Shown: piece after piece, positions 1-51,933 of the stretch
Numbering within the stretch: the first letter of the stretch is position 1
Layout of the letters: each line of letters opens with the position of its first letter
Assembly: GCA_947481575.1 (NCBI GenBank)
Contig: CANKGV010000003.1
Span: 1-51,933, forward strand
Source of the DNA: Alphaproteobacteria bacterium
Lineage (GTDB): Bacteria > Pseudomonadota > Alphaproteobacteria > UBA2966 > CAIVPW01
Direction: 5' to 3'
Length of the DNA: 51,933 nt
Notes under the pieces: model-generated
Told to the model about the DNA's origin: nothing
Databases searched by the model: none
Seen by the model: the letters and a program-made list of their open reading frames with translations, nothing else
Made by a program: the position numbers and the translations under genes

Positions 1-464
1 CCGAGCATCGCGAAGCCGCGAGTCTGGGCGGTGTTGCCCTGGTGCTCGATCTTCGAGTCTTTGGTCCACAGTTTCACGCCGCGGCGGCCCGAGCTTACGT
101 CGAGCTTATAGATGCTGCCCCAGCCATCCGGCACCCACATGATACCGCCATCGACTAGTGGAGGACCGTCGTTCTGCGGGCCGTTTTGGCCGGTGTCCAA
201 CATGCCGCCGAGGGCATAGGCAAACGCCAGCTTCAGATTGCCAACGTTCGTCTTGTTGATCTGCGTCAGCTTCGAATAGCGCATGGAGCCGTAATCGCCC
301 ATGGGCATCAGCCAGTTGTCTTTTTCGCTCTGCGCATTGATCAGGCGCTCGGTGCTCGCTGACCGTTTGTAATCGGCAGCGGACGCGGGCGCGGCCATGC
401 TAACCGCGGCCGTTGCGGCGACAATAAAGCCCGCGCTTCGTCCAATAAAACTGTGTTGAACCAT
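1..464 (-). CDS. PQQ-dependent methanol/ethanol-family dehydrogenase, 5' part
   Basis: This is the N-terminal 154 codons of a periplasmic quinoprotein; the rest lies outside the window. The ATG at 464 follows a strong AGGGAGG ribosome site. A signal peptide with a hydrophobic core and an Ala-rich cleavage region (APASAADYK) is followed by the family's N-terminal stretch (ERLINAQSEKDNW, then YSKLTQINKTNVGNLKLAF) and a first beta-propeller blade (GIMWVPDGWGSIYKLD). Family members oxidise alcohols or aldehydes in the periplasm and pass electrons to a c-type cytochrome. The substrate cannot be judged, because the PQQ and metal ligands are not in view. It is divergent from the gcv operon. Confidence 0.82.
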   Translation of the reverse strand, partial: MVQHSFIGRSAGFIVAATAAVSMAAPASAADYKRSASTERLINAQSEKDNWLMPMGDYGSMRYSKLTQINKTNVGNLKLAFAYALGGMLDTGQNGPQNDGPPLVDGGIMWVPDGWGSIYKLDVSSGRRGVKLWTKDSKIEHQGNTAQTRGFAML

Positions 465-646
465 TAGTCGGAACCTCCCTATCGTTCCTTTGGCGGCGGC
501 CATGGCCTACCATTTCGAGGCGAGGGCGCAACCTCGCGCTCACACAGGCCGTGAGCACTGCCAGTGACAGATGTCCCCCGGCCGTAATTTCCGGGGCCAG
601 GAAACGCTAACTGCGACCCGTCCTGCCCCGCCACACAAAACGCAAA

Positions 647-664
647 TATCACACAGTTGTGATA
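647..664. promoter_or_regulatory. 18-bp perfect palindrome, candidate operator
   Basis: Two 7-bp arms, TATCACA and TGTGATA, flank the 4-nt spacer CAGT. The site lies between the divergent PQQ dehydrogenase (start 464) and the gcv promoter at 726, about 180 bp upstream of the dehydrogenase start. It looks like a dimeric HTH regulator site. No regulator is encoded next to it. The rest of 465-725 shows no gene. Confidence 0.4.
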
Positions 665-725
665 GACGGGATTATCGGCCAATTGCGTTTCCTGGTCCAC
701 CGCCGCAAGCCTTGATGGGCCGCGG

Positions 726-753
726 TTGACTCAGAGAGGGTCGGCAGTATCAT
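726..753 (+). promoter_or_regulatory. sigma70-like promoter of the gcv operon
   Basis: TTGACT (726-731) and TATCAT (748-753) are separated by 16 bp. Transcription would start near 760, about 50 nt before the riboswitch, which suits a riboswitch-controlled leader. The -35 element overlaps a GACTC (GANTC) site at 728-732. Called by eye from hexamer match and position. Confidence 0.5.
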
Positions 754-807
754 GCCCGCCATCGCGTGCGCCTGGACTTTTGGACGGCGCGACCATACTT
801 CCGAACC

Positions 808-1008
808 CTGCGGAAGAGACCGGATTCTGGGCATTTTGAATCCGGCGCCGAAGGAGCAACCGCCCCGGAAACTCTCAGGCAAGCGGGACCGCAGGGGGAC
901 CGAAACTCTGGAAAGCGGGCTGCTGGAATGGCGCCCCACCGAAGGAGTAAACCGCAGTCGTTGGCGTTGCCCGCGGCGGCGGTGAATCTCTCAGGTTCAC
1001 CGACAGAG
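808..1008 (+). promoter_or_regulatory. tandem glycine riboswitch
   Basis: Two consecutive glycine aptamers form the gcvT leader. Aptamer 1 spans 808-894: its P1 arms CTGCGG (808-813) and CCGCAG (889-894) pair, and it carries the conserved CGCCGAAGGAGCAAC and CTCTCAGGCAA elements. Aptamer 2 spans 906-1008: CTCTG (906-910) pairs with CAGAG (1004-1008), and it carries CACCGAAGGAGTAAACC and ATCTCTCAGGTTCACCGACAGAGG. Only a short linker separates them, the standard two-aptamer arrangement. In this class glycine binding usually turns on glycine cleavage genes. No clear intrinsic terminator is visible between 1009 and the GTG at 1064, so control may act at translation. Confidence 0.93.
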
Positions 1009-1063
1009 GGGGCATCACGGCCGCGGATAGTCGCGGTCGCACGCGCCCTGTCGGGAGAACCCA

Positions 1064-2182
1064 GTGTCAGGCACGACGGAAACCGGTCCTCTTCTTAAAA
1101 CTCCTCTCAACGCACTGCATCGCGAACTCGGCGGCAAGATGGTGCCGTTCGCGGGTTACGATATGCCCGTCCAGTTCCCGGACGGCATCCTGCGCGAGCA
1201 CAACCACACCCGCACGGCAGCTGGTCTGTTCGATGTATCCCACATGGGCCAGGCCCACCTCTACGGTGCTGGCGCCGATGTCGCCCTCGAAAGGCTGGTG
1301 CCGGGCAATCTCACCGGCCTTGCGCCCGGGCGTATCCGCTACACGGTGTTTACCAACGAGCAGGGCGGCATCCTCGACGACCTCACGGTCGGGCGGGCTG
1401 ATGGGTATCTGCTGATCGTCGTGAACGCCGCCTGTAAGGACGCCGATTACGCCCACATGAAGAAGCACCTCGGTGCGGATTTCCGCTTGGACATCCTTGC
1501 CGATCGTGCGCTGCTGGCCCTGCAAGGGCCGCTTGCCGCCAAGGTGATCGCGAAATTTGCGCCGGCCGCCGCGGCGATGGTGTTCATGTCGTTCGCGTCG
1601 ATGAAGGTCGCCGGGTTCGACTGTGTTGTGGCCCGCTCCGGGTACACCGGCGAAGACGGCTATGAGATCTCAGTGCACAGCCGCGATGCTGAGAAGCTCG
1701 CCCGCCTCCTTCTGGCCGAGCCGGAAGTGAAGCCCATTGGCCTCGGTGCTCGAGACAGTTTGCGTCTGGAAGCGGGACTGTGCCTGTACGGCCATGACCT
1801 CGACACCACGACCACCCCGGCAGAGGGTGACCTTGGCTGGACCATCGCCAAGCGCCGCCGCGAAGAAGCCAGCTTCCCCGGTGCCAAAGTGATCGTGAAG
1901 CAACTGGCCGAAGGGCCGAAGCGCATCCGTGTCGGCATCCTCCCGTCGGGCCGAGCACCGGCACGCGAAGGCACCGAGATCGTCGACACAAAGGGCAACA
2001 AGATCGGCGTCATCACCAGTGGGGGCTTCGGTCCCACGGTGAACGGGCCGGTTGCGATGGGCTACGTGGCGCGCGACTTCGCCAAGCACGAAACCGAGGT
2101 GGGTCTGGTGGTGCGCGGCACTACGCTGCCCGCCAAAGTGGCACCCATGCCGTTTGTGCCGCACCACTACTTCAAGGGCTAG
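1064..2182 (+). CDS. gcvT: glycine cleavage system T protein (aminomethyltransferase)
   Basis: This 372-residue protein moves the methylene group from aminomethyl-lipoyl-GcvH to tetrahydrofolate, releasing ammonia. The GTG start at 1064 lies just after the riboswitch and a GGGAG ribosome site. Family features are LFDVSHMGQ near residue 60, the folate-site GGILDDLTV with Asp105-Asp106, the ARSGYTGEDGYEI stretch and the C-terminal barrel domain (ITSGGFGPTVNGPVAMGYV). Length is normal. It is the first gene of gcvT-gcvH-gcvPA-gcvPB, 68 bp before gcvH. Confidence 0.96.
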   Translation: MSGTTETGPLLKTPLNALHRELGGKMVPFAGYDMPVQFPDGILREHNHTRTAAGLFDVSHMGQAHLYGAGADVALERLVPGNLTGLAPGRIRYTVFTNEQGGILDDLTVGRADGYLLIVVNAACKDADYAHMKKHLGADFRLDILADRALLALQGPLAAKVIAKFAPAAAAMVFMSFASMKVAGFDCVVARSGYTGEDGYEISVHSRDAEKLARLLLAEPEVKPIGLGARDSLRLEAGLCLYGHDLDTTTTPAEGDLGWTIAKRRREEASFPGAKVIVKQLAEGPKRIRVGILPSGRAPAREGTEIVDTKGNKIGVITSGGFGPTVNGPVAMGYVARDFAKHETEVGLVVRGTTLPAKVAPMPFVPHHYFKG

Positions 2183-2250
2183 CGCGTTCCCGTCCGTAAG
2201 GGCGACCGTCGCGCATCAACACACACACCTAATCAGAGCAGGAGTATCAC

Positions 2251-2628
2251 ATGGGCACGCGTTACTTCACGAAGGACCACGAGTGGATTGAAGTTGACGG
2301 CGACAACGGCACGGTCGGCGTCACCAACTATGCGCAGGAGCAACTCGGCGACGTCGTGTTCGTCGACCTCCCGGCCAAGGGCAAGAAACTGACTCAAAAG
2401 GGTGAAGCCGCCGTTGTCGAATCGGTGAAGGCCGCTAGCGAAGTCTATGCGCCGGTCAGCGGTGAAGTGATCGAATCGAACGCCGCGCTTGCCGCCAATC
2501 CGGCGTTGGTCAACGCATCTGCTGAGAAGGATGGCTGGTTCATGAAGCTCAAGCTCACCAACAAGGACGAGCTGAAGGGCCTCATGGACAAGGCCGCCTA
2601 CGACAAGTTGGTCGCGAGCCAGCACTAA
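2251..2628 (+). CDS. gcvH: glycine cleavage system H protein
   Basis: This 125-residue lipoyl carrier shuttles the aminomethyl intermediate between the P and T proteins. The lipoylated lysine is Lys60 in [10 protein letters not shown]. The N-terminal [10 protein letters not shown] and the [15 protein letters not shown] strand are typical of the family. A GCAGGAG ribosome site precedes the ATG. It sits between gcvT and gcvPA in one operon and should follow the same glycine control. Confidence 0.97.
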
Positions 2629-2649
2629 CCGGAACGGGACCAGCACAGG

Positions 2650-3996
2650 ATGCGCTACCTACCGCTAACCACCGCCGACAGGGCGGCGATGATGAAGGTC
2701 GTCGGGGTCAAGACGGTCGACGACTTGTACGTCGACGTCCCCGCGAAGGGCCGGATCACCGGTCTGTTGGACCTGCCCAAGCACCAGGGCGAACTGGAAG
2801 TCGAGCGCGCGCTCACCGCCATGGCTGGACGCAATCGCGCCGCGGGTGCGGGGCCGTCGTTCCTCGGCGCCGGGTCGTACCGCCACCACATTCCGGCGGC
2901 GGTCGATCACCTGATCCAGCGCAGCGAGTTCCTCACCTCGTACACCCCGTACCAGCCGGAAATCGCCCAGGGCACGCTGCAGTTCCTGTTCGAGTTCCAG
3001 ACCCAGGTCGCGTTGCTGACCGGCATGGAAGTGGCCAACGCCTCGATGTACGAAGGCGCTACGTCCACCGCCGAGGCGGTGCTGATGGCGGGCCGCGTCA
3101 CCGGACGCCCCAAAGCGATCCTGTCCGGCGCGCTGCACCCGCACTACCGCGACACAGTGCGCACGTTCACGCAGTTCTCGCCGATCACGATGGAGTCGGC
3201 GAACCCGGTGTTCGACGGTAAGGAGGACCTGTCCAAGAAGGCCGGTCCCGACGTAGCGTGCATCGTCGTGCAGAACCCGGATTTCTTCGGCAACCTGCAC
3301 GACTACTCGAAGCTCGCCGCCGCGTGCCGAGATGCCGGTACGCTGCTGATCGTGGCGGTGACCGAAGTGGTCTCGCTCGGCGCTATCCGTTCGCCCGGCG
3401 CGATGGGCGCCGACATCGTCACCGGTGAAGGCCAAAGCCTTGGCGTCGGCCTGAACTTCGGTGGCCCGTATGTCGGCCTGTTCGCGTGCCGCAAGCAGCA
3501 CATCCGCCAAATGCCGGGCCGCGTATGCGGCGAGACCGTCGATGCCGACGGCCGCCGCTCCTACGTGCTGACTCTCAGCACCCGCGAGCAGCACATCCGC
3601 CGCGAGAAGGCGACCAGCAATATCTGCACGAACTCCGGCCTGTGCGCGCTGGCGTTCGGTATTCACGTGTCGCTGCTGGGCGAAGACGGCCTGAAGCGTC
3701 TCGCCGCGCTCAACCACGCGTCCGCGGTATTGCTGGCCGATGAACTCGGCAAGGTGCCGGGCGTGAAGGTGTTGAACGACACATATTTCAACGAATTCAC
3801 GGTGAAGCTGCCGGTGCCCGCTGGCCCGGTGGTCGACGCGTTGGTGAAGGAGAATGTGCTCGGCGGCGTGCCTGTCCAGCGTCTGTACCGCGACCGTCCC
3901 GAGCTCGCCAACCTGTTGCTCGTCGCCGCTTCCGAAACCAACACCGACGCCGACCGCAAGGCGTTCGTCGCCGCATTGAAGAAAGTCCTGGCATGA
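2650..3996 (+). CDS. gcvPA: glycine dehydrogenase (decarboxylating) subunit 1
   Basis: This 448-residue protein is the N-terminal half of a split P protein. With GcvPB it decarboxylates glycine and loads the aminomethyl group onto lipoyl-GcvH. Conserved stretches include FLGAGSYRHHIPAAV, the SYTPYQPEIAQGTLQ segment and YEGATSTAEAVLMA. The PLP lysine is carried by the partner subunit. Its stop overlaps the gcvPB start by 4 nt, so the two subunits are probably translated in a coupled way. Confidence 0.95.
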   Translation: MRYLPLTTADRAAMMKVVGVKTVDDLYVDVPAKGRITGLLDLPKHQGELEVERALTAMAGRNRAAGAGPSFLGAGSYRHHIPAAVDHLIQRSEFLTSYTPYQPEIAQGTLQFLFEFQTQVALLTGMEVANASMYEGATSTAEAVLMAGRVTGRPKAILSGALHPHYRDTVRTFTQFSPITMESANPVFDGKEDLSKKAGPDVACIVVQNPDFFGNLHDYSKLAAACRDAGTLLIVAVTEVVSLGAIRSPGAMGADIVTGEGQSLGVGLNFGGPYVGLFACRKQHIRQMPGRVCGETVDADGRRSYVLTLSTREQHIRREKATSNICTNSGLCALAFGIHVSLLGEDGLKRLAALNHASAVLLADELGKVPGVKVLNDTYFNEFTVKLPVPAGPVVDALVKENVLGGVPVQRLYRDRPELANLLLVAASETNTDADRKAFVAALKKVLA

Positions 3997-5513
3997 AGCC
4001 CGACACCCACACCGGCAACCGCGGCCTCGACCTCGCCGAGCCACTCCTGTTCGAGCTCGGGCGCCCTGGCGCCTCCGGCGTCGACCTGCCCGACGCGCCG
4101 AAGGTGAAGAGCCACCTGGGCGGCCTGGACCGCGACGACATCGGCCTGCCCAACGTGTCCGAGCCCGAGGTGGTGCGCCACTTCGTGCGCATCTCGCGCA
4201 ATAACTACTCGATCGACGCCAACCTCTATCCCCTCGGCTCGTGCACGATGAAGCACAACCCGCGGCTGAACGAGAAGATGGCGCGGCTGCCCGGCTTCGG
4301 CGATCTGCACCCGATGCAGCCCGAGTCGACCGTTCAAGGCGCGTTGGAGCTGATCCACACCCTCGGCCACTGGCTGAAGGTGTTGACCGGCATGCCGGCG
4401 GTGGCAATGCCGCCCGCGGCCGGCGCCCACGGCGAGTTGTGCGGCGTCATGGCGATCCGCGCCGCACACGAGGCCAAGGGTGAAAAGCGCACCCGCATGC
4501 TGATCCCGGAGTCGGCGCACGGCACCAACCCGGCCACCGCCGCGCAGTGCGGGTTCGAAGTGGACACGGTGCCCGGCAACGCCCGCGGCCGCATGGACCT
4601 CTCGGCCTTCAAGGCCAAGCTGGGCAAAGACGTGGCGGGCGTGATGCTCACCAATCCGAACACCCTCGGGCTGTTCGAAAACGAAGTGATGGAAGTGGCC
4701 CAGGCGATCCATTCGATCGGCGGCTACTTCTATGCCGATGGCGCCAACTTCAACGCCATCGTCGGCAAGGCACGTCCGGGTGATCTCGGCGTCGACGCGA
4801 TTCACATCAACCTGCACAAGACCTTCTCCACTCCGCACGGCGGTGGTGGCCCGGGGTCCGGTCCGGTGGCGTTCTCGGCTGCTCTGGCCCCATTCGCGCC
4901 GTTGCCGATGATTGTCCAGGACGGCGACCGCTTCCGCCTGATCGAGCACCTGGGCGACAAGGGCAAGCCGGGCGAGCACTCGTTCGGGCGCCTGCGGTCG
5001 TTCCACGGCCAGATGGGCATGTTCGTCCGCGCGCTCGCCTACATGATGAGCCATGGCTCTGACGGTCTACGTCAGGTTGCCGAAGACGCGGTCTTGTCGG
5101 CGAACTATGTGCTGGCCTCTCTGAAGGCCGACATGAGCGCGCCGTTCGGCGACACGGGCCCGTGCATGCACGAGGCGCTGTTCGACGATACGTTCCTGGA
5201 AGGCACCGGCATCACCTCGCTCGACTTCGCCAAGGCGATGATCGACGAGGGCTATCACCCGATGACCGTATACTTCCCGCTGGTGGTCCACGGCGCGCTC
5301 CTCACCGAGCCGACCGAGACTGAGAGCAAGGCGAGCGTGGACAAGTTCATCGGCACGCTGCGCTACCTGGCGCGCGCCGCGAAGTCGGGCACCGAACTCG
5401 CCCGGTTCAAGGACGCGCCGAAGCTCGCGCCGCGGCGCCGCTTGGATGAAACCGCCGCTGCCCGCAACCCGGTCCTGCGCTGGACCCCGCCGGCCGCGCA
5501 GGCGGCCGAGTAG
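3993..5513 (+). CDS. gcvPB: glycine dehydrogenase (decarboxylating) subunit 2
   Basis: This 506-residue protein is the PLP-binding half of the split P protein. The Schiff-base lysine is Lys276 in INLHKTFSTPHGGGGPG. Other signatures are LYPLGSCTMKHNPR near residue 75, AHGTNPATAA and the Gly-rich region after the lysine. The ATG overlaps the gcvPA stop. It ends the gcv operon and is followed by a 12-bp hairpin. Confidence 0.96.
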   Translation: MKPDTHTGNRGLDLAEPLLFELGRPGASGVDLPDAPKVKSHLGGLDRDDIGLPNVSEPEVVRHFVRISRNNYSIDANLYPLGSCTMKHNPRLNEKMARLPGFGDLHPMQPESTVQGALELIHTLGHWLKVLTGMPAVAMPPAAGAHGELCGVMAIRAAHEAKGEKRTRMLIPESAHGTNPATAAQCGFEVDTVPGNARGRMDLSAFKAKLGKDVAGVMLTNPNTLGLFENEVMEVAQAIHSIGGYFYADGANFNAIVGKARPGDLGVDAIHINLHKTFSTPHGGGGPGSGPVAFSAALAPFAPLPMIVQDGDRFRLIEHLGDKGKPGEHSFGRLRSFHGQMGMFVRALAYMMSHGSDGLRQVAEDAVLSANYVLASLKADMSAPFGDTGPCMHEALFDDTFLEGTGITSLDFAKAMIDEGYHPMTVYFPLVVHGALLTEPTETESKASVDKFIGTLRYLARAAKSGTELARFKDAPKLAPRRRLDETAAARNPVLRWTPPAAQAAE

Positions 5514-5522
5514 ATCCCAGGC

Positions 5523-5554
5523 CCGGTCCTCCCCCCACCCGCGGGGAGGACCGG
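5523..5554 (+). terminator. GC-rich hairpin after gcvPB
   Basis: A perfect 12-bp stem (CCGGTCCTCCCC with GGGGAGGACCGG) encloses an 8-nt loop. No T tract follows, so it may be an RNA-end stabiliser or attenuator rather than a classical terminator. The right arm ends 11 nt before the small gene at 5566. Confidence 0.5.
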
Positions 5555-5565
5555 CAAGGGGCCCG

Positions 5566-5748
5566 ATGATGGCCAAGATGCCTAAGCCCCCGAAGCCGAA
5601 GGTGGCCAAGCGCCGCTCACCGGTGGCGGCCAAGCTGGCAGACCCACGCTTTCGCCCCCGCGTGGTTGAGAAGAGTCCGGTGAAGAAGCGCCGGGTTCCC
5701 GGCGACCCGTTCCTGGAATTCGAAGACCCGGACAACGACGGCGGCTGA
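5566..5748 (+). CDS. small basic protein with acidic C-terminus, function unknown
   Basis: This 60-residue protein begins at a double ATG (5566, 5569). Residues 1-45 are rich in Lys, Arg and Pro (KPPKPKVAKRR, VVEKSPVKKRRVPG). The last 14 residues, DPFLEFEDPDNDGG, are acidic with aromatics. There is no signal peptide or membrane segment, and I recognise no family. The charge pattern suggests a nucleic-acid or protein-binding peptide, but that is inference. It lies between gcvPB and the P-type ATPase on the same strand. Its coding status rests on composition and a plausible start. Confidence 0.5.
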   Translation: MMAKMPKPPKPKVAKRRSPVAAKLADPRFRPRVVEKSPVKKRRVPGDPFLEFEDPDNDGG

Positions 5749-5795
5749 CAATTCACGCCGATCCAACCCCGAGTGACGGAGCCGCCGCATCTGCG

Positions 5796-8318
5796 ATGCG
5801 AGGCCTGAGCCAGGCCGGCGCAGAGGCGCGGCTGAAGAGCGAGGGGCGCAACGAGTTGCCCCGAGCCGGCCAGCGTACGGCACTGCGTATCGCCTTCGAA
5901 GTGTTGCGTGAGCCGATGTTGGCGCTGCTGATCGGCGGTGGCGTCATCTACTTGGCGCTGGGCGATCTCAACGAAGCGATCGTCCTGCTCGTGTTCGCGT
6001 CGCTGTCGGTGGCGATCACGGTAGTGCAGGAAACCCGCACCGAGCATGTGCTGGAGGCCCTGCGCGACCTCACCAGTCCACGCGCCCTGGTTATCCGCGA
6101 CGGGGAACGCGTCCGCATCGCGGGCAGGGACGTGGTGCGCGGCGACCTGATTGTGCTCGCTGAAGGTGACCGGGTCCCCGCCGACGCGGTGCTGGTGGAG
6201 TGCAACGATCTGCAGACTGACGAGTCGCTGCTCACGGGCGAATCCGTCCCCGTGCGCAAGGTTGACCGCGGCGAGGGGAAGCTCTTGAACAGCCGCCCCG
6301 GGGGAGACGACCTGCCGTTCGTGTTTTCGGGCTCCCTGGTTGTGCGCGGCGTCGGGATCGCCGAGGTAACGGCGACGGGCGTTCGGAGCGAGGTCGGTAA
6401 GATCGGCCAGTCCCTCGGAGCGCTGCAGACCGAGGCCCCGCGGTTGCAGGCCCAGACGCGCCGGTTGGTGCGGATGTTTGCCATCGTCGGTGGCGCCGTG
6501 ACCGCGCTCGCCGTGGTGCTGTATGGCACCCTGCGGGGCGGATGGCTCGATGCCGTCCTGGCCGGTATCGCGCTCGGCATGTCGATGCTGCCGGAAGAGA
6601 TTCCGGTGGTGCTCACCGTGTTCATGGCGATGGGAGCATGGCGCATCTCCCGCGCACGCGTGCTCACGCGTCGGGCAGCAGCAATCGAGACCTTGGGGTC
6701 GGCGACGGTCCTATGCACCGACAAGACCGGGACCCTCACCGAGAACCGCATGACGGTCGCCGAACTCCGGCTCGCCGACGCGGCGGTCTTCAAGCCCGCC
6801 CACGGTGCCCGGATGCCGGCCGCGTTTCGCGACCTTGTCGAGTGTGGGTTGCTGGCCAGTCTGCCGGACCCGTTTGATCCCATCGACAAGGCGTTCCACG
6901 CGCTGAGCAACAAGCACTTCGAGGCGCCGGAAATCCCGGCGGAATTTGAGCGGACGCTGGTGCACGCGTATGGGCTGCGGCCCGATCTGCTGGCGGTCTC
7001 GCACGTGTGGCAGGTGGCGGATGGCCCGGCCACGTTCGTGGTGGCGGCCAAGGGTGCGCCAGAGGCGATCGCGAGCCTGTGCCGGTTGCACGGCGCGGGC
7101 CGGGCGAGGCTCACGCTGGCGGTTGACGCCATGGCGGCCGAGGGGCTGCGCGTGTTGGGTGTCGCCCGTGCGGCAAGCGCGGGGCGGGCGTGGCCGGAGT
7201 CGCAGAGCGAGTTCCCGTTTGAATTCCTGGGCCTGGTCGGCCTGGCCGATCCACTGCGGGCGAGCGTGCCGGCCGCAGTGAACGAGTGCCGCTTGGCGGG
7301 AATCCGAGTCGTGATGATCACGGGCGACTATCCGGTGACGGCGCGCGCCATTGCAGCGGCCGCGGGGATCGCAGCGGCGGACGTTGTCACCGGAGACGAA
7401 TTGGATGAGCTCGGTGACGCGGACTTGGCGGCGCGGCTGCGGACCGCGACCGTGTTCGCGCGCATCATGCCGGAGCAGAAGCTGCGGATCGTGCTGGCCC
7501 TGAAGGCGAACGGCGAGGTCGTGGCGATGACCGGCGACGGGGTCAACGATGCCCCGTCGCTGAAGGCTGCCCACATTGGCATTGCGATGGGGGGACGGGG
7601 CACCGACGTGGCGCGCGAGGCGTCGGCGATGGTCCTGCTGGACGACGACTTCGGCTCCATCGTTACCGCCATCCGGTTGGGACGCCGGATCTATGACAAC
7701 CTGCGCAAGGCGATGGAGTTCATCTTTGCCGTGCATGTCCCGATCGCCGGTATGGCGCTGCTGCCGCTGCTGTTCGGATTGCCGATTCTGTTCGGGCCGA
7801 TGCACATCGCGTTCCTGGAGATGGTGATCGATCCGGTGTGCTCGCTGGTGTTCGAGGCGGAGGCGGAAGAGGACGATGTGATGCGCCGGGCGCCGCGGCA
7901 GCCGGACGAGCCGCTGTTCTCGGGCCGGTTGATCGGTTGGAGCCTGGCGCAGGGGGCGGTGGCGCTCTTGGTCACGGCGGCGGTGTTCGTTGTGGGCTTG
8001 GACCGCGGCCTGCCGGAGACGGAAGTGCGGGCGCTCACCTTCGTGACGCTGGTGCTGACGATCATCAGTCTGATCTTCGTCAACCGTTCGTTCGGCGCCT
8101 CGGTGGTGACGGCGCTGCGGCGGCCGAACCGCACGTTGGTTCTCGTGATGGCCGGCGTGGCGGGGATGCTGGCGGCGACGGTGTGGTGGCCGTTCGTCCG
8201 CACGCTGTTCCAGTTCGGCCCGCTCTACTGGGAGGAGCTGGCGCTGGCGGCGGGCGCGGGCGTGGCGGTGTTGCTGGTGCTTGAGCTCGCCAAGGCTGGC
8301 CGTCGGCTCATTCCATAA
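5796..8318 (+). CDS. cation-translocating P-type ATPase
   Basis: This 840-residue inner-membrane pump has the full P-type set. It has an N-terminal cation-ATPase domain (RGLSQAGAEARLKSEGRNELP), an actuator TGES loop (LLTGESVPVRKV), the phosphorylation site DKTGTLTENRMTV with Asp309, and a hinge TGDGVNDAPSLKAAH with MITGDYPVTARA before it. TM4 carries PEEIPVVLT. A C-terminal group of membrane helices covers roughly residues 640-840. The N-terminus and length fit the type II (Ca2+/Mg2+/Na+-like) group rather than heavy-metal pumps, and no metal-binding CxxC domain is present. The ion is not predictable from this. The 3' end overlaps convergent recQ by 11 bp. Confidence 0.9.
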   Translation: MRGLSQAGAEARLKSEGRNELPRAGQRTALRIAFEVLREPMLALLIGGGVIYLALGDLNEAIVLLVFASLSVAITVVQETRTEHVLEALRDLTSPRALVIRDGERVRIAGRDVVRGDLIVLAEGDRVPADAVLVECNDLQTDESLLTGESVPVRKVDRGEGKLLNSRPGGDDLPFVFSGSLVVRGVGIAEVTATGVRSEVGKIGQSLGALQTEAPRLQAQTRRLVRMFAIVGGAVTALAVVLYGTLRGGWLDAVLAGIALGMSMLPEEIPVVLTVFMAMGAWRISRARVLTRRAAAIETLGSATVLCTDKTGTLTENRMTVAELRLADAAVFKPAHGARMPAAFRDLVECGLLASLPDPFDPIDKAFHALSNKHFEAPEIPAEFERTLVHAYGLRPDLLAVSHVWQVADGPATFVVAAKGAPEAIASLCRLHGAGRARLTLAVDAMAAEGLRVLGVARAASAGRAWPESQSEFPFEFLGLVGLADPLRASVPAAVNECRLAGIRVVMITGDYPVTARAIAAAAGIAAADVVTGDELDELGDADLAARLRTATVFARIMPEQKLRIVLALKANGEVVAMTGDGVNDAPSLKAAHIGIAMGGRGTDVAREASAMVLLDDDFGSIVTAIRLGRRIYDNLRKAMEFIFAVHVPIAGMALLPLLFGLPILFGPMHIAFLEMVIDPVCSLVFEAEAEEDDVMRRAPRQPDEPLFSGRLIGWSLAQGAVALLVTAAVFVVGLDRGLPETEVRALTFVTLVLTIISLIFVNRSFGASVVTALRRPNRTLVLVMAGVAGMLAATVWWPFVRTLFQFGPLYWEELALAAGAGVAVLLVLELAKAGRRLIP

Positions 8319-10104
8319 GTGCCTGCAGGAAGGCCTGGCCGTAGCGGGCGAGCTTGGCCTGGCCGACGCCGTGGATGGCGCTGAGCTGGTCGAGGTTGCG
8401 GGGGCGGTGGGTCGCCATCTCGATCAAGGTGCGATCGGGGAACACGACGTAGGCGGGGACACCCGCCGCGGAGGCGAGGGACCGGCGCAACTGCTTCAGG
8501 CGGTCGAGCAATTCGGCATCGGCATCGGATGCATCCGGCGCGGATGAGGCGGTGCGGCGAGCCTTCTTCTCTTTGGGCACCAGCAGGTCGGCGCGCAGGT
8601 CGATGCGGGCGCGGCCGCCGAGCAACTCGGCGCCGGCGCCGGTGATGGTCCAGCGGCCGTAGCCGGCAACATCCAGGGACACGAGGCCGGCGGCATAGAT
8701 CTGGCGCAGGATGGAGCGCCACTCGTTGCGCGACCGGTTGGCGCCGACGCCGAAGGTGGGCAAGGCGTCGTGGCGGTACTGCTTGATGGCGTCGGTGGCG
8801 GTGCCCATGACGATGTTCAGCACGTGCTCGGTGCCGAAGCGCTCGCCGGTGCGGCGCATGGCGCTCATCAGCTTCTGGGCGTCGACGGTGCCGTCGAAGG
8901 TTTCGACACCTTGCTGGCACAGGTCGCAGTTGCCGCACGGGCTCGTCGTCTCGCCGAAGTAAGCCAGCAGGGTTTGGCGGCGGCAGCGGGGGGCCTCGCA
9001 CAGGGACACGAGGGCGTTCAGGCGCTGGCGTTCGACGCGCTTTTGTTCGTCGGGGGCTTGGCCTTCTTCGATCTGGGAGCGGCGCAGGCGGATGTCGTCG
9101 AGGCCGTAGAGGGTCAGGGTGTCGGCGGGGAGGCCGTCGCGGCCGGCGCGGCCGATCTCCTGGTAGTAGGACTCGATGTTCTTGGGCAGGTCGGCGTGGC
9201 AGACGAAGCGCACGTCGGGTTTATCGATGCCCATGCCGAAGGCGACGGTGGCGACCATGACCACGGAGTCTTCTTTCACGAACGCATCTTGGTTGGCGTC
9301 CCGCACTTCTTTGGGCAGACCAGCGTGGTAGGGCAGGGAGCGGACGCCGTCTTTCACTAGGGCGGCGGCAAAGTCCTCGGTGCGGGCGCGGGAGCTGCAG
9401 TAGACGATGCCGCTGTCGCCTTTGTGTTCGGCGACGAAGGCCAGCACCTGCTTGCGGCCGCCGTCTTTGGGGGTCATGGCGAGGCGCAGGTTGGGACGGT
9501 CGAAGCCGCCGACGAACAGCTCGGGCGGGCGCGGGAAGAGGCGGGCGGCGACGTCCGCGCGGGTGGCGGTGTCGGCGGTGGCGGTGAAGGCGACGGTCTG
9601 CTTCGCACCGAGCGACTCGCGCAGGGAGCCGAGGGTCAGGTACTCGGGCCGGAAGTCGTGGCCCCATTGCGAGACGCAGTGGGCTTCGTCGATGGCCAAG
9701 GTGACGGCGCCCGCATCCCGCAGCATGGCGATGGTGCCGGGCTGGGACAGGCGTTCGGGGGCGGCATAGAGCAGGCGCATGCGGCGGGACCGGACCGCGT
9801 CCATCACACGCTTGAACTCGTCGGCGTCGTTGGACGAGTTGAGGGAGCCGGCTTCGATGCCCAGCGCGCGGAGCTGGGTGACCTGGTCGCGCATCAGGGC
9901 GATGAGGGGCGAGACCACCAGGGTGAGGTGTTCACCGACGATGGCCGGGAGCTGGTAGCAGAGGGATTTGCCGCTGCCGGTGGGCATGACGGCGAGGACA
10001 TCGCGTCCCGAAAGTACGGCGGAGATGATCGCTTCCTGGCCGGGGCGAAACGACTGGAAGCCGAATACCTCGTGCAGGACGGAGCGGGCGCGGGTGAGGT
10101 CGAT
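8308..10104 (-). CDS. recQ: ATP-dependent DNA helicase RecQ (non-canonical start)
   Basis: This 3'-5' helicase acts in recombination and repair. It has motif 0 (FGFQSFRPGQEAII), Walker A (MPTGSGKSLCYQLPA), the DEAH box (AIDEAHCVSQWGHDFRPEYL), motif VI (QEIGRAGRDG), the zinc-binding RQC cysteines (CEAPRC with CGNCDLC) and a C-terminal HRDC domain. The first ATG is at 9987 and would delete motif 0. The conserved frame runs upstream without ATG, GTG or TTG to the atpF stop TAA (10123-10125), which lies in the same frame. The end given here assumes an ATC start at 10104; CTG at 10077 is another option. It sits directly behind atpF. Confidence 0.85.
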   Translation of the reverse strand: MDLTRARSVLHEVFGFQSFRPGQEAIISAVLSGRDVLAVMPTGSGKSLCYQLPAIVGEHLTLVVSPLIALMRDQVTQLRALGIEAGSLNSSNDADEFKRVMDAVRSRRMRLLYAAPERLSQPGTIAMLRDAGAVTLAIDEAHCVSQWGHDFRPEYLTLGSLRESLGAKQTVAFTATADTATRADVAARLFPRPPELFVGGFDRPNLRLAMTPKDGGRKQVLAFVAEHKGDSGIVYCSSRARTEDFAAALVKDGVRSLPYHAGLPKEVRDANQDAFVKEDSVVMVATVAFGMGIDKPDVRFVCHADLPKNIESYYQEIGRAGRDGLPADTLTLYGLDDIRLRRSQIEEGQAPDEQKRVERQRLNALVSLCEAPRCRRQTLLAYFGETTSPCGNCDLCQQGVETFDGTVDAQKLMSAMRRTGERFGTEHVLNIVMGTATDAIKQYRHDALPTFGVGANRSRNEWRSILRQIYAAGLVSLDVAGYGRWTITGAGAELLGGRARIDLRADLLVPKEKKARRTASSAPDASDADAELLDRLKQLRRSLASAAGVPAYVVFPDRTLIEMATHRPRNLDQLSAIHGVGQAKLARYGQAFLQALME

Positions 10105-10122
10105 GGAGGGCTGCGCGCCGGC

Positions 10123-10611
10123 TTAGTGCAGCTTGCGATCGAGGTCGCGGATGGCGTCGTCGACCATCTTGTCGGCCTTGGCGGCATCCAATTCGCCGGC
10201 GATCAGGCGTTCGGCGCTGCGCACGGCGATATCGATGGCGACATCGCGGACTTCCCGCAGCGCCTTGGCTTCGGCGCGGCCGATGCGCTCCATCGCCAAC
10301 TCGGAGCGGCGCTGGACGGTGACTTCCAACGCACGCGCGGCTTCCTTGGCCATGGTGGCGGCTTCGGACTTGGCTTGCGCCACGATCTCGGCCGCTTCCT
10401 TTTCGGCTTCGCGGACCTTCTTTTCGTAGGTGGTGAGCAGCGTGCGGGCGTCTTCGCGCAGCTTCACGGCTTCGTCGAGCTTCGCCTTGATCTCGGCGGA
10501 GCGGTCGTCGAGCATCTTGGTGATGGCGACCCAGGCCTGCTTGGCGACGAGGGCGACGAACACCAGGAAGCCGAGGGCTTCCCAGGTGTGCGGGCTGTGC
10601 AGCAGTTCCAT
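10123..10611 (-). CDS. atpF: F0F1 ATP synthase subunit b
   Basis: This 162-residue stator subunit has one N-terminal membrane helix (LGFLVFVALVAKQAWVAI) followed by a long charged coiled coil rich in Ala, Glu and Lys. It links F0 to F1. It is the last gene of the leftward F0 operon, 3 bp after the b' gene. Its stop codon is in the reading frame of the downstream recQ. Confidence 0.93.
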   Translation of the reverse strand: MELLHSPHTWEALGFLVFVALVAKQAWVAITKMLDDRSAEIKAKLDEAVKLREDARTLLTTYEKKVREAEKEAAEIVAQAKSEAATMAKEAARALEVTVQRRSELAMERIGRAEAKALREVRDVAIDIAVRSAERLIAGELDAAKADKMVDDAIRDLDRKLH

Positions 10612-10614
10612 GGC

Positions 10615-11130
10615 TTACTTCCCTGCTTTCAGCTCGGCATCGACGGCCTTGGCCGCCGCGTCGCGGTTGAGCTTGGAACCCACCAGCTTTTCCGCGGTGG
10701 CCTGGGCGATCTCGGCGGCGAGGTCGCGGAGACCTTCCATGGCCTTCGCGCGGGCGGCGGCAACGTCGGCCTCGGCCTTGCGGCCGGTGGCGGCGAGGCG
10801 GCCGTCCAGCGCTTCCAGTTCCGCCGCCTGTTTGGCATTGGCGGCGGCGCGGGCTTCGGCGGCAAGCTGCTGGGCGGTGGCCCGGGCCTGGGCGGACAGG
10901 CGCTCGTAAGTGCTGAGTGCGGTATCCGCCTGGGCCTTCATCGCCTGGGCGCTCCCGAGATCGGACGCAACCTTGGCATCGCGGGTTTCCAAGATCCCGG
11001 TGATGCGCGGCACGACGACCCGCGCCATGACGAAGTAGAGCACGACGAACGTGATCGCGAGCCACACAAGCTGTGGCGCGAACGTCGCCGCATCCATTTG
11101 CGGAAAGGAAACGACCGCTGCTTCTTCCAT
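10615..11130 (-). CDS. atpF': F0F1 ATP synthase subunit b'
   Basis: This second b-type stator subunit has 171 residues. It has an N-terminal hydrophobic helix (LVWLAITFVVLYFVMARVVV), the conserved PRITGILETRDAKVASDL segment and an Ala-rich coiled coil. Paired b and b' genes are typical of alphaproteobacteria and phototrophs. It lies between atpE and atpF. Confidence 0.92.
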   Translation of the reverse strand: MEEAAVVSFPQMDAATFAPQLVWLAITFVVLYFVMARVVVPRITGILETRDAKVASDLGSAQAMKAQADTALSTYERLSAQARATAQQLAAEARAAANAKQAAELEALDGRLAATGRKAEADVAAARAKAMEGLRDLAAEIAQATAEKLVGSKLNRDAAAKAVDAELKAGK

Positions 11131-11183
11131 GACGCCGCCTTCAGTCAGTAATCAGTACGCGCGAGACGCGAGTGGTTGGCGGC

Positions 11184-11408
11184 TTACTTGAAGAGGATCA
11201 GGAACGCCACGACCAGCGCGTAAATCGCGACGGCTTCCGTGAGCGCGAAGCCCAGAATGACCGAGCCGAACATCTTGGGCGCGGCGGCCGGGTTGCGGAT
11301 GCCGGCGGAGACGTAGTTGGCGAAAATGTTGCCGATGCCGACGCCGGCGCCCGCAACGCCGAGAGTGGCCAGACCTGCGCCGATCAACTTGGCGGCTTCG
11401 ATATCCAT
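11184..11408 (-). CDS. atpE: F0F1 ATP synthase subunit c
   Basis: This 74-residue proteolipid forms the rotor ring. Helix 1 has [18 protein letters not shown], the polar loop has RNPAAAP, and helix 2 carries the ion-binding Glu in [15 protein letters not shown]. No sodium-site signature stands out, so proton coupling is likely. It lies downstream of atpB in the leftward F0 operon. Confidence 0.96.
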
Positions 11409-11458
11409 GGTGGTGTGCTCCTCGCTACGTGAAATGGGAAAACGGTGAAACTGGACGG

Positions 11459-12199
11459 CTATTCGTGGTGCAGGTGAATGGCGTCGGACAGATACAGGCA
11501 GGTGAGCACGACGAACACGTACGCCTGCAGGAACGCGACGATGACTTCGAGGCCGTAGACCGCGACCACGAACAGGAACGGGGCGATGCCGAACACGCCC
11601 AGGGCGACCACGAAGCCCGCGAACACCGCCAGCATGGTGTGGCCGGCCAGCATGTTGGCGGCGAGACGCACCGAGAGGCTGATGGGGCGGGTGAAATAGC
11701 CGATGATTTCGATGGGCACGAGCAGCGGCAGCAGATAGGGCGGCACGCCGTGCGGCACGAAGAAGCCGAAGAACTTGAACCCGTGGCGGAACAGCGCGAT
11801 GAGCGTGACGCCGACGAAGATCAGCCCGGCGAACCCGAAGGTGACGATGATGTGGCTGGTGACGGTGAACTTGCCCGGAACGGGGAGCAGGCCGATGAAG
11901 TTCGCGAACAGGACGAACATGAACACGGAGAAGATGAACGGGAAGTACTTCCAGCCTTCCATGCCCACGTTGTCTTTCACCGCATTGGCGACGACGCCAT
12001 AGGACATCTCGGCGAGCGACTGCCAGCGCGACGGCACGAGGCTGCGCGCGCCGGTGCTCAGCGTGAGGAACAGCAGCACGGCGGCGATCGAGATCACCAT
12101 GAACAGCGCGGAATTGGTGAACGACGCATTGAGCGACCCGAAGTGAATCGGGATCAGCTCGTGAATGCGGAACTGTTCGAGCGGGCCTTCTTCTTCCAC
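11459..12199 (-). CDS. atpB: F0F1 ATP synthase subunit a
   Basis: This 246-residue membrane subunit forms the proton half-channels against the c ring. It starts [17 protein letters not shown], and the essential Arg lies in [15 protein letters not shown] near the fourth helix. Five to six hydrophobic segments are visible. It follows atpI by 8 bp. Confidence 0.96.
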
Positions 12200-12207
12200 G
12201 GTAACCC

Positions 12208-12525
12208 CTAGTTCCCCGGCGTATCCGCCTCGGCGCTGATCCGCGAAGCTGCGCGGAACGCGGTGATGATCCCGCTGGCGAACCCGAACGTTAGGAACAC
12301 CAGGAACAACCAGGGACGGGTGTTGAGCCAGCCATCGAGCAGCCAGCCAAATCCGCCCCCAACCACAAGAGCCGCAACCAATTCGGTGGCCACACGAAAG
12401 GCCACCCCCATACCACGCGGCGCGAACGGTCTGCTCAGGCGCGGGTCCGGAACATCGGCCCCCTGCGCCTTGCGCAGCCGATCACTGAATTCCTTCAGGT
12501 CCGGCGGCTGAGGCTCTTCAGTCAT
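12208..12525 (-). CDS. atpI: ATP synthase assembly protein AtpI
   Basis: This small membrane protein (about 105 residues) encoded first in alphaproteobacterial F0 operons helps c-ring assembly or ion supply. An acidic N-terminus ([13 protein letters not shown]) is followed by two hydrophobic helices ([18 protein letters not shown] and [18 protein letters not shown]). The ATG at 12525 is chosen because the upstream in-frame ATG at 12558 falls inside the predicted -10 box. Confidence 0.88.
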
Positions 12526-12554
12526 TGCGCCATACCAGCGCAAAAACCGCGCGG

Positions 12555-12583
12555 ACAATACGGTTGGCGCTGGGGCCTGTCAA
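12555..12583 (-). promoter_or_regulatory. sigma70-like promoter of the atp (F0) operon
   Basis: Read on the minus strand, TTGACA (12578-12583) and TATTGT (12555-12560) are separated by 17 bp. The expected transcription start is near 12548, about 23 nt before the atpI ATG at 12525. The -35 is a perfect consensus match. Confidence 0.65.
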
Positions 12584-12676
12584 CCATACCAGACCTGGGT
12601 GCAAGTGCTTGACCAACCACGATAATTCTCCGGTTGCGACGCCGCGCCGCGGGGGCTTTCACCAACTTAGCCGTTC

Positions 12677-12792
12677 GCGCGTTACTACGCGTGATTTACG
12701 CGCGGGGTGGGCACCGTAAGTACGGTCGATTTACGGTGGGGCGCGACCCCGCTTGTGCATGCGTTTTGCGTAAATACGCGAGATTTACGCCA
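12677..12792. repeat. three structured 27-bp repeats upstream of the atp promoter
   Basis: Units at 12677-12703, 12712-12738 and 12766-12792 share the pattern CGT(A/T)ANTACG-N3-GATTTACG. In each unit the first arm is the reverse complement of the second, and the second is repeated after GATT: CGCGT/ACGCG/ACGCG, ACCGT/ACGGT/ACGGT and GCGT/ACGC/ACGC. The outer bases differ between units but change together, so the symmetry is kept. They lie 94 to 210 bp upstream of the atp -35 box and before the end of the restriction pseudogene. The flanks 12584-12676 and 12793-12918 show no gene. Confidence 0.8.
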
Positions 12793-12918
12793 GCTCAACG
12801 GCGGCCATCCCGGACTCCCGGGAATGAGGGGAGGATAGACGATGATGCGGGTTGTGTCAATACGAAGTGTATTCAGGTTCGTGCATCCCGCCGAACAGCC
12901 GGAAGCGCACGAGGCCAC

Positions 12919-15900
12919 CTAGACCAGCGGTGGTACGCCTTGCGTCGCGGCGAAGTTGTGAAGCGACTCTGGGCCTTGCCACGGCACATGGCCCTCCTTC
13001 ACAGCAGCGTAACTGGCGTCAAGGTGGGGCCCGAGGAGCAGCACCGCCGCGATCCGACGTACCATGAGCGAGAAGTACTGCACTTCATCCGGGGAGAGCG
13101 GCCTTTTGAGCAGGTCGCGTTCGCGATAACTGAGCCACTTCTTGAGGACCTGATACCCGGCCAAGGTGTAGTCCGCACACTGCGGCTGGAACATTCGACC
13201 AATAGGCACTTCCGTTCAGGTAGATGTCGAAGGTGGTCATCCCCACAAGCGAGAGGAGGTCCGAGGAACTGAGTCCGAGCTTCTCTTCTCCGCCTTTCAA
13301 CTCAGCAAGTTCCTGTTCCGTGTAGTTGCGCCCGACTGTTTTTCCGCGCGCCGGCATGACAATTCCACCACCCTGAGCGTGGCCCCACCCGGCAGTTAGC
13401 GCGAAATCGTCCCCGGCCAGGTTTCCGCCACCGACGCGGCTCGGCTTTGCAATGAGTTTCAGTTCGGGTCTTACCGCTCCTGCGGTCACCCCCGGCACTG
13501 GAGATTCAGGGTCGAGCAACGCGACGAGCGTCTGTCCCAATTTGGCCGAAGCAATTAGGGTTTCGGAGCCCTTCGGGAGGGGAATGCGCGGCCAGCCCAT
13601 CCGCAAGGCGTCATGGTTCTCGTGGCGATACTGGGGACAGTGGAGTATCGCCACTACATGGTGAAAGAGGTCATCCGTTTCGGCGCGATTGGCCTTCAAG
13701 TACACCCCTGCCGACTTTGAAATGTTGGGGACTTTGGTGTCCCCTTGGGCCATCCGCATTGGGAAGAAGCTCGAAAGGCCCGATCCGAAGTTATCGGCCA
13801 GATGCCGAACGATTGTCCCTCTCGAGAAGGCCTCTTTGGCCTGCTTCTCGCGCGCCTCTAGCCAAACGTTTCCTTCAAAGGTGTGGGGCCATGACTCGGC
13901 GCGGTTCCTGTCGAGAAGCTTTGTCTCTGGTTCTCGATAGAGCCAGCGCACGTCGAAGGGGCGGTAGGCGTAGCGCACGACGGCGTCGGCCTTCCGTCCC
14001 CGCTTCAACAAGGTAGTGCGTGTCGCTACGGGATCGTAACCGGAGTTGCCCTCCATGACGGAATGGAACAAGCGCGCCATCTCCTCATGACTCACCTTTG
14101 GGTCAAAGTAGGCGGACAGCCGCTCTTCCAGCGTCTTTCTGTCAATCGCGACAAGGAAGTCGTCGCGACTGGTCTTCACTCCAGGGAACGATGCCGGGAG
14201 CAAGTCATGAAGTTCGGGCCAGCTCGAATAGTCGGCGGACGCCGAGGCGGCTAGGAGCGGGAGACCGAGTGCGAGAGCAGGAGTTAAAGTCTCGTACAGT
14301 TGCGCCACAGCGGTCTCGGCTGTTGCCTAAAGCTGTTCGCGTTTGTCTTGTCCCCAAAGGTGTCGAAATTGGATCGTTGCCGCCGCGACATGTTCCTTGC
14401 GGCGAATCAGAGTTGAGATTGCGGTCCCGATCCCAATTCCCTCGCGATTGCGGTCTGTCGAGAAGATGCTTGGGTCGGGCCTTCCGTCAGGGGTGATCTT
14501 GCCCGTCTTGAACTTGTCGCCGTTGAGGCAGTCGATGCGGATGAAGTCGAATTCATTGAGGAAGCGTTCGCGCATTCCGGTGAAGGACATCCCATCCAAC
14601 CAAGAGTAGTTGGAAATAAGACACACAATGCCTTCGCCAGTCTTCTCGACGATCCGCCTTTCCGCCATGCGGAAGAATCGAACGTACAGATCGTTGAGCC
14701 CCTGCCCTTGCGGCTTTCTGACGCGATCGACGGTGCGATAAACGGTCGACAGTTCGCGCTCTTCGGAGACCGCCATTCCTGCGAACCCGTTGTACGGAGG
14801 GTTCCCAAGCACAACCAAGATCGGCGTTTGCTGTTTCACCGCGTCGGCGCGCGCGCGCTCTTCCTCCAACTCTGCGAAAGGTAGTGGGTCTTCTTCGACT
14901 GGCTCCCACCCCGTCAGTGCGTTCGTCAGATAGACCGCAGCGCGTTCGCTGCCGTCCTCGGCGAACGGCGCGCCTAGTGACTGCAGCAGCAAACCAATCT
15001 GGAGGTGTGACACAACGAACGGCGCCGGCAGGATCTCGAAGCCGAACACGCGCTGCGTCGCGGCTTTCCTTAGAACTGCGCCCTTCAGGGCCCCAAAACC
15101 GTTGCCCTCCAAACGCTCGTCGATGCGGCGCAGCACCTCCGCCAAGAACGCGCCCGTACCGCAGCAGGGATCGAGGACGAACACATGTTCGGCAGCGAGC
15201 CCCTCCGGGATGCCGAGGTCGTCCCTTAGTGCCGCGTCAACACGAGCGACCATGTAGCGGACTACCTCGATCGGCGTGTACCAGACACCTAGTTGCTGAC
15301 GGAGATCAGGATCGAACGCCTCAAGGAATGGCTCGTAGAAATATTGAACCGCTTCGCTCTCTCGGAACCGAGTGAAGAACTGCGTCCGGTTGACTCGGTT
15401 CAGGGCATGGGCAGCCCAATCCAGCACCTCGACGAGGCCAAGAGGTTCTAGGCGGCCCGGGTCAGCGAGTTGCTGGAAAAGGGCCCGTAGCATCGGCACC
15501 CTCAGGTGCCAGCCGGAAAGTCTCCAATCGAACGCCTTCGCAGGCAACGGAGTTTGTTGGGCCCACAACACCCACGCAGAGAACACTCCATAGAAGAGTG
15601 TCTGAACAAGCGTCGAGCGGAAGAAATGTTCGCCGCGTTCGCCGGTGAAGTGCGAGCCCAGGGCTTCCTCTAGCGAGGATCGAACTAGCGCGAGCGCCGG
15701 CAGGTCGCCTGCAGTGTCAACGCGCCGTAGGGCATCGCGAGCATATGACGCAAGGAGCCACGCAACATCCTTCGGCTCCGTCAGACTGACCGGCACCGTG
15801 AGAGCGCGGCGGAGGTACTCGCCTAGCGCACGTCCCTTGGTGGCGGCGGTCTTGTGAGCTTGTTCTGCCGCTTCCCAAAGCTGATCGGCGGACTCAACGA

Positions 15901-16363
15901 GCCGGAAGTGCTCAAGCTGAATCGGGTTTCCAGCAGAGTCCTCAGCGATCAGGAGGAAGTGCCGGAGGTTGGTTACGAGAACGTGCCGATAAGTCGCCCA
16001 GTACTTGCTGACCTGCTTCGTCTCTGCGGTGAGCCAAGCGTCATCACTGACCTTCTTGACCTCAATGACTCCCCGCTCGGGCATTGCGCCGGGACGGGGC
16101 TTTCCCTTCTGACACTGGCTTGCGGTGTACAGGCCGAAATCAGGATGTCCAGCCCCCGCGCTCGCCAACTCGACAACGCGGAAGACTTTCGGCTTGAGGT
16201 CGAGGCCGATATCGTTGAGCAGTGAACTCAGTGCGGGATAGTAGGACCGCTCGTCGGTTCCGCCGCCGGTTGAGTGAACCCGGTGAAGGTCGGCCAGATA
16301 GTTGGCGACGGCCCGTTCGAGCTTGTCCTGCACCCAGCCCCCCCCCCCCCCAACGCCAGACAA
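12919..16363 (-). pseudogene. Type ISP-like restriction-modification enzyme, broken
   Basis: This single-polypeptide restriction-methylation gene of about 1,140 codons has two lesions. The N-terminal part has PD-(D/E)XK-like residues (HPDFGLY, then GVIEVKK). An adenine methyltransferase core follows with motif I (VLDPCCGTGAFLAEVL) and motif IV (NPPYNG), then a C-terminal Type ISP specificity domain (AGYQVLKKWLSYRERDLL). An amber TAG at 14327-14329 interrupts REQL-stop-ATAETAVAQLYE in frame. One extra base near 13175 shifts the end; removing it restores AVWDYTLAGYQ. No helicase domain is visible between nuclease and methylase, unlike LlaBIII. The 5' end is a TTG at 16363 or a GTG at 16333, next to a G14 tract. 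Its base use looks less GC-rich than its neighbours, which suits acquired DNA. Confidence 0.85.
16338..16351 (-). repeat. G14 homopolymer at the 5' end of the restriction gene
   Basis: Fourteen consecutive C on the plus strand read as G14 on the coding strand, 4 nt before the GTG candidate start and inside the reading frame that begins with the TTG at 16363. A frame opening at an upstream ATG (16403) is out of frame at G14 but would be in frame at G13 or G16. Tracts of this kind slip during replication. Confidence 0.85.
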
Positions 16364-16505
16364 CTACCACTTTATACAGTGCTGATGGGCGCAACCGAAG
16401 CATTGGGTACCCGGTTGGTGGGCAAGCGTGCGAACGTTTCCGGGCCGCCTGAGCAGGTCGGATCGCAGGCACTACTTCCACGACTTCGGCGTTGGCAAGG
16501 CGTGG

Positions 16506-16528
16506 ATGGCCGGAACAAGTCCGGCCAT
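16506..16528. repeat. REP-like palindrome, copy 1
   Basis: Perfect 9-bp arms ATGGCCGGA and TCCGGCCAT surround ACAAG, within a longer shared segment GGCGTGGATGGCCGGAACAA that recurs at 41424. The translated form (WMAGTSPAMT) is often mistaken for a gene. It lies between the restriction pseudogene and the higA-like gene. Confidence 0.75.
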
Positions 16529-16572
16529 GACGGAAAGGCCGCGACGCGGTTGGCGAGGATCGCCTGGGTGGC

Positions 16573-16875
16573 CTACGCCGCTTCCCGGCCCTTGTAGGGT
16601 TTGATCTTGGCCACCTGGGCTGCGATGGCGCGCTTGGCGGCCAGCGTATCGTGGGCGTTCTGGAGCCGGAGGAAATAGCCTTCGGACAGGCCGAAAAACT
16701 TGCACAGGCGCAGGTCGGTGTCGGCGGTGATGTCGCGCGTTCCGTTGACGATGGCGTGGATGCGGTTGGGCGGTACGCCCAGGGCGTGGGCCAGCTGGTT
16801 CTGGCTGATGCCGATTTCGTCCAAGAACTCGTGCCGGAGAATTGCGCCCGGGTGCGGGTTGGGAAGCTGGGCCAT
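16573..16875 (-). CDS. HigA-family HTH antitoxin-like protein
   Basis: This 100-residue XRE-type DNA-binding protein has HPGAILRHEFLDEIGISQNQ, then the helix-turn-helix LAHALGVPPNRIHAIVNG and DITADTDLRLCKFFG, all typical of HigA antidotes. No HigB toxin gene adjoins it. It starts 4 nt after hepT ends and so appears to be the third gene of a mntA-hepT-higA operon. It may act as the autorepressor of that operon, or be a leftover antitoxin. Confidence 0.8.
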   Translation of the reverse strand: MAQLPNPHPGAILRHEFLDEIGISQNQLAHALGVPPNRIHAIVNGTRDITADTDLRLCKFFGLSEGYFLRLQNAHDTLAAKRAIAAQVAKIKPYKGREAA

Positions 16876-16879
16876 CGAG

Positions 16880-17125
16880 CTATTGGTCCGGCAGGAGGCC
16901 GCTCAGGGTCGCGATGAGTTTGGGCAGGTCCTCTTGCACGGTACGCCAGACCAACCTGCTGTCAATCGCGTCATAGCCGTGCACGATGACATGGCGGAAC
17001 CCGACGATCTTGCGAAAGTCCGGGATGCGTTCCGCCGCCAGCGGGTCGATGGCGCGGGTGAACGCAATGATCGCGCAGGCCGCCTCGCGGGCGTCCCAAA
17101 GGTACTTGCGGGGATCACGCTCCAA
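16880..17125 (-). CDS. hepT: HepT-like toxin (DUF86), shortened
   Basis: This 81-residue HEPN-family RNase-like toxin carries the Rx4HxY active motif as Arg44-His49-Tyr51 (RHVIVHGY), and the Tyr is the residue adenylylated by MntA in studied systems. The N-terminus (DPRKYLWDAREAACAIIAFT) joins directly to AIDPLAAERIPDFRKIVGF. The roughly 30 residues normally between them, including the AVERQFEIIGEAL-type helix, are missing. The start is TTG at 17125 and overlaps mntA by 11 nt. The catalytic end is intact, but the lost helix may affect folding or dimer contacts. Confidence 0.8.
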   Translation of the reverse strand: MERDPRKYLWDAREAACAIIAFTRAIDPLAAERIPDFRKIVGFRHVIVHGYDAIDSRLVWRTVQEDLPKLIATLSGLLPDQ

Positions 17126-17426
17126 AGACTTCGACCCGCGACCGGTCGACGCTGGCCTTAAGGTACGGGTTGCGAATCGCGCCGGGCATCAACAGGTCGA
17201 CCGGGCGGCCGAACACGCCCTCCAGCGCTTCCTTGAGGTCGAAGAAGTTGCCGAGAGACATGCCGTCCGGGTGTTCGGTGAACTCGACCAGGAAATCGAT
17301 GTCGCTATGCGCGGGATCGAAGTCGTGCTCGCGCGCGGCCGAGCCGAACACCTCTAGCCGCCGCACGTGGAAACGGCGGCACAGGGCGGCGACTTCTGCG
17401 TTCTTTGCGGCGATCAGCTGCACCAT
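17115..17426 (-). CDS. mntA: MntA-like nucleotidyltransferase antitoxin
   Basis: This 103-residue minimal nucleotidyltransferase is the antitoxin of the HepT/MntA type. The catalytic motif is GS(28-29) and DID(42-44), with 12 residues between, two more than the usual GSx10DxD. LVEF and the following LKEALEGVFGRPVDLL segment fit the family. In studied systems it neutralises HepT by AMP transfer to tyrosine. It heads a leftward operon with hepT and the higA-like gene. Confidence 0.88.
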   Translation of the reverse strand: MVQLIAAKNAEVAALCRRFHVRRLEVFGSAAREHDFDPAHSDIDFLVEFTEHPDGMSLGNFFDLKEALEGVFGRPVDLLMPGAIRNPYLKASVDRSRVEVFGA

Positions 17427-17545
17427 AGAGCGATCCTACACCGCGGCGGCGAGGTCCGGCCAGGACGGGACCGCGAGGGTCACATGCGCGGACGCTTTGG
17501 AGCCCTGCTAGGATGCGGGTCACAGTTCCCGAGGAGAGAGCGCCC

Positions 17546-17929
17546 ATGAACCAGCCTGCTGTTGTTGTCCGCTACATCGTTGATGACGTGGCCGCGGTGG
17601 TGGAGTTTTACACCAAGCATTTCGGCTTCACGGTGCACCAGGACACGCGGCCGGCGTTTGCCGCGCTCGACCGCGGGCCGATGCGGTTGCTGGTGAGCAA
17701 CCAGACCAGCGCCGGGGCGGCGCCGATGCCGGATGGGCGCAAGCAGACGCCGGGCGGGTGGAACCGGTTTCAGATTCAGTTCACCGACCTGGCGGCCGAG
17801 GTGGTGAAGCTGAAGGCGGCGGGGCTGAAGTTCCGCAACGAGATCGTGAGCGGCAAGGGTGGGGCGCAGATCTTGTTGGATGATCCGGCGGGGAATGTTG
17901 TGGAGCTGTTCCAGCCGGCCGTCCATTAG
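17546..17929 (+). CDS. VOC (glyoxalase/bleomycin resistance) family protein
   Basis: This 127-residue protein has two beta-alpha-beta-beta-beta modules: VVVRYIVDDVAAVVEFYTKHFGF at the N-terminus and WNRFQIQFTDLAAEVVKLKAAGLKF, ending in DDPAGNVVELFQP. The ATG at 17546 follows GAGGAGAG, so I prefer it to an upstream in-frame ATG at 17513. The substrate is unknown, and the family includes metal-dependent lyases and antibiotic-binding proteins. It stands alone in the accessory island, divergent from mntA. Confidence 0.82.
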   Translation: MNQPAVVVRYIVDDVAAVVEFYTKHFGFTVHQDTRPAFAALDRGPMRLLVSNQTSAGAAPMPDGRKQTPGGWNRFQIQFTDLAAEVVKLKAAGLKFRNEIVSGKGGAQILLDDPAGNVVELFQPAVH

Positions 17930-17960
17930 GGGTCCCGTCACGGGCTGCAGGTCCCGTCAC

Positions 17961-18008
17961 TGGCTGCGCACCGCGCAGCGACTTCAACCGCGCTGGCGCG
18001 CGGGTTTT
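17961..18008 (+). repeat. 48-bp dispersed repeat, copy 1
   Basis: This matches 18892-18939 at 47 of 48 positions. It holds a hairpin CTGCGC-ACC-GCGCAG (17964-17978) and an imperfect one built on AACCGCGC and GCGCGCGGGTT, ending in TTTT. Placed 31 bp after the VOC gene, the second hairpin could also serve as its terminator. Confidence 0.8.
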
Positions 18009-18032
18009 CGTGGTTGGTGCGGATGCTGGACT

Positions 18033-18048
18033 TAGCTAAGCTTAGCTA
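18033..18048. promoter_or_regulatory. 16-bp palindromic operator candidate of vapBC
   Basis: A perfect palindrome of TAGCTAAG and CTTAGCTA ends 15 bp before the vapB ATG and just before the GGAGG ribosome site. AT-rich palindromes at this place are the usual binding sites for self-repressing VapBC complexes. Confidence 0.6.
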
Positions 18049-18063
18049 GGTTGGAGGTGGCCG

Positions 18064-18303
18064 ATGAAGCAGGTCAACATGCACGACGCCAAGACGCAGT
18101 TGTCGCGGCTGGTCGATGCCGCGGCGGCGGGTGAGGACATCGTCATCGCCAAAGCCGGCAAGCCGGTAGCGCGGCTTACCGCCCTGGTGGCTGCGGGGCA
18201 GCCGCGCAAGCTGGGCGGGCTGAAAGGCAAGATCCGGATCCGCGACGATTTTGACGCGCCGCTGCCGGCCGACCTGTTGCGGGCGTTCGGCGTCGAGACG
18301 TGA
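18064..18303 (+). CDS. vapB: type II antitoxin, Phd/YefM (VapB) family
   Basis: This 79-residue protein has the Phd/YefM DNA-binding fold (MKQVNMHDAKTQLSRLVDAAAAGEDIVIAKAGKPVARL) and a toxin-binding tail (IRIRDDFDAPLPADLLRAFG). GGAGG precedes the ATG. The stop overlaps the toxin start by 4 nt. It probably represses its own operon through the palindrome at 18033-18048. Confidence 0.88.
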   Translation: MKQVNMHDAKTQLSRLVDAAAAGEDIVIAKAGKPVARLTALVAAGQPRKLGGLKGKIRIRDDFDAPLPADLLRAFGVET

Positions 18304-18695
18304 ACCTGCTGCTCGATACCCATGTTCTGCTGTGGGGGCTGGAGAACAGCCCCCGGCTCGGGGCGCAGGCGCGCGCGCGCATCACCGACGCCAGCAATAC
18401 CGTCTGGGTCAGCACCGCTTCGGCCTGGGAGATCGCGATCAAGGTGAAGGCGGGCCGGCTGGAACTGAGCGAGCCGCCCGAGGTGTGCGTGCCGCGCGAA
18501 TTGGAGCGGGCTGGGTTCGTGCCGCTGCCGGTGGCCCTCGACCATGCACTCGGCGTTGGCGCTTTGCCGCCGCACCACGCCGACCCGTTTGACCGTCTCC
18601 TGATCGCGCAGGCGGTGGCCGAGGGACTAACCATCGTTACCGCCGACCGCGCGTTTGCGGCTTACAACGTGCCGATGCTCGCCGCGGAGCGCTGA
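18300..18695 (+). CDS. vapC: PIN-domain ribonuclease toxin VapC
   Basis: This 131-residue PIN nuclease has the acidic residues expected at the active site: Asp in LLLDTHVLLW, Glu in STASAWEIAIKV, and Asp pairs in HHADPFDRLLIAQA and IVTADRAF. The GTG start at 18300 overlaps the vapB stop, which allows translational coupling. VapC toxins cut specific tRNA or rRNA. The gene looks intact. Confidence 0.9.
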   Translation: MNLLLDTHVLLWGLENSPRLGAQARARITDASNTVWVSTASAWEIAIKVKAGRLELSEPPEVCVPRELERAGFVPLPVALDHALGVGALPPHHADPFDRLLIAQAVAEGLTIVTADRAFAAYNVPMLAAER

Positions 18696-18837
18696 GCGCG
18701 GGGGGGGGCCGGTTTGTACTTACGCGCTCGCCCGGATTCCGCGGTTGGGCGGTACGGGGTAGATTGCAGTTGTTGGCCGCGTAAGTGGCCGCCGGCGCGG
18801 AGGACCCCTCCCACCAACGCGCTGGCACAACAAAATA

Positions 18838-18867
18838 GAAGGCGCACCGCTCCCCCGGTGCGCCTTC
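18838..18867 (-). terminator. intrinsic terminator of the smc unit
   Basis: A perfect 12-bp stem (GAAGGCGCACCG with CGGTGCGCCTTC) has a 6-nt loop. Read leftward, it is followed by TATTTTGTTG, a U-rich tail at 18828-18837. It lies about 95 bp beyond the smc stop. On the plus strand the tail is weaker, although it could also end vapC transcripts. Confidence 0.75.
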
Positions 18868-18891
18868 TTCGTTGAAGAAGGCTCCCTCACA

Positions 18892-18939
18892 TGGCTGCGC
18901 ACCGCGCAGCGACTTCAACCGCGCTGTCGCGCGGGTTTT
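18892..18939 (+). repeat. 48-bp dispersed repeat, copy 2
   Basis: This is the second copy of the element at 17961-18008, in the same orientation, with a single G/T difference. The two copies bracket the vapBC module and the smc terminator. It lies 21 bp from the smc stop. Confidence 0.8.
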
Positions 18940-18960
18940 GTGGGGGAGATGCGGCCGTGG

Positions 18961-21900
18961 CTACTCGGCGGCGATGACTTCGTTGCGGAGGGCTTCGGCG
19001 CGGGCGAGATCGACCGATACCAGCTGCGAGACGCCGCGTTCGGCCATGGTGACGCCGAACAGGCGGTCCATGTGGGTCATGGTCTGCGGGTGGTGGGTGA
19101 TGATCAGGAAGCGCGTGCCGGTGCGGCGCGACAGCTCGGACAGCAGCATGCAGAAGCGTTCGACGTTGGCGTCGTCGAGCGGCGCGTCCACTTCGTCCAT
19201 CACGCAGATCGGCGCGGGGTTGGTCAGGAACACGGCAAAGCGGAGCGCGACCGCGGTCAGCGCCTGTTCGCCGCCCGAAAGCAGCGTGAGCTTTTGCAGG
19301 CGTTTGCCGGGCGGGCTGGCCATGATTTCCAAGCCGGCTTCGAGCGGGTCTTCGGAATCCACCAGCTTCAGGTGCGCCTCGCCGCCGCCGAACAGGCGGC
19401 CGAACAATTCGCGGAAGTGGCGGTCGACGGTTTCGAACGCCGCCAGCATGCGCTCGCGGCCTTCGCGGTTGAGCGTGCCGATGGCGGCGCGCAGCTTGCG
19501 GATCGCGCCTTCGAGGTCGTCGCGCTCGGTGGTGAGGCGCAGGACTTCGGCTTCCAACTCGGCGGCTTCGGCTTCGGCGCGCAGGTTGACCGGGCCGATG
19601 CTGTCGCGCTCGCGCTTCAGACGCTCGATCTGCGTGGTCATGGTTTCGGCGGCCGGCACCTGGTCCTGGTCGGCCAAGCCGGTGAGAGCGCGCAGGCCTT
19701 CGGGGCGGCAGTCCAAATCGGCGGTCATGCGCTCGATCAACCCGCGGCCGCGTTCTTCGGATTGCTGCACGCGGGATTCGGCGCGCACGCGGTGTTCGCG
19801 GGCGTCCGAGGCAGCGGCTTGGGTCTGCTTGGCGTCGCGGTCACGGGCGGCCAGCACGGTTTCGGCTTGGGCCAGTGCATCGGCGGCGGCGGAACGCTCA
19901 GCCTCGGTGGCATCGATACGCTCCACCAGCGCGGCGCGCTGGGTGGCGATGACGGCGGGCTTGGCGGCGACGACGGCCAGATCCGCTTCGTCGGCGGAGC
20001 GGCGCTGCACGAGGCGTTCGATTTGGGCTTCCGCCGCGGTCATGCGGGTGGCCCACGCACCGGTCTCATTGGCGACGGCGGCGAGGCGCTGGTTGCGGGC
20101 GCGCTGTTCGTCCAGCAGCCGGGCGAGGGTGCGGTCGGCCTCAGCATGGGCGCGGCGCAGGGCGTCGAGGCGTTCGCGGGCGGCCGCAATTTCGGCGCGC
20201 AGGACCGTGGCTTCGGGTAACTCGGCCAGCAGGCGCGCGGCTTCCCCGGCGCGGCTGCGCAGCTCGGCAATCTCGCCGGCCAAGCGCTCGGTGGCGCCGG
20301 CCAGGGCGATCAGGCGTTCGTTGCGGGCGACGGCTTCGCGCACGGCGCGGGCGTGGGCTTCGCGGGCGCGGGCTAGGGCGTGATCGGCATCGCGGACGCG
20401 GATGCGGGCGGCGTTCTCCGCCTGTTCGGCGGCGGCGGTGGCGGCGCGCGCGGTCTCGGTGGCGGCGCGGGCCGCATCGGCCTCGGCCTTGCGCGGGTCG
20501 AGCTGGGCCTGCAATTCGGCGAGGCGGTTGCGCTGGCGCAGGCGGACGGCAGCCGAGGCGCCGGAATCCGGGGCGGCGGTGAGACCGTCCCAGCGCCACA
20601 GCTTGCCTTCGCGGGTGACCAGACGCTGGCCCTGGGCGAGGGACGCTTGCAGTTCGAACCCCTGCTCGGCGGCGACCACGCCGATCTGCGACAGGCGGTG
20701 GGCGAGGGCGGCGGGGGCGCGCACGTGGGCGGCGAGGGGTTCGCAACCTGCGGGCAGCGCCGGGCCGGCGGCGCGCGCAATATCGTTCCAGTGCGCCGGG
20801 GCGGAGGCGTCGGTGGATGCGGCGAGGTCGTCGCCCAGCGCCGCGGCGAGCGCGGCCTCATACCCAGAGTCGACGGCGATCGCATCCAGCACCGGCGCGA
20901 ACAGGCTGTCTTGGTTGACCGAGAGCACATCGCCCAGGGCGGAGGCCTCGGCGGCGACGCGGCGGTGGCGCGTCTCGGCTTCGTGGGAGGCTTCGCGCGC
21001 CGCAGATAGCGCACCGTTGGCCTGGGCGCGGGTGCGCTCGGCGGCGGCGAGCGCCTCGGCGGCGGTGGCGGACTCGGTGCGGGCGGCGACGATCGCCGGG
21101 ACCTGGTCTTCGGCGGAGCCGGTGCCATCGGCGTTGGGCAGCAGCTCGGCGGCCTTGGCGTCGGCTTCGGCCTGGAGGCGCGCACGCTCGGCGGCGACAT
21201 CGGCGGCGCGGCTTTCGAGGTCGCGGACGCGCTGGTTGTCGCGCTGGGCTTCGGCGGCCAGGGTGGCGCGGCGGGTTTCGGTTTGCGTGTGGATTTCGTT
21301 GGCGCGGTCGGCGGCGGCTTCGGCCTCGGCCAACTCGGCCTTCACGGCGCCGGCGGCGGCGCGGGCGTCCTGCAGCGCGGTGTCTTCGCCGGCGCGGGCG
21401 GCGGCGATTGCGGTCTGTTCCTGTTCGAGCGCGGTGAGGTGCGCGGCGGCGTCGGTGCCGAGGGCTTCTTCGCGCTTGCAGTCGGTGTCGATTTGCACGA
21501 TGCGCGCTTGCAGGCGTTCGGCCTCGGCGCGGGCGCGGCCTTCTTCGGCGTCCAGCGCTTCGCGTTCCATGCGCAGGCGCTGCAGGCCGGCGGCGACTTC
21601 GGCTTCGGCCTGGCGCAGCGGCGGCACCGCGAGGGCGGCTTCGGCCTGGGCGGTGCTGGCGATGGCGGCGGCCGACGTGGCGGTGGCGACGAGTTCTTCC
21701 GCCTCGCGCAGCGCGATGGTGGCGGCTTCGGCTTCGATCAGCGCGTCGGTCCACAGGCGCAGGAGCAATTGCGCGTCGGCGGCGCGCAGCTCGGCGGACA
21801 GCTTGGTGTAGCGCGACGCCTGGCGCGCTTGGCGCTTGAGCGCGCGGAGCTGGGTGTCGTGGCCCGCCATGACTTCGGCGAGGCGCTCCAGGTTTTGTTC

Positions 21901-22461
21901 GGCGGCGCGCAGGCGGAGCTCGGCCTCGTGGCGGCGCGAGTGCAGGCCGCTGATGCCGGCGGCTTCCTCAAGCAGCACGCGGCGCTCTTCGGGCTTGGCG
22001 GCGATCATCTGGCTGATCTGGCCTTGGCTGACCATGGCCGTGGAGTGGGCGCCGGTGGACAGGTCGGCGAACAGGAGCTGCACGTCGCGGGCGCGGACGT
22101 CGTTGCCGTTGACCGAATAGGCGGAGCCGGATTCCCGCTCGATGCGGCGGATCACTTCGATCTCGTCGCCTTCGTTGAACGCGGCGGGAGCGCTGCGGTC
22201 GGAGTTGTCCAACGCCAGCGACACTTCGGCGACATTGCGGGCCGGGCGCACGGACGTGCCGGCGAAGATCACGTCGTCCATCTCGCCGCCGCGCATGCGC
22301 TTGGGCGAGTTTTCGCCCATCACCCACTTGAGCGCTTCGACCAGGTTCGACTTGCCGCAGCCGTTCGGGCCGACGATGCCGGTGAGGCCCGGTTGCACCA
22401 CCAGTTCGGTGGGCTCGACGAACGACTTGAAGCCGTTCAGGCGCAGTCGGGTGAAGTGCAT
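18961..22461 (-). CDS. smc: chromosome segregation protein SMC
   Basis: This 1,166-residue structural-maintenance ATPase has an N-terminal Walker A (GPNGCGKSN, residues 31-39), two long Ala/Glu/Arg-rich coiled coils with a central hinge near DSLFAPVLDAIAVDSGYEAALAAALGD split over two segments, a C-terminal signature motif (LLSGGEQALTAVAL) and Walker B (ICVMDEVDAPLDDANV). It compacts and separates the chromosome with ScpAB. It lies 147 bp after the dsbA-like gene on the same strand and probably shares its promoter at 23416-23445, which holds GANTC sites. Length is normal. Confidence 0.96.
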   Translation of the reverse strand: MHFTRLRLNGFKSFVEPTELVVQPGLTGIVGPNGCGKSNLVEALKWVMGENSPKRMRGGEMDDVIFAGTSVRPARNVAEVSLALDNSDRSAPAAFNEGDEIEVIRRIERESGSAYSVNGNDVRARDVQLLFADLSTGAHSTAMVSQGQISQMIAAKPEERRVLLEEAAGISGLHSRRHEAELRLRAAEQNLERLAEVMAGHDTQLRALKRQARQASRYTKLSAELRAADAQLLLRLWTDALIEAEAATIALREAEELVATATSAAAIASTAQAEAALAVPPLRQAEAEVAAGLQRLRMEREALDAEEGRARAEAERLQARIVQIDTDCKREEALGTDAAAHLTALEQEQTAIAAARAGEDTALQDARAAAGAVKAELAEAEAAADRANEIHTQTETRRATLAAEAQRDNQRVRDLESRAADVAAERARLQAEADAKAAELLPNADGTGSAEDQVPAIVAARTESATAAEALAAAERTRAQANGALSAAREASHEAETRHRRVAAEASALGDVLSVNQDSLFAPVLDAIAVDSGYEAALAAALGDDLAASTDASAPAHWNDIARAAGPALPAGCEPLAAHVRAPAALAHRLSQIGVVAAEQGFELQASLAQGQRLVTREGKLWRWDGLTAAPDSGASAAVRLRQRNRLAELQAQLDPRKAEADAARAATETARAATAAAEQAENAARIRVRDADHALARAREAHARAVREAVARNERLIALAGATERLAGEIAELRSRAGEAARLLAELPEATVLRAEIAAARERLDALRRAHAEADRTLARLLDEQRARNQRLAAVANETGAWATRMTAAEAQIERLVQRRSADEADLAVVAAKPAVIATQRAALVERIDATEAERSAAADALAQAETVLAARDRDAKQTQAAASDAREHRVRAESRVQQSEERGRGLIERMTADLDCRPEGLRALTGLADQDQVPAAETMTTQIERLKRERDSIGPVNLRAEAEAAELEAEVLRLTTERDDLEGAIRKLRAAIGTLNREGRERMLAAFETVDRHFRELFGRLFGGGEAHLKLVDSEDPLEAGLEIMASPPGKRLQKLTLLSGGEQALTAVALRFAVFLTNPAPICVMDEVDAPLDDANVERFCMLLSELSRRTGTRFLIITHHPQTMTHMDRLFGVTMAERGVSQLVSVDLARAEALRNEVIAAE

Positions 22462-22608
22462 GCTACCAAGCTCCGGTGAACTGGATGATTGCGTGAGCGG
22501 CGCCGTGCCGCGGCAGGCATACGCCGCGGTGGACGATTCGGAATCGGCGGTGGGCCAGGAATCCCTGGCGGATCAGCGGGTGCCTGGAGAGGTCCCGCCG
22601 CAAGCCGG

Positions 22609-23388
22609 TCAGGCCTCGGATTTCGGCGGGGCGGCCGACGGACGGCGCAGCAGGAAGATGCCCGCGCCGGCGATCAAGGCCACCGCTACCGCGATGTAGA
22701 TGTAGGTCGTGGCTGTGGTGCCGGAGTTCGCGACCGCCGGGGACTTGGCACCGGCGGCGCCACCGGCCACACCCTTGCCCGCCAGGGCGTCGTTGATCGC
22801 CTTGGCGAAGGCTTCGAACGGCTGCTCGCCTTCGAACTTCACCATGTTGACGTAGAACGTCGGCGTGCTTTGGACCTCGTACGGCGGCTTTTCCGCTTCG
22901 AGGCGGCTTTGGATGATGCTGTTTTGCAGGTCGCGGTTGCCGAGGCAGGCCTGCCATTCCTGGGGCGAGACGCCGCCCAACTGGCCCAGCTGGGCGAGCC
23001 GGCTGGGCACATCGGGGGCCAGGACCCACTGTTGCTGCTGCTTGAACAGCAATTCCACGAACGCGAAGAAGCGGGTGGTGCCGGAGCACTTGGCCAGGAG
23101 CGCGCCGTACAGGGCCGGCTGGTCGAGCGGGAACTCGCGGAAGATAAAGCGTACCTTCCCGGTATCGATGAACTCGGCCTTGATCTGCGGGAAGACGTCG
23201 TTGGTGAAGCGCGCGCAGTGGGGGCACGACATCGAGGCGTACTCGATAATCGTTACCTTGGCCGCAGGGTCGCCAATCGCCATGTCGGTCCCGGCCGGAA
23301 CTGGTTCGGCATAGGCGCCGGGGGCTGTGAGGCCCAGCCCGAAGACCGCGAAAACGGCGCCAGCCAACACTTTGTATAGATTCAACAT
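22609..23388 (-). CDS. DsbA-like thioredoxin-fold protein with C-terminal membrane anchor
   Basis: This secreted disulfide-handling protein of about 259 residues has an N-terminal signal peptide (VLAGAVFAVFGLGLTAPGAYA), a thioredoxin fold with the CPHC active site (YASMSCPHCARF), a helical insert and the cis-Pro region (VQSTPTFYVN). Unusually, there is a C-terminal membrane helix (IYIAVAVALIAGAGIFLL) followed by basic residues. The ATG at 23388 is preferred to 23406 because GGAG lies just upstream of it. The gene order with smc and dciA recurs in alphaproteobacteria. Confidence 0.87.
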   Translation of the reverse strand: MLNLYKVLAGAVFAVFGLGLTAPGAYAEPVPAGTDMAIGDPAAKVTIIEYASMSCPHCARFTNDVFPQIKAEFIDTGKVRFIFREFPLDQPALYGALLAKCSGTTRFFAFVELLFKQQQQWVLAPDVPSRLAQLGQLGGVSPQEWQACLGNRDLQNSIIQSRLEAEKPPYEVQSTPTFYVNMVKFEGEQPFEAFAKAINDALAGKGVAGGAAGAKSPAVANSGTTATTYIYIAVAVALIAGAGIFLLRRPSAAPPKSEA

Positions 23389-23415
23389 GGTCTCCAACCA
23401 CAACATATGGGTGAG

Positions 23416-23445
23416 TATACGGACTCCGGCGCGCGACTCGCAACG
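23416..23445 (-). promoter_or_regulatory. promoter of the dsbA-smc unit with GANTC sites
   Basis: On the minus strand, TTGCGA (23440-23445) and TATACT (23416-23421) are 18 bp apart. Transcription would start near 23409, about 20 nt before the ATG at 23388. GANTC sites lie at 23424-23428, 23437-23441 and 23452-23456. The last two form an inverted repeat, GCGACTCG and CGAGTCGC. The whole intergenic gap is only 76 bp. Confidence 0.6.
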
Positions 23446-23464
23446 GTACGAGTCGCGAATTCCA

Positions 23465-23971
23465 TCACTTCGGCGAACCCATCACAGTGCGCCCGAGATT
23501 CGCCAGGGCTTGCCTCAGGTCCGGGTCGCGGGCGGGGGCAACGGCTGCCTCCAGCGCCTGGGTTTCTTGCGGCTCCAGGGGGCGCGGCGGGGCCGGGCGG
23601 GCGCGTCGCTTCGGGAGGGCGCTTTTGGGGAGAGGGCCTTGGGACAGAGCGATGCGGGCCACGGCGCCGAAGCCGAAAAACACGTTGATGCGCTCGATCA
23701 CGACCGGGGCGAGGTGTTGCAGCTCCAGCGCCAGAGCGCCGGCGGTGCGGATATGCAGGGTGGCACCGCGGGATTCATCGCGGGCAAACACGAGGCGCTC
23801 CGGCGCGCATTCGGCGGCCAGGCGGGGGCCGACGATCTCGGGCCAGCGGGTGACGATGGCGGTTTGGGCGAAGCCGCGGCGGCGCAGGATATCCGTCGCC
23901 GCCCGCGGCAAGACCGTGGACAGCGTGCGCGGCCGGCTGTTGGGCCGGCGCCGCGGGGCGTCTGGATCCAT
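23465..23971 (-). CDS. dciA: DciA-like (DUF721) protein
   Basis: This 168-residue protein has the DUF721/DciA N-terminal domain (AATDILRRRGFAQTAIVTRWPEIVGPRLA, then LHIRTAGALALELQHLAPVVIERINVFFG). The tail from about residue 115 is Pro- and Arg-rich and probably disordered. DciA family proteins help load the replicative helicase in bacteria without DnaC. It is divergent from mutY. Confidence 0.82.
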   Translation of the reverse strand: MDPDAPRRRPNSRPRTLSTVLPRAATDILRRRGFAQTAIVTRWPEIVGPRLAAECAPERLVFARDESRGATLHIRTAGALALELQHLAPVVIERINVFFGFGAVARIALSQGPLPKSALPKRRARPAPPRPLEPQETQALEAAVAPARDPDLRQALANLGRTVMGSPK

Positions 23972-24039
23972 ACGGCCATGATGGGCCGATTCGGGCGGTG
24001 CGTCACGCGCCGGGTGGCCGCGGATACGGGCAAATTGCG

Positions 24040-25074
<1,035 letters not shown>

Positions 25075-25119
25075 AGGGGCGCTTGACGTTGGCGCCCGGC
25101 GCGCCCAGATTTGCCCGGC

Positions 25120-25392
25120 GTGATTCGATCGTTCCGCAACAAGGGCCTGAGCATCTACTTCGCGACCGGAGCGGCGCGAGCGTTGGGCGTCCCGAACGAG
25201 GCCAGGGTTGGCCGCATCTTGCGTGCGCTCGACGATGCGACCCTGCCGGACCAGATGAACCTGCCCGGCTACCGGTTTCATTCGCTGCGCGGGGAGCGGC
25301 GATGGTCAGTGCGGGTTACCGGCAATTGGCGCGTCACGTTTGGGTGGGACGGCAACGACGCCCTCGACGTCGATCTGGAGGACTATCATTGA
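25120..25392 (+). CDS. higB: HigB/RelE-family toxin
   Basis: This 90-residue ribosome-dependent mRNA nuclease-type toxin starts MIRSFRNKGLSIYFATG. The conserved end LPGYRFHSLRGERRWSVRVTGNWRVTFGW matches HigB. The GTG at 25120 gives the family's usual N-terminus, rather than the TTG at 25111. The stop overlaps the higA start by one base. The toxin-first order is that of higBA. Confidence 0.9.
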   Translation: MIRSFRNKGLSIYFATGAARALGVPNEARVGRILRALDDATLPDQMNLPGYRFHSLRGERRWSVRVTGNWRVTFGWDGNDALDVDLEDYH

Positions 25393-25703
25393 TGGCGGCA
25401 AAGGTGATCAAGCGCGGGCTTCCCGCGATGCACCCGGGTGAACTGCTACGCGAGGACGTGGTGCCGGCATTCGATCGGCCGCTGGCCGAGATCGCACGGT
25501 TGCTGGGCGTTTCGCGGCAGACGCTGCACGCGATCCTGAGTGAGCGGCAGCCGGTGACACCGTTGATGGCGCTGCGGCTGGGAAAGCTGTGCGGCAACGG
25601 CCCGGAACTGTGGATGGCGCTGCAGGCGCGGCACGACTTGGAACGGCTTGCGGCCGCGAACCGCGCGGAGATCGCGGCGATACCGACTCTGGCGGCGGAG
25701 TAG
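25392..25703 (+). CDS. higA: HigA antitoxin
   Basis: This 103-residue HTH antitoxin has MHPGELLREDVVPAFDRPLAEI, the helix-turn-helix LARLLGVSRQTLHAILSERQ-type region and LGKLCGNGPELWMALQARHDL. It pairs with higB immediately upstream and should bind both the toxin and its own promoter. It ends 5 bp from the convergent ccrM stop. Confidence 0.9.
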   Translation: MAAKVIKRGLPAMHPGELLREDVVPAFDRPLAEIARLLGVSRQTLHAILSERQPVTPLMALRLGKLCGNGPELWMALQARHDLERLAAANRAEIAAIPTLAAE

Positions 25704-25708
25704 CGGCG

Positions 25709-26932
<1,224 letters not shown>

Positions 26933-26944
26933 GACCGGCGGTAG

Positions 26945-27565
26945 TCAGACCAGCGGGAGTTCCGGCTCCAAATCCAGGGCGCGGCGGACGGTGCCGAACG
27001 ATTTGCGGTGATGTTTGGTCACGCCCAGGGTGCCGATGGCGGCGCGGTGCTCGGCCGATGCGTAGCCGCGGTTGTGTTCCCAGCCGTAGCCGCGGTACCG
27101 GCGCGCGAGCCGGTCCATGAGGCGGTCGCGGTGCACTTTGGCGATCACCGAGGCGGCGGCGATCGACACGCTGATGGCGTCGCCGTCGACGATGGTACGG
27201 GCGGCGCACGGCAGCCGTGGCGTCTGGTTGCCGTCGACCAACACGAGGCCGGGCAGCGTGGGCAGCGCCAGCACGGCGCGGCGCATGGCGAGCAGGGACG
27301 CGCGCAGGATGTTCCAGCGGTCGATCTCTTTGACGCTAGCGATGCCGACGCCGACTTGGGCCACGGCATAGAGCAGCGGGAACAGGGCTTCGCGCTGGTT
27401 GGCAGTGAGGACCTTGGAATCGTCGATGCCGGCGGGGACGAGGCTGCGGTCCGCGGGCAGGATCACGGCGGCGGCGACGACAGGGCCCGCGAGGGGGCCG
27501 CGGCCGGCTTCGTCGCACCCGGCGACGATGCAGTTGGCTTCGGACTCGTATTGGTAGTGCGGCAC
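26945..27565 (-). CDS. rnhB: ribonuclease HII
   Basis: This 206-residue enzyme removes ribonucleotides from DNA-RNA hybrids. The active-site Asp-Glu pair lies in AGCDEAGRGPLAGPVVAAAV. GIDDSKVLTANQRE and the later catalytic Asp in VLVDGNQTPRL complete the pattern. Length is normal. It is upstream of ccrM on the same strand. Confidence 0.95.
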   Translation of the reverse strand: MPHYQYESEANCIVAGCDEAGRGPLAGPVVAAAVILPADRSLVPAGIDDSKVLTANQREALFPLLYAVAQVGVGIASVKEIDRWNILRASLLAMRRAVLALPTLPGLVLVDGNQTPRLPCAARTIVDGDAISVSIAAASVIAKVHRDRLMDRLARRYRGYGWEHNRGYASAEHRAAIGTLGVTKHHRKSFGTVRRALDLEPELPLV

Positions 27566-27645
27566 TAGTTGCCTGCGCGCATCTTCACGATGCCTCGGCC
27601 GGAGATGCGTGCAGCGCGGAGCGGGATGATCGGCATCGATCTGCG

Positions 27646-28092
27646 CTACCGGGTGGTTCCGAACGGCCGTACTTCGACTTCGACGGTGATCTTCCCAGCG
27701 TCGCGGAACGTGAGCGTGAGCGGGAATTTGCTGCCGGCGGTGAGCGGCTTGGCCATGCCGGTGAGCATGATGTGGATGCCGCCGGGCTCCAGCGCGGCGG
27801 TTTCGCCGGGCGGCACGTCGATGGCCGTGACCATGAGCATGCGCGCGACGTTATCGGCGAACACCGTGTCGTGCAGCATCGCTTGGGCCGCGACCGGCGT
27901 AGCGGCGGCGGTGAGGCGATCGGCCTTGGCGCCTTTGTTGGTGACGCTGAGGTAGATCGCGCCGGCCTGGTTCGCGGTGATGGTGGCGGGCGCCCACGGC
28001 GCGCCGACGGTGACACCGGCGGTTTGTGCGTGCGCCGCGACGGCAATGCCGGCGTACAGGGCCAGGGCTGCGGTGAATCGGAGGATCGGCAT
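27646..28092 (-). CDS. PCu(A)C-type periplasmic copper chaperone
   Basis: This 148-residue secreted protein has a signal peptide (FTAALALYAGIAVAAHA) and the DUF461 fold. The copper ligands are spread over MLHDTVFADNVARM and GIHIMLTGM, fitting the HMx10Mx21HxM pattern with Leu before the first His. Family members deliver copper to cytochrome oxidase. The ATG at 28092 gives a clean signal peptide. A cytochrome c gene lies just upstream. Confidence 0.85.
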   Translation of the reverse strand: MPILRFTAALALYAGIAVAAHAQTAGVTVGAPWAPATITANQAGAIYLSVTNKGAKADRLTAAATPVAAQAMLHDTVFADNVARMLMVTAIDVPPGETAALEPGGIHIMLTGMAKPLTAGSKFPLTLTFRDAGKITVEVEVRPFGTTR

Positions 28093-28231
28093 CGCGACGG
28101 CCACGGTGGCGGTGGCGCCCCGCTGGCGCACCTGGAACCGATGCGCTGTACACCATGCCGGTGCCAGCGGGAATCGGCCTCCGACTATAGCCGACCGAAG
28201 ATCGCTGGGCCCGCCACCGAATTCCTCGCGG

Positions 28232-28675
28232 CTAGCGAGTGCGCGCCACTTCTTCCGGCAGCACCGGTCCGGCCGTGTTCCCCCACGAGTTACGAACATA
28301 GGTGGCGATCGCGGCGATTTGCCGGTCGTTCAGCGCCTCCTGGAACGGGGGCATCCCGTGTTCTTCCGCGCCATGGAGGATTTGCGCGATGACGGCGCCG
28401 GCGGAATTCACGAACGGGTTTCCAGCGAGCTTGGGTCCGATGTCGCCTTGGCCAGCATTGCCATGGCAAACGGCGCAATTCCGGGCGAACAGCGGTCCGC
28501 CTTCCGCTACCAGCGCCGCTTGCGTGGGCGCCGCTTGCGCTACCTGAATCCAATCGGCGGGCGTTGCGCCCGCTTTCGGGTTTGTGCCGGCCTGACCGGC
28601 CACGCCTGAACCAACAGACCCAACCAGCGCCCCGAGCGACAGGGCGGCCAAAGCAACGCCAGTGAACACTTTCAT
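28232..28675 (-). CDS. periplasmic c-type cytochrome
   Basis: This 147-residue class I monohaem cytochrome has an N-terminal signal peptide (FTGVALAALSLGALVGSVG), the haem site CAVCH, GDIGPKLAGNPF, and the distal Met ligand in HGMPPFQEAL, followed by the terminal helix IAAIATYVRNSWGN. It probably carries electrons between dehydrogenases and oxidase. It is unlinked from the PQQ enzyme at the window start, so any partnership is speculative. Confidence 0.88.
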   Translation of the reverse strand: MKVFTGVALAALSLGALVGSVGSGVAGQAGTNPKAGATPADWIQVAQAAPTQAALVAEGGPLFARNCAVCHGNAGQGDIGPKLAGNPFVNSAGAVIAQILHGAEEHGMPPFQEALNDRQIAAIATYVRNSWGNTAGPVLPEEVARTR

Positions 28676-28792
28676 CGTAACCCTATAGAACTAACGGACC
28701 CCCTATGAGAAGTCGTATCACCGCCGTACATGTAATGCAACAGGTGTATCACAAGGCGGCAAATACGCCGGACCCGCCGATCCGCTGCGTTG

Positions 28793-29929
28793 CTACAGGA
28801 ACGCGAGTTGGCGGCTTTCTCCGGGGGCGCGGAATTGGCTGTGATCCAGTTCGGCACGGTGCTGGTTGAAGCCGATGCGGCGACATGCGGCCTTGAAGCG
28901 CTGGTCCAACATGGCGGCATAGGGGCCGCTGCCGGTCATGCGCGAGAAGAACTGGGGGTCGTTGTCGCGGCCGTCGCGCGATTGCCGGATCAGCGACATC
29001 ACGCGGTCGGCGCGGCCGGGTGCGTGCTCGGCGAGCCACGCCTGGAACAGGTCTTTCACCCCAAAGGGGAGGCGCACCAGCGTCTTGGCGGCGCTGCGGG
29101 CGCCGGCGGCATAGGCGGCTTCCAGGATCGCCTCGATCTCGGCGTCGTTCAGGCCCGGGATGACCGGGGCCACCATGACGCCGGTGGGGATGCCGGCTTC
29201 CGCCAGCAGCCGGATCGCTTCGATGCGTTTGGGCGGCGTGGCGGCGCGCGGCTCCATGCGGCGGGCCAGCGCCCGGTCGAGCGTGGTGACCGAGAGGTTC
29301 ACGCGCACCAAGTTCCGCTCGGCCATGCCGGCGAGAATGTCGATGTCGCGGGTGACCAAGTGCGACTTGGTGACGATCCCCACGGGATGGCCGCATTCGG
29401 ACAGCACTTCCAGGATCGAGCGGGTGATCCCGAGCTTGCGCTCCACCGGCTGGTACGGGTCGGTGTTGGTGCCCATGGCGATGACGCGGCAGCGATAGCT
29501 GCGCTTGGACAACTCGGCCCGCAGCAGTTCGGCTGCTTCGGGTTTGGCCAGGATCTTGGTTTCGAAATCGAGACCGGCGGAGAAGCCAAGGTATTCATGG
29601 CTGGGCCGTGCGAAGCAGTAGATGCAGCCGTGCTCGCAGCCGCGGTAGGGGTTGATCGACTGCTCGAAGCCGAGGTCGGGCGAATTGTTGCGGGCGAGGA
29701 TGGTGCGGGTCGCGTCCACCGTGACGGTGGTGGCCAAGGGCGGCGGCTCGTCATCCCCGGTGGGTTCGGGCCAGCCGCAATCGGCGTAGTTCCAGGTGCG
29801 GTCTTGCGTGACGCGTTGTTCGGATTCGAACCGGCCGGAAGTGTTCTGGGCCGCGCCACGGCCGCGGCGGCGATCGGCGACGACGGTGTTGAACGGCTCG
29901 TGCGGGCGGGTGACGGGGGACTTTGCCAT
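28793..29929 (-). CDS. PA0069-family radical SAM protein
   Basis: This protein of 378 residues has the radical SAM cluster motif C-x3-C-x2-C (GCEHGCIYC) followed by FARPSHEYLG. Further conserved stretches are GTNTDPYQPVERK, VTKSHLVTRDIDIL and VMVAPVIPGLND. The family is related to spore photoproduct lyase-like SAM enzymes, but its substrate is not established. The ATG at 29929 is preferred to 29965. Confidence 0.85.
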   Translation of the reverse strand: MAKSPVTRPHEPFNTVVADRRRGRGAAQNTSGRFESEQRVTQDRTWNYADCGWPEPTGDDEPPPLATTVTVDATRTILARNNSPDLGFEQSINPYRGCEHGCIYCFARPSHEYLGFSAGLDFETKILAKPEAAELLRAELSKRSYRCRVIAMGTNTDPYQPVERKLGITRSILEVLSECGHPVGIVTKSHLVTRDIDILAGMAERNLVRVNLSVTTLDRALARRMEPRAATPPKRIEAIRLLAEAGIPTGVMVAPVIPGLNDAEIEAILEAAYAAGARSAAKTLVRLPFGVKDLFQAWLAEHAPGRADRVMSLIRQSRDGRDNDPQFFSRMTGSGPYAAMLDQRFKAACRRIGFNQHRAELDHSQFRAPGESRQLAFL

Positions 29930-29980
29930 GCCGGGAGCGTAGTCCCAGCAGGTAGAACAAAGCAAGAACGATGCTGGCCC

Positions 29981-30757
29981 CTAGGGCGTCCGCTCCAGCA
30001 AGGCCGCCGGTACGTAGCCGAACACGCCGGCATTTTCCGTGGCGAGCCATTCCATGCCGCGGACCACGCCGATGATGGCGACTTCGGTGCCGGGGGGCAT
30101 GAGCGCGAGCGGTTCGGCGTCGTCCCGCGGCCAGGACTTGATCTGGACCGGGGTCCGGGTGAACAGGCGACCGGGCACGATGTCGAGCACGACGCCGCGC
30201 ATCTGGCCGAGCGGCGGCGGCTCGTAGCCGGCGGCGATCTTGCGCAACACGCGCTGGGCGTCGTCGCCCTGGGCTACCGGATAGGCGGTGCGCCACTGTA
30301 CTTGGGCATCGGCGCGGCGGCCGAGCTTCCAGTACGTGTCACCGAGGTGTTCCAAGACTTCCGGGTCGCGCTGGGCCTTGGCTTGGGCTTCTTCCAGATA
30401 GGGCAGCGCCTCGGCGTAGCGGCCCAAACGGAACAGGACCCAGCCCATCGTGTCGAGCACGGCGGCGGTGCCGGGCATCGCCTTGACCGCGAGGTGGGCG
30501 TTGTCGAGCGCCTCGATCAGGTTCACGCCCTGCTGGGCGAGCACGTAGGCGATGTCGTTGGCGGCCTCGGCGTTGCCGTCGCGAGCTAGGGGGCGCCACT
30601 CGGCGAGGGCGGCGTCAAAATCGCCCTTCACATACGCCACGTAGCCTTCGTCGATACCGGCAGCGGCGGGCAGGGCGCCAGCGCATACCAACGTGAATCC
30701 GATCAGCGCAGCGCGCACGTGGCGGGCGGTCAGCGCAACGGGGTGGCCCGCCAGCAT
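29981..30757 (-). CDS. secreted TPR and SH3-like domain protein
   Basis: This protein of 258 residues has an N-terminal signal sequence (ALIGFTLVCAGALPAAAG), then Sel1/TPR-like repeats (YVAYVKGDFDAALAEWRPLA and LDTMGWVLFRLGRYAEALPY) to about residue 170. The C-terminal bacterial SH3-like module has PPGTEVAIIGVVRGMEWLAT and GYVPAALL. Such proteins often act at the cell envelope, but no specific role is known. It begins 4 bp after moaB. Confidence 0.75.
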   Translation of the reverse strand: MLAGHPVALTARHVRAALIGFTLVCAGALPAAAGIDEGYVAYVKGDFDAALAEWRPLARDGNAEAANDIAYVLAQQGVNLIEALDNAHLAVKAMPGTAAVLDTMGWVLFRLGRYAEALPYLEEAQAKAQRDPEVLEHLGDTYWKLGRRADAQVQWRTAYPVAQGDDAQRVLRKIAAGYEPPPLGQMRGVVLDIVPGRLFTRTPVQIKSWPRDDAEPLALMPPGTEVAIIGVVRGMEWLATENAGVFGYVPAALLERTP

Positions 30758-30761
30758 GGCC

Positions 30762-31307
30762 TTAGGCGGGGACGCGTTTGTGTTCGGTGAGACGCGGCAG
30801 GAGGTCGACGAAGTTGCACGGGCGGTGCCGCGAATCGAGCTGGTCCTTGAGGATGTCGTCCCACGCGTCTTTGCAGGCACTGGGACTGCCCGGGATCGCG
30901 AACAGGTACTTGCCTTCGGCGACGCCGCCGACCGCGCGCGACTGCAGCGCCGAGGTGCCGACCTTTTGGTACGAGATCATGCGGAACATCTCGCCGAAGC
31001 CCTCGATCTTCTTTTCGAGCACTTCTTCGAACGCTTCGGGGGTGACGTCGCGGCCGGTGATGCCGGTGCCGCCGGTGCAGATGATGACGTCCACCGTGTT
31101 GCCGGCCAGCAGCGCGCGCAGCTTGGCGACGATGGCGGCGCGGTCGTCTTTGAGGATGCCACGGTGGGCGAGCACATGGCCCGCTTCCGTCACCCGGCCC
31201 GCCAAGACGTCGCCCGACGTGTCGTCGGCGGGGGTGCGGGTGTCGGAGATCGTCAGAACCGCGATGCGGACCGGTTTGAACGTGCGGGTGAGATCAATTC
31301 CGGCCAT
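30762..31307 (-). CDS. moaB: molybdenum cofactor biosynthesis protein B
   Basis: This 181-residue MoaB/MogA-fold protein binds molybdopterin and probably adenylylates it. Signatures are VLTISDTRTPADDTSGD and TGGTGITGRDVTPEAFE, plus FAIPGSPSACKDAWDDIL. Its start overlaps the end of the lytic transglycosylase gene by 14 nt, so the two may be co-translated. Confidence 0.93.
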   Translation of the reverse strand: MAGIDLTRTFKPVRIAVLTISDTRTPADDTSGDVLAGRVTEAGHVLAHRGILKDDRAAIVAKLRALLAGNTVDVIICTGGTGITGRDVTPEAFEEVLEKKIEGFGEMFRMISYQKVGTSALQSRAVGGVAEGKYLFAIPGSPSACKDAWDDILKDQLDSRHRPCNFVDLLPRLTEHKRVPA

Positions 31308-33207
31308 TGCCGTTGGCTACCTGAGGCAGTGCGTTCACCGACTCGTAAACTGGCCATTGCCCCGCTGCAAGCGCATCGAGCGACGTCGACGGCTGGCCGA
31401 GGCGCTCGCGGTAAATCCACAGGTTGGCGGTGACGCGGGCGACGAAGTCGCGGGTTTCGCGCGCCGGGATGCGTTCGATGAAGATCAGCGGGTCCGAGAC
31501 CGGGCCCATCGCCTTGGACCACTTGTTCACGTTGCCCGGCCCGCCGTTGTAGGCGGCGAGGGTGTGGAACAGGCTGCCTTTGATGTCGAACGACTGCATC
31601 AGCATGGTCAGGTACTTCTGACCGAGGTCGAGGCTGTAGTCGGCTTCATACAGGCGGTTGCGGTTGGTGCGCTTCAGACTCGCGTCGTTGGCGACAAAGC
31701 TCGCGGTGCTGGGCAGGAACTGCATCAGGCCGTGGGCGCCGGAGACGCTGACGGCGTGGCTGTTGAAGCCCGATTCCTGGCGCGCAACGGCGAGCAGCAG
31801 CGCCTGGTCGACCTGGAATCCCTGGACCGGCACTGCCCACGAAGGTACCGGGTAGAGCGCGCCGGTAAAGGTTTGGCCGGTGTAGGTGAGCAGGTCGCGG
31901 CCGATGCGCAACTCCGCGGCGGCCATTTCGTGTTCGGCGGTCAGCGCCAGCAGCGGCAGCGCGACGGCGAAGCCGGCAGTCTCGTAAACATTCCGGATCT
32001 CGCGGTCGGCGTAGTAGTCCTCGCCGACCTGGGCGAGCGCGATGGCGCGGTGAATGGCCGGGATGCCGAGTACCTGTTCCGCGTCGCCCGGCGACGGGTG
32101 CGGCAGTTCCCAGCCGAACACGCCGGGGCGGCCCAATTGGCGCGCCGCCAGAATGCCGTACATCGTGGTCGGTTCGGACGCGGCCTTCTCCAGCCAGCCG
32201 ACCACCGTTTCCGGGTGGCGGGTGGCGAGATTGGCGCGGGCGGCCCAGAACGCCGCACCGGCGCGCGTCCGGGCGTCCAGCGTGGTGGTCTTGCCGGCTT
32301 GTTCGAAGTGGACCCGCGCGGTCTCCAACTGGCCGAGGTTCCACGCGGCGAGCCCGGCGATCCAATCGGATTCGGGCATGTACTTGCGGGCGCGGGTGGC
32401 TTGTTCGGCCAGCTTGAGCGCTTGGGCGTCGCGGCCCGCGTAGAAGTACCCGGCGGCGATTTCGCCCGCCAGCATGTCGCGCTCGGTGTCGTCGGCCAGC
32501 GTCGTGATGGTGACGCCGTGGATCAGGTTGTCGTAGGCGGCATCGACGCTGCCCGCCTTGAGCTGGTTGCGCACATAGGTGAGGGCCGACTTCACCTTGG
32601 TGGTGTCGGACGTGGAACGCAGCTTGGTGGAGCGGTAGGTGGGCGGCACGGACTGGGCCGGCACCGCGGCCTGCAGCGGCGACGCGTGGGCGGCACCGTT
32701 GATGTAGGGCTTTACCGGCGCGCGCGGGTTGGCGGCGCCCTTGGGCTTGCGCGCCAGGGCGACGGCGTACACGCGGTCGGCGTCCGGGTGGTCTGCATAC
32801 AATTGCAGCCAGTTCTTCAGTTCGTCGTAGGTCGCCTTGTAGGCGGTCGGGTGCATGAACCGCTGGAACTGGACATGGCCCAGCAGGATCTTGTTCGAGA
32901 CCTTGGCGATCTCGACATCGGCATCCTTCCAGCGCGCCTGGGCCTGAAGGTCGAAAATCTTCTGGTAGCGGGCGAGGTCGGCCGCGTTCAACTCGTCGGG
33001 GATGGTCGTCGTGGCGGCGTTGGCAGCAGTGGGAGCCGTGCCCGCGGCGGCGGCCGGGTAGGCGGCGGCAAACAGGGTCAAGGAACCGGCCAGCACAGCG
33101 ACGGCGCCGGCCAAGACCAGCGCGCGCGATAGGGCGCTGCGCGCCGGCGCGGATTCCCCGCCGGACAGACACAACACCCCATCGGCAACCGAAGCTTCCG
33201 CTTCCAT
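31294..33207 (-). CDS. slt: soluble-type lytic murein transglycosylase
   Basis: This enzyme of 637 residues cleaves peptidoglycan between MurNAc and GlcNAc. It has an N-terminal signal or anchor (ALVLAGAVAVLAGSLTLFAA), a long alpha-helical superhelix domain with TPR-like repeats, and a C-terminal SLT domain with the catalytic Glu in LLAVARQESGFNSHAVS, then GLMQFLPSTA and LAAYNGGPGNV. The ATG at 33207 is chosen over a TTG at 33234. It lies upstream of moaB. Confidence 0.92.
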   Translation of the reverse strand: MEAEASVADGVLCLSGGESAPARSALSRALVLAGAVAVLAGSLTLFAAAYPAAAAGTAPTAANAATTTIPDELNAADLARYQKIFDLQAQARWKDADVEIAKVSNKILLGHVQFQRFMHPTAYKATYDELKNWLQLYADHPDADRVYAVALARKPKGAANPRAPVKPYINGAAHASPLQAAVPAQSVPPTYRSTKLRSTSDTTKVKSALTYVRNQLKAGSVDAAYDNLIHGVTITTLADDTERDMLAGEIAAGYFYAGRDAQALKLAEQATRARKYMPESDWIAGLAAWNLGQLETARVHFEQAGKTTTLDARTRAGAAFWAARANLATRHPETVVGWLEKAASEPTTMYGILAARQLGRPGVFGWELPHPSPGDAEQVLGIPAIHRAIALAQVGEDYYADREIRNVYETAGFAVALPLLALTAEHEMAAAELRIGRDLLTYTGQTFTGALYPVPSWAVPVQGFQVDQALLLAVARQESGFNSHAVSVSGAHGLMQFLPSTASFVANDASLKRTNRNRLYEADYSLDLGQKYLTMLMQSFDIKGSLFHTLAAYNGGPGNVNKWSKAMGPVSDPLIFIERIPARETRDFVARVTANLWIYRERLGQPSTSLDALAAGQWPVYESVNALPQVANGNGRN

Positions 33208-33325
33208 TGCCGTTGCACGGCGGACCGTGGTCAAACCCTGGGTCTCCTCGACGAGAAAATGATTTCGTATTGTTAGCGGCAGCCTAGACGGTACCGGCGG
33301 CGCCCGGCAAGCGCGGATGCGTTAA

Positions 33326-34186
33326 CTAATTCCCGGCCGTTTCCGCGGCTAAGCGCTGTTTTATCGTCAGCAAGTCATGCCACGCCTCCCGTTTCTTGGC
33401 CGGTGTGCGCAGCAAGTAGGCAGTGTGGAAGATGGGCATGGTGGGGATCGGCGGACGCTCGTTGCCGGGGGCGCCGCGGTACAATTGCCACCGTCCGCGC
33501 AGCCGCGTGATGCCGTCGCCGACGCCGAGCAACGCACTCGCCGAGGTGCCGCCGACGACCACCAGTACCTTCGGATTCACCAGCTCGATGTGGCGCCGCA
33601 GGAACGGCAGGCAGACGGTCACTTCGTTGGCCGTGGGTGTCCGGTTGCCGGGCGGGCGCCACGGCAGAATGTTGGTGATGTAGACGCTCGTCCGGTCGAG
33701 GCCGATGGCGGCCAGCATCCGGTCGAGAAGCTGGCCGGCGGCGCCGACAAACGGGCGGCCTTCGCGGTCTTCATCGGCGCCCGGCGCCTCGCCGATCAGC
33801 ATGAGCTTGGCGTTGGGGTTGCCGTCGCCGAACACCAGATTGGTGGCGGTCAGGCGCAACGCGCACCCTTCGAACGCCGCCAACGCTTTGGCCAGGGACG
33901 GCAAGTCCGGGCATGCGGCGGCCAGGGTAGCGGCGGTGCGGGCGGCGGCGTCGGCCGGAACCAAGACGCCCTGGGCGGCGGCCGGCCGTACGGCGGGGGG
34001 CAGCGCCGGGCGCACCGGCGGCGGTGCCGGTTTCGCCGCAACCGGCGCGGCGGCGGGCTCCGGCGGCGGCGCAACGGCGGCCGCGGCCACGGTGCGGCGG
34101 TCGCGCGGAACCGTGCCGATCGCCTCGTCGGCGCCAGCCTCGACATACCAGGCTAGCAGCCTGCGCAACTCGCGGGGGTCGTCCAC
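33326..34186 (-). CDS. uracil-DNA glycosylase, family 4-like
   Basis: This 286-residue repair enzyme has a long Ala/Pro-rich N-terminal region (residues 30-85), then the catalytic part with LMLIGEAPGADEDREGRPFVG, ITNILPWRPPGNRTPT and a C-terminal FHTAYLLRTPAKK. The usual family motif is HPAYLLR; here Thr replaces Pro. An isolated Cys in FEGCALRLTATN fits the position of an Fe-S ligand region. The alphaproteobacterial subgroup has this layout. It is divergent from the TPR gene. Confidence 0.87.
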   Translation of the reverse strand: MDDPRELRRLLAWYVEAGADEAIGTVPRDRRTVAAAAVAPPPEPAAAPVAAKPAPPPVRPALPPAVRPAAAQGVLVPADAAARTAATLAAACPDLPSLAKALAAFEGCALRLTATNLVFGDGNPNAKLMLIGEAPGADEDREGRPFVGAAGQLLDRMLAAIGLDRTSVYITNILPWRPPGNRTPTANEVTVCLPFLRRHIELVNPKVLVVVGGTSASALLGVGDGITRLRGRWQLYRGAPGNERPPIPTMPIFHTAYLLRTPAKKREAWHDLLTIKQRLAAETAGN

Positions 34187-34314
34187 GGCGGCACGATATC
34201 ACGCGAGGATGCGGGCCGGGCACCGCCCACCGGAAACGGGTCGCGCGCAAGCCTCCAGCGAACACGAAAGTGTAACGGCTTGGCCGGGCCGCGCGGCCAT
34301 TTAAGCGTTGCACA

Positions 34315-36042
34315 ATGGCGGTACGGCTGCATTATTACCCCATGATTCAGATCTCTGGGCGTAATGGGGACCGCCGTCGGCCGGCGCCGGTCTTCGCAGC
34401 CGCGGTTGCCGGTCTTGCTTCGTTGCTACTGTGGAACGCGGCGCCTGCGGGCGCGGCGATCGGCGACGAGCGGCTCGGTGCCTACCTGGCAGCGCGCCTG
34501 GCGGGCAACGAAGACGACCTCGCCAACGCGGCGAAGTACTACCAGCTGGCGCTTGCCACCGACCCCGACAACCTCGACCTGCTCAGCACGTCGGCGATCA
34601 TGCTGCTGGCGGCGGGGCAAGTGGACAAGGCGGTAACGCTGTCCGAGCAACTGGCGGCGAAGCAGCCGGATTCGGCGTTTGCCAACATGCTGATTGCCGC
34701 GGGCCGCGCCAAGAAGGGCGACTACGCGGGGGCCACCACGTTTGCCCAGAAGATCCAGCCGAGCGGCCTGAACCGCTTGATGGAACCGCTGATGGAATCC
34801 TGGGCGTTGCTCGGGCAGATGAAGATTCCGGAGGCCCAAGCCGCGCTCGACAAGCTCAAGGGCAACCCGAGCTACGAGGCGTTTTACAATTACCATTCGG
34901 CGCTGATCAACGCGTTCGCCGGCAAGACCGATGTCGCCACGGCGGCGTTCCAGACCCTCTTGCGCGCCGGCGCGTCGTCGCGCGGGATCGAGGCCTACGG
35001 CAACTTGATGGAGCGCACCGGCAAGGTCGACGACGCGACCAAGCTGTACCGCTCGTACCTCGATGCGCAGCCGGAAGACGGCGTGATCTCGGCGGCGCTG
35101 GCCCGCGTGCTGAAGGGCACCAAGCCGGAGCCGCTGATCCCGGATGCCGCCGCCGGTATGGCGGAAGCGTTCAACAGCGTGGCGGCTTCGCTGACCCAGG
35201 AAAACTCGCTCAACCAGGGCATCAGCTACGCCCAGATTGCGCTGTACCTGCGCGACAACTTCGACTCGGCCCGCATGGTTCTGGCGACGGCCATGGAACG
35301 CTCGGAAGACTGGGCGGCGGCCAATGCCTCGCTGTCCAAGATTCCGCTGGCTTCGCCGTATTCGTTTGAGGCGCGGTTGCGCCAGGGCGTGAACCTCGGC
35401 CGCTTGAACGACGTGGACGGCGCGGCGGTGATTTTGAAGAAGCTCGGCGACGAGCGTCCCGTCAGCACCGAGGCGCTCACCAGCCTGGCCGACATCTACC
35501 GCACCCACGACCGCAACGCGGACGCGGTGAAGACCTATGACTTGGCGATCGCGCGGGTGAAGAACCCGACCGCGGGCGACTGGGTGCTGTTCTATACGCG
35601 CGGCACGTCGCTGGAGCGCACCGGCAACTGGGACCGCGCCGAAGCCGACTTCCTGCAGGCGCTGAAGTTGCAGCCCGACCAGGTGTTCGTGCTCAACTAT
35701 CTTGGCTACTCGTGGATCGAGCGGAACAAGAACATCGAACAAGCGACGGCGATGATCCAGAACGCGGTGAAGCAGCAGCCGACCGCGGGGTTCATCATCG
35801 ACAGCCTGGGTTGGGGCATGTTCCACCTGGGCAAGTACGACGAGGCGGTTACGCAACTGGAGCGCGCCGTGGCGCTCGACCCGGCGGATGCGACCATCAA
35901 CGATCACCTGGGCGACGCGTACTGGAAGGTGGGCCGCAAGCGCGAGGCGATGTTCCAGTGGCGCCACGCGCTGGACTCCCATCCGGACGACGCGCTGATC
36001 CCGGTGCTCAAGAAGAAGATGGCCCAAGGCCTGGACGGCTAG
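34315..36042 (+). CDS. secreted TPR-repeat protein
   Basis: This 575-residue protein has a signal peptide (FAAAVAGLASLLLWNAAPAGA) and at least ten tetratricopeptide-like repeats, such as NAAKYYQLALATDPDN, RAEADFLQALKLQPDQ and EAVTQLERAVALDPAD, with the final unit reading GDAYWKVGRKREAMFQW. TPR proteins scaffold complexes, often in outer-membrane or envelope assembly. The partner is unknown. An alternative ATG at 34342 gives a shorter N-region. It precedes ispE by 41 bp. Confidence 0.8.
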   Translation: MAVRLHYYPMIQISGRNGDRRRPAPVFAAAVAGLASLLLWNAAPAGAAIGDERLGAYLAARLAGNEDDLANAAKYYQLALATDPDNLDLLSTSAIMLLAAGQVDKAVTLSEQLAAKQPDSAFANMLIAAGRAKKGDYAGATTFAQKIQPSGLNRLMEPLMESWALLGQMKIPEAQAALDKLKGNPSYEAFYNYHSALINAFAGKTDVATAAFQTLLRAGASSRGIEAYGNLMERTGKVDDATKLYRSYLDAQPEDGVISAALARVLKGTKPEPLIPDAAAGMAEAFNSVAASLTQENSLNQGISYAQIALYLRDNFDSARMVLATAMERSEDWAAANASLSKIPLASPYSFEARLRQGVNLGRLNDVDGAAVILKKLGDERPVSTEALTSLADIYRTHDRNADAVKTYDLAIARVKNPTAGDWVLFYTRGTSLERTGNWDRAEADFLQALKLQPDQVFVLNYLGYSWIERNKNIEQATAMIQNAVKQQPTAGFIIDSLGWGMFHLGKYDEAVTQLERAVALDPADATINDHLGDAYWKVGRKREAMFQWRHALDSHPDDALIPVLKKKMAQGLDG

Positions 36043-36083
36043 TCCAGCCGTCTCATCCGCCGCGGAGCGGCCCGGCACATCGC

Positions 36084-36995
36084 ATGCAGCTTCCTTCCGA
36101 TCCGGCGCACCCCGTGCGCCGGATCGCTCGTTCCAAGGTCAACCTGTTCCTCCACGTGACCGGGCGCCGTGGCGACGGCTACCACTTGCTGCACAGCCTG
36201 GCCGTATTTCCCGACATCGCCGACGGGGTTGAGGTGCGCGCGCAAGCCAGCAGCATTGCGGTCGCCATGCGCGGACCGTTTGCCGCCGAACTGAGCGACG
36301 TCGCGGCCCCCGACAATTTAGTGGCACGGGCGGCGCGGGCGCTGGCGGCGACGGCCGGCGTGCACGCGGGCGCCAGCATCACCATCGACAAGCACTTGCC
36401 GGTGGCGGCGGGGATCGGCGGGGGGTCGGCTGACGCGGCGGCAACCTTGTGGGCGCTTACGGAGTTGTGGGGACTGACGCAAACCGAGGCGGAACTGCAA
36501 GCGATCGGACTTGGTATCGGTGCGGACTTGCCGGTGTGCGTCGCATCGCGGTCTTCAATCATGACGGGCGTCGGCGAGGGCGTGAGCCCGGCGCCGGCGC
36601 TGCCACGGCTGCCACTGGTACTGGTGCGGCCGGCGGCGCGCCTGGCGACGGTGGCGGTGTTTCAGGAGCGGGCGCGGATGAACGCACCATTCCGCGCGGC
36701 GGCCGAACTGCCGGCGCGGCTGCGGGACGTGGCGGAGGTTGCGGCGTTTCTGCGCGGCACCCACAACGACCTGGAACCGGCGGCGCGGACGCTGGCGCCG
36801 GCGATCGGGGCTGCGGTTGCGGCGATTGCCGCGACCGGGGCGCTGCTGGCGCGCATGTCGGGCAGCGGCCCAACGTGCTTTGGGCTGTATGAGTCCGACG
36901 ACCGCGCGGCACAAGCGGCGCGGACCATCGCGGCCGCGCACGCCGAGTGGTGGGTGTGCGCGACGGCGGTGGCGGCATCGGGAGCAATGACATGA
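36084..36995 (+). CDS. ispE: 4-diphosphocytidyl-2-C-methyl-D-erythritol kinase
   Basis: This 303-residue GHMP kinase belongs to the non-mevalonate isoprenoid pathway. The substrate-binding N-terminus is ARSKVNLFLHVTGRRGDGYH, the ATP-binding motif is PVAAGIGGGSADAAATL, and the C-terminal motif is ARMSGSGPTCFGLY. Length is normal. Its stop overlaps the next start in ATGACATGA, suggesting coupled translation with the hydrolase lipoprotein. Confidence 0.95.
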   Translation: MQLPSDPAHPVRRIARSKVNLFLHVTGRRGDGYHLLHSLAVFPDIADGVEVRAQASSIAVAMRGPFAAELSDVAAPDNLVARAARALAATAGVHAGASITIDKHLPVAAGIGGGSADAAATLWALTELWGLTQTEAELQAIGLGIGADLPVCVASRSSIMTGVGEGVSPAPALPRLPLVLVRPAARLATVAVFQERARMNAPFRAAAELPARLRDVAEVAAFLRGTHNDLEPAARTLAPAIGAAVAAIAATGALLARMSGSGPTCFGLYESDDRAAQAARTIAAAHAEWWVCATAVAASGAMT

Positions 36996-37786
36996 GCGCG
37001 TGGCGGATATTCGTTGCCGCGGCGGCGGCGGCCGTTCTGGCGGCGTGCGCGACGGGGGCCGATACGCCTGACATTGCCCGCACGTGGCAGCAGGCGCAGG
37101 TGGCGCTGCCCGCGCTGGGCGCGCCGGAGGCCCTGCGCACCACCATGGGCTCCACCGAGATGTTCGCGCGGGTGGCGCGGCTCAGCGGGGCGCGCCTGCC
37201 GGTGGTGGTGTACCTGCATGGCTGCACCGGCGTCGGCAATGCGGAGTTTCTGAAGCAACTCGCGGACGCCGGTTTCGCCGTGGTGGCGCCCGACAGTTTT
37301 GCGCGGCGCTACCGGCCGCTGCAGTGCGATCCGGCGACGCTGACCGGCGGCCGCAACTTGTTCGTGTTCGACTTCCGCATGGAGGAAGTCTCGTATGCCG
37401 TGCAGCAACTGTGGTCGTTGCCGTGGGTGGACCGCAACCGGCTGTTCCTGGTGGGATCGTCGGAGGGCGCGGTGGCGGCGGCGCTGTATCGCGGCGACGA
37501 GTTCCGGGCGCGGGTGATTACCCAATGGACGTGTTCCGGCGCACCCCACGTGGCGGGGCTGGCGGCACCGATGGATGAACCGGTGCTGGCAGTCGTGGCG
37601 GCGGACGATCCGTGGTACGCAGCGGCGCGCGCGGCGGGGGCGACCGCGGACTGCGGGCCGTTCCTAGTGGGACGGGCGGATTCGCGGTCGTACGTGGTGC
37701 GGGGCGGGCCGGCCCACGACGTGTACAGCAGCCCCGCGGCGACGGCGCTGATCTTGGATTTCCTTCGCCGGCAGGCGACGCGGTAG
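36992..37786 (+). CDS. alpha/beta-hydrolase lipoprotein (dienelactone hydrolase-like)
   Basis: This protein of 264 residues has a lipoprotein signal with the lipobox LAAC (FVAAAAAAVLAACATG). The hydrolase fold shows LPVVVYLHGCTGVG (oxyanion region), the nucleophile elbow GSSEG in FLVGSSEGAVAAALY, and an acidic residue in ADDPWY with a late His in GPAHDVYSS. The substrate is unknown. It follows ispE with a 4-nt overlap. Confidence 0.78.
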   Translation: MSAWRIFVAAAAAAVLAACATGADTPDIARTWQQAQVALPALGAPEALRTTMGSTEMFARVARLSGARLPVVVYLHGCTGVGNAEFLKQLADAGFAVVAPDSFARRYRPLQCDPATLTGGRNLFVFDFRMEEVSYAVQQLWSLPWVDRNRLFLVGSSEGAVAAALYRGDEFRARVITQWTCSGAPHVAGLAAPMDEPVLAVVAADDPWYAAARAAGATADCGPFLVGRADSRSYVVRGGPAHDVYSSPAATALILDFLRRQATR

Positions 37787-37797
37787 AACTGCCGATC

Positions 37798-38556
37798 ATG
37801 GTGACGACCAGCGATATCGTTCCGGCAGGCACCGAGTTCCCGAAATGGGAAACGGCCGTGCGCGCGGCGCGCCAGGCCAAGGTGCTGGGCGCGGCGGACG
37901 TGGACCCGGGGCGCTACGGCGGCACGGCAGATCCGTCGATCCTGGCGACCGACTGCATTCTTGGGCTGCGCCGCGCCAAGTTCCGGCTGGACCGGGTGGT
38001 GCATCTGGAACACGTGATCCGGCAACTCGGTCCGGTGGCGATCGATGAGGCGCTGTCGGTTTCGGGCAAGGTCGCGGAAGTAGCGCCGTCCCGCGCCGGG
38101 GAGCGCTCGCGCATCGTGTTCGAGTTCCGGCGTAGCAACGGGACCATCGCGGTGTCTGCCGAAGCGGTCGTGCTCAACGCCGAGCCATCGGCGCTCAAGG
38201 CCGGGTCCGCCGAGGGCGATCCGCGCGCCGGCTACCGGTTGATTGGGCGCAAATTGCTGACTCCGCCCAAGGCGCAGACGTACACCGAGGAACTGGCCAA
38301 CCGGATTCACTTCGACCCCGCCTATGCCGTGCGTTTTGGGTTACGCGCGCCGACCGCTCCGGGGCTGATGGAATTGACGTGGCTGGTCGAAGCGCTGGCG
38401 GCGAAGGGGCTGCCGAAGGCGTTCGAGATTCGCGCCAAGTTTGTGGCGCCGCTGTTCTGGGACGACGGCGTCGATATTTTGGCGGCGAACGGGACCATGC
38501 GGTGCGTGAATTCCGCGGGGGTCCTGACCTGCGAGGCGCAGGTTCAAACGCAATGA
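37798..38556 (+). CDS. MaoC-like (hotdog-fold) protein
   Basis: This 252-residue protein appears to be a double hotdog. The C-terminal half resembles the MaoC hydratase segment NRIHFDPAYAVRFGLRAPTAPGLMELTWLVEAL, with the His retained. The usual preceding catalytic Asp/Asn is not obvious (ELANRIHF). The N-terminal half is diverged. MaoC proteins hydrate enoyl-CoA; activity here is uncertain. Its stop overlaps the sua5 start by 4 nt. Confidence 0.65.
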   Translation: MVTTSDIVPAGTEFPKWETAVRAARQAKVLGAADVDPGRYGGTADPSILATDCILGLRRAKFRLDRVVHLEHVIRQLGPVAIDEALSVSGKVAEVAPSRAGERSRIVFEFRRSNGTIAVSAEAVVLNAEPSALKAGSAEGDPRAGYRLIGRKLLTPPKAQTYTEELANRIHFDPAYAVRFGLRAPTAPGLMELTWLVEALAAKGLPKAFEIRAKFVAPLFWDDGVDILAANGTMRCVNSAGVLTCEAQVQTQ

Positions 38557-39521
38557 CCATGCGGGGCCGGATCGCGCCGGCCGTCACGGCGATCGGGGAG
38601 GCCGCCGGCCTGCTGCGCGCCGGCGACTTGGTGGCGTTCCCGACCGAGACGGTCTACGGCCTAGGCGCCGATGCTACGCGCGATACGGCGGTGGCGAAGA
38701 TCTTCGCCGCCAAGGGACGGCCCCAACGCAATCCGCTGATCGTGCACGTGGCCGACGCCGATGCTGCGGCGGCGCTGGCGCACATGCCGCCCGCTGCCGA
38801 GAAACTGGCGCAGGCGTTTTGGCCGGGGGCGCTGACGATCGTGTTGCGGCGGCGCGCCGGTTGCCCGGTGTCGGCGATGGCGACCGCCGGGCTGGACACG
38901 GTGGCGATCCGCATTCCCGACCATAGCGTTGCGCTGGCGCTGTTGCGCGCGGTCGCGCTTCCCATCGCGGCACCGAGCGCCAATCCATCCGGCAAGGTGA
39001 GCCCGACCACGGCCCAGCACGTGGCGGACGGGCTGGGCGAGCGCGTTGCGCTGATCTTGGACGGCGGGCCATGCCGGGTCGGCATCGAATCCACGGTGGT
39101 GGCGGTCGAGCCCCATCCGGTGCTGCTGCGGCCGGGCACGATCGGGCGCGAGGCGCTGGAGGCGGTGCTGGGGGCGCCGGTGGCGGTGCCCGCCGGTGGG
39201 CATGACGGGCCGCTGCTGGCGCCGGGGCAGATGGAGAGCCACTACGCGCCGCGCGCGGCGTTGCGGCTGAACGCGGTGGCGGCCGGGGCGGCGGATGGCG
39301 TGCTGACGTTCGGAGCGATTGCCCTCACGGGCGGCGCGATGCGGCGCAACCTCAGCGAACGCGGCGACCTGCGCGAGGCCGCGGCGAACCTATATGCGGC
39401 GTTGCGCGAGCTGGATGCGGCCGGGGTGGCCGTGATCGCCGTGGCGCCGATTCCGGACACCGGCATCGGCCGGGCGATCAACGACCGTCTGCGGCGCGCG
39501 GCGGCGCCGCGCGGGGCCTAG
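38553..39521 (+). CDS. L-threonylcarbamoyladenylate synthase (Sua5 type)
   Basis: This 322-residue enzyme makes the activated threonylcarbamoyl-AMP for tRNA t6A. The YrdC domain shows VAFPTETVYGLGADAT, KGRPQRNPLIVHVAD, TVAIRIPDH and APSANPSGKVSPTTAQHV. The Sua5 C-terminal domain follows (PGQMESHYAPRA, then EAAANLYAALRELD). It ends tail-to-tail with the lipoprotein gene on the other strand, sharing the palindrome CCTAGG. Confidence 0.93.
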   Translation: MTMRGRIAPAVTAIGEAAGLLRAGDLVAFPTETVYGLGADATRDTAVAKIFAAKGRPQRNPLIVHVADADAAAALAHMPPAAEKLAQAFWPGALTIVLRRRAGCPVSAMATAGLDTVAIRIPDHSVALALLRAVALPIAAPSANPSGKVSPTTAQHVADGLGERVALILDGGPCRVGIESTVVAVEPHPVLLRPGTIGREALEAVLGAPVAVPAGGHDGPLLAPGQMESHYAPRAALRLNAVAAGAADGVLTFGAIALTGGAMRRNLSERGDLREAAANLYAALRELDAAGVAVIAVAPIPDTGIGRAINDRLRRAAAPRGA

Positions 39522-39892
39522 GGACCGAGGCGGTTCACCGCCAGCACTGCGACTTCGCCCGCCGTGGCGAACCGGGCGTCATCGTCGGCGCTGAGGGTGC
39601 CGGCGACCAAGACCATGGTGCCGAGCGCCAGGCCGCCCAGGCGGGGCGAGGACAAATCGCGTTCCCGCAGGCGGTAGGTGCGGCCGCTGGAATCCTGCAA
39701 CGCCAAAGCGCATACGCCGAGTTGGGGCGTGGCGGTTTCGCGCAACGGCGCGCACACCAGCGGCCCGGTGAGGCTGATGGCGCGGACCGGCGGCGACGCA
39801 TCGAGGGCGAGGCCGGGGTTCGCTTTGGCCAGGGCGCAGCCCGCGAGCGCGGCGGCGGCCAAGCCGATCGCGAGAAGTACCGGCACGCGCAT
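39518..39892 (-). CDS. small lipoprotein, function unknown
   Basis: This protein of 124 residues starts MRVPVLLAIGLAAAALAGC, with the lipobox LAGC for lipid attachment. The mature part has several beta-prone stretches (AISLTGPLVCAPLRETA, GTMVLVAGTL). The ATG at 39892 gives the proper signal, rather than 39955 upstream. I recognise no family. It is convergent with sua5 and divergent from the FAD dehydrogenase. Confidence 0.65.
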   Translation of the reverse strand: MRVPVLLAIGLAAAALAGCALAKANPGLALDASPPVRAISLTGPLVCAPLRETATPQLGVCALALQDSSGRTYRLRERDLSSPRLGGLALGTMVLVAGTLSADDDARFATAGEVAVLAVNRLGP

Positions 39893-39942
39893 GCGCTGAG
39901 GCCTTTGTGGTTGGCGGACTGATCGGTAAGTTGGATCGGGCG

Positions 39943-41364
39943 ATGCCAACGTCAACCATTGCCGCGCGTGTGATCGACCACATCAAGGCCGCCGTCGGCC
40001 CCGATGGGTGGTCCGACGACACGGTACGCAACGCGCCGATGCTCCAGGACCAGCGCCGCCTGTACCAGGGCGCAACGCCGCTGGTGGTGCGCCCGGCAAC
40101 GACTGCGGAAGTCGCTGCGGTGGTGCGGATTTGCGCCGCAGCCAAGGTGGGCATTGTGCCGCAGGGCGGCAACACCGGCCTGGTGGGCGGTGCGACGCCT
40201 TCCGCGGCCGGGGACCAGATTCTCGTCAGCCTGAGCCGCATGAACCGGATCCGCGAACTGGATGCGGCCAGCGGCACGATGACCGTCGAGGCCGGTTGCG
40301 TGCTCGCGCACCTGCAGGAAGCGGCCGACCGGGCGGACCGGTTGTTTCCGCTGAGCCTGGGGGCGGAAGGGAGTTGCCAGATCGGCGGTAACCTTGCGGC
40401 CAACGCGGGTGGGTTGCAGGTGCTGCACTACGGCACGGCGCGGGCGCTGACGCTGGGCATCGAGGCGGTGCTGCCGGACGGGCGGGTGTGGGATGGTCTG
40501 CGTGCGCTGCCCAAGGACAACACCGGCTACGACCTGAAGCAGCTGTTCATCGGCTCGGAGGGTACGCTTGGGATCATCACCGCGGCGGTGCTGCGCTTGT
40601 TTCCGAAGCCGCGCCAGACCGTGACGGCGATGGCGGCGGTGGCGACGCCCGAGGCGGCGCTGGCCGTGCAGGCGTTGTTGCGCGCCGCGAGCGGCGAGCG
40701 CATGACGGCGTGCGAGCTGATCTCGGAGCGCGCGCTCGGGTTCGCGGTGAAGCACGTGCCGGGCGTGCGCGATCCGTTCCGCACGCGATATCCGTGGGTG
40801 CTGCTGGTGGAATTCCACGGCGGCGCCGGCAGCGACCTGCGCGGGGCGGTGGAGGCGGGGCTGGCGGACGCGCTGAGCAGCGGCGCGGTGGCGGACGCCG
40901 CGCTGGCCGAGACCCAGGCCCAGGCCGATGCGTTCTGGCGCTTGCGCGAAAGCATCCCCGAAGCGCAGCGGCGCGAGGGCGGCAGCATCAAGCACGACAT
41001 TGCGGTGCCGCCGGCGCGCATGGGCGCGTTTCTGCGCGCGGCCGATCCTGCGGTGGCGGCGGCGCTGCCGGGAGTGCGCGTGTGCGCGTTCGGGCACCTC
41101 GGCGACGGCAACCTGCACTACAACCTGTCGCAGCCGGAAGGCGCGGACTCCGCGGCGTTTCTCGCCGAGTGGGGGCGCATGAGCCGGATCGTCCACGACG
41201 TGGCGGCGGCCCACGGCGGCAGCATCAGCGCCGAGCACGGCATCGGCCAACTGAAACGTGCGGAGCTGCCGCGCTACAAGGCGGCAGTGGAGATGGATCT
41301 GATGCGGGCGGTGAAGCACGCGTTCGATCCGGACGGGATCATGAACCCGGGGAAGTTGCTTTAG
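39943..41364 (+). CDS. FAD-binding 2-hydroxyacid dehydrogenase (GlcD/DLD-like)
   Basis: This enzyme of 473 residues has an FAD-PCMH domain (PQGGNTGLVGGATPSAAG, then GGNLAANAGGLQVLHYG and GSEGTLGIITAAVLRLFPKP) and the C-terminal oxidase domain with GHLGDGNLHYN and SAEHGIGQLKR. It probably oxidises D-lactate, D-2-hydroxyglutarate or glycolate; these cannot be told apart here. The flanking genes do not indicate the substrate. Confidence 0.88.
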   Translation: MPTSTIAARVIDHIKAAVGPDGWSDDTVRNAPMLQDQRRLYQGATPLVVRPATTAEVAAVVRICAAAKVGIVPQGGNTGLVGGATPSAAGDQILVSLSRMNRIRELDAASGTMTVEAGCVLAHLQEAADRADRLFPLSLGAEGSCQIGGNLAANAGGLQVLHYGTARALTLGIEAVLPDGRVWDGLRALPKDNTGYDLKQLFIGSEGTLGIITAAVLRLFPKPRQTVTAMAAVATPEAALAVQALLRAASGERMTACELISERALGFAVKHVPGVRDPFRTRYPWVLLVEFHGGAGSDLRGAVEAGLADALSSGAVADAALAETQAQADAFWRLRESIPEAQRREGGSIKHDIAVPPARMGAFLRAADPAVAAALPGVRVCAFGHLGDGNLHYNLSQPEGADSAAFLAEWGRMSRIVHDVAAAHGGSISAEHGIGQLKRAELPRYKAAVEMDLMRAVKHAFDPDGIMNPGKLL

Positions 41365-41423
41365 GGCGCGGGGCGGACCAACAACGGGCGGCGCATTCAC
41401 GACTGAACTGCAACAAGGCGTGG

Positions 41424-41446
41424 ATGGCCGGAACAAGTCCGGCCAT
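41424..41446. repeat. REP-like palindrome, copy 2
   Basis: This is identical to 16506-16528 over the 23-bp palindrome, and the identity continues into flanking AGGCGTGG and GACG. It lies in the 167-bp gap between the FAD dehydrogenase and the cyclase. Confidence 0.78.
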
Positions 41447-41497
41447 GACGTCTAACGAATGTTCGTCGTCGCGAGGACGGACCAACAACGGCGGCAG

Positions 41498-41516
41498 AAC
41501 AAGTCCGGCCATGACG
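41498..41516. repeat. REP-like element, truncated copy 3
   Basis: Only the right half (AACAAGTCCGGCCATGACG) is present, preceded by CGGACCAACAACGGCGGCAG. A close match to that leader also occurs at 41377-41396, just before copy 2. The two units look like an incomplete tandem duplication. Confidence 0.65.
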
Positions 41517-41531
41517 TTGGAGAGGCCGGGG

Positions 41532-42737
41532 CTACGTGCCGGTGACGCTGTGCAGCGTGGCGGGTTCGGAGATGCCCTTGAGTTCGAACGTGCCCTTGTT
41601 GTCGAACTTCACGGGACGGCCGGAGCACAGTTCGCGGACGATGGTCGAGACCATCACGCCGTCGGTCGGGGCCTTGTCGCAGATGCGCGCGGCCAGCTGA
41701 ACGGTGGTGCCGAACAGGTCGCCGCCTTCGGCGATCGGCTCGCCGGCATTGATGCCGACGCGCAGGTGCAGGGGGTTGGTGGGGTCTTGCGCGCGGTGGC
41801 CGGCCAACGCCTTTTGCAGGGCGATCCCGGCCTCTACGGCGTTCGGCACCGAGCCGAACGACGCCATGATGCCGTCGCCGGTGTGCTTAATTTCGGTGCC
41901 GCTATATTCGCGCAGGGCGTTGCGCACCACCGTGTTGTGCAGGTGAACGAGCTTTTGGGCGCCGGCGTCGCCTAAGGTTTGCGTGAGCTTGGTTGAGCCG
42001 ACGATGTCGGTGAACAGCACCGCGATCGGGCCCTTCTTCTTGGAGTCCTTGGGGCTGCGGAACTCTTCCAGCGCCGCGGTCATCGATGCGCCGATGTCTT
42101 TTTCGCCCCGCGTGAACTTGCCCATAGCATCGGCGCCGGCGCGGAACAGGGCGGCGTATTCCGGCACCATCAGGTACTCGTCGTACTTCTCGGCGAACTT
42201 CTGGGCGACATCGGGACCGGACCCGAGCACGGCCACGGACGTCTCCAAGACTTTGACGAAGTCCTGTTGGCCCAGGTTGTTGGCGCGGCCCAGGGCTTCG
42301 GACGCGCCGGCGAGGAACAGGTGGCAGCCGAACTTGGTGAGGCTGTCCAGCTTGAAGCCGTTCTTCATGACGCCGGCGAGGGAGCCTTCCAGGAACTTCA
42401 TGATCACCACCTTGGCCTGGCGCATGGTTTCGCCCGAGGCCTCGGGGGCTGCTTCGTCTTCCTCTTCCGGCGTGTCTTCGGGTTCCGGCGTGTCTTCGGG
42501 TTCCGGCTCCGGCTCGGGTTCCGGCTCCGGCGCCGGACGCGCCGTCTTGACCAGTTTGACCTGGGGCTTGGCGGTAGCTGCGATTGCGTTGGCTTGGGCC
42601 TTGGCCGCGCGCTGCTCTTCGGACATCAGCATGCTATCGCGCAGCAGGCGCAACTCCGTGCCCGACAAGAAGATCATGCCGAGAAAGCCCGCGCACACCG
42701 CGAAGCTAACAAAGAAGATGACGAGTGCCAGTGCCAT
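41532..42737 (-). CDS. membrane-anchored class III adenylate/guanylate cyclase
   Basis: This 401-residue protein has one N-terminal membrane helix (LALVIFFVSFAVCAGFLGMIFL), an acidic Pro-Glu linker around residues 68-100 and a helical domain of about 120 residues. The C-terminal catalytic domain has metal-binding Asp in VLFTDIVGSTKL and HTGDGIMASFG. Lys in EIKHTGDG and Asp in GGDLFGTTVQLAAR suggest ATP as substrate. The transition-state Asn is replaced by Gln, as in many bacterial relatives, while Arg is kept. It lies 45 bp after the gene at 42783 and is probably co-transcribed with it. Confidence 0.9.
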   Translation of the reverse strand: MALALVIFFVSFAVCAGFLGMIFLSGTELRLLRDSMLMSEEQRAAKAQANAIAATAKPQVKLVKTARPAPEPEPEPEPEPEDTPEPEDTPEEEDEAAPEASGETMRQAKVVIMKFLEGSLAGVMKNGFKLDSLTKFGCHLFLAGASEALGRANNLGQQDFVKVLETSVAVLGSGPDVAQKFAEKYDEYLMVPEYAALFRAGADAMGKFTRGEKDIGASMTAALEEFRSPKDSKKKGPIAVLFTDIVGSTKLTQTLGDAGAQKLVHLHNTVVRNALREYSGTEIKHTGDGIMASFGSVPNAVEAGIALQKALAGHRAQDPTNPLHLRVGINAGEPIAEGGDLFGTTVQLAARICDKAPTDGVMVSTIVRELCSGRPVKFDNKGTFELKGISEPATLHSVTGT

Positions 42738-42782
42738 GCTGCGACTTTAGGATCGGCGCCGGGCGCCGTGTTGCACCGGCAC

Positions 42783-43322
42783 CTAGAGGAAACGCACGTA
42801 GGCGAAGGTGGTGACCGACGCAAATGCGATGCTTACCCCGAAGATGATCAGGATCTTCATGATCACCATCGATGCCCGGAACCCGCCCGCGCCGGGGGCC
42901 TTGGCACCGGCAGTTGCGGCCTTGCGCCGGATCGCAGCGCGCATCTTGGCCGCGATGCCTTGCTCTGCCTCGCCGTCGCCGTCGTCATCGTCATCACTTC
43001 CATAGCTCGCGGGGCCCGACCGGAAACTCGGCAAGCCGTCGTCGTCATCATCGCCGCCGCCGCCCGGTAAGCGGTAGCCGCCGTCCGTGGGCTTCTTGCC
43101 GGGGTCCAGCCCCGGCGTGATGTAGACCGTTGTATCGCGGCTCGTGCCGGCGGTGGCGTTGTGGATCTCGCGTACGACGCGTACGGCCTCGACGCCGGGT
43201 TGGTGCTCCCGGTCCTTGGCGTCATCGATGGCGGTTTGCTTGTCGTTCTCGCCATAGCGTGAGTCGAGGACCCACTTGCCCTTCTGGCGGATGTAAACTT
43301 CGTAACTGGTGGCGTTGGCCAT
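42783..43322 (-). CDS. acidic protein with C-terminal membrane helix, function unknown
   Basis: This 179-residue protein has an N-terminal globular part (SYEVYIRQKGKWVLDSRYG, then AIDDAKDREHQPGVEAVRVV). A Gly/Asp-rich linker follows with two runs of five Asp (residues 90-117). The end is a basic segment with a membrane helix (IMKILIIFGVSIAFASVTTF). The layout mirrors the cyclase downstream: a membrane helix plus an acidic linker. I recognise no named family. A role as sensor or partner of the cyclase is inference from the pairing. Confidence 0.72.
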   Translation of the reverse strand: MANATSYEVYIRQKGKWVLDSRYGENDKQTAIDDAKDREHQPGVEAVRVVREIHNATAGTSRDTTVYITPGLDPGKKPTDGGYRLPGGGGDDDDDGLPSFRSGPASYGSDDDDDGDGEAEQGIAAKMRAAIRRKAATAGAKAPGAGGFRASMVIMKILIIFGVSIAFASVTTFAYVRFL

Positions 43323-43579
43323 GGCTCACGCTTCCGGGGATTGGGCCCTCCCGCGGCCGCAACGCCCCATTTGAACCGAATCTCCCTTGTCGCAGCTACA
43401 TTTGCAAGCTTGGAGGGCGGTCCGACTAGTTCCTTACGGTACGCTTACGGGCGCCCGATAAGGGGGCGGTTCTTGCCAGCGAAAGCCGGAACGGGTAGTG
43501 AATTCCCGCACGCGTTTGGGAGCTTGGGCCGCGGCCGTGCGGCCCCACGGAACGCGCAGATCTTAGAGGGAATTTGTCA

Positions 43580-44599
43580 ATGAAAACAGCGGACTTGGAG
43601 GCGATCGCCAACAAGATGGTGGCCAACGGTCGGGGTATTTTGGCCGCTGACGAAAGCAACAGCACGGCCAACAAGCGCCTCGCCACCGTCAAGGTTGAGG
43701 GCACCGAGGCCAATCGCCGCGCCTACCGCGAAATGCTGTTCTCGACCCCCCGCCTGGGCGAGTACATCTCAGGCGCCATCCTGTACGACGAGACCATTCG
43801 CCAGAGCAGCGCTGCCGGCGTGCCGTTCGTGAAGATGATGCAGGACCAGAACATCCTGCCGGGCATCAAGGTCGACGCGGGCACCAAGAAGCTGGCCGGT
43901 TCGCCGGACGAAACCGTCACCGAGGGCCTCGACGGGCTGGGTGAACGCCTCGCCGAGTACTACAAGCTCGGCGCCCGCTTCACCAAGTGGCGCGCCGTGA
44001 TCACCCCGGGCGCGGGCACGCCGACCGAATACGCGATGAACGTCAACGCCCACGCGCTGGCACGCTACGCCAAGCTGGCGCAGGACGCCGGTTTGGTGCC
44101 GATCGTCGAGCCGGAAGTGCTCATGGACGGCAAGCACACCATCGAGACCTGCCGCGACATCACCGAGACCATCCTGCTGAAGGTGTTCAACGAACTGATC
44201 GGCCAGCGCGTGCACCTCGAAGGCATGGTGCTGAAGCCCAACATGGTTATCTCGGCCCAGGATTGCCCGACGCAAGCGAGCGTCGAGCAGGTCGCCGAGT
44301 GGACCGTGAAGACGCTGAAGCGCCGTGTGCCGGCCGCCGTGCCGGGCATCGCGTTCCTGTCCGGTGGTCAGGACGAAGAGATTGCGACGAAGCATCTCAA
44401 CGTCATGAACAAGATGGGCCCGCTGCCGTGGAAGGTCAGCTTCTCGTACGGCCGCGCGCTGCAGCACACGTCGCTGGAGACCTGGGCTGGCAAGCCGGCC
44501 AACGTCGCTGCGGCGCAGCGCGTTTTGGCGCACCGCTCGAAGATGAATTGGGCGGCGGCGAGCGGCAAGTACACCGCCGAAATGGAAAAGGCCGCCTAG
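43580..44599 (+). CDS. fbaB: class I fructose-bisphosphate aldolase
   Basis: This 339-residue glycolytic enzyme has the N-terminal signature ADLEAIANKMVANGRGILAADES, and the Schiff-base lysine is Lys219 in EGMVLKPNMV. WRAVITPG, PIVEPEVLMDGKH and LSGGQDEEIA also match. The ATG at 43580 with AGAGGGA upstream is preferred to a TTG at 43574. The sequence is of the eukaryotic-like class I type. It is transcribed alone and ends at the hairpin 44623-44649. Confidence 0.95.
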   Translation: MKTADLEAIANKMVANGRGILAADESNSTANKRLATVKVEGTEANRRAYREMLFSTPRLGEYISGAILYDETIRQSSAAGVPFVKMMQDQNILPGIKVDAGTKKLAGSPDETVTEGLDGLGERLAEYYKLGARFTKWRAVITPGAGTPTEYAMNVNAHALARYAKLAQDAGLVPIVEPEVLMDGKHTIETCRDITETILLKVFNELIGQRVHLEGMVLKPNMVISAQDCPTQASVEQVAEWTVKTLKRRVPAAVPGIAFLSGGQDEEIATKHLNVMNKMGPLPWKVSFSYGRALQHTSLETWAGKPANVAAAQRVLAHRSKMNWAAASGKYTAEMEKAA

Positions 44600-44622
44600 C
44601 CTTTATCCAACGGTACGCTTCG

Positions 44623-44649
44623 GAACGGCGGCCCTAGGGGCCGCCGTTC
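44623..44649 (+). terminator. intrinsic terminator of the aldolase gene
   Basis: A perfect 12-bp stem (GAACGGCGGCCC with GGGCCGCCGTTC) with a 3-nt loop is followed by TTGTTTTCC. It overlaps the last codons and stop (44634-44636) of the convergent membrane protein gene, so it may stop transcription from both sides, more strongly for the aldolase. Confidence 0.8.
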
Positions 44650-45758
44650 TTGTTTTCCGGGGTGGGTGTGCGCCAGGTGCCGAATTCGATGAGCAGGGCG
44701 CTCAGGCACAGCGCGGCGGAAAATGCGAACACGGTGAACACCTGCAGCCGTCCGGTGGCATCCAGCGCCAGATACACGCAGTTGCAGGCGAAGAAGCCGT
44801 AGATGGCGCCGGCAGCGGGCGAAACCTGGGGTTTCGCCGGGCGCGTGAACCGCACCGCCACAAGCGCGGCAATCGCGAACATCACGAGCGATAGCACCGT
44901 AAACGGCAGCGCTTGGTACAGGGTGGCGGCCGAAGGCGACGTGTACGCCGCGGTGATGTAGTCGGGAATCGCCAGGATGCCGCCGCCGGGACGGAATTCG
45001 CGCGCCTCGCCGTGGCGCAACAATTCGGCTAGCGCCGGTGCCCCGCCGGCGAGAAAGTAAGCGGCACTCCAGGCCAGCGGGATGGCCGCAGCAGCGATTG
45101 CGGTCGCAACTGGAGCAAACCGCCGCCGGTACAGTAGTGCGCCGGCGAACAGCAGCGACTCCAAACCTGCGGTGAAGGTGACTGTTGGGTGGGTTGTCAT
45201 CGCTATGCCCATCGACAGGCCCGACAGCGCAGCAAAGTACGTCGCGTTGCGGCCGCTTGTTTCCCACGCGCGCACGAAACACAACATTCCGGCGGCCACG
45301 GCGAGGAGGCCAAGCGGCTCGGGCCGCAGATACCATGCGTCGAGCCCAAAGGGGGTGACCCCCAGCACGATCAGGAAGGCGCCGGGCGCCGCCCAAGCGG
45401 TATTCCCGGCCGGGAATGCCCGGTGCAAGAGGGCTGCGGCCGCACCCACCGACGCGAAGACGCCAACGCTCTGAAAGGCGCGCGACGAAAAGACGTCGAC
45501 GGTCAGCCCGAGACCGCTCCACGCTGCGAAGAACAAACCCTGGGCCGCCGGATATCCGGGCAGGTTGGTGTAGACGTTGCGATATTCGTCGAGATACGGA
45601 ATCGCAATGCGGTGTTCGTAGACGAACGCCACCGCCTGCAAGAAGTAGAATCCGTCATCCGGTCCGGGCGCCAGCCAGAACGGGCTGGTGGCGGCGATCG
45701 CGGCCCACACCGCCAGGAGCGCCAAGACCGTCGTCCGTGACGACAGGGCGCCGATCAT
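44634..45758 (-). CDS. multi-pass membrane protein, GT-C glycosyltransferase-like
   Basis: This 374-residue protein has about nine to ten hydrophobic segments. An early acidic pair in APGPDDGFYFLQAV, just after the first helix, resembles the catalytic DD/DE loop of GT-C sugar transferases that use lipid-linked sugars. HPTVTFTAGLESLLFAG and similar segments are membrane-spanning. The function is inferred from topology and from its place next to polysaccharide genes. It ends within the aldolase terminator. Confidence 0.6.
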   Translation of the reverse strand: MIGALSSRTTVLALLAVWAAIAATSPFWLAPGPDDGFYFLQAVAFVYEHRIAIPYLDEYRNVYTNLPGYPAAQGLFFAAWSGLGLTVDVFSSRAFQSVGVFASVGAAAALLHRAFPAGNTAWAAPGAFLIVLGVTPFGLDAWYLRPEPLGLLAVAAGMLCFVRAWETSGRNATYFAALSGLSMGIAMTTHPTVTFTAGLESLLFAGALLYRRRFAPVATAIAAAAIPLAWSAAYFLAGGAPALAELLRHGEAREFRPGGGILAIPDYITAAYTSPSAATLYQALPFTVLSLVMFAIAALVAVRFTRPAKPQVSPAAGAIYGFFACNCVYLALDATGRLQVFTVFAFSAALCLSALLIEFGTWRTPTPENKNGGP

Positions 45759-45789
45759 CGGCCGTCCGCGCCGCTTGGGTTGTGCCGCG

Positions 45790-46713
45790 TCACTTCGGCG
45801 TTGCCGACGCGAGGCGAGCGAGCAGGCCCGCGGCGTCGAGACCCAGGCGTGCCCATGCCGACTTCTGGGACAGGGTCGAGGGCCCGAACTCGGGCGGCAC
45901 CGCGGCTTCGATCACGCGGGCGCGCGCTCCGCTCATTCCGCCGACCACCCGGCCGACCGCAGCCGCCAGGCCGCCGGTGGCAACCCCTTCCTCGGCTACG
46001 AGGATGGTGGGGAATTGGCCAGCTGCCGCCGCAACGGCAGCGGCATCGAACGGCCGCAGCCACGGGCAACTCCATACCGCGGCTTCGCGGCCCGTGGCAG
46101 CCCACAGGGTCGCCGCCGCCAACGCCTCTTTCACGAGGGCTCCCGTCGCAATGATGAGTGCGTCGGTTCCGGGGCGGACCGGAATCATCCCGCCGCGCAC
46201 GTATGGGGGTTCGTCCGCGTGGATGTTGGACTCACCGGCCTTGCCGAGCCGGAGGTAGGCAGGGCCCGGCCGGCGGAGCGCTTCCCGGGTCAACACGCGC
46301 GCTTCGTGCGGGTCCGCGGGCACGAGCACGTCAATCCCAGGCAGTGCGCAAATCGCCGAAAGGTCCTCGATGCCGTGATGGGTTGGGCCCAGCGAGCCGT
46401 AGGCGAACCCACCGCCGACGCCGGCGATCTTGACGTTGGCCTGGTGGTAGCAGACGTCGCCGCGAATCTGCTCAAGGCAGCGCAGGGTGGTGAAGTTCAC
46501 GATCGAGTAGGTCACGACGGTCTTGCCGGTCATGGCTAGGCCGGCGGCGACGCTGATCATGTTCTGTTCAGCGACACCCACGTTCATGAACCGCTCCGGG
46601 AACTGCCGCGCGAATCCCTCCAGCACGGAGTATCCGAGGTCGCCGGTGAGCAACCACAGGTCGCGGTTGGCAGCCGCCTCCAAACACAAGGCTTCGACGA
46701 ACGCGGTTCTCAT
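45790..46713 (-). CDS. transketolase-like protein, C-terminal subunit
   Basis: This 307-residue partner of a split thiamine-diphosphate enzyme has the pyrimidine-binding domain with the catalytic Glu in NVGVAEQNMISVAAGLA and the transketolase C-terminal domain (ALIIATGALVKEALAAA). The start overlaps the stop of the N-terminal subunit gene by 4 nt. Split transketolases in surface-sugar clusters often serve special sugars rather than the pentose phosphate pathway; that role is inference. Confidence 0.87.
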   Translation of the reverse strand: MRTAFVEALCLEAAANRDLWLLTGDLGYSVLEGFARQFPERFMNVGVAEQNMISVAAGLAMTGKTVVTYSIVNFTTLRCLEQIRGDVCYHQANVKIAGVGGGFAYGSLGPTHHGIEDLSAICALPGIDVLVPADPHEARVLTREALRRPGPAYLRLGKAGESNIHADEPPYVRGGMIPVRPGTDALIIATGALVKEALAAATLWAATGREAAVWSCPWLRPFDAAAVAAAAGQFPTILVAEEGVATGGLAAAVGRVVGGMSGARARVIEAAVPPEFGPSTLSQKSAWARLGLDAAGLLARLASATPK

Positions 46714-47522
46714 AGCGGTTCGCCCAATTCGCGCAGGCCGCGCTCCAACTCATCCGCGCTGGGCGACTTGTAATGCCACTCCAGCCGGTCTTCCATGAAG
46801 CTGACGCCCTTGCCCTTTACCGTGTGGGCGATGACCACCGTTGGGCGCCCGTTGCGCGGTTCGAACGCGCCGGCCAGCGCCTGGTGGTCGTGGCCGTTTA
46901 CCTCGGTCACGTTCCAGCCGAATGCGCTCAACTTGCCTGCGAGCGGCTCCAACGAGAGGACGTCGTCGGTGCGCCCAAAGCTTTGAATCTTGTTGTAGTC
47001 GATCACCGCAAAGAGGTTTTCGATGCGATGGTGGCCGGCCAGCAGGAACGCTTCCCAGGTCGAGCCTTCGTCCATTTCGCCGTCGCTCAGCAGCGCCACC
47101 GCGCGCGCGCCGCGCCCTGCCGAACGAGCCCCCAAGGCCATCCCGCACGCCAGCGAAAGCCCGTGTCCCAATGAGCCCGTCGACGCCTCGACCCCTGGCA
47201 CCCCCCGGTGGGAGACGTGCCCCGCCAGAGGGCTGTTGTCCTCGCAGTACTTGCCCAGCCAGTCGCGCGGGAAGAAGCCGCGCTCGGCGAGCACGGCGTA
47301 CAGCGCGGCGCCGCCGTGGCCCTTGCTTTGGACGAAACGGTCGCGATCGGCCCAATCGGGCTGGTCCGCGCGTACCCGTAGGACCTTGGCGTAGAGCACC
47401 GCCAGGATGTCGGCCGCCGACAGGCACGTGCCGACGTGGGAGGCGCGCGCACGGTTCGTCATGCGCAGCACGTGCACGCGAATTCGCCGTGCGAGTTCGA
47501 CGGAGTCAGTCGTAGCCAGCAT
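46710..47522 (-). CDS. transketolase-like protein, N-terminal subunit
   Basis: This protein of 270 residues has the thiamine-diphosphate domain: SKGHGGAALYAVLAERGFF, STGSLGHGLSLACGMALG and the metal-binding LLSDGEMDEGSTWE ending at IDYNK. The first Gly of the usual GDG motif is Ser. The ATG at 47522 gives MLATTDSVELARRIRVHVL, the family's N-terminus. It pairs with the C-terminal subunit gene downstream. Confidence 0.88.
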   Translation of the reverse strand: MLATTDSVELARRIRVHVLRMTNRARASHVGTCLSAADILAVLYAKVLRVRADQPDWADRDRFVQSKGHGGAALYAVLAERGFFPRDWLGKYCEDNSPLAGHVSHRGVPGVEASTGSLGHGLSLACGMALGARSAGRGARAVALLSDGEMDEGSTWEAFLLAGHHRIENLFAVIDYNKIQSFGRTDDVLSLEPLAGKLSAFGWNVTEVNGHDHQALAGAFEPRNGRPTVVIAHTVKGKGVSFMEDRLEWHYKSPSADELERGLRELGEPL

Positions 47523-47656
47523 GGATTGCGACAGGGGGCTCACGAGGGCGGCAGCGACCGGCGGAAGGGAGAGAAAGCTACCCGGAACCGCCTTGGTATG
47601 GTATTCACTTCGGCCCCGCAAGGCCCTGGTTGATGGGGTAAGAATGCCGAAGCACC

Positions 47657-48769
47657 GTGATTGACAGCGTAGTCGTCCGGGCGGCGCCGCGACCGCGTGC
47701 CGACCAGCAGGAAACCGTGGTCGACGGCGATCTCCGGGCCGTCGCTGCGGCCCTCGGCCCCAAGTGTGACGCACTCTCGGGCAGTTCGATTCTGGTTACG
47801 GGAGCGGGCGGGTTCTTGCCCTCCTACGTCGTCCTCGCGGTGGCGTGGATGAATCGGAACGTATTGGCCAAGCCGTGCAAGATTTTGGCCCTGCAGCGCA
47901 CGGCGCCCGATGCGGGCAGCCGAATCGCGGCGGTGGCGAACGACCCCAACGTTACGGTGCTCGTTCAGTCGGTCACCGACCCCCTGCCACGCGGGGTCTC
48001 CGCGCAATTCATCGTTCACGCGGCGTCACCCGCCTCGCCCAAGGCCTACCTCGCACGGCCGTTCGACGCGATCGACGCCAACGTGTGGGGGACGCGCATG
48101 CTGCTCGACTGCGCACGCGAGTGGCAGTCCCGCAGTGTGTTGTTCTTCAGCAGCAGCGAGCCCTATGGGAGCCCGCCGCCGGAACAGATTCCGACACCGG
48201 AAACCTATGCCGGGCAGGTTGATCCGCTCGGTGTCCGGGCGCCCTATACCGAGACCAAGCGCATGGGCGAGACGCTGTGCGCGACCTATGCGCGTGCGTA
48301 CGGCGTTCCGGCGCGGGTCGTGCGGCCGTTTCACACGTACGGCCCGGCGGTGCAACTCGATGACGGCCGCATCATGGGCGAGTTCCTGCGCCAGCGCCTG
48401 AACGGCCAGGCGATCGAGGCCAAGAGCGATGGCCGCGGCATTCGGAGTTTTTGCTATGTCGGCGACGCGACGGCCGGGTTCATGGCGGCGCTGCTGTCGG
48501 ACTGCGTGGGCGAGGCGTTCAATATTGGCGACGACCGCGAGCCGGTTACCATCCGGCAACTCGCGCACATCATTGCCGAGATCGAGAGTCCGCACGTTCC
48601 GGTACATTTGGCGACGGCACCGCAGACCGGGCATTTGACCGGCACGCCGGACGAAGTGAAGCCCGACCTGCAAAAGGCCGCGCGCATGCTCGGCTATCAC
48701 CCGCAGACGTCGTTGCGCGAAGGCATTCAGCGCACGCTCAGGTGGTTCCGTGAGCAAGCCCCGCACTGA
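47657..48769 (+). CDS. NAD-dependent sugar epimerase/dehydratase (extended SDR)
   Basis: This 370-residue nucleotide-sugar enzyme has the NAD motif ILVTGAGGFLPSY near residue 45 and the active-site Tyr-x3-Lys in YTETKRMGE. SSSEPYGSP is the catalytic Ser region, and RPFHTYGP and FNIGDDREPVTIRQLA also match. The N-terminal 40 residues are an unusual extension. The substrate is unknown, and a 4-keto sugar is plausible beside RfbH. It starts with GTG and overlaps the FkbM gene by 20 nt. Confidence 0.85.
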   Translation: MIDSVVVRAAPRPRADQQETVVDGDLRAVAAALGPKCDALSGSSILVTGAGGFLPSYVVLAVAWMNRNVLAKPCKILALQRTAPDAGSRIAAVANDPNVTVLVQSVTDPLPRGVSAQFIVHAASPASPKAYLARPFDAIDANVWGTRMLLDCAREWQSRSVLFFSSSEPYGSPPPEQIPTPETYAGQVDPLGVRAPYTETKRMGETLCATYARAYGVPARVVRPFHTYGPAVQLDDGRIMGEFLRQRLNGQAIEAKSDGRGIRSFCYVGDATAGFMAALLSDCVGEAFNIGDDREPVTIRQLAHIIAEIESPHVPVHLATAPQTGHLTGTPDEVKPDLQKAARMLGYHPQTSLREGIQRTLRWFREQAPH

Positions 48770-49754
48770 GCCCGCTGGGGAGGTTCGGTCCGGACCTCCG
48801 CCGGCCAACGAATTGGCGGCGCTGCGCAGCGGGTACCAGCAGGGCACTGTGACGCGCGATGCGCTGTGGCAGGGGATGGGGCAAGTGCACGCGGCGCTCT
48901 TGCAGTACCCGCCGTTGCTCCGCGACGGGGACGCTGCACGCATCGAGATCGACGGGGACGGGCTGCGGTTGCGGCTGCGCAACGGCGCCGTGTTCGAGTG
49001 GGATCCGAGCGATGTGCGCAGCCCCCCCAACATGGTGGTCGCGCACGGCGCCTACGAGCCGCACGAACTGCACCTGCTGGAAGTCATGGCGCGCGGGTCC
49101 CGGACGGTCCTGGATATCGGCGCCAATATCGGCTGGTACGCGGTGCAACTCGCGCGCGGCCGGAGCGGCGACCCCACGTTCCGGTTGCATGCGTTTGAAC
49201 CGGTCGCCAATACGCACGCAACGCTGTGCCGCAACATTGCGCTCAACGGCGTCGGGGCCGCGGTGGAGTGCCACGCCTTCGGCTTTGGTGAGGAGCGCGC
49301 CACGGTCACGTTCTACGTACCCCAGGGAATCGGCACGCCGGCTGCATCGCGGGTTCCGTTGTTCGACCAGGTTCCCCAGCTTGAGGTGCGGTGTGCGTTG
49401 GTGCGGCTGGACGAGTGGGCGGCCGAACGCGGCATTGCCGCGGTCGACATGATCAAGATGGACATCGAGGGCTCGGAGATTTTCGCCCTGCGCGGCGGCA
49501 TGGCGACGCTGGGCCGCGACCGGCCCGCGATCTTCTGCGAGATGCTGCGCAAATGGGCGGCGAAGTTCTCGTACCATCCCAACGACATCATCGCTCTGCT
49601 GGCCGGGATCGGATACCGGTGCTGGGGCGTCTCGCCAGCGGGATTGCAGCCGCTCGCACACGTTTCGGAAGAGACGGTGGCCACGAATTTCGTGTTTCTG
49701 CATCCGGACCGGCACGGTGCACTCGCCGGTGCGCTGAACGCGAGGCCGTCATGA
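48750..49754 (+). CDS. FkbM-family methyltransferase
   Basis: This 334-residue SAM-dependent O-methyltransferase has motif I in VLDIGANIGWYAVQLA, then FEPVANTHATLCRNIALNG. The FkbM middle region has DMIKMDIEGSEIFALRGG and FCEML. It probably methylates a sugar hydroxyl of a surface polysaccharide, given its position between the epimerase and the GT2 gene. The GTG start lies inside the end of the epimerase gene. Confidence 0.87.
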   Translation: MSKPRTEPAGEVRSGPPPANELAALRSGYQQGTVTRDALWQGMGQVHAALLQYPPLLRDGDAARIEIDGDGLRLRLRNGAVFEWDPSDVRSPPNMVVAHGAYEPHELHLLEVMARGSRTVLDIGANIGWYAVQLARGRSGDPTFRLHAFEPVANTHATLCRNIALNGVGAAVECHAFGFGEERATVTFYVPQGIGTPAASRVPLFDQVPQLEVRCALVRLDEWAAERGIAAVDMIKMDIEGSEIFALRGGMATLGRDRPAIFCEMLRKWAAKFSYHPNDIIALLAGIGYRCWGVSPAGLQPLAHVSEETVATNFVFLHPDRHGALAGALNARPS

Positions 49755-50687
49755 CGGCGAAGAAGCTGATTTCGGTCGTAACACCGTGCTTCAACGAAGA
49801 AGACAACGTCGAGATCTGCGCCGCCACGGTGCGCGATTTGTTTGAGCGCGAACTGCCCGAGTACGACCTCGAGCACATCTTCTGCGACAACGCCTCCACC
49901 GACGGCACCGTCGCCGTGCTGGAGAAGCTCGCGGGCGGCGACCGCCGGGTGAAACTGATCCTGAATTCACGGAACTTCGGTCCGTTCGCATCGCTGTTCA
50001 ACGGCGTGCTTGCGACCAGCGGCGATGCGGTGGTGGTCTTCCTCCCCGCCGACCTGCAGGATCCGCCCGAACTGATCCCGCAGTTTGTACGGGAGTGGGA
50101 GCGGGGCACCGAGGTTGTGTACGGCATTCGCGCCGTGCGGCAAGAGCGCGGCCTGATCGCCGCAACCCGCCGCCTGTACTACCGCCTAGTGCGGCAGATG
50201 TCGCAATTGGACGTCAAGCCGAACGTTGGCGAATTCCAATTGGTGGATCGCAAGGTCGTCGAAGCGCTGCGCAAGTTCGACGACTACTACCCGTATGTCC
50301 GCGGCATGATCGCCGCGTGCGGATTCCGGTCCAAAGGAATCGAGCACGTTTGGCACAAGCGCGAACGCGGGGTGTCCAAGTCGAATTTCCTGGCGCTGAT
50401 CGACCAGGGCCTGAACGGGCTGATCTCGCTGTCCCGGGTGCCGATCCGCATCACGCTATTGGCCGGGTTCGTGGTTGCAGCCGTCAGCGCGTTGGGGGCG
50501 GTGATTATTCTGGTCTACAGCGCCATCCACTTTCGCCAGTTTGCGCCCCCGGGCATCCCGATGCTGACGGTCGGAATGTTCTTCTTCTCAGGGATTCAGC
50601 TGTTCTTCCTGGGCGTGATCGGCGAGTACGTGGCCGCGATTCACTCCCAGGTCCGCAAACGCCCGTTGGTGGTGGAGCGCGGACGCG

Positions 50688-51933
<1,246 letters not shown>

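Follow-up and report, generated by a model that had tools for sequence, protein, structure and literature searches.

Alphaproteobacterial REPs carry a CGTC foot on stems of 8-9 bp, with loops of 4-5 nt and a CCA tail, and are arranged in head-to-head pairs (PMC3733652), and REPs usually exceed 100 copies per genome (PMC2817692). Like these CGTC-tagged elements (PMC3733652), the units described here, which came to light in a 51,933-nt stretch of an alphaproteobacterial draft genome (hereafter, the window), are short, dispersed hairpins that are mostly intergenic, often lie near gene ends and are probably transcribed. They are unlike them in having three arms and no CGTC foot, with a 10-bp stem and a 7-nt loop that copies the 5′ arm, and in forming same-strand arrays of few copies that are accompanied by a promoter. 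An unpaired end tag of the GTAG/CGTC kind was not constant among the collected units, the flanks of which vary and pair together, and the source genome (G000) holds about 22 sense units, well short of the REP copy number. At two loci in this genome (L005 and L002), sequences like ordinary CGTC-tagged REP hairpins (CGTCATGGCCGGACTTGTTCCAGCCATCCACG) lie near three-arm units, so that the genome may hold both kinds.

Rickettsia palindromic elements (RPEs) are palindromes found inside reading frames and between genes. Three-arm palindromes likewise occur in both settings, but unlike RPEs, they are mostly intergenic and stand behind a promoter, and their coding copies are found only in genes for DUF5681 proteins. 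MITEs are non-autonomous relatives of gene-bearing elements. The solo copies here likewise look like the 5′ end of a unit that carries a gene, and G000 has more of them than of that unit. Unlike in MITEs, neither terminal inverted repeats nor target duplications were found; similarity fades without a shared boundary at the inspected loci, among which there was no clean empty-site pair, and DUF5681 is, to our knowledge, not a known transposase. With leaders of the attenuator or riboswitch type, the units share the arrangement of one RNA strand with two possible partners in an early transcript. They differ from such leaders in that the competing strands are identical and the units are tandem, in that no terminator was found in the window cassette, and in that many loci have no downstream target.

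The first-pass annotation of the window reported three matching repeats upstream of the F0 ATP synthase operon, and these are confirmed: exact matches to the pattern CGTNANTACGN3GATTTACG lie at 12680-12700, 12715-12735 and 12769-12789, all on the plus strand, against a chance expectation of 0.15 for the window, and three matches were reached in 0 of 100 shuffles. No other copy is present in the window, even with up to three mismatches. On the minus strand, the unit takes the form XCGTAAAT-CNN-XCGTA-TTTACGX′, in which the stem has as its 5′ arm what looked like a third arm on the plus strand, and the middle arm lies inside the loop. The outer arm base X is G, C and G across the units in order of transcription and is constant inside each. 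The claim that the outer bases agree within every unit thus holds for X in all three, although the left-most unit has a flaw further into the arm (GCGTT vs. GCGTA). The features of the locus are as follows.

12855-12860, minus strand: −35-like TTGACA of the cassette's own promoter (promoter scan)
12832-12837, minus strand: −10-like TATCCT of the cassette's own promoter (promoter scan)
12860-12872, minus strand: operator-like ATACACTTCGTAT, overlapping the −35 element (seen directly in the sequence)
12763-12795, minus strand: three-arm unit 1, transcribed first, X = G, AGCTGGCGTAAATCTCGCGTATTTACGCAAAAC (R1 model, E 7.9e-9)
12709-12741, minus strand: three-arm unit 2, X = C, CCCCACCGTAAATCGACCGTACTTACGGTGCCC (R1 model, E 5.9e-7)
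12674-12706, minus strand: three-arm unit 3, X = G, CCCGCGCGTAAATCACGCGTAGTAACGCGCGAA (R1 model, E 4.5e-7)
12555-12583, minus strand: native atpI promoter, TTGACA-17-TATTGT, outside the cassette and downstream of the units (promoter scan and relatives)
12208-12525, minus strand: atpI, the adjacent gene, with its start codon assigned by sequence inspection (PF09527, E 2e-13)

The cassette promoter (TTGACA, 17 nt, TATCCT) has 10 of 12 consensus matches, and the promoter scan returned 2 sites of such quality against 0.0 in shuffles. Several other features were noted in the window. The cassette adjoins a type ISP/IIG restriction-modification enzyme at 12922-16363 (minus strand), which is split across two or more reading frames (N6_Mtase and Eco57I parts, then Type_ISP_C) and appears broken or frameshifted. 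At 16576-17426 (minus strand), a HigA-like helix-turn-helix protein is followed by a short HepT-like and MNT nucleotidyltransferase-like pair, both of which resemble toxin-antitoxin modules. Two glycine riboswitch aptamers lie side by side at 801-1016 (plus strand; 63.7 and 47.9 bits).

The repeats are not peculiar to this locus. The source genome, a 2.45 Mb draft, contains 12 exact copies of the pattern, and 0 of the reversed control pattern. Searched with R1, a covariance model built from 31 units, it yields the roughly 22 sense units, which fall into about 11 groups, these copy numbers resting on the pattern and model searches together. R1 matches were also found in five genomes of genus g4; the other two genera of the same family gave no R1 match at E <= 1, and beyond the family, the order and class samples contained no units. 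Clear matches in the collection of named genomes were the family's own drafts, some of them labelled Rhizobium sp. Q54. The other matches there, in Marinimicrobia, Moritella and Clostridia, were singles at about chance level, and those in two viral contigs were also at about chance level. Three-arm units occur only in two genera of a single uncultured family of Alphaproteobacteria. No covariance model of Rfam 15 matched the window units or any of 11 loci, and the three-arm family is undescribed, is outside Rfam and is distinct from REPs by the features tested.

Many groups point at the 3′ end of an adjacent gene, such as purD or that of an M23 peptidase, and the gene common to L086 and L090 likewise has its 3′ end faced by an array (gene names outside the window were read from the protein sequence, with only DUF5681 assigned by profile search). 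Some units have decayed. Others persist between species, at an IalB-like gene and at lepA, where the units are kept in two genera and the unselected spacer has diverged. The lepA leaders (L063, L142, L144, L146) and locus L033 also contain another recurrent motif, GAGACCAAGC..CGTGATTGTCTCA.CGCTTG, whose complementary stems interleave in the manner of a pseudoknot; one of these stems becomes GGCAC:GTGCC in G007. The arrays at L002 (G000) and L095 (G007) lie upstream of a ACATAAAGATTTCTTTATG palindrome that resembles the SahR operator, and this palindrome precedes sahH in G000.

Among 59 distinct sense units from six genomes, collected with a score that left the outer columns out, the symmetry has been preserved while the sequence changed, far above chance, as had been proposed from the three window units. 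Columns 5:29 and 4:30 covary (P of 0.0003 or less, 42 non-redundant units), and columns 6:28 also covary against shuffled and slid controls, with no covariation in columns further out, in slid pairs or in the flanks of arm 2. The covarying outer columns therefore indicate a stem of arm 1 with arm 3 of about ten pairs. Because the shuffles keep relatedness, these counts are not independent events, and orthologous cases provide the firmer argument. Covarying base pairs of this kind are as expected of a structured element, and covariation alone fits RNA and single-stranded DNA alike. The suggestion of a selected binding array or RNA structure is thereby narrowed toward base pairing, which explains the symmetry better than half-sites for one protein do. 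Folding gave a divided answer: individual units are on average more stably folded than their shuffles (mean z −1.47), but the whole 206-nt leader does no better than its own (z −0.63).

The third arm is the unusual part. Arms 1 and 2 begin with the same base in 53 of the 59 units, against 24.6 in shuffles, and in 38 of the 42 non-redundant units; the two arms are identical in full in 46/59. In five units, the third base is A instead of G throughout all three arms (CGTA to CATA). At an orthologous place, unit 2 reads CCGTA/CCGTA in L078 and CCATA/CCATA/TATGG in L074, and the lepA leaders have CCGTA in G000 and G005 and CCATA in G004 and G007. At the IalB-like gene of G003, G004 and G006, CGTAAAT:ATTTACG passes via a mismatched state to CGCAAAT:ATTTGCG. 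Where arm 1 is unlike arm 2, arm 3 agrees sometimes with one and sometimes with the other. With a copy of the 5′ arm in the loop, arm 3 has two possible partners, arm 1 and arm 2. In the window units, pairing of arm 1 with arm 3 is dominant and the predicted probability of arm 2 with arm 3 is near 0, so an exchange of arms would have to be kinetic or assisted. The hairpin family is real, selected, dispersed and limited to one bacterial lineage, and its third arm is unusual.

The hairpins keep a fixed orientation to a promoter. Among 43 groups, promoter-like sites (score of 10 or more) were found upstream in the sense direction in 23 and in the antisense direction in 7; downstream, the corresponding counts were 1 and 0. 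The sole downstream site is at the window locus, where the native atp promoter lies. The sequence ATACGTATTGACA, related to ATACACTTCGTAT, occurs 4 times in the genome (up to one mismatch), always beside hairpins. The units may be transcribed from the cassette promoter.

All six family genomes that contain units also have PF18932 (DUF5681), and the two that lack units do not. At L104, L105, L108, L113 and L115, the same kind of promoter is followed by a unit in the first codons, before a GNPGRPKG-like motif, and some of these first-codon units have diverged. At the queA, irr and L058/L113 loci, the gene is present in one species, and in another there is only a unit, or a decayed gene with a unit, which is consistent with a common unit and derived solo arrays; the direction of these events would be from gene-bearing to solo. 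The DUF5681 proteins are under moderate constraint (pN/pS 0.41-0.62). G003 and G004 (L104-L118) have six DUF5681 matches each, mostly 33-45% identical, a lineage-specific expansion. Relatives of DUF5681 are rare in the rest of the class, and no hairpin was found beside them. Outside the family, DUF5681 relatives lie on plasmids, and two of these carry the label terminase small subunit. A search of solved structures with the DUF5681 sequence returned nothing relevant, and one phage paper mentions the domain.

We tentatively favour, at somewhat short of an even chance, a lineage-specific cassette of promoter and strand-exchange hairpins that belongs to DUF5681 gene units, with the solo arrays as derivatives. 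Each cassette would consist of a sigma-70-type promoter with a palindromic ATACGTA-type sequence and, about 45-190 nt further along the same strand, between one and four hairpin units. As RNA, a unit would fold into the 10-bp stem of arms 1 and 3, with arm 2 as a loop copy of the 5′ arm, and the 3′ arm could swap partners. The cassette would be the 5′ part of units encoding DUF5681 proteins, and solo arrays, including that of the window, would lack or have lost the gene. The hairpin would most likely serve the DUF5681 unit as a folded site for recognition or control, with its effect in cis on the early transcript. Against this reading stand the leader fold (z −0.63), the near-zero predicted pairing of arm 2 with arm 3 in the window units, the merely weak units retained in many divergent DUF5681 genes (the three-arm test, applied to DUF5681 coding regions, being too lenient to establish units there), the unit-free DUF5681 relatives outside the family, and the single DUF5681 gene for about 22 units in G000. 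A more ambitious form of the same idea, that this is a new RNA element in which the loop copies its own 5′ arm exactly, the 3′ arm exchanges partners, and tandem arrays control a selfish DUF5681 unit that has spread over the chromosome, is unlikely.

Of the rivals, a DNA-level repeat of the REP or MITE kind, the single-stranded fold of which serves copying or insertion by some enzyme, with the promoter as a passenger, is a possible if less than likely account. The copies are dispersed, intergenic with some coding, relatives are without copies at atp and rpsF, and the covariation alone is as compatible with single-stranded DNA as with RNA. However, neither a shared boundary nor a target duplication was seen at the inspected loci, some sites are of long standing (lepA has units in two genera), and the promoter keeps its orientation relative to the hairpins.

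The arms could also be alike without selection, as relics of template switching, an established process for imperfect palindromes, and the decay of some units agrees with this. We consider it improbable, as promoters and orientation are kept too, the lepA units persist in two genera despite the diverged unselected spacer, and the identity of arm 1 with arm 2 demands two coordinated switches. Double-stranded operators, in which a protein sits on three XCGTA half-sites (a direct repeat of two at 11-bp spacing plus an inverted third) and differing units suit differing paralogous proteins, are about as improbable. The 11-bp spacing is about one helical turn, and the identity of arms 1 and 2 is the tightest feature of the family; nevertheless, two extra covarying pairs lie outside arms 1 and 3 and none at arm 2, and G000 has both G and C units yet one DUF5681 gene.

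That the units regulate the atp operon, as the first-pass annotation proposed, is most improbable: they do lie upstream of atpI and are directed at it, but the native promoter is downstream of them and common to four unit-free relatives, and the identical kind of unit adjoins many unrelated genes. In G003, G004, G005 and G007, atpI is preceded by a TTGACA-N17-TATTGT promoter, with no units there; in the window, this promoter (12583-12555) sits between the units and atpI, placing them outside the operon transcript. The rpsF array is also upstream of a promoter-like block common to relatives, which have no units at rpsF. A role as mRNA leader of atpI or rpsF was rejected on the strength of these unit-free relatives that share the native promoter blocks. 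By inspection, lepA has a conserved TTGTGA-N17-TACAAG-like block after its units, which may be its native promoter. The annotation had named random scatter, or loss in close relatives of the same gene order, as evidence against its reading; for atp this was largely found, with units scattered over many loci and lost in relatives, but units persist between species at lepA and at the IalB-like gene. The arrays adjoin atp and rpsF, and stand outside their regulation.

An apparent operon regulator can thus prove to be a dispersed repeat after comparison with relatives. The hairpin family offers a handle on DUF5681, which is uncharacterised and has no solved-structure relative by sequence. Three short arms that change in concert across dozens of natural copies are an unusually clear sign of selection, and this selection bears on a nucleic-acid fold that could pair in two ways.
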